From Candidatus Peribacteria bacterium (lineage in GTDB: Bacteria; Patescibacteriota; Gracilibacteria; Peribacterales; Peribacteraceae): a stretch of 35,859 nucleotides of DNA. A model generated the notes under the pieces. It searched no databases. It was given only the letters and a program-made list of their open reading frames with translations, and had not been told where the DNA came from. The stretch lies in assembly GCA_943350395.1 (NCBI GenBank), contig CALRAD010000001.1, positions 1-35,859 on the forward strand, written 5' to 3'. Made by a program: the position numbers and the translations under genes. The first letter of the stretch is position 1. Every line of letters starts with the position of its first letter. Positions 1 through 35,859 of this stretch are shown here, piece by piece.

Positions 1-153
1 CACAACTTCATCGTTTGGCAGTGGCTGAACTGGTACAACTACGTTAAAAGCCATTCTGGCATGGGAATGGACAGAAGAACCCCTGCAGCCGTAGTCTATG
101 AATGCCTCACCAAGGAAAGTGTTACCCTAATGCTGCAACCTAACAACAATTGA
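1..153 (+). mobile_element. IS481-like transposase, C-terminal fragment
   Basis: The open frame runs in from the window edge and stops at TGA 151-153. It encodes about 50 residues with the WLNWYNYVKSHSG pattern followed by MDRRTPAAVVYE, which is the usual end of the rve/DDE integrase core in IS481/IS3-type transposases (W-x-x-YN, then a TPA motif). Only the tail is present, so the catalytic DDE residues lie outside the window. Its last bases overlap the 3' end of the minus-strand gene at 140-1333, so the element boundary probably lies near 140-150. Read on the minus strand, this edge starts TGTTGTTAGG, which fits the TGT...ACA ends common in this family, but the other end is not visible. Family confidence is good; the exact boundary is inferred. 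Confidence 0.75.
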
Positions 154-1333
154 CGCTGTTGCAAAATGCTGTGAAAGTCGCGGTGACCGCTTTCATCTTG
201 GCGGGCGTTAGGCCGGTCAGTCCCCAGAGATCACTTGGTCCGCCATATTCCTTAGTTACATCGGAAGTAGACCAATCAAGCGGGGCAGCCCTATTGTCGG
301 AAATGTTTCCATCGATTGTCAAGGTCAGAGAGTTGTCCTTCACATTTTCAGGCGAAACTGCATCGGTCTTTCGCTCGACCTGCACGGTCATACCGGAAAT
401 CGTCGCATCCGGATCCGGAATGAAAAAAGCAAAGAGTGGTACCAAGCTTGCGGCCAAAAGATTGCTCGCCAATGTTCTTGTCGCATAGACATCGTCGCTT
501 CCGATTATATTGGAAGAGTTTGTCCATCCGCCGGACACGCTCCGAGGATCCTTGAACCTTGTATTCGGATCGATGACGTATGTCTCGGGCAATCCTTCAG
601 GATCGTAGAGATACTCGTACATTCCGTCCCCAAGCGGACGAAAAGAAATAAGATGATCGAGAATGCGACCCTCCGTGTCCTGCAGATTAGGAGCATCAGA
701 CCGAAAGACGTCGATACCGCTTTCGTCGCTCAAAATAATTTCGTCCTGAATCAATCGCTGGGTGAGATCCGTATCCTGCGTCACCGAAAATCGAAGATCT
801 GCGGGATCGACAGGACCCGTGACAAATATGCTTTTCGTGACGGATGAACCGTGAACGGTGAAACGAAGAACGACGTTTCGAGCCAAGCGATACGAAACCG
901 TATTCGGAGATTCCAGGGTGGCAACGGCGTCGCCTCGATACGTCAGTGTGAAAGAATGCCCGCCTTTCGAAAAAGTGTAACTCGGATGAACGCGAGAAAA
1001 TACGACCGAGGCGTCCTGTGCCAATCGATCGAAAACTATGCCGCTCTCGATGATACGTCCGGACTCGTCAATCGGAACGAGCGCACCGTTCTCATCGTGA
1101 GTGAAGACATCGGCGAGTGCGCCGACCGTGACGAATTCCCCGCTTCTCTTGACGAACGTCACGGTCTTCTCTGTACGAAGCGGAGAAAATTCCCTGTACT
1201 CCCCTCCGAGACCGTAGGTCTGCGGATCCAAAACCGAATCGACAGTCCTGAATGACTGAGCAAAAGCTGAAAACGGCATCTGCATCATCATGAAGACGAG
1301 AAGCAGAATCGATGCTGGTAGTCGCTGGTTCAT
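140..1333 (-). CDS. Secreted surface protein, paralogue of the VPEF protein, 3' end lost at the IS
   Basis: The start is set at ATG 1331-1333, giving a clean signal peptide (MNQRLPASILLLVFMMMQMP, then FSAFAQS). A longer frame to 1399 has no such start and overlaps the upstream gene. The mature part aligns over its whole length with the N-terminal two thirds of the protein at 1363-3393. Shared landmarks include FTHDENG, ESP..V.YRL, GPVD...LRF, DPEGLPETY and DLWG. The similarity ends at the stop, where the longer paralogue continues for some 250 residues including a Cys-rich part and the VPEF sorting signal. The stop at 140-142 lies within the transposase end, so the gene appears truncated by IS insertion. 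It is the third gene of the sorting operon, 29 bases after its paralogue. Function unknown; export is well supported. Confidence 0.75.
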   Translation of the reverse strand: MNQRLPASILLLVFMMMQMPFSAFAQSFRTVDSVLDPQTYGLGGEYREFSPLRTEKTVTFVKRSGEFVTVGALADVFTHDENGALVPIDESGRIIESGIVFDRLAQDASVVFSRVHPSYTFSKGGHSFTLTYRGDAVATLESPNTVSYRLARNVVLRFTVHGSSVTKSIFVTGPVDPADLRFSVTQDTDLTQRLIQDEIILSDESGIDVFRSDAPNLQDTEGRILDHLISFRPLGDGMYEYLYDPEGLPETYVIDPNTRFKDPRSVSGGWTNSSNIIGSDDVYATRTLASNLLAASLVPLFAFFIPDPDATISGMTVQVERKTDAVSPENVKDNSLTLTIDGNISDNRAAPLDWSTSDVTKEYGGPSDLWGLTGLTPAKMKAVTATFTAFCNSVNCC

Positions 1334-1362
1334 GGAAGTAGAGCAGGGAAAACAGAGAAAAT

Positions 1363-3393
1363 TCAACGCAATATCCACTTTCGCAAAACGTATGCGCAAG
1401 AAACAAGCACGGCTAAAAGACCGATAGCTGAAAATTCGGGAACGGTCGTTCCCCCTGCTCCGCTACCCTCGCCTTCTCCGCCGCTTCCCTTCACACCCAT
1501 GATCTGCCAGTACCCGTCGGCAACCGTCGAGGTGATTCCGGTCGTATTGAATGCACCATTGGGGACAATAGTTCCCTGATCGCTTGCATAGTAACTCCAA
1601 CTGTCCGCACTCGTGCAGCCGAGCGCAACTGCACCGGAACAAATGCGAACACGATCATGCGATACGCTCTTCGGAATGTAGAGTTTGTAGCCTGTACTGG
1701 CTCTCGGATCCAAAGTGGAGATATGAAAGTACGATTTCTGACCGCTGAAATTCGCTTGCACCGTCGCCGTTTCATTCCCGCACGAAAAGCTCATACGAAT
1801 ATCTGCAAGTATGGTGGATCCTTTCTTGAAGCGAACCAGTTCGTCCGACGTACCGGGACTGACAGACAAGTTGTACGATTCGTCACTCGCTCTGACTGCT
1901 GTCACGCCGTCGGGAAGCGTAGCAACACCCGCGAGACCTACACAGCCGCCACAATGCGTTCCGCAAACAAGAGTAAACGGCGGATTCGCACCACAAGGAG
2001 CATTAAAACCGGTATTCGCGCCGCAGATACCGCACGAACCTCCCGTGCAATCTGCACCAGAAGTACACACCATCCCCCATGTCAAAAGATACGTCACACT
2101 CACGCGTATATGATCGACCATGGCAGTACCAATAGGAGTCAGACAACCGGCGCAGGTAGCCACTGCTGCAATTGCAACTCCGAATTTAGTGCTCGTGACA
2201 TCGCCGGTCGGATTGTTGATATCCGATGCCTGCCAGGTTTCACCCCACAAATCTGTTCCGCTTCCGTACGTGACATAGGAGTTAGGGTCACTTGTTGCCC
2301 AATTATTCACATTACTTCTATCCGTCGATCCGATGGCGCTGGTTTTGACGATCCTGACTCTGGAATCTTTGACAGTCACTGACTCACTGAAAGTCGCTAG
2401 GCGATGGCGTTCTACCTCAACGGTGATGCCTTTGATAAACGCTCCTGTCGCAATGGAAAAAGCCATACCCGTAGCTTTGAGATAGTTTGTCGAATGCCCC
2501 GAAGATGTGATGTTCGATCCTGCATACGCGGTATCTGAACTTGCAGCATTCGTTGCGTTGGACCACGATGCAGCTCCGAATCCACCGTCATTTACAAACA
2601 ATAAACCATTGAGGGGTCCAGCCGTCGGATCGATAATATATGTTTCCGGAAGTCCCTCAGGGTCATAGCGATACTGATATGAACCTCCGCCAAGCGATAC
2701 GATCGAGATCGGATGATCAAGAGTCACACCCGATGCGTCCTGAAGTGACGGCGAAAATGTACGGAAGACAGCGCGATCTTCTGCCGTGAGAAAATCGATA
2801 CCGTCGAATGTCGCTTTCTGCACGAGCGCATGATCCTGACTGAGCGTGAAACGAAGAATGCTTCTGTCGACAGGCCCGTTGATGGTGATGGTTTTCTTGA
2901 TGCTCGCACCATCGATGGTGAAACGAAGAATCGCATGATGCGAGAGCCGGTAAGCAACGACGCTCGGTGATTCCAAGACGGGCTCCGCAATTCCCTCGAA
3001 ACTGAGTCTGAAAAAGTGATGCCCCTGGCTGTAGGTGTAACTCGGAGTGGAAGCATCGAACAGGACTTGCGCACCTCTGGGCAAGCGATCGAAGAGAATG
3101 CCGTTTGACGTCGCCTTGCCTGTCTCATCGGTCGGCACAAGAACGCCGTTTTCGTCGTGCGTGAAAATTTCTTCACCACTCGACACTGCCTGATAGGAAC
3201 CGTTTGGCAACCGAAACGTCACCGCACCGGTTGTGCGAAACGCAGGAACTTCGACGGCATTCCTGTCGACGCCAAACGTCACAGGGTCGAGCAGGACTGT
3301 CACCGGTTCGAAGGACTGAGCAAGTGCAGAAAACGGAATCTGCACGAGCGTGAACAATGCGACCAGTGCGACGGAAACCATCCGAGTGATCAT
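1363..3393 (-). CDS. Secreted protein with C-terminal VPEF (PEF-CTERM-like) sorting signal
   Basis: A 676-residue protein. An N-terminal signal peptide (MITRMVSVALVALFTLVQIP, cleaved near ALAQS) is followed by a large beta-rich extracellular part. A Cys-rich stretch lies at about 445-485 with several CxxC-like spacings. A Gly/Ser/Glu linker leads to the C-terminal tripartite signal: VPEF at 651-654, a hydrophobic helix at 655-670, and a basic end (RKWILR). This architecture is that of substrates of the exosortase/archaeosortase family, closest in form to PEF-CTERM. The start codon overlaps the stop of the exosortase gene by four bases (ATGA), indicating translational coupling. No enzymatic motif is recognised; a structural or adhesive surface role is an inference. 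Processing presumably occurs between the PEF motif and the membrane helix, as in related systems. Confidence 0.85.
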   Translation of the reverse strand: MITRMVSVALVALFTLVQIPFSALAQSFEPVTVLLDPVTFGVDRNAVEVPAFRTTGAVTFRLPNGSYQAVSSGEEIFTHDENGVLVPTDETGKATSNGILFDRLPRGAQVLFDASTPSYTYSQGHHFFRLSFEGIAEPVLESPSVVAYRLSHHAILRFTIDGASIKKTITINGPVDRSILRFTLSQDHALVQKATFDGIDFLTAEDRAVFRTFSPSLQDASGVTLDHPISIVSLGGGSYQYRYDPEGLPETYIIDPTAGPLNGLLFVNDGGFGAASWSNATNAASSDTAYAGSNITSSGHSTNYLKATGMAFSIATGAFIKGITVEVERHRLATFSESVTVKDSRVRIVKTSAIGSTDRSNVNNWATSDPNSYVTYGSGTDLWGETWQASDINNPTGDVTSTKFGVAIAAVATCAGCLTPIGTAMVDHIRVSVTYLLTWGMVCTSGADCTGGSCGICGANTGFNAPCGANPPFTLVCGTHCGGCVGLAGVATLPDGVTAVRASDESYNLSVSPGTSDELVRFKKGSTILADIRMSFSCGNETATVQANFSGQKSYFHISTLDPRASTGYKLYIPKSVSHDRVRICSGAVALGCTSADSWSYYASDQGTIVPNGAFNTTGITSTVADGYWQIMGVKGSGGEGEGSGAGGTTVPEFSAIGLLAVLVSCAYVLRKWILR

Positions 3394-4388
3394 AGCCTGC
3401 GAGTGATGAATGTTCGGATAAATGGAAACGCGAGAAGAAAGAAAAGAAAAAAATAAACGCTGCCGATGACGCTGTGAAACAGTGTCAGCGCAAATTCTGG
3501 ATACTCGGTGCCGACAAGCATCAGCGTCACAATGCGCAGAATATTCAAGAAGAAAACAGTCGTGAGACCGAGGACGAGTGCGAGAAGCGCACGAACCAAA
3601 GAAACTTTTTTAACCATGCCGAGATGGAAAACGAGATACGTGAAGAAAAGAAAGAACAGCAACAGGTATCCGAATCCCGCGCAAGCCGCCCCGATCACGA
3701 CTCTAAAACCGTCAATACTGATGAGTGTATGCTCGATATTAACGTACACGTTCCACGAAAAGAGCAGGAGAACCTTCGTAAGGAGCCGCATAATGAACGG
3801 TGCAAGCAGGGAAAAGTACACCGCTTCGATCACGCTGATGAAGAAGCAGCCGATGAGCGTGATGTAGATGACGAGCAGTTCCCATCCCTTGCTGAGTGCC
3901 GTCATCGGAGTGACGAAGGCGTAAGCGGGGAAAAACGGCGTGACGATCGCAACTGCAACGACTGCGGCGACGATGGGTCCGCCAAGGAGCTTGTTTTCTG
4001 CAATGAAATTGACGATATACTGATACACGTTGTCGCTTGGATGCGTGAGCCAGAGCGCAAACACAACCGTCGCGACGTAGAGCAGCAGAGAGCAATACTC
4101 GAACCAACGAATGCGCTCCTCGAGAATCGCAGGAGGTGTCGTACGCGGCGGCTTCAGGTAAGCGCACATGATGAGCACAAGTGCGAGCCACTCGATCGGA
4201 GATGCCGTGTAATTCACGATCTCCAGATGCGGGATGCCGATTAGGCGATCGAACCAAATACTCGACGTAAGAAACGAGCACAGAAATGCGAGCGCGAATG
4301 CAACGAAGAGATGTAGAAATTCGCTCTTGGTGATCCTGTTCCAGAATGTTTTGATTTCGCTGATCGTGCCTTGGAAAACCGCATGCAT
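3390..4388 (-). CDS. Exosortase/archaeosortase-family transpeptidase
   Basis: About 332 residues, with many hydrophobic helices across the protein. The family triad is visible: Cys236 in GAACAGFG, Arg285 in LNILRIV and His305 in LFHSVIG. The Cys-containing helix is followed by strongly hydrophobic segments, as in exosortases. Enzymes of this class cut C-terminal sorting signals at the membrane and transfer the surface protein to an envelope acceptor. The neighbouring gene encodes a VPEF-CTERM protein and overlaps this one by four bases, which suggests a dedicated enzyme-substrate pair. The start is placed at ATG 4386-4388 because a TTGGAT-17-TATAAA promoter ends ten bases upstream; an ATG at 4413-4415 would add nine residues. 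The subfamily cannot be assigned by eye. Confidence 0.88.
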   Translation of the reverse strand: MHAVFQGTISEIKTFWNRITKSEFLHLFVAFALAFLCSFLTSSIWFDRLIGIPHLEIVNYTASPIEWLALVLIMCAYLKPPRTTPPAILEERIRWFEYCSLLLYVATVVFALWLTHPSDNVYQYIVNFIAENKLLGGPIVAAVVAVAIVTPFFPAYAFVTPMTALSKGWELLVIYITLIGCFFISVIEAVYFSLLAPFIMRLLTKVLLLFSWNVYVNIEHTLISIDGFRVVIGAACAGFGYLLLFFLFFTYLVFHLGMVKKVSLVRALLALVLGLTTVFFLNILRIVTLMLVGTEYPEFALTLFHSVIGSVYFFLFFLLAFPFIRTFITRRL

Positions 4389-4398
4389 AACGTACCCT

Positions 4399-4427
4399 TT
4401 TATAGAGGAAAACATCGAAAAATCCAA
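4399..4427 (-). promoter_or_regulatory. Promoter of the exosortase operon
   Basis: On the minus strand, TTGGAT (4422-4427), 17 bases, then TATAAA (4399-4404). The -10 ends ten bases before ATG 4388, so the leader would be only about four bases. It overlaps the AT-rich palindromic repeat at 4426-4487. Confidence 0.5.
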
Positions 4428-4487
4428 ATTCCAAAAGCCAAAAAACAATACAAAAACTTGGAATTTGGTTTTTGTATTTTGGAATTT
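4426..4487. repeat. AT-rich palindromic element
   Basis: Two nested inverted repeats lie between the methyltransferase and exosortase genes. The outer arms are AAATTCCAAAA (4426-4436) and TTTTGGAATTT (4477-4487). The inner arms are ATACAAAAAC (4448-4457) and GTTTTTGTAT (4468-4477), with a ten-base loop that repeats the AATTCCAA-type motif. It could form a hairpin after the methyltransferase stop and act as a weak terminator, or be a dispersed intergenic repeat. No second copy is in this window. Confidence 0.6.
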
Positions 4488-4493
4488 CGAATG

Positions 4494-5972
4494 CTAGCTG
4501 AACATCCTCACCATATCTCTCGGCAACCTGTTCATGACAATGCCCGCCTTCAGCACTCCTCTACCGACGATCATCTTTCGTCCGAGCACCGGAAAATCTA
4601 CGGCGAGCAGCACATCGCCGTCATCCATGCCTTCAGGCTTTGCTACCGGAAGATTCACTCCCTTCATCATGTCACGCATCTGCAGTTCTGTGATCACGAG
4701 TACTTGCTTTTGAGCCTCAAGTCCTCTGAGTGTTGCGATCTCATGCGAGAGCCGAACGAGACCATGATTCGTTGATTTGCCGAACGGAAGACCTCCGAAA
4801 TACGGTTGGAGTGTTAGTGGAAAATCCACGATGCGCTTCGGCATGATGGAAAGTTGCTCTTTATTTTCCGTCAGTACTTCATCGTCTCGGATGAACGACA
4901 CCCCGTACCAATCGATCAGATTGTCTGCGATTTCTTTCACTCTGGCTTTCGGAAGGACTTGCCACTCGTGAGGCTGATTCTCGCTTCTCACAGTGCCACG
5001 ATCTCTGGTCGGTGCGCGCTTCTCAATGACTGCGGAGAAGAATCCTTCAGTATCATAGGTTTGAGGCCAAAGGCGAAGAGAAGGTTGAGGATGGGGGTTA
5101 GGGTTATGAGGGATTTGAGATCTTGAAGTAAGTGATTCCTGGACACTGGTCGAATCTTCGATCGCCTTCGAAAAATCACACTCCAGTATTTCGGCAGGAT
5201 GAAGAACTACTAGTTGAGTACTAAATTTGTTCACTATCGACCGCACCACTTCCTCATTTTCCTCCGGTGTCAGTGTGCACGTCGAGTACACGATCCTGCC
5301 ACCTACTTTGCACGCATGAACAGCAGACTCCAGAAGTTCTCTCTGCAGCTTTGCCATCTTCCCGATGTTGTCCATGGAACAGTAGTCGAGTGAATCGGTG
5401 TCCTTGCGAACCGTACCTTGTGCGGTACACGGAGCGTCGCAAAGCACACGGTCGAATCTCTCTGTCATATTCCCTGCAAACCACTGACCGACTTTACGCG
5501 TAATGACGACGTTCATCACTCCCGACCGCTGCAAATTTGTGACGAGAGACCAGATGCGTTTTTCTTGGACATCATTTGCGATGAGGACTCCCCTTCCCTG
5601 CATCCTGTCTCCAATCTGCGTTGTCTTGCTCCCTGGTGCTGCACTCATATCGAGAATTGACTCACCCGGTTTCGGATCGAGCAAAGCAACCGGCAACATG
5701 CTCGCTGCTTCCTGCATATAAAATCCACCAAAGAGATGAAGCAAATCTTTTCCTAGTGCTTCTTCTCTGTCGACTCTGTCTATGAAAAATCCCTCGCTGC
5801 ACCAAGGCACAGGTTCGAGCGTCCAATTCTTCGCTTTCGCCCACGCCATCACTTCTTCGACCGTGCATTTGAGGGTGTTCACGCGTATCGATTTGCGAAG
5901 CGGCCTTGCGCTCATCGCATTCAAAGCTTTGAGGTCGGTAAAAGCTGAGTAGCGGTCGAAGGCTTTGAACAT
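4494..5972 (-). CDS. RsmB/RsmF-type RNA (cytosine-5) methyltransferase
   Basis: 492 residues of the NOL1/NOP2/sun family, which uses SAM to make m5C in rRNA or tRNA. Visible in order: the N-terminal segment PLRKSIRVNTLK; the SAM-binding loop DMSAAPGSKTTQ near 108-119; motif IV DAPC with Cys182; and motif VI YSTCTLTPEENE with Cys232, the nucleophile. A C-terminal extension of about 200 residues is typical of RsmF-like enzymes and may hold a PUA-like fold. The start at ATG 5970-5972 is chosen because a TACCAT -10 box ends exactly six bases upstream and the family's F..RY segment begins there. An ATG at 6039-6041 would add 23 unconserved residues. The exact target base is unknown. Confidence 0.85.
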   Translation of the reverse strand: MFKAFDRYSAFTDLKALNAMSARPLRKSIRVNTLKCTVEEVMAWAKAKNWTLEPVPWCSEGFFIDRVDREEALGKDLLHLFGGFYMQEAASMLPVALLDPKPGESILDMSAAPGSKTTQIGDRMQGRGVLIANDVQEKRIWSLVTNLQRSGVMNVVITRKVGQWFAGNMTERFDRVLCDAPCTAQGTVRKDTDSLDYCSMDNIGKMAKLQRELLESAVHACKVGGRIVYSTCTLTPEENEEVVRSIVNKFSTQLVVLHPAEILECDFSKAIEDSTSVQESLTSRSQIPHNPNPHPQPSLRLWPQTYDTEGFFSAVIEKRAPTRDRGTVRSENQPHEWQVLPKARVKEIADNLIDWYGVSFIRDDEVLTENKEQLSIMPKRIVDFPLTLQPYFGGLPFGKSTNHGLVRLSHEIATLRGLEAQKQVLVITELQMRDMMKGVNLPVAKPEGMDDGDVLLAVDFPVLGRKMIVGRGVLKAGIVMNRLPRDMVRMFS

Positions 5973-5978
5973 GGAGAT

Positions 5979-6006
5979 ATGGTACGAGAAGAGAGCGATG
6001 TCCCAA
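5979..6006 (-). promoter_or_regulatory. Promoter of the m5C methyltransferase gene, leaderless type
   Basis: Minus strand TTGGGA (6001-6006), 16 bases, TACCAT (5979-5984), then six bases to ATG 5972. The transcript would begin at or next to the start codon. Confidence 0.5.
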
Positions 6007-6016
6007 AGGGAGAATG

Positions 6017-6044
6017 TTGACTTTAGATTCCGACAAAGCATAAT
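6017..6044 (+). promoter_or_regulatory. Promoter of the SDR-like gene
   Basis: Plus strand TTGACT (6017-6022), 16 bases, CATAAT (6039-6044), then 12 bases to ATG 6057. It is divergent from the methyltransferase promoter 10 bases away. Confidence 0.5.
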
Positions 6045-6056
6045 AAGCCCCTTTTT

Positions 6057-6842
6057 ATGAACTCAAACCTGATTCACATTAACGGTGCAGCCGGAGTTCT
6101 CGGCGATTCATTCCGCAAGTCGTTCGAGAAAACGCATCCGGCACACAGCTTTGAACTGGCAGACATCAATTCGTCGAGACTGTCTGACATTGCATCGGAA
6201 ATGAACGGAAAAGCGCGACAGCTGATCGTCGGAAACATGTTCGATCCGGACTCCGTAGCATACAAAGCCGTCACGGAGTCACAGGCAGACATCGTTATAT
6301 GGAACGCTGCAAGAAATCTTGATGTGCACGAGCCCGTATCGGAGCGTCTCTCGCTACGACAGCAGCAGAATGCCTGTCTGGAACGAAGGCTCGAAACTCT
6401 GTTGGAACAAAGCAGAGAAAAAACCGAAAGACTGCTGATTGTGGTCAATTCGATCACCGCGATCTTCGGAGAAGAGATCGATTCTGCGAAAGGAATTGCA
6501 GAGCAACAAGATTGGCACTATCCCCTCATGAAGGGAGATCAGCACAGAATGTTGATGGACTATCGGGCGGAACTGCTTTCGAAAGGCGTTGATCTCTCCG
6601 TCCTCTACCCCGGTGCCTTCCAAAGTCATTTCACCGACCCGGATCAGGCGCTGAAACTGGCGAACGGAATGGGGAAAAAAGTGAGAAACTACCGAGGCAG
6701 ACCGAATCTGAAGCAGGAAGGAATTCTGAAGCCTTATGAAATCACCGATTCTGTTGCGAATGTGCAGCCAGATGGTCTAAGGGAGAGAGAATCCCTGATG
6801 ATGCCGAGCACGACAAAAGAAATAGTAGACAGGAATGGGTGA
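6057..6842 (+). CDS. Short-chain dehydrogenase/reductase-like protein
   Basis: 261 residues with a Rossmann-type N-terminus: a beta strand, then the glycine loop GAAGVLG at 10-16. NAA at 83-85 resembles the NAG/NNAG motif. A candidate catalytic triad follows: Ser132 in NSIT, then Tyr155 and Lys159 as YPLMK, the YxxxK signature. A YPGAF segment matches the post-catalytic PG motif. It should bind NAD(P)(H) and oxidise or reduce a small substrate that cannot be named. The glycine motif is a variant of TGxxxGxG. It is a monocistronic gene, divergent from the methyltransferase. Confidence 0.72.
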   Translation: MNSNLIHINGAAGVLGDSFRKSFEKTHPAHSFELADINSSRLSDIASEMNGKARQLIVGNMFDPDSVAYKAVTESQADIVIWNAARNLDVHEPVSERLSLRQQQNACLERRLETLLEQSREKTERLLIVVNSITAIFGEEIDSAKGIAEQQDWHYPLMKGDQHRMLMDYRAELLSKGVDLSVLYPGAFQSHFTDPDQALKLANGMGKKVRNYRGRPNLKQEGILKPYEITDSVANVQPDGLRERESLMMPSTTKEIVDRNG

Positions 6843-6885
6843 TCTTGAATGCTGATGACTTGATTGTTGAGGAGAAGTGATTTTC

Positions 6886-6913
6886 TTGACGAAGTGTTTT
6901 ATTTGTCTACATT
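6886..6913 (+). promoter_or_regulatory. Promoter of the 71-residue gene, leaderless type
   Basis: TTGACG (6886-6891), 16 bases, TACATT (6908-6913), six bases, then ATG 6920. This strong match supports the small gene as real. Confidence 0.6.
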
Positions 6914-6919
6914 ACTGTT

Positions 6920-7135
6920 ATGACTTTCAGCTCTCAATTATTGGAATCCTTAGCTGTGACAAGCATTGTCACCAGAGACCGCAATGGAAGCGAAGTATTA
7001 CCGAGTATGCAAACTGTTGCGGATGATACCGATGCGATTGAAACCGTCGACGACGGATGCAAAGAACTGAATGCAAATATTCTGGCACTTCTGAAGGAAC
7101 AAAGGGCTCCAATAAATGTTCGCCTAAGGACATAA
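6920..7135 (+). CDS. Small hypothetical protein (71 aa)
   Basis: No family is recognised. The product is hydrophilic, with an acidic middle (VADDTDAIETVDDGC) and a basic tail (NVRLRT). It has no signal peptide or membrane segment and a single Cys. The main evidence that it is expressed is a good promoter whose -10 box ends six bases before the ATG, as at many other genes here. It converges on the gene at 7148-7927, with 12 bases between their stops. Confidence 0.5.
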   Translation: MTFSSQLLESLAVTSIVTRDRNGSEVLPSMQTVADDTDAIETVDDGCKELNANILALLKEQRAPINVRLRT

Positions 7136-7147
7136 GGCTCAAGCACT

Positions 7148-7927
7148 CTACTTCGCCTTCTTCCGCCAGTTCTGGACAAGCAGTGTCCCGGGATTGCCTG
7201 TTTTCTCTGGATCTCGGTATCCGGCATGCACCACGTCTCCCCTGAAAACGCTGATGTTGCCTTTTCTCGGCAATCGTTCAATTTTATCGGTCATCGCATT
7301 CTTGATACGATCCTGAAATCGAAGAAGCCTCGACTTCATCTGTTCGGGAGCGCTCGAAAATCTGCTGAAGATCGCTTCTGAAACAGCAACGCTTTTCTCT
7401 GCCAAGCTCTTCGCAGAATCGAGAAAGGAACCCAGATCGATGATCTCTCTGACCTCGGATGCATGATCCCGGATGAGACCGATGAATTCATCATGATCCC
7501 TGATAAATATCGTCGGCATAACCCCGTCTTCGATACCGAGTGCGCTCGTGCAACCATCGCGCGAGTGCGTGTGAAAACATGCGCCCCCGTAGGAAGGCTT
7601 TGTGCGCTCGTCAACAAACTGCATCATGCCGCGTTGACCCGCATTTGCTACCATGACGTCCGTATCTATTTGATCCAAGGACTGCGTGTCGTCCCGCACC
7701 GAATCGGGCTCGATGAAAACCGCCTTCGCGTGAGCATCCGAAAAATCATCCTGAATGAGAGGAATGAGTTCGTCATTCATGAGTTCACGCAACTGACCCA
7801 ACGTGTATTCGCCATGAAGACGGATGACCGAAGCGAACCTCCGACCGCTCGAGTCACGACATTCGTCTTTGATTTCGGCTTCGGGACACTTGAGAATATG
7901 CATACATCGAAAATTGAGTGTTCCCAT
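7148..7927 (-). CDS. Hypothetical protein with a cupin-like C-terminal segment
   Basis: About 259 residues. I cannot assign a family with confidence. A His-rich FHTHSRDG lies near the middle, and near the C-terminus is FRGDVVHAG followed by a basic RDPEKTG and LVQNWRK. A GD-x-x-H-x-G strand followed by a conserved Arg or Lys recalls the second metal-binding part of cupins and Fe(II)/2-oxoglutarate oxygenases, but the first metal motif (HxD) is not clear. Start choice is open. ATG 7925-7927 is given, but a TTG at 7934-7936 lies in frame exactly six bases after the -10 box and would give a leaderless transcript with three more residues. It is divergent from the gene at 8000. Confidence 0.6.
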   Translation of the reverse strand: MGTLNFRCMHILKCPEAEIKDECRDSSGRRFASVIRLHGEYTLGQLRELMNDELIPLIQDDFSDAHAKAVFIEPDSVRDDTQSLDQIDTDVMVANAGQRGMMQFVDERTKPSYGGACFHTHSRDGCTSALGIEDGVMPTIFIRDHDEFIGLIRDHASEVREIIDLGSFLDSAKSLAEKSVAVSEAIFSRFSSAPEQMKSRLLRFQDRIKNAMTDKIERLPRKGNISVFRGDVVHAGYRDPEKTGNPGTLLVQNWRKKAK

Positions 7928-7942
7928 TGTAAGCAAAAATCC

Positions 7943-7971
7943 CTTATAAAATCAAGTAGTCATCTTGTCAA
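7943..7971 (-). promoter_or_regulatory. Promoter of the 7148-7927 gene
   Basis: Minus strand TTGACA (7966-7971), 17 bases, TATAAG (7943-7948). Perfect -35 and optimal spacing. Its -35 overlaps the -35 of the divergent promoter. Confidence 0.65.
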
Positions 7972-7992
7972 CATTCATTTTCTGAGTATGAT
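7965..7992 (+). promoter_or_regulatory. Promoter of the 8000-8764 gene, leaderless type
   Basis: Plus strand TTGTCA (7965-7970), 16 bases, TATGAT (7987-7992), seven bases, then ATG 8000. The TTGTCAA core serves as -35 on both strands. Confidence 0.6.
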
Positions 7993-7999
7993 AGCCGCT

Positions 8000-8764
8000 A
8001 TGTCCTCGGAAAAACTGAACAGGGCGCTAGAGGAAACCGTCCTCAGATACCCCTACAATTCGGCAAGTGCACTGATTGAAACATTCACGCATACATTCAA
8101 CGAGCAAATGGGGGGAAGCTGTGCACAACAATTGAGAATAGCGAAATCCATGCTGAAACAACGAGGGATGAAAACACAGTTTCTCTCAGCTGATACAAGC
8201 GTGCATACCATGGGAATCGTTACAGACGGCAAAAATCGCTACATCATTGACCCGTCAAAAACGATGACGGAAGCTATCCCCGTCGATCGACTGCTTAAGG
8301 AGGGAGAAACGCTGATCTCTCCGGCATTCCCAAACAATACGCGTGCCAAACGCAGTGTGAGATTCGTGCCTACGGGGGAATATACATTCCGTCAAGAAGT
8401 GATCACAGTCAGCGAGAGGACACACTGGCAAGAATCGGTGAGTGTTGAGTCCTTCGACATACGCAAGGTCGTGGATAATCCGCCGATGGGCAACATCGAT
8501 TGTGAAGTCTCCCGAAACAGCAAAAGCATACAAATGGTGGCAGTTCTACCAGATAAAGATGTCGCAGCACTCAAGGCTACTGATACCTCGAGAATGCAAA
8601 TTCGTCTTCTTGGAGGAGAGGAAGAACACGATCCGGATAGAAAAAAAATGATTTTTGGAGCGATAGCCCAATCTTGTCGAGTGACTCGCAATGACCTCTT
8701 TCGATATCTCTTCCAAGGACAAGAGCTTCTGCAACAATTAATGAAAAATCACCAAACATCCTGA
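8000..8764 (+). CDS. Putative Cys-His-Asp protein, transglutaminase/arylamine N-acetyltransferase-like
   Basis: 254 residues. Spaced motifs suggest a papain-like/transglutaminase-fold triad: Cys41 in MGGSCAQQ at the start of a helix with Leu and Lys residues, His69 in SVHTMGIV on a strand, and Asp84 in YIIDPS on the next strand. This order (C in GG-x-C, H, D in a YIIDP-type strand) is shared by transglutaminase-like proteins and arylamine N-acetyltransferases. The C-terminal 150 residues are not recognised. The start is set at ATG 8000 from the promoter; ATG 7988 lies inside the -10 box. Monocistronic; it converges with 8786-9073. The triad is seen in sequence, but activity is an inference. 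Confidence 0.6.
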   Translation: MSSEKLNRALEETVLRYPYNSASALIETFTHTFNEQMGGSCAQQLRIAKSMLKQRGMKTQFLSADTSVHTMGIVTDGKNRYIIDPSKTMTEAIPVDRLLKEGETLISPAFPNNTRAKRSVRFVPTGEYTFRQEVITVSERTHWQESVSVESFDIRKVVDNPPMGNIDCEVSRNSKSIQMVAVLPDKDVAALKATDTSRMQIRLLGGEEEHDPDRKKMIFGAIAQSCRVTRNDLFRYLFQGQELLQQLMKNHQTS

Positions 8765-8785
8765 AGAAGCGGATGATGATGCAAG

Positions 8786-9073
8786 CTAAAACTCCTCTAT
8801 CGGCTGCCGGTGACTTCTTGCAAGAGCCCAAGCGACAAATTCAACTGTTCTATGCTGAAGATCATCGATCAATGCAGAATCGCACAATTTATCCTGCATT
8901 GCGAGTTCTAACTGAAAAATAAGCATCCTAACCTTTTGTGCATTTCCTCCGCAAAGCTCCAGCAGAGTCATTTTCGGCTTCGGTTCAACACCTGTCTGCC
9001 TCTGCATCAGATCCAAAGCCTGCTGTGTAATCGAGGGAAGTGTCGGTGCTGTCCTGATGCCTTCATTGTACAT
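8786..9073 (-). CDS. Small hypothetical protein (95 aa), paralogue of the upstream gene
   Basis: No known family. Predicted mostly helical and soluble. The C-terminal half shares a motif with the neighbouring protein at 9107-9574: an acidic/aliphatic helix, LC(D/N), then I..(L/I)..RTVEF..W.L(A/S)(R/K). The two are therefore tandem paralogues, this one shorter at both ends. Its own promoter (TTGATT-17-TACACT) lies over the end of the upstream gene, so it can be expressed independently. Confidence 0.6.
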   Translation of the reverse strand: MYNEGIRTAPTLPSITQQALDLMQRQTGVEPKPKMTLLELCGGNAQKVRMLIFQLELAMQDKLCDSALIDDLQHRTVEFVAWALARSHRQPIEEF

Positions 9074-9081
9074 AGTGATTG

Positions 9082-9110
9082 AGTGTAAATGAGTGCTAGA
9101 AGAGAATCAA
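9082..9110 (-). promoter_or_regulatory. Promoter of the 95-residue gene
   Basis: Minus strand TTGATT (9105-9110), 17 bases, TACACT (9082-9087), eight bases, then ATG 9073. The -35 overlaps the stop codon of the preceding gene. Confidence 0.5.
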
Positions 9111-9574
9111 GAAGCCTGCTTATCATGAAAAGCTCGCCATCTCACGAGGCTTTCGACATACACGCCAAGCAACCGCTCCTGATTGACCTTGTCGTAGAGA
9201 ACATCGTGCGTGTGTTGATCACCGTCATATCGACCAGAAGCAAGCTCGTCCGCAATAGCAAGATTAATGAGCTCCTCCGTTCGGTCTTCCAGATCCAAGA
9301 GATCATCGTATTTGGGAACCAAAAATTCATCATCAGCCTGAAATCGCTTCGATAGCACCCAAAGCATGAACTCAACGGTGCGAGCGCGAATTTCCTGAAT
9401 AAACTTGTCATTGCACAGTCGCTGATCCAAGCCGAATTCGATGCGCGCGATCGCGCGGGCAAACCCTTCTCTGTTTTCTTCGAACAATTGATCAAGTCTC
9501 TCTTCATCGAGCGGCTCGAATCCGGATTCCTCCCGTAAAATCTGCCAAACATTGTCGAGAACTTCATGAGCCAT
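9107..9574 (-). CDS. Hypothetical helical protein, translationally coupled to leuS
   Basis: 155 residues starting at ATG 9572-9574, one base after the leuS stop (TGA 9576-9578 on the minus strand). Coupling to leuS is therefore likely. The product is acidic, helical and soluble, with no signal peptide. Residues around 55-95 contain DQRLCNDKFIQEIRARTVEF, shared in pattern with the 95-residue protein downstream. The C-terminal part is rich in Asp, Glu and aromatic residues. No function can be assigned, and the link to leucyl-tRNA synthetase may be only transcriptional. Confidence 0.65.
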   Translation of the reverse strand: MAHEVLDNVWQILREESGFEPLDEERLDQLFEENREGFARAIARIEFGLDQRLCNDKFIQEIRARTVEFMLWVLSKRFQADDEFLVPKYDDLLDLEDRTEELINLAIADELASGRYDGDQHTHDVLYDKVNQERLLGVYVESLVRWRAFHDKQAS

Positions 9575-9575
9575 A

Positions 9576-12035
9576 TCACACAACAAAACTGATAAGCTTC
9601 TCCGGCACGTAAATCTCTTTTTTCAGCCCCGATTCGATGTACTTCTTCACATTCCCGTTTTCTTTTGCCAAAGCGAGAATCTCTTCTTTCGTCGCATCTC
9701 TCGGCACAACAATATCGCCACGAAGTTTTCCGTTGATTTGAATCGCAATCGTCATCGTTGCTTCGACGATGAGAGCCGGATCGTACTTCGGCCAGGGTTG
9801 CTGAATGGCAAAGTCTTTGCCTCCAAGCTCCGACCAAAGTTCTTCCGACAAGTGTGGAGCGAGTGGAGCGAGAAGCAGCGCGACTGTTTTCCCAAGTGCA
9901 ATTGAAAGAGCTTCTTCTTTCTCGATCAGATTCAAAAACTCCATAAGCGCACTGATCGCGGTATTGAAATGCATCGCCTCGATGTCTTCCGTAACTTTTT
10001 TGATCGTTTTGTGAAGCGCGGTTGTAACCGCAGAAGAATCACTCTTCATCGTCATATCAACCTTCTCCGTAATCGCCCGGTGGATACGCTTCACGAAACG
10101 AACAACACCGTTGATGCCAAGATCGCTCCAATCGCCTCCCGCTTCAAAAGGCCCCATGAACATGAGGTACATACGGAAGACATCGCTTCCGTGTTCGTTC
10201 ACGAACGCATCCGGACTGACGACATTTCCTTTGCTTTTGCTCATCTTCGCGCCCTTGTGCGTAACCAAACCCTGATGAACTAATTTCCGAAACGGTTCTT
10301 CATGAGACACGTAGCCGAAATCTTTCAGTGCCATCATCACGAATCGGGCGTAGATCAAATGCATACACGCATGCTCGGGTCCGCCGATATACATCGAGAC
10401 AGGAAGCCATTTCTTTTCGAGAGAGGGATCAACGACGGCTCCCCTTCCCCCCTCGGGGGAAGGGGTCGGGGGATGGGGGTGGGCACCCGCCATCAAATAT
10501 CTCAAATAATAAAAACTGCTGCACACGAACGTGTCCATCGTGTCGTATTCCGGCGTCCAGCCTTTTCCGAAGATTTTCTCTGTACGTTCTTTAAATTCTT
10601 TCGAAAGCTTGAGTGGCGATTCTCCTGTCGGGCGAAATTCGACATCGGTTGGAAGTAACCACGGAAGATGCTCCCCCGGAACGGGGTGCGGTTTGCCCTC
10701 GGGGTCATAGACGATTGGAATCGGAGCACCCCAATAGCGTTGACGGGAGACAAGCCAGTCGCGGAGACGATATTGCACGACAGGCTGTCCAAGACCTGTT
10801 TTCGTCATGTGCTTAATAACGTCCTCACGTACTTCTCCCCAGCGTCTGCCCTTGAACTGCTCAGGTTGCATCATGATGGCGTTCGGATCCTTCGCATAAC
10901 ACACCTCGAGATTCTTTACTTTCTCAGCCTCTTTCGGATCCTCAGGGAACATGACAGGGCGAAGCGGGATGCCGTACTTCTTGGCAAACGCAAAGTCACG
11001 CGTGTCATGCGCGCTGCAGTGGACGATGCCTGTTCCGTAATCCATGACGACAAACGATGCCACCCAGATAGGGAGATCGCCTGTGCCAAACGGATCCTCG
11101 ACATAGCGACCTGTGAAAATACCCTCAACGTGTTCTTCAAAATTATATTTCTCTGTCGCTTTCAACTTCTTCATGCGCTCGACGAATGCCATCACGTCCT
11201 TCTCGTATTTCGTTCCTTTGACCATCTTCTCGACAAGCGGATGTTCCGGTGCGATCACGCTGAACGTCTGTGCCATAAACGTCTGCGGGACGGAATCGAA
11301 GACTTCGAACTCGTCGCCGAGATCCTTGATGCGTGACGGAATATTCACGCCTTCGTTTCTGCCGATCCAGTTTCGCTGCATTACTTTCGTTTTTTCGGGC
11401 CAATCGAGAGTTTCGAGGCCATCGAGCAACTGCTGCGAGTATTTCTTGATGTTCCAGAACCACTGTTCTAGTGATTTCTGAATGATCTCCGTACCACAAC
11501 GCTCACATTTGCCGTCCTGTGCCTGCTCGTTTGCGAGCACAGTCTGGCAACTCGGACAGAAATTCACATTGCCTTTCTTTTTGTACGCAAGCTTGTTCTT
11601 AAACATTTCGAGAAACAGCCACTGCGTCCACCGGTAATACTCGGGAGCTGTTGTGTTCACCATCTTGTCCCAGTCGTACATGCAACCGATTTTCTTGAGC
11701 TGCGTAATCATCGTCTCGACGTTTTTCTTGGTCGACTCCGCGGGGTGCACGCCGGTCTTGATCGCATAGTTCTCTGCAGGAAGACCAAAGGCGTCGAACC
11801 CCATGGGAGAAAACACATCGTGTCCCTGCATTTTCCGGAACCTTGCGATGCTGTCTGCCGGTGCGTAGTTGTACCAGTGACCGATATGGAGCTTGTCTCC
11901 GCTCGGATACGGAAACATCACGAGCGAGTAGTACGGATTTTTCGCCTTCTTCAAATCAGTCTTGAACACACCTGCCTCTTCCCATGCTTTCTGCCATTTG
12001 GCTTCGGCCTTTGAGGGATCATAGAAGCTCGACAT
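9576..12035 (-). CDS. leuS: Leucyl-tRNA synthetase
   Basis: 819 residues, class I synthetase charging tRNA-Leu. HIGH motif at 50-53, Zn-type CPSC...CERC pair in the 150-180 region, CP1 editing domain, KMSKS at 597-601, then the anticodon-binding and C-terminal domains (IQINGKLRGDI). Two oddities. The editing-domain Thr-rich motif (TTRPDT in E. coli) reads as FDSVPQT followed by FMAQTF near 244-258, although the AHDTRDFAFA segment with the conserved Asp is kept. And the loop near 515-535 carries PHPPTPSPEGGRG, encoded by a perfect DNA palindrome that looks like an in-frame repeat insertion. A TTGTCT-17-TAGTAT promoter ends six bases before the ATG. The small gene at 9107-9574 follows directly. 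Confidence 0.97.
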   Translation of the reverse strand: MSSFYDPSKAEAKWQKAWEEAGVFKTDLKKAKNPYYSLVMFPYPSGDKLHIGHWYNYAPADSIARFRKMQGHDVFSPMGFDAFGLPAENYAIKTGVHPAESTKKNVETMITQLKKIGCMYDWDKMVNTTAPEYYRWTQWLFLEMFKNKLAYKKKGNVNFCPSCQTVLANEQAQDGKCERCGTEIIQKSLEQWFWNIKKYSQQLLDGLETLDWPEKTKVMQRNWIGRNEGVNIPSRIKDLGDEFEVFDSVPQTFMAQTFSVIAPEHPLVEKMVKGTKYEKDVMAFVERMKKLKATEKYNFEEHVEGIFTGRYVEDPFGTGDLPIWVASFVVMDYGTGIVHCSAHDTRDFAFAKKYGIPLRPVMFPEDPKEAEKVKNLEVCYAKDPNAIMMQPEQFKGRRWGEVREDVIKHMTKTGLGQPVVQYRLRDWLVSRQRYWGAPIPIVYDPEGKPHPVPGEHLPWLLPTDVEFRPTGESPLKLSKEFKERTEKIFGKGWTPEYDTMDTFVCSSFYYLRYLMAGAHPHPPTPSPEGGRGAVVDPSLEKKWLPVSMYIGGPEHACMHLIYARFVMMALKDFGYVSHEEPFRKLVHQGLVTHKGAKMSKSKGNVVSPDAFVNEHGSDVFRMYLMFMGPFEAGGDWSDLGINGVVRFVKRIHRAITEKVDMTMKSDSSAVTTALHKTIKKVTEDIEAMHFNTAISALMEFLNLIEKEEALSIALGKTVALLLAPLAPHLSEELWSELGGKDFAIQQPWPKYDPALIVEATMTIAIQINGKLRGDIVVPRDATKEEILALAKENGNVKKYIESGLKKEIYVPEKLISFVV
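10441..10465. repeat. GC-rich palindrome inside leuS
   Basis: CCCCTTCCCCC (10441-10451), three bases, GGGGGAAGGGG (10455-10465): a perfect 11-bp inverted repeat, followed by further G-runs to about 10486. It encodes the TPSPEGGRG part of a Pro/Gly-rich loop in LeuRS where other family members have a short DPxxxx loop. This resembles dispersed palindromic repeats that can insert in frame. Confidence 0.75.
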
Positions 12036-12041
12036 GGAGAA

Positions 12042-12070
12042 ATACTACTGAGACATGCGAACGGAGACAA
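12042..12070 (-). promoter_or_regulatory. Promoter of leuS, leaderless type
   Basis: Minus strand TTGTCT (12065-12070), 17 bases, TAGTAT (12042-12047), six bases, then ATG 12035. Confidence 0.6.
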
Positions 12071-12163
12071 ACGAAATCGACTGTCGACACTTCTCTACAC
12101 CCGTTTTCTTGCGAAAAAGCAGCCAAAAAAAGAATGTGCTGGCACTTCGAGAATCAAAAGCAC

Positions 12164-12192
12164 TTGCCTGAGGCATGCTGCATGTGAATAAT
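12164..12192 (+). promoter_or_regulatory. Promoter of the 94-residue gene
   Basis: TTGCCT (12164-12169), 17 bases, AATAAT (12187-12192). The expected start site lies about 19 bases before ATG 12218. The span 12071-12163 shows nothing else recognisable. Confidence 0.4.
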
Positions 12193-12217
12193 GCGGCACT
12201 TTTCATCTCTCATTTTT

Positions 12218-12502
12218 ATGCCTATCAACACAATAAGTCCTGAAGAAGCAGTCCAGACATTGCCGATCCTCAGTGAAAGTGCCCGTGCTGCGGCAAAAGA
12301 TGGTGGCAAAACTCATACACTTCACAGAGTTGCAGATGACTTTCGGACTGAAGTAAGAGAACTTGTGTCAATTTTCCCGGGAAACCCGAAAGTTGCAGCA
12401 ATGATGACAGCTCTCGAACGTGACAGTGTTACATGGAATTCTTTTGAAACGATTGCGGGACACTTTGATGCACTGGCGAATGAATTGGCAAATGCAGCGT
12501 AA
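12218..12502 (+). CDS. Small hypothetical protein (94 aa)
   Basis: A soluble, helix-rich product without Cys, signal peptide or membrane segment. It begins MPINTISPEEAVQTLP and ends in an Ala-rich helix. No family is recognised. ATG 12218 is preferred over the upstream ATG 12191, which overlaps the -10 box. It sits 44 bases before der on the same strand, but der appears to have its own extended -10 promoter. Its place between leuS and der suggests a housekeeping setting, nothing more. Confidence 0.5.
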   Translation: MPINTISPEEAVQTLPILSESARAAAKDGGKTHTLHRVADDFRTEVRELVSIFPGNPKVAAMMTALERDSVTWNSFETIAGHFDALANELANAA

Positions 12503-12526
12503 AGCAGCGACGAAACCTGGAGTCTC

Positions 12527-12535
12527 TGCTACACT
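12527..12535 (+). promoter_or_regulatory. Extended -10 promoter of der
   Basis: TGC followed by TACACT (12530-12535), a TGn extended -10, ends 11 bases before ATG 12547. The -35 region 17 bases upstream (GCGACG) is poor, as is common with extended -10 promoters. Confidence 0.45.
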
Positions 12536-12546
12536 GGCGTTTCGCC

Positions 12547-13923
12547 ATGGCTAAACTACCTACCGTAGCCATTATCGGCAGACCCAATACAGGGAAATCC
12601 ACGCTTTTTAACAGGCTCGTGGGCTCGAGGCGCGCCATCGAAAGTGAAGTGGCGGGAACGACACGGGACCTGATCAGCCACCGAATCGACGAGGCCGAGG
12701 TGCCCTACATCCTTCTCGATACGGGCGGCATCGGTTCGACCGAAGACAAAGACTTCGAAGCCGACGTGAAAGGCCAATCGATCCTCGCTCTCGAGCATGC
12801 CGATCTGATCGTCTTCACCGTCAACTCTCGAGAAGCAATCACAGGCGATGACCAAAAAGTAGTCGACATGTTGCGAAAACGCAGAAAAAAGAACGTGCCC
12901 GTTCTCGTCGTACTTACAAAAGTCGATGATCCCGGAAAATCTGCATCGATTATTGCGGATTTTCAGGAGATGAATGTGGGAGAAGATCTTGTGACCGTCA
13001 GCGCACCGCACTATCTCGGCATCGAGGACCTGAATTCGGCAATTGCAGCCCAGCTGAAAAAGTTGGGCTTTCTCGCCGTCACGGTTGCCGTCGATCCGGA
13101 TGCGAAAGCAGCGCCCAGAATCGCGATCATCGGACGGCCGAATGTCGGAAAAAGCTCGATTGTGAACGCAATGATGAGTGACAGCCAGCGCTCGGTGCTG
13201 CCACTTCTGGTTTCGCCGGTCGCAGGAACGACCAGGGATTCGACGGATACCGAAGTGAAATTCCACGATCGGACGTACATCTTGGTCGATACCGCTGGAC
13301 TCAAGAAACGCGTCTACAAGCTCGAAGACGTCGAGAGATTTTCAACGATGCGCACGATCCAGGCGATCGAGCAGTCCGACACCGTTGTGCTGGTGCTCGA
13401 CGCGCTCGTGGAAGTGAGCCAGCAGGACAAACGCATCGCATCGATGGCAATCGAAAGCGGAAAAGGGCTGATCATTCTCGCCAACAAAATCGACGGCATT
13501 AAAGGGGAGGCAAGAAAACAGAGACTGCATGAAATTGGGTTGCACTTGAGCTTCTGCAAGTTCGCACCTATTCTCCCCTGTTCCGCGGTGAGCCGAGAAG
13601 GACTCGTCAAACTCTTCGACATGGTCGACTCGGTCCAGCGAAGCCGCTTGCGTCACATCACGACGAGAGAACTGCGACGCTGGTTCGAGCAAATTGTCCA
13701 TGGACAACCGCTCGGAGAGGTCGGCAAGTGCAAGCACATCACACAAGCCGACGATCTGCCTCCGACGTTCGTCCTCTTCGTGAAAGACGCAAAACGCGTA
13801 CGGGTGTCGCAGCTCCGGTATCTCGAAAACAGACTCCGAGAAACTTTCGGCTTCGACGGTGTGCCGATTCGATGGGTCACAAAATCCACGCCGAAGAAGG
13901 TGGAGAGGATGATCAAAAGATAA
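12547..13923 (+). CDS. der: Ribosome biogenesis GTPase Der (EngA)
   Basis: 458 residues with two consecutive TrmE/Era-type GTPase domains, the hallmark of Der, which acts in 50S subunit maturation. Domain 1: P-loop GRPNTGKS at 11-18, DTGG in G3, TKVD as G4. Domain 2: P-loop GRPNVGKS near 196-203, DTAG in G3, NKID near 313-316. The C-terminal KH-like domain follows (LRRWFEQIVHG to RWVTKSTPKK). Length is normal for the family. The end converges on the LOG-family gene across a repeat-rich spacer. Confidence 0.96.
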   Translation: MAKLPTVAIIGRPNTGKSTLFNRLVGSRRAIESEVAGTTRDLISHRIDEAEVPYILLDTGGIGSTEDKDFEADVKGQSILALEHADLIVFTVNSREAITGDDQKVVDMLRKRRKKNVPVLVVLTKVDDPGKSASIIADFQEMNVGEDLVTVSAPHYLGIEDLNSAIAAQLKKLGFLAVTVAVDPDAKAAPRIAIIGRPNVGKSSIVNAMMSDSQRSVLPLLVSPVAGTTRDSTDTEVKFHDRTYILVDTAGLKKRVYKLEDVERFSTMRTIQAIEQSDTVVLVLDALVEVSQQDKRIASMAIESGKGLIILANKIDGIKGEARKQRLHEIGLHLSFCKFAPILPCSAVSREGLVKLFDMVDSVQRSRLRHITTRELRRWFEQIVHGQPLGEVGKCKHITQADDLPPTFVLFVKDAKRVRVSQLRYLENRLRETFGFDGVPIRWVTKSTPKKVERMIKR

Positions 13924-13935
13924 AGGAGTTGTCAG

Positions 13936-14021
13936 TTCGAGTAGCCGCACCCCAAAAAAAACTTCTCGATACGCGCTCGAAGCGCTACTCGAAGTGACAC
14001 AAAAGTGCGGCGTATCGAGAA
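13936..14021. repeat. Multi-stem inverted-repeat region between convergent genes
   Basis: Three pairs of inverted arms overlap here: TTCGAGTAG (13936-13944) with CTACTCGAA (13985-13993), GCCGCAC (13944-13950) with GTGCGGC (14005-14011), and TTCTCGATACGC (13963-13974) with GCGTATCGAGAA (14010-14021). It fills the gap between der and the convergent LOG-family gene and may stop transcription from both sides. Confidence 0.7.
13962..14001. repeat. Dispersed repeat, copy 1
   Basis: CTTCTCGATACGCGC (13962-13976), a five-base centre, then GCGCTACTCGAAGTGACACA (13982-14001). The same two blocks with a different centre occur at 19256-19297. Confidence 0.8.
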
Positions 14022-14630
14022 CTAGCCCCTTCCATCCTTTGAGTCCTTCACGCGCCCGTCTTCGTGAATGGGTAACGGATACTGTTCGACAATACGTTCG
14101 AGCTTCATCAGCAGTTTTTTTGGATCATCGTCGAAGACCATGTTTGGCGGGACTTTTCGCTTGCAGAGACCTTCGATGACGAATGGAATGGAATTGGAGA
14201 TGCCGCCGGAATTTGTGACGACGCCGACCGATCGGCCTTCGTCATAGGCGATCGTGAGCTCATTGAGAGTTCCGATTCCTCCTCCGATAATGATGATCGC
14301 GTCGCTGCTTCGAATGTTAATGATGTCACGCTCCATGAAACCCATGCCGGTGAAGATAATGATGTCATGATCTGCGGGAGACAGGTATTCATTGATATGC
14401 TCGTACTCGGAAAACGCGGGAGAAATGCCAATGGTGAGTCCTCCGTGCTCCTTAGCCGAAAGCAATGCATCGTGCGGCAGACCCGGGCACGCACCGTTGA
14501 TGCAAATGTGTCCGCGCTTGGCGATCTCCATTCCGAGTTGCTTCGCCTTCTGACGGGCGACGCGGTCTTCCGTCTGAGGACCGCTTGCCGAGCCCATCAC
14601 GCCGATTTTCAGTTTGCGTCGGTGTTTCAT
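14022..14630 (-). CDS. LOG-family (SLOG/Rossmann-like) protein
   Basis: 202 residues. It begins KIGVMGSASG, continues with NGACPGLPHDAL, and contains GGGIGTLNEL, which matches the PGGxGTxxE nucleotide-binding signature of LOG/TIGR00725-type proteins. Some LOG proteins release cytokinin bases from nucleotides; many bacterial ones probably act on other nucleotides, so the substrate here is unknown. The start at ATG 14628-14630 (MKHRRKLK) is preferred because a TATAAT box lies 12 bases upstream; the frame stays open to 14675 but would overlap the preceding gene. It converges with der. Confidence 0.8.
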   Translation of the reverse strand: MKHRRKLKIGVMGSASGPQTEDRVARQKAKQLGMEIAKRGHICINGACPGLPHDALLSAKEHGGLTIGISPAFSEYEHINEYLSPADHDIIIFTGMGFMERDIINIRSSDAIIIIGGGIGTLNELTIAYDEGRSVGVVTNSGGISNSIPFVIEGLCKRKVPPNMVFDDDPKKLLMKLERIVEQYPLPIHEDGRVKDSKDGRG

Positions 14631-14642
14631 GTGTGTGAAGAA

Positions 14643-14671
14643 ATTATACGCAGGAGAATCCATACCATGAA
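14643..14671 (-). promoter_or_regulatory. Promoter of the LOG-family gene
   Basis: Minus strand TTCATG (14666-14671), 17 bases, TATAAT (14643-14648), 12 bases, then ATG 14630. It occupies the 41-base gap after the preceding gene. Confidence 0.5.
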
Positions 14672-15214
14672 TCACTGGATGTGAATTTCAAGGTCATTCC
14701 TGCATGCCACGGTAAGTGAAGGTGCGGTGACTGGATCAATCTGATTACACCTGCTCGCCTCTCTCGTTGTCTCTGCGAGACAGAGCGCCAGAAGATCACC
14801 GAGTGTCGGTATGTCCGCATGCGCATCGACAGGATGAAACTCTGAAAGTAGTTTGCACAGTCGTGGATCCTGCCTCGAAGCAGCCCACTGAATGCGTTCA
14901 AATTGCAATCGAAGTGCTGGATTCTGTTCTGCAATTGCAAGACCGGAAAGATACTCAGTCTGTCCACCGGAACTGATGAGAGTGTCTGCAACAGTTTCGA
15001 GAACGGTCTGCGGATCTGGTATGAGGGAATCGATGACTGCCCGAGTATTTGCTTGTTCAAGAGCACCGGTAACGCGAGAAACGACGGCCGCAGAATCCAA
15101 TGCACTCAGATCCTTCGCCATCGCCGCAAACGCATGGAAGTTTGCTTGTGACGGAGGCACAAAAGCGCACGCAATATAGAGCGCTATGGAGCCGAAAACA
15201 CAGAGAGCACGCAT
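14672..15214 (-). CDS. Secreted hypothetical protein (180 aa)
   Basis: The start at ATG 15212-15214 gives a signal peptide (MRALCVFGSIALYIACAFVP, cleavage near SQANF). The mature part is helical, with a few Cys residues (RLCKLL, ALCLAE, SRCNQ, VACRN), possibly paired outside the cell. No family is recognised. A TGC-TATACT extended -10 box ends six bases before the ATG and supports this start over the in-frame codon at 15277, which lies inside the ATPase gene. It follows the translocase ATPase on the same strand with a 25-base gap. Confidence 0.65.
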   Translation of the reverse strand: MRALCVFGSIALYIACAFVPPSQANFHAFAAMAKDLSALDSAAVVSRVTGALEQANTRAVIDSLIPDPQTVLETVADTLISSGGQTEYLSGLAIAEQNPALRLQFERIQWAASRQDPRLCKLLSEFHPVDAHADIPTLGDLLALCLAETTREASRCNQIDPVTAPSLTVACRNDLEIHIQ

Positions 15215-15220
15215 CGAAAC

Positions 15221-15250
15221 AGTATAGCAGATTTTCGCACTACATGCCAA
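15221..15250 (-). promoter_or_regulatory. Promoter of the 180-residue secreted protein, leaderless type
   Basis: Minus strand TTGGCA (15245-15250), 18 bases, extended TGC-TATACT (15221-15229), six bases, then ATG 15214. The -35 lies in the end of the ATPase gene. Confidence 0.5.
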
Positions 15251-17726
15251 TCCTCCGCAAAATTTCACGGGACACAAATTCCTTGTCTCTGCCGTACTTG
15301 AGGCGGGAGAGCTGCTTATACGCTTCGACTGCTTTCGTGTCTTTGACGTAGGTCGTATCGAGCCAGGGACGAGGAATCTCGATCGAGAACGGGGTCGAGG
15401 GCTGGCTGTCGATCGACAGCTTCATACATGCTTTGAATGCGTCGAGGTTCACGAGATCCGACTGCGAGAAAGACGGAGCCATTTCTTTGGCGCAAAACTC
15501 GGCATCCTGCGGACCGATCTTATAGAACATCATCGTGCCGACGTTGCCGAAGACCGCACCTTTCAGCTTCACCGAGCCGGAGAGTTTGCTGTCTTTCTCA
15601 AGCTGATCCAGATACTGGTGAGCGATCACAAGACCAAGCCGGTACTTTCGAGCTTCGCTGAGGATCGACTCGATGGAGTCCGTCACGTAGTTCTGAAATT
15701 CATCGATGTAGAGGAAGAAATCTTTGCGAGCAGCGCTCTCCTCGCGCTGACGGCGCATGGCGGCAACCTGAATTTTGTTGACGATCATCATACCCAAAAG
15801 CTTGCTGTTAATATCGCCGATGAGACCCTTTGAGAGGTTCATCAGAAGAATCTTTCCGTTGTTCATGATGTCGCTGAAATCGATCGAACTCTTCACTTGA
15901 CCGACGATGTTTCGAATGAGCGTATTGGTCGTGAACTGACCGAACTTCGCAGCGAAGTACGGGATCATCTCCTGCTTCTCGCGCTGACCGGTCTGCGCCA
16001 TCTGCTTGTCCCAGAAAGAACGGACAATCGGATTCTTCAATCGTGCAACTTTGTGTTTTGCCCACTCGTCATCGGTGAAGAGACGCACGAGATCCGTGAT
16101 CGCTCCGCCCTCCTCCTCATCACCCATCAAGGTGAGACAACCGTTGCGGAAATAATCTTGAATACGCGGTCCGAAGATTTCTTCTCCAAACATTTTGACC
16201 ATCATGTTCATCGCATCGAGCGCAATCAAGTCACGCTCTTCGTCGGTTTTTGCCTCAAGCATATTCAGTCCCATCGGACGCTCTGTGTCGGCCGGGTTGA
16301 AATACACGATGTCGTCGGCACGCTCGCGGGGAATATAGGGGAAGAGATCTTCGATGAGTGATCCGTGAGGATCAACGACACAGATGCCCCGCTTATTGTG
16401 AAAATCCTGCCGAGCCATGATCTGAATGACAGAAGACTTTCCGGTACCCGTCTGACCGATGACGTAAAAGTGGCGAAAACGATCGTCGTTCTTCAGGAAT
16501 ATTTTCTGCTTCTCTCCTCGGACGGTATTGTATCCAAGAAAGAGACCGTCCTCCGGCACATTCTTCGGTGCGGGTGCAATTTTAAAATTCTGCCACTTGA
16601 TGTTTTGGACTTTGTTGTACTTGATGCTCGGAAAGTGAAAGAAACTCGAAAGCTCAGCCGTTCCGAGAAGCATCTTGTTCCAAAGAAGCGTCTGCAAGAA
16701 CGTATGTCTCGGTGTCCTCCTGATGAAGTCGTATATCATGCGGGCATTCGAATGATGTCGCGTGTGACGAAGACTGTTGCCGCGAATATCGTTGAACTGG
16801 GAGAAACTGTTTTTGATGCTTTCGAGATTGAGTTTTGCCCTCTCGTACGTCTCCGCCGAACTCACGATGCGAACCGTTGTGAGAAAGCCGGGAGAACCTG
16901 CCTTCTCATCAATGGCTTTGCTCAACTCTTCGACCTGTTGCGATACGCGCTCGGAGCCTTGTGGCGTTTCTTTCATGGGATCCTTGTCGTCGCTCGTCAG
17001 CATATTGACGAGACTGAGCAGAAGCGAGAAAGGATTCCACCACTTGAGATGATCCCCGCCTTTCTTCGGATTCAGAATCTTCTGTGCTTCCTTCTGGAGT
17101 ACTTTCTGCCAACCGGATTTCACCGGACGCAGCACGATCTGCACTGCTGCACCTTCGTCCTTCTTCAACTTGCTGAAGGCATTGGTGATCGTGTTGAACG
17201 GATCGCTCTTGAGCTGCGTATACGTCTTGAACGGATACACGAAATGCTTCGTCGGCACCAACGCGGTGGAAACGCTGACCGAATGCTTGGTGAAAATATT
17301 GTAGTCTTCCACGAGATCAATCACGGCATCAGGATAGAACGACGTAAGCTGTTTCTCGATGAGCGGAATGATGGATCTCGGCGCAACGACGAAAATAAGA
17401 ATTTCCCCTGCAAGTGCCGCGTACTCAAAAGAGAAGAAATGCGATCCCTTCCAATATCGCTTCACTGTGGAAACTTTCAAGCTGCCAAGGGTCTGACAGA
17501 GATGATCCATAATCCCAAGCACATCCTTGAAACTTTTGCCCGTCGAAAATTGTTCTGATTCCACTTCCTTGTCCTCTTTGCTTTCTTTCTTCGGCATCAG
17601 AATCTGAAGAAACACGAGTTCCCGCTCACGTCTCCTGTCTGTGATTAAACGCAACCACGCAAGAATACCCGCAACCGAAGCTGTAATGAGAACAAGTGCC
17701 AGGAGAAGAGTGAGGAGAGTCTGCAT
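15240..17726 (-). CDS. Membrane-anchored VirB4/TraG-like translocation ATPase (copy 1)
   Basis: 828 residues. One N-terminal membrane helix (about 3-26) is followed by a charged linker and a 350-residue accessory region. The P-loop ATPase core follows: Walker A GQTGTGKS at 424-431, Walker B CVVDPHG near 449-455, then NPADTERPMGLN, LLMNLSKG and YIDEFQNYVTD with the SEARKYRLGLVIAHQY sensor segment. The pattern matches type IV secretion coupling/VirB4-like ATPases with a TraG/TraM-recognition-type C-terminus, which pump DNA or protein across the membrane. It is paralogous to the protein at 20880-23507 across its whole length. No relaxase or other conjugation gene is nearby, so a chromosomal transport or DNA-uptake role is possible. 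Confidence 0.85.
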   Translation of the reverse strand: MQTLLTLLLALVLITASVAGILAWLRLITDRRRERELVFLQILMPKKESKEDKEVESEQFSTGKSFKDVLGIMDHLCQTLGSLKVSTVKRYWKGSHFFSFEYAALAGEILIFVVAPRSIIPLIEKQLTSFYPDAVIDLVEDYNIFTKHSVSVSTALVPTKHFVYPFKTYTQLKSDPFNTITNAFSKLKKDEGAAVQIVLRPVKSGWQKVLQKEAQKILNPKKGGDHLKWWNPFSLLLSLVNMLTSDDKDPMKETPQGSERVSQQVEELSKAIDEKAGSPGFLTTVRIVSSAETYERAKLNLESIKNSFSQFNDIRGNSLRHTRHHSNARMIYDFIRRTPRHTFLQTLLWNKMLLGTAELSSFFHFPSIKYNKVQNIKWQNFKIAPAPKNVPEDGLFLGYNTVRGEKQKIFLKNDDRFRHFYVIGQTGTGKSSVIQIMARQDFHNKRGICVVDPHGSLIEDLFPYIPRERADDIVYFNPADTERPMGLNMLEAKTDEERDLIALDAMNMMVKMFGEEIFGPRIQDYFRNGCLTLMGDEEEGGAITDLVRLFTDDEWAKHKVARLKNPIVRSFWDKQMAQTGQREKQEMIPYFAAKFGQFTTNTLIRNIVGQVKSSIDFSDIMNNGKILLMNLSKGLIGDINSKLLGMMIVNKIQVAAMRRQREESAARKDFFLYIDEFQNYVTDSIESILSEARKYRLGLVIAHQYLDQLEKDSKLSGSVKLKGAVFGNVGTMMFYKIGPQDAEFCAKEMAPSFSQSDLVNLDAFKACMKLSIDSQPSTPFSIEIPRPWLDTTYVKDTKAVEAYKQLSRLKYGRDKEFVSREILRRIGM

Positions 17727-17794
17727 TGCGTGCGGTTTCTATAGTAACTCAGTCGCGGAAGAAATGAAGAATGGTGAAATGAATATTTCCTTTT

Positions 17795-17823
17795 ATTATA
17801 GCACAAAAATGACATTTATTATA
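17795..17823 (-). promoter_or_regulatory. Tandem -10 boxes upstream of translocase ATPase 1
   Basis: Minus strand TATAAT occurs twice in this gap, at 17818-17823 and 17795-17800, each followed by AAA. The second is preceded by TGC, an extended -10. Neither has a clear -35. The leader from the second would be about 60 bases. A weaker TACTAT (17741-17746) lies 14 bases before ATG 17726. Confidence 0.4.
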
Positions 17824-17830
17824 GTGCTAT

Positions 17831-18844
17831 TCATCTCAGATATTTTGCTCTATTTGCATTATGTTCGTCATTGGTCACCGCATAATGAATGATGCCTTTT
17901 GGGTCATGCAAGTAATACCAGTAGGATGAGTCTTTTGGTCTGAGTGCAGCCAAAAAAGATGACTCTCCTGCGTTGCCAATCGGGCTTGGAGGTAACCCCT
18001 GCGTACGTCTCGTGTTGTACGGCGACACCGTTTCGACATCCGTTTTGGTCAGTGGTTCCGTCTTCTTGCCCAGTTCGTACCTTGTCGTTGCATCCACACC
18101 GAGAACGACTCTGTTCTGGAGACGCTTCCAGAGAATGCCGGCGATGATAGCGCGTTCTTCCGCGTGTCTCGACTCTGCTTCCACAAGAGATGCCATTGTA
18201 ACGAATCCACCGAAGGTCATCCCTTCTCGCTTTGCTTCCGCAGCATACTGAGTCACGATACGCTTTCGGAAATTGCCGAGCATGCGCTCGAGAAAAAATT
18301 TCGGAACGTAGTCAGTAGGTGACACAGCATACGTATCGGGAAAGAGGTAGCCTTCAAGACGTGAGCCTATCCCCTGCTCCCTCGTGCCTGCTGCTTTAGG
18401 AGGCAAAAATTCAAACGTCGAAAAATCGCAGTTGAATGCACAGTCCAAGATATCGCCTTCCTTGCCAAGGCCCTTCGATGCCATCAATCGATCGATCTCC
18501 GCAACGGTCAAACCCTCCGGAATCGTCACATTCAATTCCTGCGATTTTCCGCTGACGATCGTATCGGTGATCTCTTGAACCGACTGTGCAGGATTCAGCC
18601 CAAACACTCCAGCCTGCAGCTTTCCAGCTGCTCCTGTAAAACGCGCATAGATCTTGAATGCGGAAACGGAACGAATAAGCTCTGCATCAGAAAGCTTTGC
18701 TGCAATCGCAGAGAGTGATGATCCTTGTTCAATCGTCACAGGAATATTTTTCGTGTTCGACGAATCGACCGGAGCGAGCGCATAAAAAAACCAAAGAGAG
18801 CCAAGAATGCCGAACGCAACAACAAAAAGCAGGATTTTTTTCAT
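17831..18844 (-). CDS. mltG: Endolytic transglycosylase MltG (YceG family)
   Basis: 337 residues. N-terminal membrane helix (KKILLFVVAFGILGSLWFFY), LysM-like part (VTIEQGSSLSAIAAKLSDAE), then the YceG domain with LEGYLFPDTY, the catalytic Glu222 in ASLVEAESR and SPYNTRRTQGLPPSPI. MltG cuts nascent peptidoglycan glycan strands at the inner membrane and sets their length. Start ATG 18842-18844 fits TTGACA-17-AACAAT ending six bases upstream; ATG codons at 18859 and 18868 lie between or across the promoter boxes. A low-complexity stretch (AAGTREQGIGSR) just before LEGYLFPDTY looks like a short in-frame insertion. Confidence 0.93.
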   Translation of the reverse strand: MKKILLFVVAFGILGSLWFFYALAPVDSSNTKNIPVTIEQGSSLSAIAAKLSDAELIRSVSAFKIYARFTGAAGKLQAGVFGLNPAQSVQEITDTIVSGKSQELNVTIPEGLTVAEIDRLMASKGLGKEGDILDCAFNCDFSTFEFLPPKAAGTREQGIGSRLEGYLFPDTYAVSPTDYVPKFFLERMLGNFRKRIVTQYAAEAKREGMTFGGFVTMASLVEAESRHAEERAIIAGILWKRLQNRVVLGVDATTRYELGKKTEPLTKTDVETVSPYNTRRTQGLPPSPIGNAGESSFLAALRPKDSSYWYYLHDPKGIIHYAVTNDEHNANRAKYLR

Positions 18845-18850
18845 AATTTG

Positions 18851-18879
18851 ATTGTTCATTGCCCACACTCCAGTGTCAA
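18851..18879 (-). promoter_or_regulatory. Promoter of mltG, leaderless type
   Basis: Minus strand TTGACA (18874-18879), 17 bases, AACAAT (18851-18856), six bases, then ATG 18844. The -35 overlaps the base of the ybaB terminator stem by two bases. Confidence 0.55.
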
Positions 18880-18912
18880 GAAACCTCTCAAAAATCGCAG
18901 GAGAGGTTTCTT
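18878..18912 (-). terminator. Hairpin terminator at the end of ybaB
   Basis: AAGAAACCTCTC (18878-18889) and GAGAGGTTTCTT (18901-18912) form a perfect 12-bp stem with an 11-base loop, beginning within the ybaB stop codon. The following T-run is short, so it may be a weak terminator or an mRNA-stabilising hairpin. Confidence 0.6.
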
Positions 18913-19201
18913 AATTGTTTATCCCGAGACCCATTTGCCCCATCACGCCCTGCATGCGCTCGGCAGAGACGATCTGTGCCTTCTTCATTGCACGGTTAAA
19001 CGCATCGACAATCAGCACAGGGATACGTTCTCGCGGAACCTCGGGTGCAATCTCGACCGAAATGACTTCCATGCCTGCAGAGACGACAACCTTCACGCCC
19101 GACGCTTCCGCCTCGACATGAATGTATTTCAGCTCACTTTGCACTTTTTTTGCCTGCCGCTGAAACTTGAACGAATTCTTGAGTTCGGAGAAGGAGACCA
19201 T
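18911..19201 (-). CDS. ybaB: YbaB/EbfC family nucleoid-associated protein
   Basis: 96 residues, close to the family's usual 100-110. The pattern fits YbaB: an N-terminal charged helix (FKFQRQAKKVQSEL), a central sheet (GVKVVVSAGMEVISVEIAPE) and a C-terminal helix (VDAFNRAMKKAQ, then a Met/Gly tail). YbaB dimers bind DNA without strong sequence preference. In many bacteria ybaB follows dnaX and precedes recR; neither is here. A TACACT box ends six bases before the ATG. The stop is built into a hairpin. Confidence 0.88.
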   Translation of the reverse strand: MVSFSELKNSFKFQRQAKKVQSELKYIHVEAEASGVKVVVSAGMEVISVEIAPEVPRERIPVLIVDAFNRAMKKAQIVSAERMQGVMGQMGLGINN

Positions 19202-19207
19202 GCAAAG

Positions 19208-19213
19208 AGTGTA
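19208..19213 (-). promoter_or_regulatory. -10 box of ybaB, leaderless type
   Basis: Minus strand TACACT, six bases before ATG 19201. No convincing -35. Confidence 0.45.
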
Positions 19214-19255
19214 AAGTTAATTTCTGAAACTTGAAAGTAAAATTGCCGGAGAATG

Positions 19256-19297
19256 CTTCTCGATACGCGCCTCGGAGGCGCTACTCGAAGTGACACA
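19256..19297. repeat. Dispersed repeat, copy 2
   Basis: CTTCTCGATACGCGC (19256-19270), a seven-base centre, then GCGCTACTCGAAGTGACACA (19278-19297). Same blocks as 13962-14001. Located between mutY and ybaB. Confidence 0.8.
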
Positions 19298-19307
19298 CTG
19301 ATAATTT

Positions 19308-20318
19308 TCAGTGCTTCAGCAACCACTTCTTAAAATCTTGCTCAATCAAGTCATCTTTCGTCAACTTCTCAAGCAAGCCTGTAAGCCACTCCCGATAATC
19401 CGCGAATGACCAGCCTTCGCTCCTGCGGGAGCTCTGTCCGGCAGGCCAATCCAAAGTAATCCTCTTCCCAATCTCTGGAAGCGTCAGTCCCCTCTTCTCT
19501 TCACGAAGTGCATCAATGATGCGACCTCGGAAAATTCTGTTCGGAATAAATTTCCCTGCTACTTCTCGTCCGGGCTCGCGCTTCTTGCCCTGTAGCGATT
19601 TCTTCGAGAAATCTGCTACCGGAATCTTCCCGTATGCCTTAAATATCGGTCTCATACCAACCGGCATCAACTGCCACTTTGGATTATTTTTCGTACAGAC
19701 CAGTGATCCAAAATCCATCAGTGCTGCATAGAAATCCTTCGCCTTCCAGCCTGATTTCATCGCAGCTGCCATCACATCTTCAAGAAGAACGATCAGTTTT
19801 TTGTCTGATACTTTAAACGTTCCATCCGACTGCTCAGGACCGATAAAGCACCGATGCAAAATTCTTCGGATATTCGTATCAATGCAAGCTGTTGGCAAAT
19901 TGAATGCAAAATTACGGATCGCGCCTGCAGTGTAATGTCCGATACCGCTGATCGATTGCAGATGCTCGGAATCATGAGGAAACTTTCCGTGAAATTTTTC
20001 TACAATAGTTTTTGCTGCATCCCGAAGTCTGAGTGAACGAGAGTTGTAGCCAAGCCCTTTCCACGCAATCAGAACTTCACGATTTGATGCCTTTGCAAGG
20101 TCTTCTATTCTTGGAAAAGTCTGTATAAAATATTTATACAATATGATGACTCTCAAGACTTGCGTCTGCTGAAGCATAATCTCTGACACAAGGACAAGAT
20201 ACGCACGGTGATTTCTATCTCGCACCTTCAGATCACGCCACGGTAGCGTGCGCTTGTGAACAGCGAACCACTGCCGGAGTTCGGCGCAGAAGATACAAAT
20301 GTTTTCGATTCTCTTCAT
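19308..20318 (-). CDS. mutY: MutY-like adenine glycosylase lacking the iron-sulphur cluster
   Basis: 336 residues of the HhH-GPD superfamily. LPWRD near 25-29, Glu46 in SEIMLQQTQV, the helix-hairpin-helix GIGHYTAGAI near 125-134, and catalytic Asp147 in CIDTNIRR match MutY, which removes adenine opposite 8-oxoguanine. The [4Fe-4S] loop is degenerate. After Cys208 the positions expected to be Cys (215, 218, 224 by the C-x6-C-x2-C-x5-C spacing) are Trp, Met and Pro. The C-terminus looks like a winged helix (GRIIDALREEKRGLTLPEI...LTKDDLIE) rather than a NUDIX domain, so recognition of 8-oxoG may differ. A PAGQSSRRSEG stretch may be an inserted repeat. TATACT ends six bases before ATG 20318. Confidence 0.88.
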   Translation of the reverse strand: MKRIENICIFCAELRQWFAVHKRTLPWRDLKVRDRNHRAYLVLVSEIMLQQTQVLRVIILYKYFIQTFPRIEDLAKASNREVLIAWKGLGYNSRSLRLRDAAKTIVEKFHGKFPHDSEHLQSISGIGHYTAGAIRNFAFNLPTACIDTNIRRILHRCFIGPEQSDGTFKVSDKKLIVLLEDVMAAAMKSGWKAKDFYAALMDFGSLVCTKNNPKWQLMPVGMRPIFKAYGKIPVADFSKKSLQGKKREPGREVAGKFIPNRIFRGRIIDALREEKRGLTLPEIGKRITLDWPAGQSSRRSEGWSFADYREWLTGLLEKLTKDDLIEQDFKKWLLKH

Positions 20319-20324
20319 GCAGAA

Positions 20325-20330
20325 AGTATA
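20325..20330 (-). promoter_or_regulatory. -10 box of mutY, leaderless type
   Basis: Minus strand TATACT, six bases before ATG 20318; no good -35. It is divergent from the toxin-antitoxin promoter, whose -35 starts 15 bases away. Confidence 0.5.
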
Positions 20331-20345
20331 GCTGATGCTTGTCTC

Positions 20346-20374
20346 TTGACTGAGTGACACACTTTCGATACACT
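20346..20374 (+). promoter_or_regulatory. Promoter of the toxin-antitoxin operon
   Basis: TTGACT (20346-20351), 17 bases, TACACT (20369-20374). The -10 runs into CACTAGTG (20371-20378), a perfect palindrome that could be part of an autoregulatory operator. The leader to ATG 20399 is about 18 bases. Confidence 0.6.
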
Positions 20375-20398
20375 AGTGATGTACTTTCCCATCACCCT

Positions 20399-20632
20399 AT
20401 GCCAACGAAGAAACGAAGATTGAATATTACGCTCAGCAAAAACGCTGCACTCTTCGTGAAACAAATTGCGTTGCGAGATGATGTACCGGAAGCAACGAAG
20501 ATATCAGAACTCGTTGAGCTTGCGCTGGAGATAGAGGAGGATATGTATCTGAGCAGAAAATCCGATGAACTATTAGAACAATCAAAGGGCAAAACGGTTT
20601 CACACAAGGAATTCTGGTCAAAGCTCTTATGA
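20399..20632 (+). CDS. Type II antitoxin-like protein
   Basis: 77 residues starting at MPTKKRRLNITLSK. The basic N-terminus with a short strand (RLNITLS) followed by two helices resembles ribbon-helix-helix DNA-binding antitoxins, and the acidic C-terminus (ELALEIEEDMYLSRKSDELL) would wrap the toxin. It overlaps the toxin start by four bases (ATGA), the usual arrangement. Function is inferred from its partner and from the palindrome in its promoter. Confidence 0.75.
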   Translation: MPTKKRRLNITLSKNAALFVKQIALRDDVPEATKISELVELALEIEEDMYLSRKSDELLEQSKGKTVSHKEFWSKLL

Positions 20633-20883
20633 CGTATACCATTGAATATGCAAAGGCTTTTTCGTGGAAAAATCTTGAAAAGATTCCCAAGAACGACCTT
20701 CGAATGATACGAAATTCCATTGAACAAAAACTGACTACGGAACCGATCGCATTTGGAAAACCCCTAAGACATACACTCAAAGGAAGCCGAAGGTTGCGTG
20801 TCGGTGATTATCGAATTATTTACAATGTCAAAAAAAAAACGGTCACGATTTCACTCATCGCAAATCGATCGAAGGTCTACTAA
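20629..20883 (+). CDS. RelE/ParE-superfamily toxin
   Basis: 84 residues. The end has the RelE-fold signature: PLRHTLKGSRRLRVGDYRII, then a strand pair finishing ISLIANRSKVY. RelE-type toxins cleave mRNA in the ribosome; ParE-type ones poison gyrase. Length and the KGSRRLRVGDYRIIY stretch favour the RelE side. It starts inside the antitoxin stop and ends overlapping the stop of the convergent ATPase gene by four bases. Confidence 0.85.
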   Translation: MTYTIEYAKAFSWKNLEKIPKNDLRMIRNSIEQKLTTEPIAFGKPLRHTLKGSRRLRVGDYRIIYNVKKKTVTISLIANRSKVY

Positions 20884-23507
20884 CCTTTGGTTATGCCTAT
20901 GCGATCTTCGATTTCTTGATCGACGAACGCTTTCTTCCGTCCGTACTTCATGCGGCTGAACTCTTTGATGAGCGCACCGAGTTTGTTGTTCCTATCCGAC
21001 TCGTCGTAGATCGTCGCCATGCTGAAGGGACGTGAGGTCGTATTGTTGATGTTGAGCTTTACGTAACACTGGAAGTTTGGAATGCCAATGACATCCTGTT
21101 CGCTGAGCACGGGAGCAAATTCTTTTGCCATGTACTCCGCATCTTCAGCACCGATCTTGAAGCTCATGATCGTCCCGACGTTACCGAAGACAGCGTCGCG
21201 CATCTTCGTACTGGACTGGCCGTACGCTTCGGTTTTCCCGACAAGTTGCCCGATATACTGGTGCGCCATGACAAGTCCAAGTTCGTACTTTCTGGCCTCG
21301 CTCAGGATCGTCGCGAATGCATCTGTGATGAAGTTCTGGAATTCATCGACGTAGAGGTAGAACCTCTTGCGCTGATCTTGTGGAACATCGGCTCTCGAGA
21401 GAGCTGCCATGTTCACTTTGTTCACGAAGATGAGTCCAAGGAGCTGAGCATTCACGTCGCCGATTTTTCCTTTGCTCAGGTTCACCAGAAGTACTTTTCC
21501 TGTGTCCATGATTTCTCGGATGTTGAATGCAGATTTCGGCTGACCGATGATGTTTCGCATCGTCGAGTTCGTGATGAACGGGCCGAATTTCGCGGAGAAG
21601 TACGGAATCATTTCTTCTTTCTCTCTGGCGCCGGTCTTAGCGATTTCATTCTCCCAGAAGCTCCTGACCACGGCATTCTTGCACTTGCCGACTTTGTAGT
21701 GCTGGAACTCGTCATCGACGAACAAGCGTGGCACATCGATGAGCGTGGCACCCTCCTCTTCGTCATCCATAAGAGTCAAACAACCGTTTCGGAAGTAGTG
21801 CTGGATTCTGGGACCGAAGATTTCGTTGCCGAAAAGTTTGATAAAAATTTCCATGGCATCGAGAGAGGCGCGGTCTTTCTCTTCGGGGGTACTCGCCTCC
21901 AGAAGATTGAGTCCCATCGGACGCTCGCTGTCGGCAGGATCGAACACGATGACGTCTTTTGCACGTTCCTTCACCGTGTGAGCGAGCGCATCCTCGATCA
22001 GGTCTCCATGCGGATCGACAACGCAGAGACCTTCGTTATTGGCGATATCTTGTCTGGCCATCCAGTTTAAGAGCGCAGATTTACCTGAACCCGATTTACC
22101 AATGATGTACTGGTGACGGGTGCGATCTTTATCGAGGAAGCGAATTTTCGTTTCGACGGCTCGGTGACGATTGATGCCGAGGACGATTCCTTCGGCCGGT
22201 GCATTCGGAGGCGGAGGGAGAACTTTACACTGGATCCAATCGATGTTCGTTATCGTGTTGTAGCGGCTGTCGGGAAAGTGAAAAATCGACGCGAGTTCCT
22301 TCTCGACGAGAAGATTCCTTCGATGGGCAAAGCCATTCAAGCGCCACTGCCAAAGGGGGTAGATGAAATACTGATTGATCCAGAGCGGCAGGAAGTCCAC
22401 AAAGACTCTGCGGTTCTTGAAAAAGTTGCCGTACATATCTTTGAACACGTTGAAAGAAACCTGGAGATTATTGGCGATATCGTTGGCGCGCTCCCATGTT
22501 TTCGATGCCGCAAGAATACGCACGCTGCAATGAAATCCGCTCATACCGGCTTTCTCGCCCATACGCTTGTAGAGCTCCTCCTCCGGCTGAATCATACGAA
22601 TGAACGAATCTCCTTTCGAAGCTCCCGGTGCGAAGTTCTGGGCCGCATCTCCCGAGCTCAGCATATTGATGACAGTGCCGACGAATTTGAGTCCGGGAAT
22701 GTGATCGAACACCGACTGCTTCTTGCCCTTGAAACTTGCACTCGCTCTCGCCTTCACTTTTTTGGACCAACTCTCAGAAAAAGTCGGCGTGAGCACCACT
22801 TGCACGGTTGCCCTCTCATCGGGATGCAATTTACTGAGCGAGTTTGCGACGTCGTTAAAAGGATCATCCTGCATGTGATCGAAGAAGCGGAGCGGATACT
22901 CGTACTTCTTCTTGAGGATCATATTGTATCCGACGAGCTTGTACCCTTTCGGCCAAATTTCCGGCGTTGGCTTGAGCGTGACTTCTGCGTTCGGATAATA
23001 CGACGTGATCTGCTTCTCGATGATGGAGACCAGATGCTTTGGTACAAGCACATAGAACGTGATCAGTCCGTTCTCGACGAAAAGCTCGAAACTGATCGTG
23101 ATGAAACGGAAAATCCAGAAATGAATCACCTGCCAAAATGACAGTTCTTTCACTTCATTGAGTGCGCGAAACAGCTGCTCCATGATGGCGATCTTCTCCT
23201 TGAAATCTTTCTCGGTACGCTTCTCCTGATCGAGCTTGCTGTCGCTTCTAGGAAGAATGATCTTCATGGACACGAGCTTCTTCGCCGAGAGGATCGCATA
23301 CAGACAACGCATGTAGTAAATCGTGTAGTAGATGATGAAATACCACGTGATCAACCACAGACTGTTTGGAAGCGGATCGCTCACCCACCACGTAAAAAGA
23401 TCCGACCAAATATTCAGCTGGAAGATGAACGAGACCCCCTCGAGGAGGAGAATGAGGACGGGCCAGAAGATGAAGCGAAGAAGGGTGACCAACGTGATTG
23501 GAGACAC
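20880..23507 (-). CDS. Membrane-anchored VirB4/TraG-like translocation ATPase (copy 2)
   Basis: 875 residues, paralogue of the 15240-17726 product. The N-terminus carries two hydrophobic segments (about 8-30 and 50-70) instead of one. Then come the shared accessory region (PLRFFDHMQDDPFNDVANSL, matching PFKTYTQLKSDPFNTITNAF in copy 1) and the ATPase core: Walker A GKSGSGKS at 470-477, CVVDPHG, DPADSERPMGLN, LLVNLSKG and YVDEFQNFITD. The start is GTG 23505-23507; an extended TGC-TATAAT box lies 20 bases upstream. Having two such ATPases suggests a two-motor or heteromeric transport machine, but no pilus or relaxase genes are present here. Confidence 0.85.
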   Translation of the reverse strand: MSPITLVTLLRFIFWPVLILLLEGVSFIFQLNIWSDLFTWWVSDPLPNSLWLITWYFIIYYTIYYMRCLYAILSAKKLVSMKIILPRSDSKLDQEKRTEKDFKEKIAIMEQLFRALNEVKELSFWQVIHFWIFRFITISFELFVENGLITFYVLVPKHLVSIIEKQITSYYPNAEVTLKPTPEIWPKGYKLVGYNMILKKKYEYPLRFFDHMQDDPFNDVANSLSKLHPDERATVQVVLTPTFSESWSKKVKARASASFKGKKQSVFDHIPGLKFVGTVINMLSSGDAAQNFAPGASKGDSFIRMIQPEEELYKRMGEKAGMSGFHCSVRILAASKTWERANDIANNLQVSFNVFKDMYGNFFKNRRVFVDFLPLWINQYFIYPLWQWRLNGFAHRRNLLVEKELASIFHFPDSRYNTITNIDWIQCKVLPPPPNAPAEGIVLGINRHRAVETKIRFLDKDRTRHQYIIGKSGSGKSALLNWMARQDIANNEGLCVVDPHGDLIEDALAHTVKERAKDVIVFDPADSERPMGLNLLEASTPEEKDRASLDAMEIFIKLFGNEIFGPRIQHYFRNGCLTLMDDEEEGATLIDVPRLFVDDEFQHYKVGKCKNAVVRSFWENEIAKTGAREKEEMIPYFSAKFGPFITNSTMRNIIGQPKSAFNIREIMDTGKVLLVNLSKGKIGDVNAQLLGLIFVNKVNMAALSRADVPQDQRKRFYLYVDEFQNFITDAFATILSEARKYELGLVMAHQYIGQLVGKTEAYGQSSTKMRDAVFGNVGTIMSFKIGAEDAEYMAKEFAPVLSEQDVIGIPNFQCYVKLNINNTTSRPFSMATIYDESDRNNKLGALIKEFSRMKYGRKKAFVDQEIEDRIGITKG

Positions 23508-23527
23508 TATACGGATAAAATCTTTCT

Positions 23528-23536
23528 ATTATAGCA
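23528..23536 (-). promoter_or_regulatory. Extended -10 promoter of translocase ATPase 2
   Basis: Minus strand TGC-TATAAT (23528-23536), 20 bases before GTG 23507. The same TGC-TATAAT box occurs before copy 1. Confidence 0.5.
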
Positions 23537-23583
23537 GAAAAAGCGCTTAAAATACAGGCTTTTGAGCGTCATGAAGACTGCTT

Positions 23584-24660
23584 TCAGGTCGATTGGCACT
23601 CCGTCACCTCCATCCTCATTTCGCGAACACGGCCGCTCGTCGTGCCCATAAAAAAGCGATACAAGCCCGTTATCGCAGGAGTGAAAGAAAATGCTTCTTC
23701 GCCTGTCACCCATGTCTGCGTACCAAGGCGAACACCGTCCGGGTACTCGATATCTCTCACGACAAATGACTGATCGGAGGTAAGATCGAGCGTCGAGCCC
23801 AAGGCAAAAGAATGCGGAATGCCGGGGTTTAGCAGGACATCTCTAACGATGCGACGCTGAAGCCTTTGATCGCGACATGCCTGTACGAGATTCACGTCAC
23901 CCAGACGCTCGAATGTCACATTGATTTTTCCAAGTGATCTCTCTGCAATGGACGTGAACGATGCGAGACTCAAATCCATATTCCTGCCCTGCACAAACGG
24001 TCCCCTATCGTTGATGCGCACAACGACACTCTTGCCGTTTGCGACATTGCGAACACGCACCAGCGTGTTATGCGGAAAACTCCTGTGCGCTGCCGTGAGC
24101 GCATGCATGTCAAAAGTCTCTCCAAACGCCGTCCCCTTTCCGTGAAATTTCTCCGAATAGAGACTGACTTCGTGCTGCTCCGATGCAAGCTTGAAATCGA
24201 GATCACGCATGAGCGCGAGCAATGCCTCCTCCGTGAGCGATGCTGCCTCGACATCATAGGAAATTTTGTATTTCATCGCGAGTGCCGAAACGTCCGGCGC
24301 ATTCGGAAGCTCCATGAAATCCGTTGTGCCATCTTCGTTGAGTCTCTCGATATTGCGTGTTCGGAAGAGAAGCAGCAGCGCATCAGAGACACTCAGAAAC
24401 TCATTCGGACGGAAGCTTGTATTTTCATCATTCAGGATACCTCGTGATTTTGCGTACGTGATCTCCTTGTACCCTTTCTCACCTTCCGACACATCGATAT
24501 ACGGTTTCTCCCGCGTCACTTCTGCAGGTCTGCTGATGCTGTTCCAAATCAGGAGAAAGCCATCACGACGGGAGATGGCATCTGCGGCGGAAAGATCTAG
24601 CGGAAGGGAAAGAAGAAATAGAAAGATCATTGTCAGTGGAAATTCAAACGGTGAACGCAT
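23584..24660 (-). CDS. Secreted SLH-like / RlpA-like double-psi beta-barrel protein
   Basis: 358 residues. Signal peptide at 1-25 (FPLTMIFLFLLSLPLDLSAA). An N-terminal S-layer-homology-like repeat (RRDGFLLIWNSI, then YIDVSE and AKSRGILN...FRPNEFLSVSDALLL) could bind wall polymers. An RlpA-like domain follows: SLYSEKFHGKGTAFGE, LTAAHRSFPHNTLVRV, VVVRINDRGPFVQGR, MDLSLASF. RlpA enzymes cut denuded glycan strands of peptidoglycan. A beta-rich C-terminal domain of about 100 residues is unrecognised. ATG 24658-24660 is chosen from the TATACT box six bases upstream. Role in wall remodelling is inferred; activity depends on residues I cannot verify by eye. Confidence 0.82.
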   Translation of the reverse strand: MRSPFEFPLTMIFLFLLSLPLDLSAADAISRRDGFLLIWNSISRPAEVTREKPYIDVSEGEKGYKEITYAKSRGILNDENTSFRPNEFLSVSDALLLLFRTRNIERLNEDGTTDFMELPNAPDVSALAMKYKISYDVEAASLTEEALLALMRDLDFKLASEQHEVSLYSEKFHGKGTAFGETFDMHALTAAHRSFPHNTLVRVRNVANGKSVVVRINDRGPFVQGRNMDLSLASFTSIAERSLGKINVTFERLGDVNLVQACRDQRLQRRIVRDVLLNPGIPHSFALGSTLDLTSDQSFVVRDIEYPDGVRLGTQTWVTGEEAFSFTPAITGLYRFFMGTTSGRVREMRMEVTECQST

Positions 24661-24666
24661 GGTCTG

Positions 24667-24672
24667 AGTATA
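24667..24672 (-). promoter_or_regulatory. -10 box of the RlpA-like gene, leaderless type
   Basis: Minus strand TATACT, six bases before ATG 24660. No clear -35 at 16-18 bases. It lies just after the terminator of the upstream gene. Confidence 0.5.
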
Positions 24673-24699
24673 CATCGCAACAAGAACTTATTTCTTCAA

Positions 24700-24726
24700 A
24701 AAAACCACCCGCTTTGGGTGGTTTTT
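24700..24726 (-). terminator. Rho-independent terminator of the Cys-rich gene
   Basis: AAAACCACCC (24701-24710), a five-base loop and GGGTGGTTTT (24716-24725), flanked by A- and T-runs on both sides. It lies 18 bases after the stop at 24744 and, by its symmetry, could act in both directions. Confidence 0.9.
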
Positions 24727-24743
24727 CAGACATCCAAATTACA

Positions 24744-25760
24744 TTATAAACTGCATGTCGCGGTAGCTTTGCATTGAGCTCCAGTAATTTTACAAACACA
24801 TGATTGTCCCACTGCCATCGTGGCACAATTTCCAGGGGTGGAAGCCGTAGTAGCGCAAGTGTACGACCCCCCGAGAAATTCATACTTGATACTTGTCTGA
24901 TGGCAAGGAGTCTCATTGGGAGCAGCAAGACAATTCGGCATCGTGATACCACCGGCTGTTTGCTGACACTTTTGATTGGCACTGTTTTGTACCAATGTCT
25001 GGGCAGCTGCGAGAGTCTGGGCAGCAGTTTGTGCGGCAGTCCTTGTCGCTTTGAAAGGGGCAATACAGGTGTTGTAGGCATTTAGCTGGGCCGTCGTGGC
25101 ACCGGTTGGCGGATGTACACACGTATGCCAGGTAAACGTTTGTCCATCTGCACTCTGTAATGGGGAATTACAAACAGGAGGAACGTACGTAATCGTTATC
25201 GTGCAAGCCTTTACATCACTAGAAGCAAGATTGATCGCCGTGCTGCTATTTGTCCCGATACAATGACCGGACCAAACAAATGTATACCGTGTGTCTGACG
25301 GCACGTAGATACTATGCGGTCCAACAGTTGTTGTTACCTGAGTACCACTCGTAAGGGTGAGACTGTCAAGTTTCAGTGTGAAGTAAGAATTGGGTCTTGG
25401 TCCACTCGTATTATTCACAACAGATTTTGTAACAGTAAGCCTTGGAGCAACGGTACAACGTGGATTACCGCAAGCTGTATCGATGTTCGTATTAGAAGTG
25501 GTAACGCAAGTAGTAACCAACGGTATCACCGCTGTACAATCACTCGGTCCTGTCATACCTTTGCAACAATAGGGAATAGATCCACCACCCGTGGTACCAA
25601 TTGGCATATTTGCAGGAGGCGTTGTATCACCTTTTAGATAACTAGAAAAAGAAGAGCGTTGAGTGAGAACAATAACAACGATTACTGCCAGAGCAAGAAC
25701 TGTAAAGAGCACAACTCTCGATGAACCTGAAGGGGGGGGCGTGGAGGAAGGCATAGACAT
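24744..25760 (-). CDS. Cys-rich membrane-anchored extracellular protein
   Basis: 338 residues. A short Pro/Ser-rich cytoplasmic tail, then one membrane helix (VVLFTVLALAVIVVIVLT, about 16-33), then an exported domain with 20 Cys residues, enough for up to ten disulphides. Mid-protein strands (APRLTVTKSVVNNTSGPRP to ACTITITYV) resemble a bacterial Ig/prealbumin-like repeat. An Ala/Gln/Thr-rich helical stretch (TAAQTAAQTLAAAQTLV) follows. The C-terminal part repeats Cys-containing turns. No named family. ATG 25758-25760 and ATG 25752-25754 are both possible starts. It has a strong terminator and is flanked by wall-active proteins, so a surface role is likely. Confidence 0.7.
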   Translation of the reverse strand: MSMPSSTPPPSGSSRVVLFTVLALAVIVVIVLTQRSSFSSYLKGDTTPPANMPIGTTGGGSIPYCCKGMTGPSDCTAVIPLVTTCVTTSNTNIDTACGNPRCTVAPRLTVTKSVVNNTSGPRPNSYFTLKLDSLTLTSGTQVTTTVGPHSIYVPSDTRYTFVWSGHCIGTNSSTAINLASSDVKACTITITYVPPVCNSPLQSADGQTFTWHTCVHPPTGATTAQLNAYNTCIAPFKATRTAAQTAAQTLAAAQTLVQNSANQKCQQTAGGITMPNCLAAPNETPCHQTSIKYEFLGGSYTCATTASTPGNCATMAVGQSCVCKITGAQCKATATCSL

Positions 25761-25836
25761 GGATTTGGGAAGTAAATTAACTCAGAGTCTTTCATAATTA
25801 TTTAAACAAAGCAAAGTACTTCGTAAGATGCCACCT

Positions 25837-27219
25837 TTACAGTGCAGCATTCCCATTCGCCCTCACATCTTCCCACCTTGCTGCAACGATGTCCTTTACT
25901 GCTGCTGCTTTCGTCGCAGGTCCGAATACTCCGGCTCCGCGAGACTTCTCCGAGCTCACGACCTTGGAGTCGAACTGATACTGAAGGAGAGCCTGCCTGG
26001 TTCTGTCGCCAAATGTTCCCGTAACATCAGTGAATGACAGGTAACCGATTTCCTTCAAGAACGACTGGAGAAGTTTCACATCCTTTCCATGGTCACCCAT
26101 AGCAAGAACTTTTTTCGGAAGCCAACCGCCTGATTGCACTCCGGAAGCGATGCGCATTCTGAGGAGCAGTGCCGGCGATTTCAGATCGACGATCTTCATC
26201 TTCCATGCAGAGAGAATCTCCGCCTGTGTGACGGGACCGATTCGCCCTGCTGCTGTGTCTGCGGTACTTCCGACCAACCCGTTGCGAATCTGAAATTCGG
26301 CGACCGCATCGCGGAAAGCAGAAGAGAAGACGCCATCGGTTCGACCGCGGTAATATCCGAGGAACCGAAGCAATTTCTGCGCCTGACGAATGCTGTTCCC
26401 TCTATGACCGCGTCGAAGTCCTATTGCAAGATCAGGTAAATTTTCACTCTTAATGCTGACAGCCACCGTCAGTGCGGCAGCAATGACGTCATTCACACTG
26501 CTTCCGTCACCTTCCATACCGGCATCGTTCAAGAAATTGCCAAGAGCAGCCTGCGTTCGAGGTCCAAATTCACCCGTAGGCTTTTCACCGAAATACCCGA
26601 GCTCTCGGAGTGTTGATTGGAGGAGACGAGGTGCAGGACCAATGTCACCAAACGCAGCCTGCGTGAGAAGAATGAAGGAGTCCATCTTCGGAAGAGTCGC
26701 GAGGATTGCCTTGTCTGCAGGAAGCGAGTCCAACGAAAATTTCTCTTGAGGCATTTGCTCGATGCCAAGCGGATACACGGTTCCGCTCACTCGTCTCGTT
26801 CCCCATGCGAGCGCTCGCGCCAAACCTTCCTCGCCCTTACCCATCCAGAGATCAATCCGATGCAAATCATCCCCCCATTCGACAATTCTTCCTCCGCGAT
26901 CATGCACAGTCCCAACTCCAAATCCTTCAAGTTCGATTCTCGTTCCGAAAGCATAGGAAGGTGGAGCCGCAATCATACCGGTATAGACACCGGTACCGTC
27001 GGCACCTCTAATTCCCTGACCGTTAAATGTAATTTCATCTTCGTAGGTTCCGCGGAAGTATGCAGACTGGCCGGGAAGCGGCGAGTAATATGCTGTCACG
27101 ACAAAGTCCTGCGTGCGAGGAACATCGGAAGCATAGACCGGAGAAAACAGCGATCCGATCATCGACGTCACAATGACTGCAGCAGGATAGATACGGAATT
27201 TTTCGTATTCGATGTACAT
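25837..27219 (-). CDS. 3D-domain protein with three peptidoglycan-binding repeats
   Basis: 460 residues. Signal peptide ending near SPVYASD. An MltA/3D-like double-psi barrel domain follows (FVVTAYYSPLPGQ, ITFNGQG, GADGTGVYTGMIAAPP, FGTRIELEGFGVGTVHDRGG, HRIDLWMG), with the Asp residues expected of the 3D family. Three PG_binding_1-type repeats come next, each with LQ..L...GY and FG..T..A: near 195-270 (LGYFGEKPTGEFGPRTQAAL), 280-350 (LGYYRGRTDGVF) and 385-450 (IGYLSFTDVTGTFGDRTRQAL). Such proteins bind and probably cut peptidoglycan. ATG 27217-27219 is chosen for the signal peptide; a TATACT box lies 35 bases upstream. Confidence 0.85.
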   Translation of the reverse strand: MYIEYEKFRIYPAAVIVTSMIGSLFSPVYASDVPRTQDFVVTAYYSPLPGQSAYFRGTYEDEITFNGQGIRGADGTGVYTGMIAAPPSYAFGTRIELEGFGVGTVHDRGGRIVEWGDDLHRIDLWMGKGEEGLARALAWGTRRVSGTVYPLGIEQMPQEKFSLDSLPADKAILATLPKMDSFILLTQAAFGDIGPAPRLLQSTLRELGYFGEKPTGEFGPRTQAALGNFLNDAGMEGDGSSVNDVIAAALTVAVSIKSENLPDLAIGLRRGHRGNSIRQAQKLLRFLGYYRGRTDGVFSSAFRDAVAEFQIRNGLVGSTADTAAGRIGPVTQAEILSAWKMKIVDLKSPALLLRMRIASGVQSGGWLPKKVLAMGDHGKDVKLLQSFLKEIGYLSFTDVTGTFGDRTRQALLQYQFDSKVVSSEKSRGAGVFGPATKAAAVKDIVAARWEDVRANGNAAL

Positions 27220-27254
27220 AGATGTGTGTGTTGGTTTTTGAAATAAATCTGAAT

Positions 27255-27260
27255 AGTATA
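27255..27260 (-). promoter_or_regulatory. -10 box of the 3D-domain gene
   Basis: Minus strand TATACT, giving a leader of about 28 bases to ATG 27219. No good -35 is seen. Confidence 0.35.
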
Positions 27261-27341
27261 CCACAGATGAAGCCCATTTTCACGCATGCAGACAACAAAA
27301 AGTCAGGATGTCTTGTATGATAAACTTTTCATACGGAGACA

Positions 27342-27369
27342 TTGTATTATTTAATTTTTATAGTATAAT
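27342..27369 (+). promoter_or_regulatory. Promoter of the winged-helix gene, leaderless type
   Basis: TTGTAT (27342-27347), 16 bases, TATAAT (27364-27369), seven bases, then ATG 27377. Consensus -10 in a very AT-rich stretch. Confidence 0.65.
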
Positions 27370-27376
27370 ATTAATT

Positions 27377-27835
27377 ATGAATGAAAGTCATCAACAAGAA
27401 GGCAAAGAACTAGACTCCCGCAGCGGTGACAGCACAGATGTACCAGGCAATGATGAAAACACCTTTGAAGGTTTGGATGTAGGGGACAAGACGGAAGAAC
27501 TCTCCCCGACTCCGAGAACTGAAAATGCAGGTCCCGGCACTGAATTTGATTTGCCTGATTCCATGGCGGAAACTCCGACTCTTGCGGTTTTAATGCTTCA
27601 AAAAAGTTTTGTGCATCACTCTATCCTGCGAATTCTAAAAGATGCTGGCTCACCGATGAAAGGAGTGGAGATACAAAAGCGCATTGGAGTTGGAACAGAA
27701 GGAATAGCCGCGGGATTGCGACGATTGTTTTTCGCAGGATTCATCGAATTGAATCCTCACTCACATGTTCTTGGATACCTCATTACGGAGAGCGGAAGAG
27801 AATATTTCAAAACACTCGATCGAACTTTGGGATAG
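27377..27835 (+). CDS. Winged-helix DNA-binding-like protein with acidic N-terminal tail
   Basis: 152 residues starting at MNESHQQEGKE. The first 70 are acidic and low in complexity, probably disordered. The rest has a winged-helix pattern: SILRILKDAGSPMKGVEIQK, then VGTEGIAAGLRRLFFAGFIE as the recognition helix, then HVLGYLITESGREYF as wing and last helix. It resembles MarR/PadR-like regulators, but the target is unknown. ATG 27377 follows the leaderless rule and is preferred over an in-frame start at 27308 upstream of the -35. It lies 66 bases before carB on the same strand. Confidence 0.68.
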   Translation: MNESHQQEGKELDSRSGDSTDVPGNDENTFEGLDVGDKTEELSPTPRTENAGPGTEFDLPDSMAETPTLAVLMLQKSFVHHSILRILKDAGSPMKGVEIQKRIGVGTEGIAAGLRRLFFAGFIELNPHSHVLGYLITESGREYFKTLDRTLG

Positions 27836-27863
27836 AACAAATGACAAAGAGCCACAACTCTAT

Positions 27864-27892
27864 TTGTCTTCCCCCGGTGTCTTCGCTACCAT
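27864..27892 (+). promoter_or_regulatory. Promoter of carB, near-leaderless
   Basis: TTGTCT (27864-27869), 17 bases, TACCAT (27887-27892), nine bases, then ATG 27902. Confidence 0.5.
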
Positions 27893-27901
27893 CGCGCAGA
27901 C

Positions 27902-30900
27902 ATGACAATCGAGAGAATCAGTGGCACTCCCGTGCCCCTTAGGGGCGGGGAGAGCAGTTTCATTGCGCAAAGCTCACACATCAAGACAATCCTCTTACTC
28001 GGTTCCGGTGCACTGAAGATCGGCGAAGCCGGAGAATTCGACTACTCGGGAAGTCAGGCAATCAAAGCATTTAAGGAAGAAGGAAAGCGCGTGGTACTCA
28101 TCAATCCGAATATTGCGACAAACCAAACAAGCTGGGGTCTTGCCGATCGAGTCTACTTTCTGCCGATCCTGCCTGAGTTCGTCGAACAGGTCATCAAAGA
28201 AGAAAAACCGGAAGCAATTGCCTTAAGCTTCGGCGGACAGACTGCTCTGAACTGCGGCGTGAAGCTTGAGGAGACCGGCATTCTCAAGAAATATGGAATC
28301 GAAGTACTCGGTACCTCAGTCGATGCAATTCGAAAAACGGAAGACAGAGCACTCTTCAATCAAGAACTCCGGAGCATCGGCGTCTCGGTACCTCGTTCCG
28401 TTGCCTGTAACAAAATTGAAGACGCGCGCGAGGCACTCGATACAATCGGACTTCCTGTCATGATACGAGCTGCGTTCGCACTCGGCGGCAAAGGAAGCGG
28501 CAGAGCGGCAACAAAAGAAAAAGCAGAAGAAATTCTCCGCATTGCATTCGTCGAATCTCCTCAGGTTTTGGTGGAGGAAGACCTGACGGGCTGGAAAGAA
28601 ATCGAATATGAAGTGGTCAGAGACAGGGAGGACAACTGCATCACCGTCTGCAACATGGAGAACATCGATCCGCTCGGCATCCATACCGGAGAATCGATTG
28701 TCGTGGCTCCAAGCCAGACACTCGATAACGAGGATTACCAGATGCTCCGATCGATCGCACTCAAAGTCATTCGACACCTCGGCATCATCGGCGAATGTAA
28801 CATCCAATACGCATTGCACCCGAAGAGCAGGACGTACCGCGTGATCGAAGTGAACGCTCGCCTCAGCCGCAGTTCGGCTCTCGCATCGAAAGCGACTGGC
28901 TATCCGCTCGCATGGGTCGCTGCAAAACTAGCACTCGGGTACGCGCTGCCCGACATCAAGAACTCCATCACGAAAGTGACGTGTGCCGACTTCGAACCTT
29001 CGCTGGATTACGTCGCCATCAAAATGCCCCGCTGGGATCTGAAGAAATTCAACTTCGTCACGGAAGAAATCTCCACGGAAATGAAATCGGTCGGCGAAGT
29101 GATGGCACTCGGGAGATCCTTCGAAGAAGCGCTGCAAAAAGCAGTGCGCATGTTAAACACCGGTGCAGACGGTCTGTACCCGACTCCGATGAAATTCGTG
29201 AAGAAAGAACTGAAAAACGACATGAAAAACCCGAGTCCGCAACGCATCTTCGCCGTGGCGGAAGCGCTTGCCGGCGAGTGGTCCACCGAAGAAATCAACA
29301 TTCTCACCGGTATCGACCGCTGGTTTCTGGAACGCATCAAGGCATGCGCCGAACTCCGACACGAGCTCTTCAGGACTAAGTCGCAAACACCGGATGCGGA
29401 TCTCCTGATGCGATGCAAGCGTGCAGGATTTTCGGACAAATCAATTGCGCTGATCAGAGACAATAAAATCGAGGAAATCACGAATGCTCGTCTTCAAGCC
29501 GGCATCACGCCATTCGTCAAGCAGATCGATACACTGGCAGGTGAATTCCCTGCACAGACCAACTACCTCTTCTGCACGTACTGCGCCGCAAGCTCGGATG
29601 TCAGCTTCGCACTCCTGCCGGAACCGAAGATAAGAACCGACAGGCAACCGAGTATTCTGCCAACCGAACGGGTGATTGTTCTCGGCGGAGGACCGTACTC
29701 CATCGGCTCTTCTGTGGAATTTGACTGGTGTTGTGTGCAGTCGGTTCGAGAGTTGATGGCGCAAGGATTCGAAGTCACCATGATCAATTCTAATCCCGAG
29801 ACCGTGAGCACCGATTACGACGAATGTGATCAGCTCTTCTTCGATGAACTCAGTTTGGAGCGTGTGATGGACATCGTGCGACTCCTCAAGCCCGCCGGAG
29901 TCGTCGTATCGATGGGTGGGCAGATCCCCAATTCCCTTGCGCTGAAACTGGCAAAGGAAGGTGTGCCGATCCTTGGAACAGACCCTAGCGACATTGACAG
30001 AGCCGAGGACAGACACAAGTTCAGCGCACTGCTCGACGAGATCGATGTCGATCAGCCGGAGTGGAAAGAATTTTCGGATCTTGCTTCCGCGAAAACGTTC
30101 TCGAAGAAAGCGGGCTTCCCCGTCATCGTCAGACCGAGCTACGTACTGTCGGGTGCCGCGATGACCGTGGTCCACAACGAAGAAGACTTGAAGGAATACT
30201 TGGAAGCCGCGACCGACGTGTCGAAAGACGCACCTGTGGTGATCTCTAAATTCGAAGTCGGGGCGAAAGAAATTGAATTTGATGGCGTTGCTCAGAATGG
30301 AAAACTCTTGCTCTATGCGATTGGCGAACACATCGAGAATGCGGGCGTTCACTCGGGCGACGCGACAATTGTGCTGCCTCCGCAGCGCGTGAATATCGAA
30401 ACATTCAGGAGGATTAAAACTATTGCCAAGAAAATTGCACTGGGCCTCAAGATCTCCGGACCGTTTAACATCCAATTCCTCGCGAAGAACAACCGTCTCA
30501 AAGTGATCGAATGCAATTTGCGTGCGAGCCGCAGCTTTCCTTTCGCAAGCAAAGTGACAGGGGTGAATTTTGCGACGCTTGCAACACAGGCACTCCTCAA
30601 GCGAGCGCCCGAGAACATCCGTTACCAAACCCTCGATCTGGATCATGTCGGTGTGAAAGCAGCGCAATTCAGCTTCTCGAGACTGAAGGGAGCCGACCCG
30701 AGACTGGGTGTCGAAATGGCAAGCACCGGTGAAGTCGCCTGCTTCGGCATGAATCTCGAACAAGCTTTGCTCTTGTCTCTTCGAGCAATCGGATTCCAGA
30801 TTCCGAGAAAGAACATCCTCCTGACTATCGGAAAACTCGAGGACAAAATAGAGCTGCTTCCATCCATCGAAACACTCGCACGCCTCGGATTTGCTTTCTT

Positions 30901-31225
30901 CTGCACCCACAGAACGCACGAGTTCCTCACCTCACGGAATATCCCGAGCGTGCACCTGCATAAACTCTCGGAACCGAGGAGCCCCAACATCAAAGAATAT
31001 TTGGAGAGTCGCAGAATCGACTTCGTCATCAACATCCCGCAACACACGAGCTCAACGGAAAAAACAGATGGCTATTTTATCCGTCGCATCGCAACTGACC
31101 GAAGTATTCCTCTCATCACGAACGTGCAGCTTGCCAAGCGCATCATCGAAGCGCTCGAAACCGAGCGCGAATCCCCCGAAATTCCGCTGATGCCGTGGCC
31201 GGATATTCTCGAGCATCGTTCCTAA
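27902..31225 (+). CDS. carB: Carbamoyl-phosphate synthase large subunit
   Basis: 1107 residues, slightly longer than the 1073 of E. coli. Two homologous ATP-grasp halves are visible. The first begins ILLLGSGALKIGEAGEFDYS and contains MIRAAFALGGKGSGRA. The second begins VIVLGGGPYSIGSSVEFDWC and contains VIVRPSYVLSGAAM. A C-terminal MGS-like allosteric domain follows (from about 965). The enzyme makes carbamoyl phosphate from bicarbonate, ATP and ammonia for pyrimidine and arginine synthesis. The GSGALKIGEAGEFDYSGSQA wording is typical of the Bacteroidetes/eukaryote-type branch. No carA lies in the window. The short N-terminal PVPLRGGESS encoded near a GCCCC/GGGGC palindrome (27936-27948) is unusual. 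Confidence 0.96.
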   Translation: MTIERISGTPVPLRGGESSFIAQSSHIKTILLLGSGALKIGEAGEFDYSGSQAIKAFKEEGKRVVLINPNIATNQTSWGLADRVYFLPILPEFVEQVIKEEKPEAIALSFGGQTALNCGVKLEETGILKKYGIEVLGTSVDAIRKTEDRALFNQELRSIGVSVPRSVACNKIEDAREALDTIGLPVMIRAAFALGGKGSGRAATKEKAEEILRIAFVESPQVLVEEDLTGWKEIEYEVVRDREDNCITVCNMENIDPLGIHTGESIVVAPSQTLDNEDYQMLRSIALKVIRHLGIIGECNIQYALHPKSRTYRVIEVNARLSRSSALASKATGYPLAWVAAKLALGYALPDIKNSITKVTCADFEPSLDYVAIKMPRWDLKKFNFVTEEISTEMKSVGEVMALGRSFEEALQKAVRMLNTGADGLYPTPMKFVKKELKNDMKNPSPQRIFAVAEALAGEWSTEEINILTGIDRWFLERIKACAELRHELFRTKSQTPDADLLMRCKRAGFSDKSIALIRDNKIEEITNARLQAGITPFVKQIDTLAGEFPAQTNYLFCTYCAASSDVSFALLPEPKIRTDRQPSILPTERVIVLGGGPYSIGSSVEFDWCCVQSVRELMAQGFEVTMINSNPETVSTDYDECDQLFFDELSLERVMDIVRLLKPAGVVVSMGGQIPNSLALKLAKEGVPILGTDPSDIDRAEDRHKFSALLDEIDVDQPEWKEFSDLASAKTFSKKAGFPVIVRPSYVLSGAAMTVVHNEEDLKEYLEAATDVSKDAPVVISKFEVGAKEIEFDGVAQNGKLLLYAIGEHIENAGVHSGDATIVLPPQRVNIETFRRIKTIAKKIALGLKISGPFNIQFLAKNNRLKVIECNLRASRSFPFASKVTGVNFATLATQALLKRAPENIRYQTLDLDHVGVKAAQFSFSRLKGADPRLGVEMASTGEVACFGMNLEQALLLSLRAIGFQIPRKNILLTIGKLEDKIELLPSIETLARLGFAFFCTHRTHEFLTSRNIPSVHLHKLSEPRSPNIKEYLESRRIDFVINIPQHTSSTEKTDGYFIRRIATDRSIPLITNVQLAKRIIEALETERESPEIPLMPWPDILEHRS

Positions 31226-31277
31226 TGTCATGCTGAGGAGCATGAGCATCAGCGAATGCGTCTCGAAGCACGAGACC
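31226..31277. repeat. Double-hairpin intergenic repeat after carB
   Basis: CATGCT/AGCATG (31229-31244, four-base loop) and GTCTCG/CGAGAC (31260-31276, five-base loop) fill the 51 bases between the convergent stops of carB and the small anchored protein. The wording (TGTCATGCTGAGG... GTCTCGAAG) resembles dispersed intergenic repeats seen in many bacteria. It may also end transcription. Confidence 0.6.
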
Positions 31278-31579
31278 TATTCACCAAGATTCTCAGCAAT
31301 GCCCGCGCATGTGTTGCCGTCTTCGTATGAACCGATGACGGTCATTTCTTCGTCCCCGTCGGAGTAGCAACCGTCGTTGCTGCAATAGTATCTCTCCCCT
31401 ACTTCATCCTTTTTCACAGCATGACAAACGGTAAACGTCGGCGGACCGCTGTGGAGAGGTACGACTGTACGACTGATTGTAAACGACAGCGCATCGATCA
31501 GCACGATCAGAAGCACTATAACCAGAGCGCTTCGGAAGAACCAATGATGTACTTTCTTTGAATGCAGGAGCTTCTTCAT
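31277..31579 (-). CDS. Small membrane-anchored protein (100 aa) with Cys-rich tail
   Basis: A basic N-terminus (MKKLLHSKKVHHWF) and one membrane helix (ALVIVLLIVLIDALSF, about 18-33) suggest that the C-terminal part faces outside. That part holds four Cys (TVCHAV, YYCSND, GCYSDG, NTCAGI), probably as two disulphides, and is acidic. No family is recognised. Topology and Cys content recall the anchored Cys-rich protein at 24744-25760. A TTGCTA-16-TATAAT promoter lies upstream, giving a leader of about 20 bases without a Shine-Dalgarno sequence. Confidence 0.65.
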   Translation of the reverse strand: MKKLLHSKKVHHWFFRSALVIVLLIVLIDALSFTISRTVVPLHSGPPTFTVCHAVKKDEVGERYYCSNDGCYSDGDEEMTVIGSYEDGNTCAGIAENLGE

Positions 31580-31606
31580 GCAATGGTCGGGGGATGTGTT
31601 TATACT

Positions 31607-31634
31607 ATTATACTATATTTGTAGATTATAGCAA
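31607..31634 (-). promoter_or_regulatory. Promoter of the small anchored protein
   Basis: Minus strand TTGCTA (31629-31634), 16 bases, TATAAT (31607-31612), 27 bases to ATG 31579. Further TATAA-like boxes overlap it in this AT-rich gap. Confidence 0.5.
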
Positions 31635-31671
31635 GTCACGCTGCAAAAACAGCGCATATTGCATCCTGAGG

Positions 31672-32349
31672 CTATATCCCTAGCCCTTTCTTCACCTTCT
31701 GCACCATTCTGACAAGTTTCTGAATCAAGCGGTATCGAAGAGGTAATCTGCCAGTCTTGCGGAACTCCTGCACGGTCTTTACAAACGCTATAGCCTTTTT
31801 CTTCACCGCTTCCAAGCTCTGCGGGCGCTTATCGACAACCAAACCGAAGACACCTTTGGCAAGCGTTGTGCGCGGTTCGAAGTGCGTGCCGAGAATGCTC
31901 GCGCCGAAGTACTGCAGACTGACGGGTATATGACTGCTCGTCTGTTTCATGAAGGGCCATGCTGCAAAAGGTGTTCCTCCCGTGAAGAGAAGATAAAAAG
32001 GTTTTCCGTTCAATGTGCCAAGTGAGTGCGATGCTGCATCAAGACCGAACGCCCCCATGCGATCGATGAGATTCTTAAGGTGCGCAGGCACGCTGAAGTT
32101 CCAGATCGGAGTGGCGATAATGACTCCATCGGCGGCGAGAATCTCTTTTTTCACTTTCTCAAAATCATCGATCGGGCAATTCGGTCCGTAACATTCGAGC
32201 CCGAAATGAGCCATCTGCAAATCCTTCAATCTGATTTTACCGATAGTGACGCCCGAAACGGATAGCATTCCTTCGGCCATCGCATCCGCAAGCACGTTGC
32301 TGTTGCTCGGTTCGTTTGTGCCGGCAACAAGGAGGAGAATGTGAGTCAT
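31672..32349 (-). CDS. NADPH-dependent FMN reductase-family flavoprotein
   Basis: 225 residues starting at MTHILLLVAGTNEPSNSN, where the first strand and the Ser/Asn-rich phosphate loop of the flavodoxin-like fold appear. GVIIATPIWNFSVPAHLKNLIDRM is the family's strongest signature (P-x-YN/WN-x-S-x-P...LKN..D). The product should bind FMN and reduce quinones, azo compounds or metals using NAD(P)H. The C-terminal extension (LPLRYRLIQKLVRMVQKVKK) is basic and amphipathic and might touch the membrane. The open frame reaches 32847, but that extension only mirrors nrdJ on the other strand and is rejected. Divergent from nrdJ. Confidence 0.82.
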   Translation of the reverse strand: MTHILLLVAGTNEPSNSNVLADAMAEGMLSVSGVTIGKIRLKDLQMAHFGLECYGPNCPIDDFEKVKKEILAADGVIIATPIWNFSVPAHLKNLIDRMGAFGLDAASHSLGTLNGKPFYLLFTGGTPFAAWPFMKQTSSHIPVSLQYFGASILGTHFEPRTTLAKGVFGLVVDKRPQSLEAVKKKAIAFVKTVQEFRKTGRLPLRYRLIQKLVRMVQKVKKGLGI

Positions 32350-32404
32350 CAGTATCGTATGTATTGTATCGGTACTCCCGTCAACAGAGAAATGATGGAA
32401 TCTC

Positions 32405-32432
32405 TTGAGCCGTCGCCTTTGGTGAGTAGAAT
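32405..32432 (+). promoter_or_regulatory. Promoter of nrdJ
   Basis: TTGAGC (32405-32410), 16 bases, TAGAAT (32427-32432). The expected start site near 32439 gives a leader of about 56 bases, longer than at most genes here. The start region overlaps the first candidate NrdR box. Confidence 0.5.
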
Positions 32433-32480
32433 GCATAGATGTTGTGGTCGTAAGAGCAATGCAACCACTACATCTTGTGT
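32432..32480 (+). promoter_or_regulatory. Candidate tandem NrdR boxes upstream of nrdJ
   Basis: The downstream site CCACTACATCTTGTGT (32465-32480) matches 13 of 16 positions of the NrdR box ACACWATATATWGTGT as I know it. A weaker site at 32432-32447 (TGCATAGATGTTGTGG, 9 of 16) shares the TA-x-AT-x-TTGTG half. They are 33 bases apart, about three helical turns, as is usual for paired NrdR boxes. Placed after the -10 box, they would repress nrdJ. Confidence 0.45.
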
Positions 32481-32494
32481 TCCCCCTCCACACC

Positions 32495-35400
32495 ATGAAT
32501 CCGCATGCTCCCGTTTCTTCGACCGCGAAAGACATCCCGCTCGCCTCTGCTTCGGAGGCGTTGAAATACGCGAAGAAAAAATCATTGAAGCAGGTGCAGG
32601 ACGGCAAATCCAGAAAAGGAATGGTGATCGAACGTCGCTTCACGACCCCCGGGTCGGATCCGCTCGATGCCGTAAAGTACGATCGCAGGACAAGCCGTAT
32701 CAGCAACACGAACGGTTCCGTCGTTTTTGAAATGAAAGACGCGGAAGTCCCGGCCGATTGGAGCCAAGTGGCAACCGATATCGTCGTGAGCAAATACTTC
32801 CGTAAGGCGGGTGTCCCGCAATTCGACGAAAAAGGAAATCGCATCAAAGATCAAGACGGCAATGTCGTGACCGGACCCGAGAGATCGGTGAAACAAGTCG
32901 TCCGCCGTCTTGCGGGTTGTTGGAGATGGTGGGGAGAACAGCACGGATATTTCGCAACCACTCAGGACGCACAGACCTTCGAAGACGAACTGAAGTACAT
33001 GCTCATTCACCAGATGGCCGCACCGAACAGTCCTCAGTGGTTCAACACGGGCATCCACTATGCCTACAACATCACAGGACCGGCACAAGGTCACTACTAC
33101 TGCGATCCAACAACCGGTGATATCCAGAAGAGCACCGATGCTTACACGCATCCGCAGCCGCATGCCTGCTTCATCCAGAGCGTTGCCGATGATATGGTCA
33201 ACGAAGGAGGCATCATGGATCTGTGGGTCAGAGAAGCCAGACTCTTTAAGTACGGCTCCGGGACAGGAACGAACTTCAGCAATCTGCGAGGTGACGGTGA
33301 GCCGTTGTCACAGGGAGGCAAGAGCTCGGGTCTCATGAGCTTCCTCAAGATCGGAGACCGTGCGGCAGGTGCGATCAAATCCGGAGGTACGACGAGGAGA
33401 GCCGCCAAAATGGTCTGTCTCGATCTCGACCATCCGGATATCGAGGACTTCATCAACTGGAAAGTGAACGAAGAAAAGAAAGTCGCAGCACTCGCCAAGT
33501 CCGGTTACGATACGGACTTCAACGGTGAAGCCTACTCGACGGTTTCCGGACAGAACTCGAATAACTCTGTGCGAGTAGCACACGAGTTCTTCAAGTCACT
33601 CGAAGACAACGGCGACTGGAATCTCTACTGGAGAACGGAAAAGAAGAAAGCAAAAGCCGAAAACCGCGACGCAAAGCCCTGTAAAACCATGAAGGCCAGA
33701 GACCTCTGGGATCAGGTGAGCTACGCCGCATGGGCGTGCGCAGACCCAGGCGTACAGTACGACACGACGATCAATGACTGGCACACGTGTCCAGAGGATG
33801 GTCGCATTAACGCGAGTAACCCCTGCAGCGAATATATGTTCCTCGATAACACCGCATGCAACCTTGCCTCGTGCAACTTGCTTCATTTCACCAAAGTTGG
33901 GAGCAATGGTAAGCAGGAATTTGATACGGAATCTTTCCGTCACGCAGTTCGTCTCTGGACGATCGTTCTTGAGATCTCGGTGCTGATGGCGCAATTCCCA
34001 AGCAAAGAAATCGCAGAGCTCAGCTACAAATTCAGGACGCTTGGCTTAGGCTACGCCAATATCGGGGCGATGCTGATGCAGATGGGCATCCCCTACGACA
34101 GTGAACTTGGCCGCGCAATGTGTGGAGGCATCACGGCGATCCTCACAGGCGAGAGCTATGCAACATCCGCCGAGATGGCGGAGTGCCTGGGAACGTTCCC
34201 TGGCTACGAACCGAACGAAGAGCACATGCTCAAAGTCATCAGAAATCATCGGAGAGCTGCCTATAATGCGCCGGACATAGAGTACGAAGCACTCGCGGTA
34301 AAGCCCGTCGGCATTGATCAGAAACTGTGTCCTTCTGAAATCCTAAGAGCAGCAAAAGAATGCTGGGACCGCGCCCTCGCCTTGGGTGAGAAGCACGGTT
34401 ATCGCAATGCACAAACGACGGTCATTGCGCCTACGGGTACCATCGGTCTCCTGATGGACTGCGATACCACAGGTATCGAACCGGATTTTGCGATCGTGAA
34501 ATTCAAGAAGCTCGCGGGTGGCGGTTACATGAAAATCGCAAACCAATCGGTGAAGCCCGCACTCGACGCGCTCGGGTACACCGCAGATCAGGTCAAAGAC
34601 ATCATGAATTACGTGATGGGTACACTGACTCTCGAAGGTGCTCCACACATCAACCGCGCGAGCTTGAAAGCAAAAGGCTTCAACGATGCCGATATCGCAA
34701 ATGTCGAAAAGAATCTTTCCTCGGTCTTCGAGATGAAATTCGCCTTCAACAAGTGGGTGCTCGGAGACGAGACGATGAAGAGACTGAAATTTACAGACGA
34801 ACAGATCAATGATTTCAACTTCGATATCCTGAGAGGTCTTGGCTTCACACAAAAAGAGATCGACGAAGCGAACATCCACGTCTGCGGCAACATGACACCG
34901 GAAGGAGCTCCCATGATGAAACCCGAACATCTCGCCGTATTCGACTGCGCAAGCAAGTGCGGTGTTCTGGGCAAACGATACATCAGCGCGGAAGGTCACA
35001 TCCGAATGATGGCTGCTGCACAGCCCTTTATCTCCGGTGCGATCAGCAAGACCATCAATCTGCCGAACGAAGCAACGATCGAAGACTTCAAGAACGCGTA
35101 CTTCCTTTCGTGGAAGCTTGGCGTAAAGGCTAACGCGCTCTACAGAGACGGTAGCAAGATGAGCCAGGCGCTCAGCAATAAATCGGATGACAAGAAAGAG
35201 GAGTCAAAAGCCGAAACACAGATCATCGAGAAGATCGTCATCAAAGAAGTTCCTCGTAGGAGAAAACTCCCCGACGAGCGCCTGAGCATGACCCATAAGT
35301 TCTCCGTTGCAGGCCACGAAGGATACATTCATGCCGGCATGTACGAGGATGGAAAGCCGGGTGAGATCTTCATCAAGATGAGCAAAGAGGGTTCGACACT

Positions 35401-35859
35401 CTCCGGTGTGATGGACACACTGGCACTGTCTCTGTCGATGAACCTGCAGTACGGAGTCCCACTCGAAGTCCTCTGCGAGAAACTCGTTCACACCCGTTTC
35501 GAGCCGATGGGCATGACCACGAACCGCGAGATCCCGATGGTGAAAAGCCTCATGGACTACCTCGGTCGTTGGCTCGCCCTCAAGTTCCTCACGAAGCAGC
35601 AAGCGATGAAATTCCACAACAAAGAACTCGTCGAACGTGCATATTCCGAAGGCACAAAGAGCAAAGACGCATTCGCGATGAGCTTGCCCGTAGTCGATGA
35701 AGGAATGACGCAGATCATCGAAGAAATTGCGACTGCCTCCGATAACCTGCCAAGCCCTTCAGCCCTGGATCAAGCCAAACTGCAAGGCTACACCGGCTCG
35801 ATGTGCGGCGGCTGCGGATCGACCAAGATGAAGAGAAATGGCTCCTGTGAACTCTGTAT
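32495..35859 (+). CDS. nrdJ: Vitamin B12-dependent (class II) ribonucleotide reductase, 3' end outside window
   Basis: 1121 residues are visible and the frame is still open at the window edge. Family landmarks: HACFIQSVADDM, GSGTGTNFSNLR, LDLDHPDIEDFINWK, the catalytic NPCSE at 442-446 followed by NTACNLASCNL, and APTGTIGLLMDCDTTGIEP. The last residues, MCGGCGSTKMKRNGSCELCY, begin a Cys-pair zinc-ribbon-like tail, so only a few residues should be missing. The enzyme reduces ribonucleotides using adenosylcobalamin, with or without oxygen. No cobalamin riboswitch was found upstream; candidate NrdR boxes were. The start at ATG 32495 lies just before the conserved region. It is divergent from the FMN reductase gene. 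Confidence 0.95.
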   Translation, partial: MNPHAPVSSTAKDIPLASASEALKYAKKKSLKQVQDGKSRKGMVIERRFTTPGSDPLDAVKYDRRTSRISNTNGSVVFEMKDAEVPADWSQVATDIVVSKYFRKAGVPQFDEKGNRIKDQDGNVVTGPERSVKQVVRRLAGCWRWWGEQHGYFATTQDAQTFEDELKYMLIHQMAAPNSPQWFNTGIHYAYNITGPAQGHYYCDPTTGDIQKSTDAYTHPQPHACFIQSVADDMVNEGGIMDLWVREARLFKYGSGTGTNFSNLRGDGEPLSQGGKSSGLMSFLKIGDRAAGAIKSGGTTRRAAKMVCLDLDHPDIEDFINWKVNEEKKVAALAKSGYDTDFNGEAYSTVSGQNSNNSVRVAHEFFKSLEDNGDWNLYWRTEKKKAKAENRDAKPCKTMKARDLWDQVSYAAWACADPGVQYDTTINDWHTCPEDGRINASNPCSEYMFLDNTACNLASCNLLHFTKVGSNGKQEFDTESFRHAVRLWTIVLEISVLMAQFPSKEIAELSYKFRTLGLGYANIGAMLMQMGIPYDSELGRAMCGGITAILTGESYATSAEMAECLGTFPGYEPNEEHMLKVIRNHRRAAYNAPDIEYEALAVKPVGIDQKLCPSEILRAAKECWDRALALGEKHGYRNAQTTVIAPTGTIGLLMDCDTTGIEPDFAIVKFKKLAGGGYMKIANQSVKPALDALGYTADQVKDIMNYVMGTLTLEGAPHINRASLKAKGFNDADIANVEKNLSSVFEMKFAFNKWVLGDETMKRLKFTDEQINDFNFDILRGLGFTQKEIDEANIHVCGNMTPEGAPMMKPEHLAVFDCASKCGVLGKRYISAEGHIRMMAAAQPFISGAISKTINLPNEATIEDFKNAYFLSWKLGVKANALYRDGSKMSQALSNKSDDKKEESKAETQIIEKIVIKEVPRRRKLPDERLSMTHKFSVAGHEGYIHAGMYEDGKPGEIFIKMSKEGSTLSGVMDTLALSLSMNLQYGVPLEVLCEKLVHTRFEPMGMTTNREIPMVKSLMDYLGRWLALKFLTKQQAMKFHNKELVERAYSEGTKSKDAFAMSLPVVDEGMTQIIEEIATASDNLPSPSALDQAKLQGYTGSMCGGCGSTKMKRNGSCELC

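Follow-up and report, generated by a model that had tools for sequence, protein, structure and literature searches.

Does a tiny, uncultured bacterium fix large proteins to its surface by means of a sorting enzyme encoded beside them? This question is raised by a locus in a genome of Candidatus Peribacteria (Patescibacteria/CPR), in which a membrane protein with the hallmarks of an exosortase is encoded together with secreted proteins carrying a distinctive C-terminal tail. CPR bacteria presumably live in attachment to other cells, and the surface fixing of their large proteins is mostly unexplained.

The locus and its host

The analysed window, i.e., the whole stretch of DNA considered here, covers the opening 35,859 bases of a contig 202,518 bases long, which belongs to a genome of 1.25 Mb that is 97.7% complete. 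The closest named genome is Candidatus Peribacteria Baikal-deep-G206, whose exosortase is 93% identical to that of the window (a search of genome contigs with the enzyme sequence matched a single locus). A profile search of the source genome detected one exosortase copy. The features on which the analysis rests are as follows, with the evidence for each in brackets:

1..153, plus strand: end of an insertion element, with an imperfect terminal inverted repeat and the C-terminal end of a frame resembling a transposase (transposase read by eye)
143..1333, minus strand: N-terminal part of substrate 2, a paralogue of substrate 1, interrupted near 145-160 (sequence; gene order to either side of the break as in a sister genome)
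1363..3393, minus strand: substrate 1, a secreted 676-aa protein with a VPEF-CTERM tail (open reading frame, signal peptide, family relatives, dN/dS 0.14)
1366..1443, minus strand: sorting tail of substrate 1, with VPEF, membrane helix and basic end; residues 651-676 (tail model A1)
1444..1488, minus strand: Gly/Ser-rich linker ahead of VPEF (read from sequence; present in all VPEF substrates)
3316..3393, minus strand: signal peptide of substrate 1, residues 1-26, ending in FSALAQ (read from sequence; paralogues show a like pattern)
3390..3393, minus strand: ATGA overlap of the enzyme stop and the substrate 1 start (sequence)
3390..4388, minus strand: exosortase-superfamily membrane protein of 332 aa (TIGR04178, PF09721, 12-member alignment, dN/dS)
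3474..3476, minus strand: codon of the predicted catalytic His305, FH motif (invariant in 12/12)
3534..3536, minus strand: codon of the predicted catalytic Arg285, NxxR motif (invariant in 12/12)
3681..3683, minus strand: codon of the predicted nucleophile Cys236 (invariant in 12/12 family exosortases)

The numbering of the enzyme residues and its length of 332 aa are counted from the ATG at 4388; other possible in-frame starts lie upstream (ATG at 4415, TTG at 4448). A scan of the window for promoters and terminators returned signals no more frequent than expected by chance. Elsewhere in the window there are two large ATPases with domains of type IV secretion coupling proteins (TrwB/TraG-like), encoded at 15240-17726 and 20880-23507 on the minus strand.

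An exosortase outside the named subfamilies

The enzyme matches the exosortase/archaeosortase signature TIGR04178 with 38.7 bits against a cut-off of 23, rather than scoring to an unrelated family of membrane proteins. With PF09721 (cut-off 25.7) it obtains 27.2 bits in the genome search and 24.9 bits, just under the cut-off, for the protein started at the TTG. We aligned twelve enzymes from 11 Peribacteraceae genomes, all of which match TIGR04178, and found C236, N282, R285 and H305 to be invariant in 12/12 at identities as low as 20%. A prior reading of this DNA from its sequence alone (below, the sequence-only reading) had picked out Cys236, Arg285 and His305 as an exosortase triad, and these positions are exact when counted from the ATG at 4388.

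Among the named Xrt/Art subfamily models, the enzyme reaches the cut-off of none: the top bacterial one, exosortase K (XrtK, TIGR04287), gives 27.6 bits against a cut-off of 55, and archaeosortase C (TIGR03762) 25.5-26.1 bits against 100. As the superfamily signature is passed and all subfamily cut-offs are missed, profile comparison places the enzyme within the exosortase/archaeosortase superfamily and outside every named subfamily. The suggestion of a new subfamily for the candidate phyla is supported in so far as no named subfamily fits, whereas its phylum-wide scope is too broad, as we detected the VPEF type in just two genera, both from a single family. Structure prediction from two input sequences yielded an all-helical model with a mean pLDDT of 41, too low to judge the geometry of the active site or the superfamily layout of about eight membrane helices with the triad on the outer face, and comparison of the enzyme sequence with solved structures returned no match.

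Substrate 1 and its VPEF tail

Substrate 1 begins with MITRMVSVALVALFTLVQIPFSALAQ, a typical signal peptide, and its C-terminus reads ...GSGGEGEGSGAGGTT-VPEF-SAIGLLAVLVSCAYVL-RKWILR, so that the secreted protein with Gly-rich linker, VPEF, membrane helix and basic tail that had been described earlier is borne out, at a length of 676 aa. The four-base overlap proposed between the two genes is likewise present, as ATGA at 3390..3393 within ...GGCTATGATC..., where the enzyme stop TGA and the substrate 1 start ATG share these bases; such an arrangement suggests that translation of the two genes may be coupled.

The tetrapeptide VPEF is letter-for-letter identical in six proteins whose remaining sequence is about 40-83% alike, which argues against a chance origin of the tail, and it is invariant across the six tails while much of the membrane helix varies. 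The profile models of known C-terminal sorting signals do not capture this tail: it reaches the cut-off of none of the CTERM models. The window tail scores 14.4 bits with PEF-CTERM (TIGR03024; cut-off 23), which weakly matches 4/12 tails (best E 0.02). With PEP-CTERM (TIGR02595), whose motif is Pro-Glu-Pro and not VPEF, the window tail has no match and 2/12 tails match weakly (best E 0.034). The label "PEF-type", which the sequence-only reading had given to both signal and enzyme, therefore describes a resemblance only, the tail standing at 14.4 bits against 23 and the enzyme at 25.5-26.1 against 100 for archaeosortase C.

Searches of the substrates against Pfam and NCBIfam detected no domain. 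The predicted structure of substrate 1 has a mean pLDDT of 43, with moderate order confined to a beta-rich stretch at residues about 35-256, and a fold search of the PDB with this model returned nothing at E <= 0.001. Many Peribacteraceae proteins share the middle domain of substrate 1, at residues about 260-448; one of these, of 1359 aa and lacking a sorting tail, forms a convergent pair with a sortase-family gene in G000 (contig C1:62604-67896; locus L149, 605-5897). All six VPEF tails (alignment A1) have a cysteine in the middle of the helix; we know of no role for such a helix cysteine in exosortase signals.

Two tandem substrates, one split by an insertion element

Directly downstream of substrate 1 lies substrate 2, which is 40-43% identical to it. 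At the contig start this gene is cut by the insertion element, whose putative transposase frame contains ...WLNWYNYVKSHSGMGMDRRTPAAVVYECL..., and the C-terminal part of substrate 2 with its VPEF tail, corresponding to residues 408-676 of substrate 1, is found on contig C22 at about 132-950. At the starts of the two contigs stand the two ends of the element, recognisable as inverted repeats with imperfect matching, and a short stretch of the interrupted gene is present on both contigs. In the sister genome G056, an RsmF-like gene, the enzyme, substrate 1, substrate 2 and the next gene stand in one row, and the genes past the break on C22 match this order; the synteny on both sides confirms the joining of the two halves. 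The source genome thus encodes two VPEF proteins, one of which is now split by an insertion element. They carry the only two strong VPEF tails of the genome, and targets that are few and adjacent to the enzyme are what a dedicated system would present. Accordingly, of the proposal that the bacterium anchors one large surface protein through its own sorting enzyme, the dedication of the enzyme to adjacent VPEF proteins stands, whereas the single substrate has to be replaced by two in tandem.

The broken gene could be taken as a sign that the whole cassette is a decaying remnant. We hold this to be most improbable: in G056 all three cassette genes are whole, and comparison with that genome gives dN/dS values of 0.06 for the enzyme, 0.14 for substrate 1, and 0.14 and 0.09 for the two halves of substrate 2. 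The enzyme and its substrates are therefore under purifying selection. The synonymous divergence of the cassette from G056 (dS about 0.65-0.89) lies mostly below that of neighbouring genes (0.5-2.6, the RsmF-like gene being at 2.6). A recent exchange of the cassette between lineages is hinted at by these lower values, but we do not adopt it as the ranges overlap.

Enzyme and tail across the Peribacteraceae

The sequence-only reading had called for a survey of related genomes, and we examined 74 genomes of the family. Twelve of them encode an exosortase, and a tail of either the VPEF or the VPFF/APFF-[SP]xW type occurs in 11/12 genomes with the enzyme and in 0/62 without it (Fisher p 3e-12, with shared ancestry left uncorrected). 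Because genes next to the enzymes supplied most of the sequences for the tail models and the four VPEF genomes represent only two genera, this test is partly circular and not fully independent. Two cases from outside the model-building set nevertheless agree with it: in G044 the tail is on an unlinked contig, and G040 has tails of which one lies beside the enzyme, at the edge of a contig. In the twelfth genome, G024, the exosortase is a different one and its neighbour resembles TIGR02921 (108 of 200 bits), a family named for PEP-CTERM and linked to exosortases.

The tail-bearing gene adjoins the enzyme in G000, G056, G035, G017, G018, G060 and G069, and is one gene apart from it in G057. The enzyme comes first in G000, G056 and G057, and the substrate in G035, G017, G018, G060 and G069; that the pairing survives such reordering argues for a functional link. 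In G040 the substrate tail stands just upstream of the exosortase (locus L049, contig C134) at the contig edge, and the exosortase is followed by genes that by eye resemble glycosyltransferases, as in classical exopolysaccharide-linked exosortase loci.

The two tail types are distributed differently. VPEF tail model A1 has six strong copies in the 74 genomes, all in G000, G056, G057 and G035, which are the genomes with the closest enzymes (46-100% identity); all four genomes with such close enzymes thus keep VPEF. Its next-best matches are the related tails of G016 and G017. The VPFF/APFF/APVF-[SP]xW model has strong copies only in G016, G017, G018, G040, G044, G060 and G069. The midpoint-rooted tree of the enzymes unites the four VPEF members in a clade (100/99) separate from that with VPFF/APFF tails (85/82, moderate support); on this tree, tail type follows enzyme clade.

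These distributions bear on two other explanations of the tail. The first is that the VPEF helix is a permanent membrane anchor and nothing else, the exosortase-like protein acting elsewhere or not being a peptidase, and their adjacency being incidental. A Gly-rich linker and a C-terminal helix would also suit a plain anchor, and the cleavage is putative; such an anchor would, however, have no need of an invariant VPEF ahead of a largely variable helix, nor would it vanish with the enzyme, as the tails do in the 62 genomes without one. Together with the invariant catalytic residues and the pairing in both gene orders, this makes the plain anchor unlikely.

The second is that another sorter, such as a cell-wall sortase, a rhomboid or a CPBP-type protease, processes the VPEF tail in the manner of LPXTG, GlyGly-CTERM or MYXO-CTERM signals. 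In its favour are two sortase-family proteins in the genome, the Gly-rich linker as in GlyGly-CTERM, the invariant Cys within the VPEF helix, and weak matches of the LPXTG_anchor model to 4/12 tails (best E 0.0075). Yet sortases (PF04203) occur in 73/74 genomes, whether tails are present or not, and so cannot explain them; a rhomboid scores above its family cut-off in 0/11 tail-bearing genomes; and CPBP proteases are absent from 8/11 of these. As none of the three distributions tracks the tails, we rejected these enzymes as VPEF sorters and consider this explanation very improbable.

The enzyme and the tail are present together, absent together and change together in the relatives, which points very probably to a dedicated system for fixing proteins to the surface.

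Proposed mechanism and comparison with known systems

We therefore favour, with high though not complete confidence, the reading of the operon as a dedicated exosortase-substrate system with cleavage at VPEF and retention at the surface through an envelope acceptor. The cut and its position, the acceptor and the part that the VPEF proteins play in the cell are inferred, and the mechanism is proposed by analogy with archaeosortase A of Haloferax volcanii, which cleaves the tail of proteins with a C-terminal signal and attaches them to lipid (PMC7157517). By this analogy, the signal peptides would export both substrates, which the C-terminal helix would keep at the membrane; the enzyme would recognise VPEF at the outer end of the helix, and Cys236, assisted by Arg285 and His305, would attack the peptide chain there. 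The helix and basic tail would then be removed and the new C-terminus transferred to a membrane or envelope acceptor (lipid or sugar), so that the proteins would stay on the cell surface. To our knowledge, no exosortase acceptor has been described for the envelope of Patescibacteria. Peribacteria are reported to make peptidoglycan as well as large extracellular proteins and many sugars at the surface (PMC4736985), which makes several acceptors conceivable.

The likely mechanism, a cut at the tail motif with transfer of the new C-terminus to lipid, is the point of likeness to archaeosortase A/PGF-CTERM; the motif differs, and no lipid-synthesis (PssA) or exopolysaccharide gene was seen among the window genes examined. 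The exosortase/PEP-CTERM system (EpsH, TIGR04178/PF09721), reportedly described by Haft et al. in 2006 and 2011, shares with the present one a membrane enzyme with Cys, Arg and His, substrates with signal peptides, a tripartite tail of motif, helix and basic end, and paired occurrence. It differs in having PEP instead of VPEF and often twenty or more substrates instead of one or two. It has also been described as confined to Gram-negative bacteria (PMC3237569), whereas the host here is a CPR bacterium.

Archaeosortase C/PEF-CTERM of methanogens and ANME archaea has PEF in the motif and a weak similarity to both partners, which are, however, far under its cut-offs; moreover, the host here is bacterial and a dedicated pair takes the place of several targets. 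Exosortase K is likewise the closest named bacterial subfamily by score without the enzyme being a member. GlyGly-CTERM/rhombosortase, where enzyme and single target stand side by side in single-target genomes (PMC3237569), offers a parallel in the adjacency of the genes, but its enzyme is of unrelated ancestry by family, and the distribution of rhomboids does not follow that of the VPEF tail. Thus, dedicated sorting pairs, and PEF-CTERM with archaeosortase C in archaea, were already known (PMC3237569, PMC5244752), whereas the VPEF pair in a CPR bacterium, the failure of every named subfamily to fit, and the joint change of tail and enzyme clade are new. In the open-access papers to which our search was confined, we found no paper joining exosortases with Patescibacteria or Peregrinibacteria, the candidate phyla radiation appearing in one incidental co-mention.

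Exosortases in the wider Patescibacteria

As a compact enzyme-substrate pair with one recognisable motif, the operon lends itself to testing which acceptors exosortases join their substrates to, and the related enzyme clades with different tails form a natural series for mapping specificity. Across 380 sampled genomes of the phylum, TIGR04178 has matches in 18 (17 over the cut-off), making the exosortase a rare and scattered trait. It could go either way whether Patescibacteria have their own set of dedicated exosortases, each matched to a private tail (VPEF and VPFF/APFF-[SP]xW in Peribacteraceae, [VIL]PE[KRA] elsewhere) that anchor large surface proteins.

A second, shorter group of exosortases is found in other Patescibacteria. 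Its members are about 180-240 aa long, carry the motifs WNC[IL]GWQ and FHDY/FHDW, and in those tested reach no named subfamily. They adjoin, or lie close to, secreted proteins 270-1640 aa in length whose C-terminus consists of [VIL]PE[KRA], a helix and a basic tail, the loci being L154, L155, L153 and L158 (genomes G217, G168, G087 and G152); further enzymes of this group are at L093, L099, L100, L103, L104 and L105.
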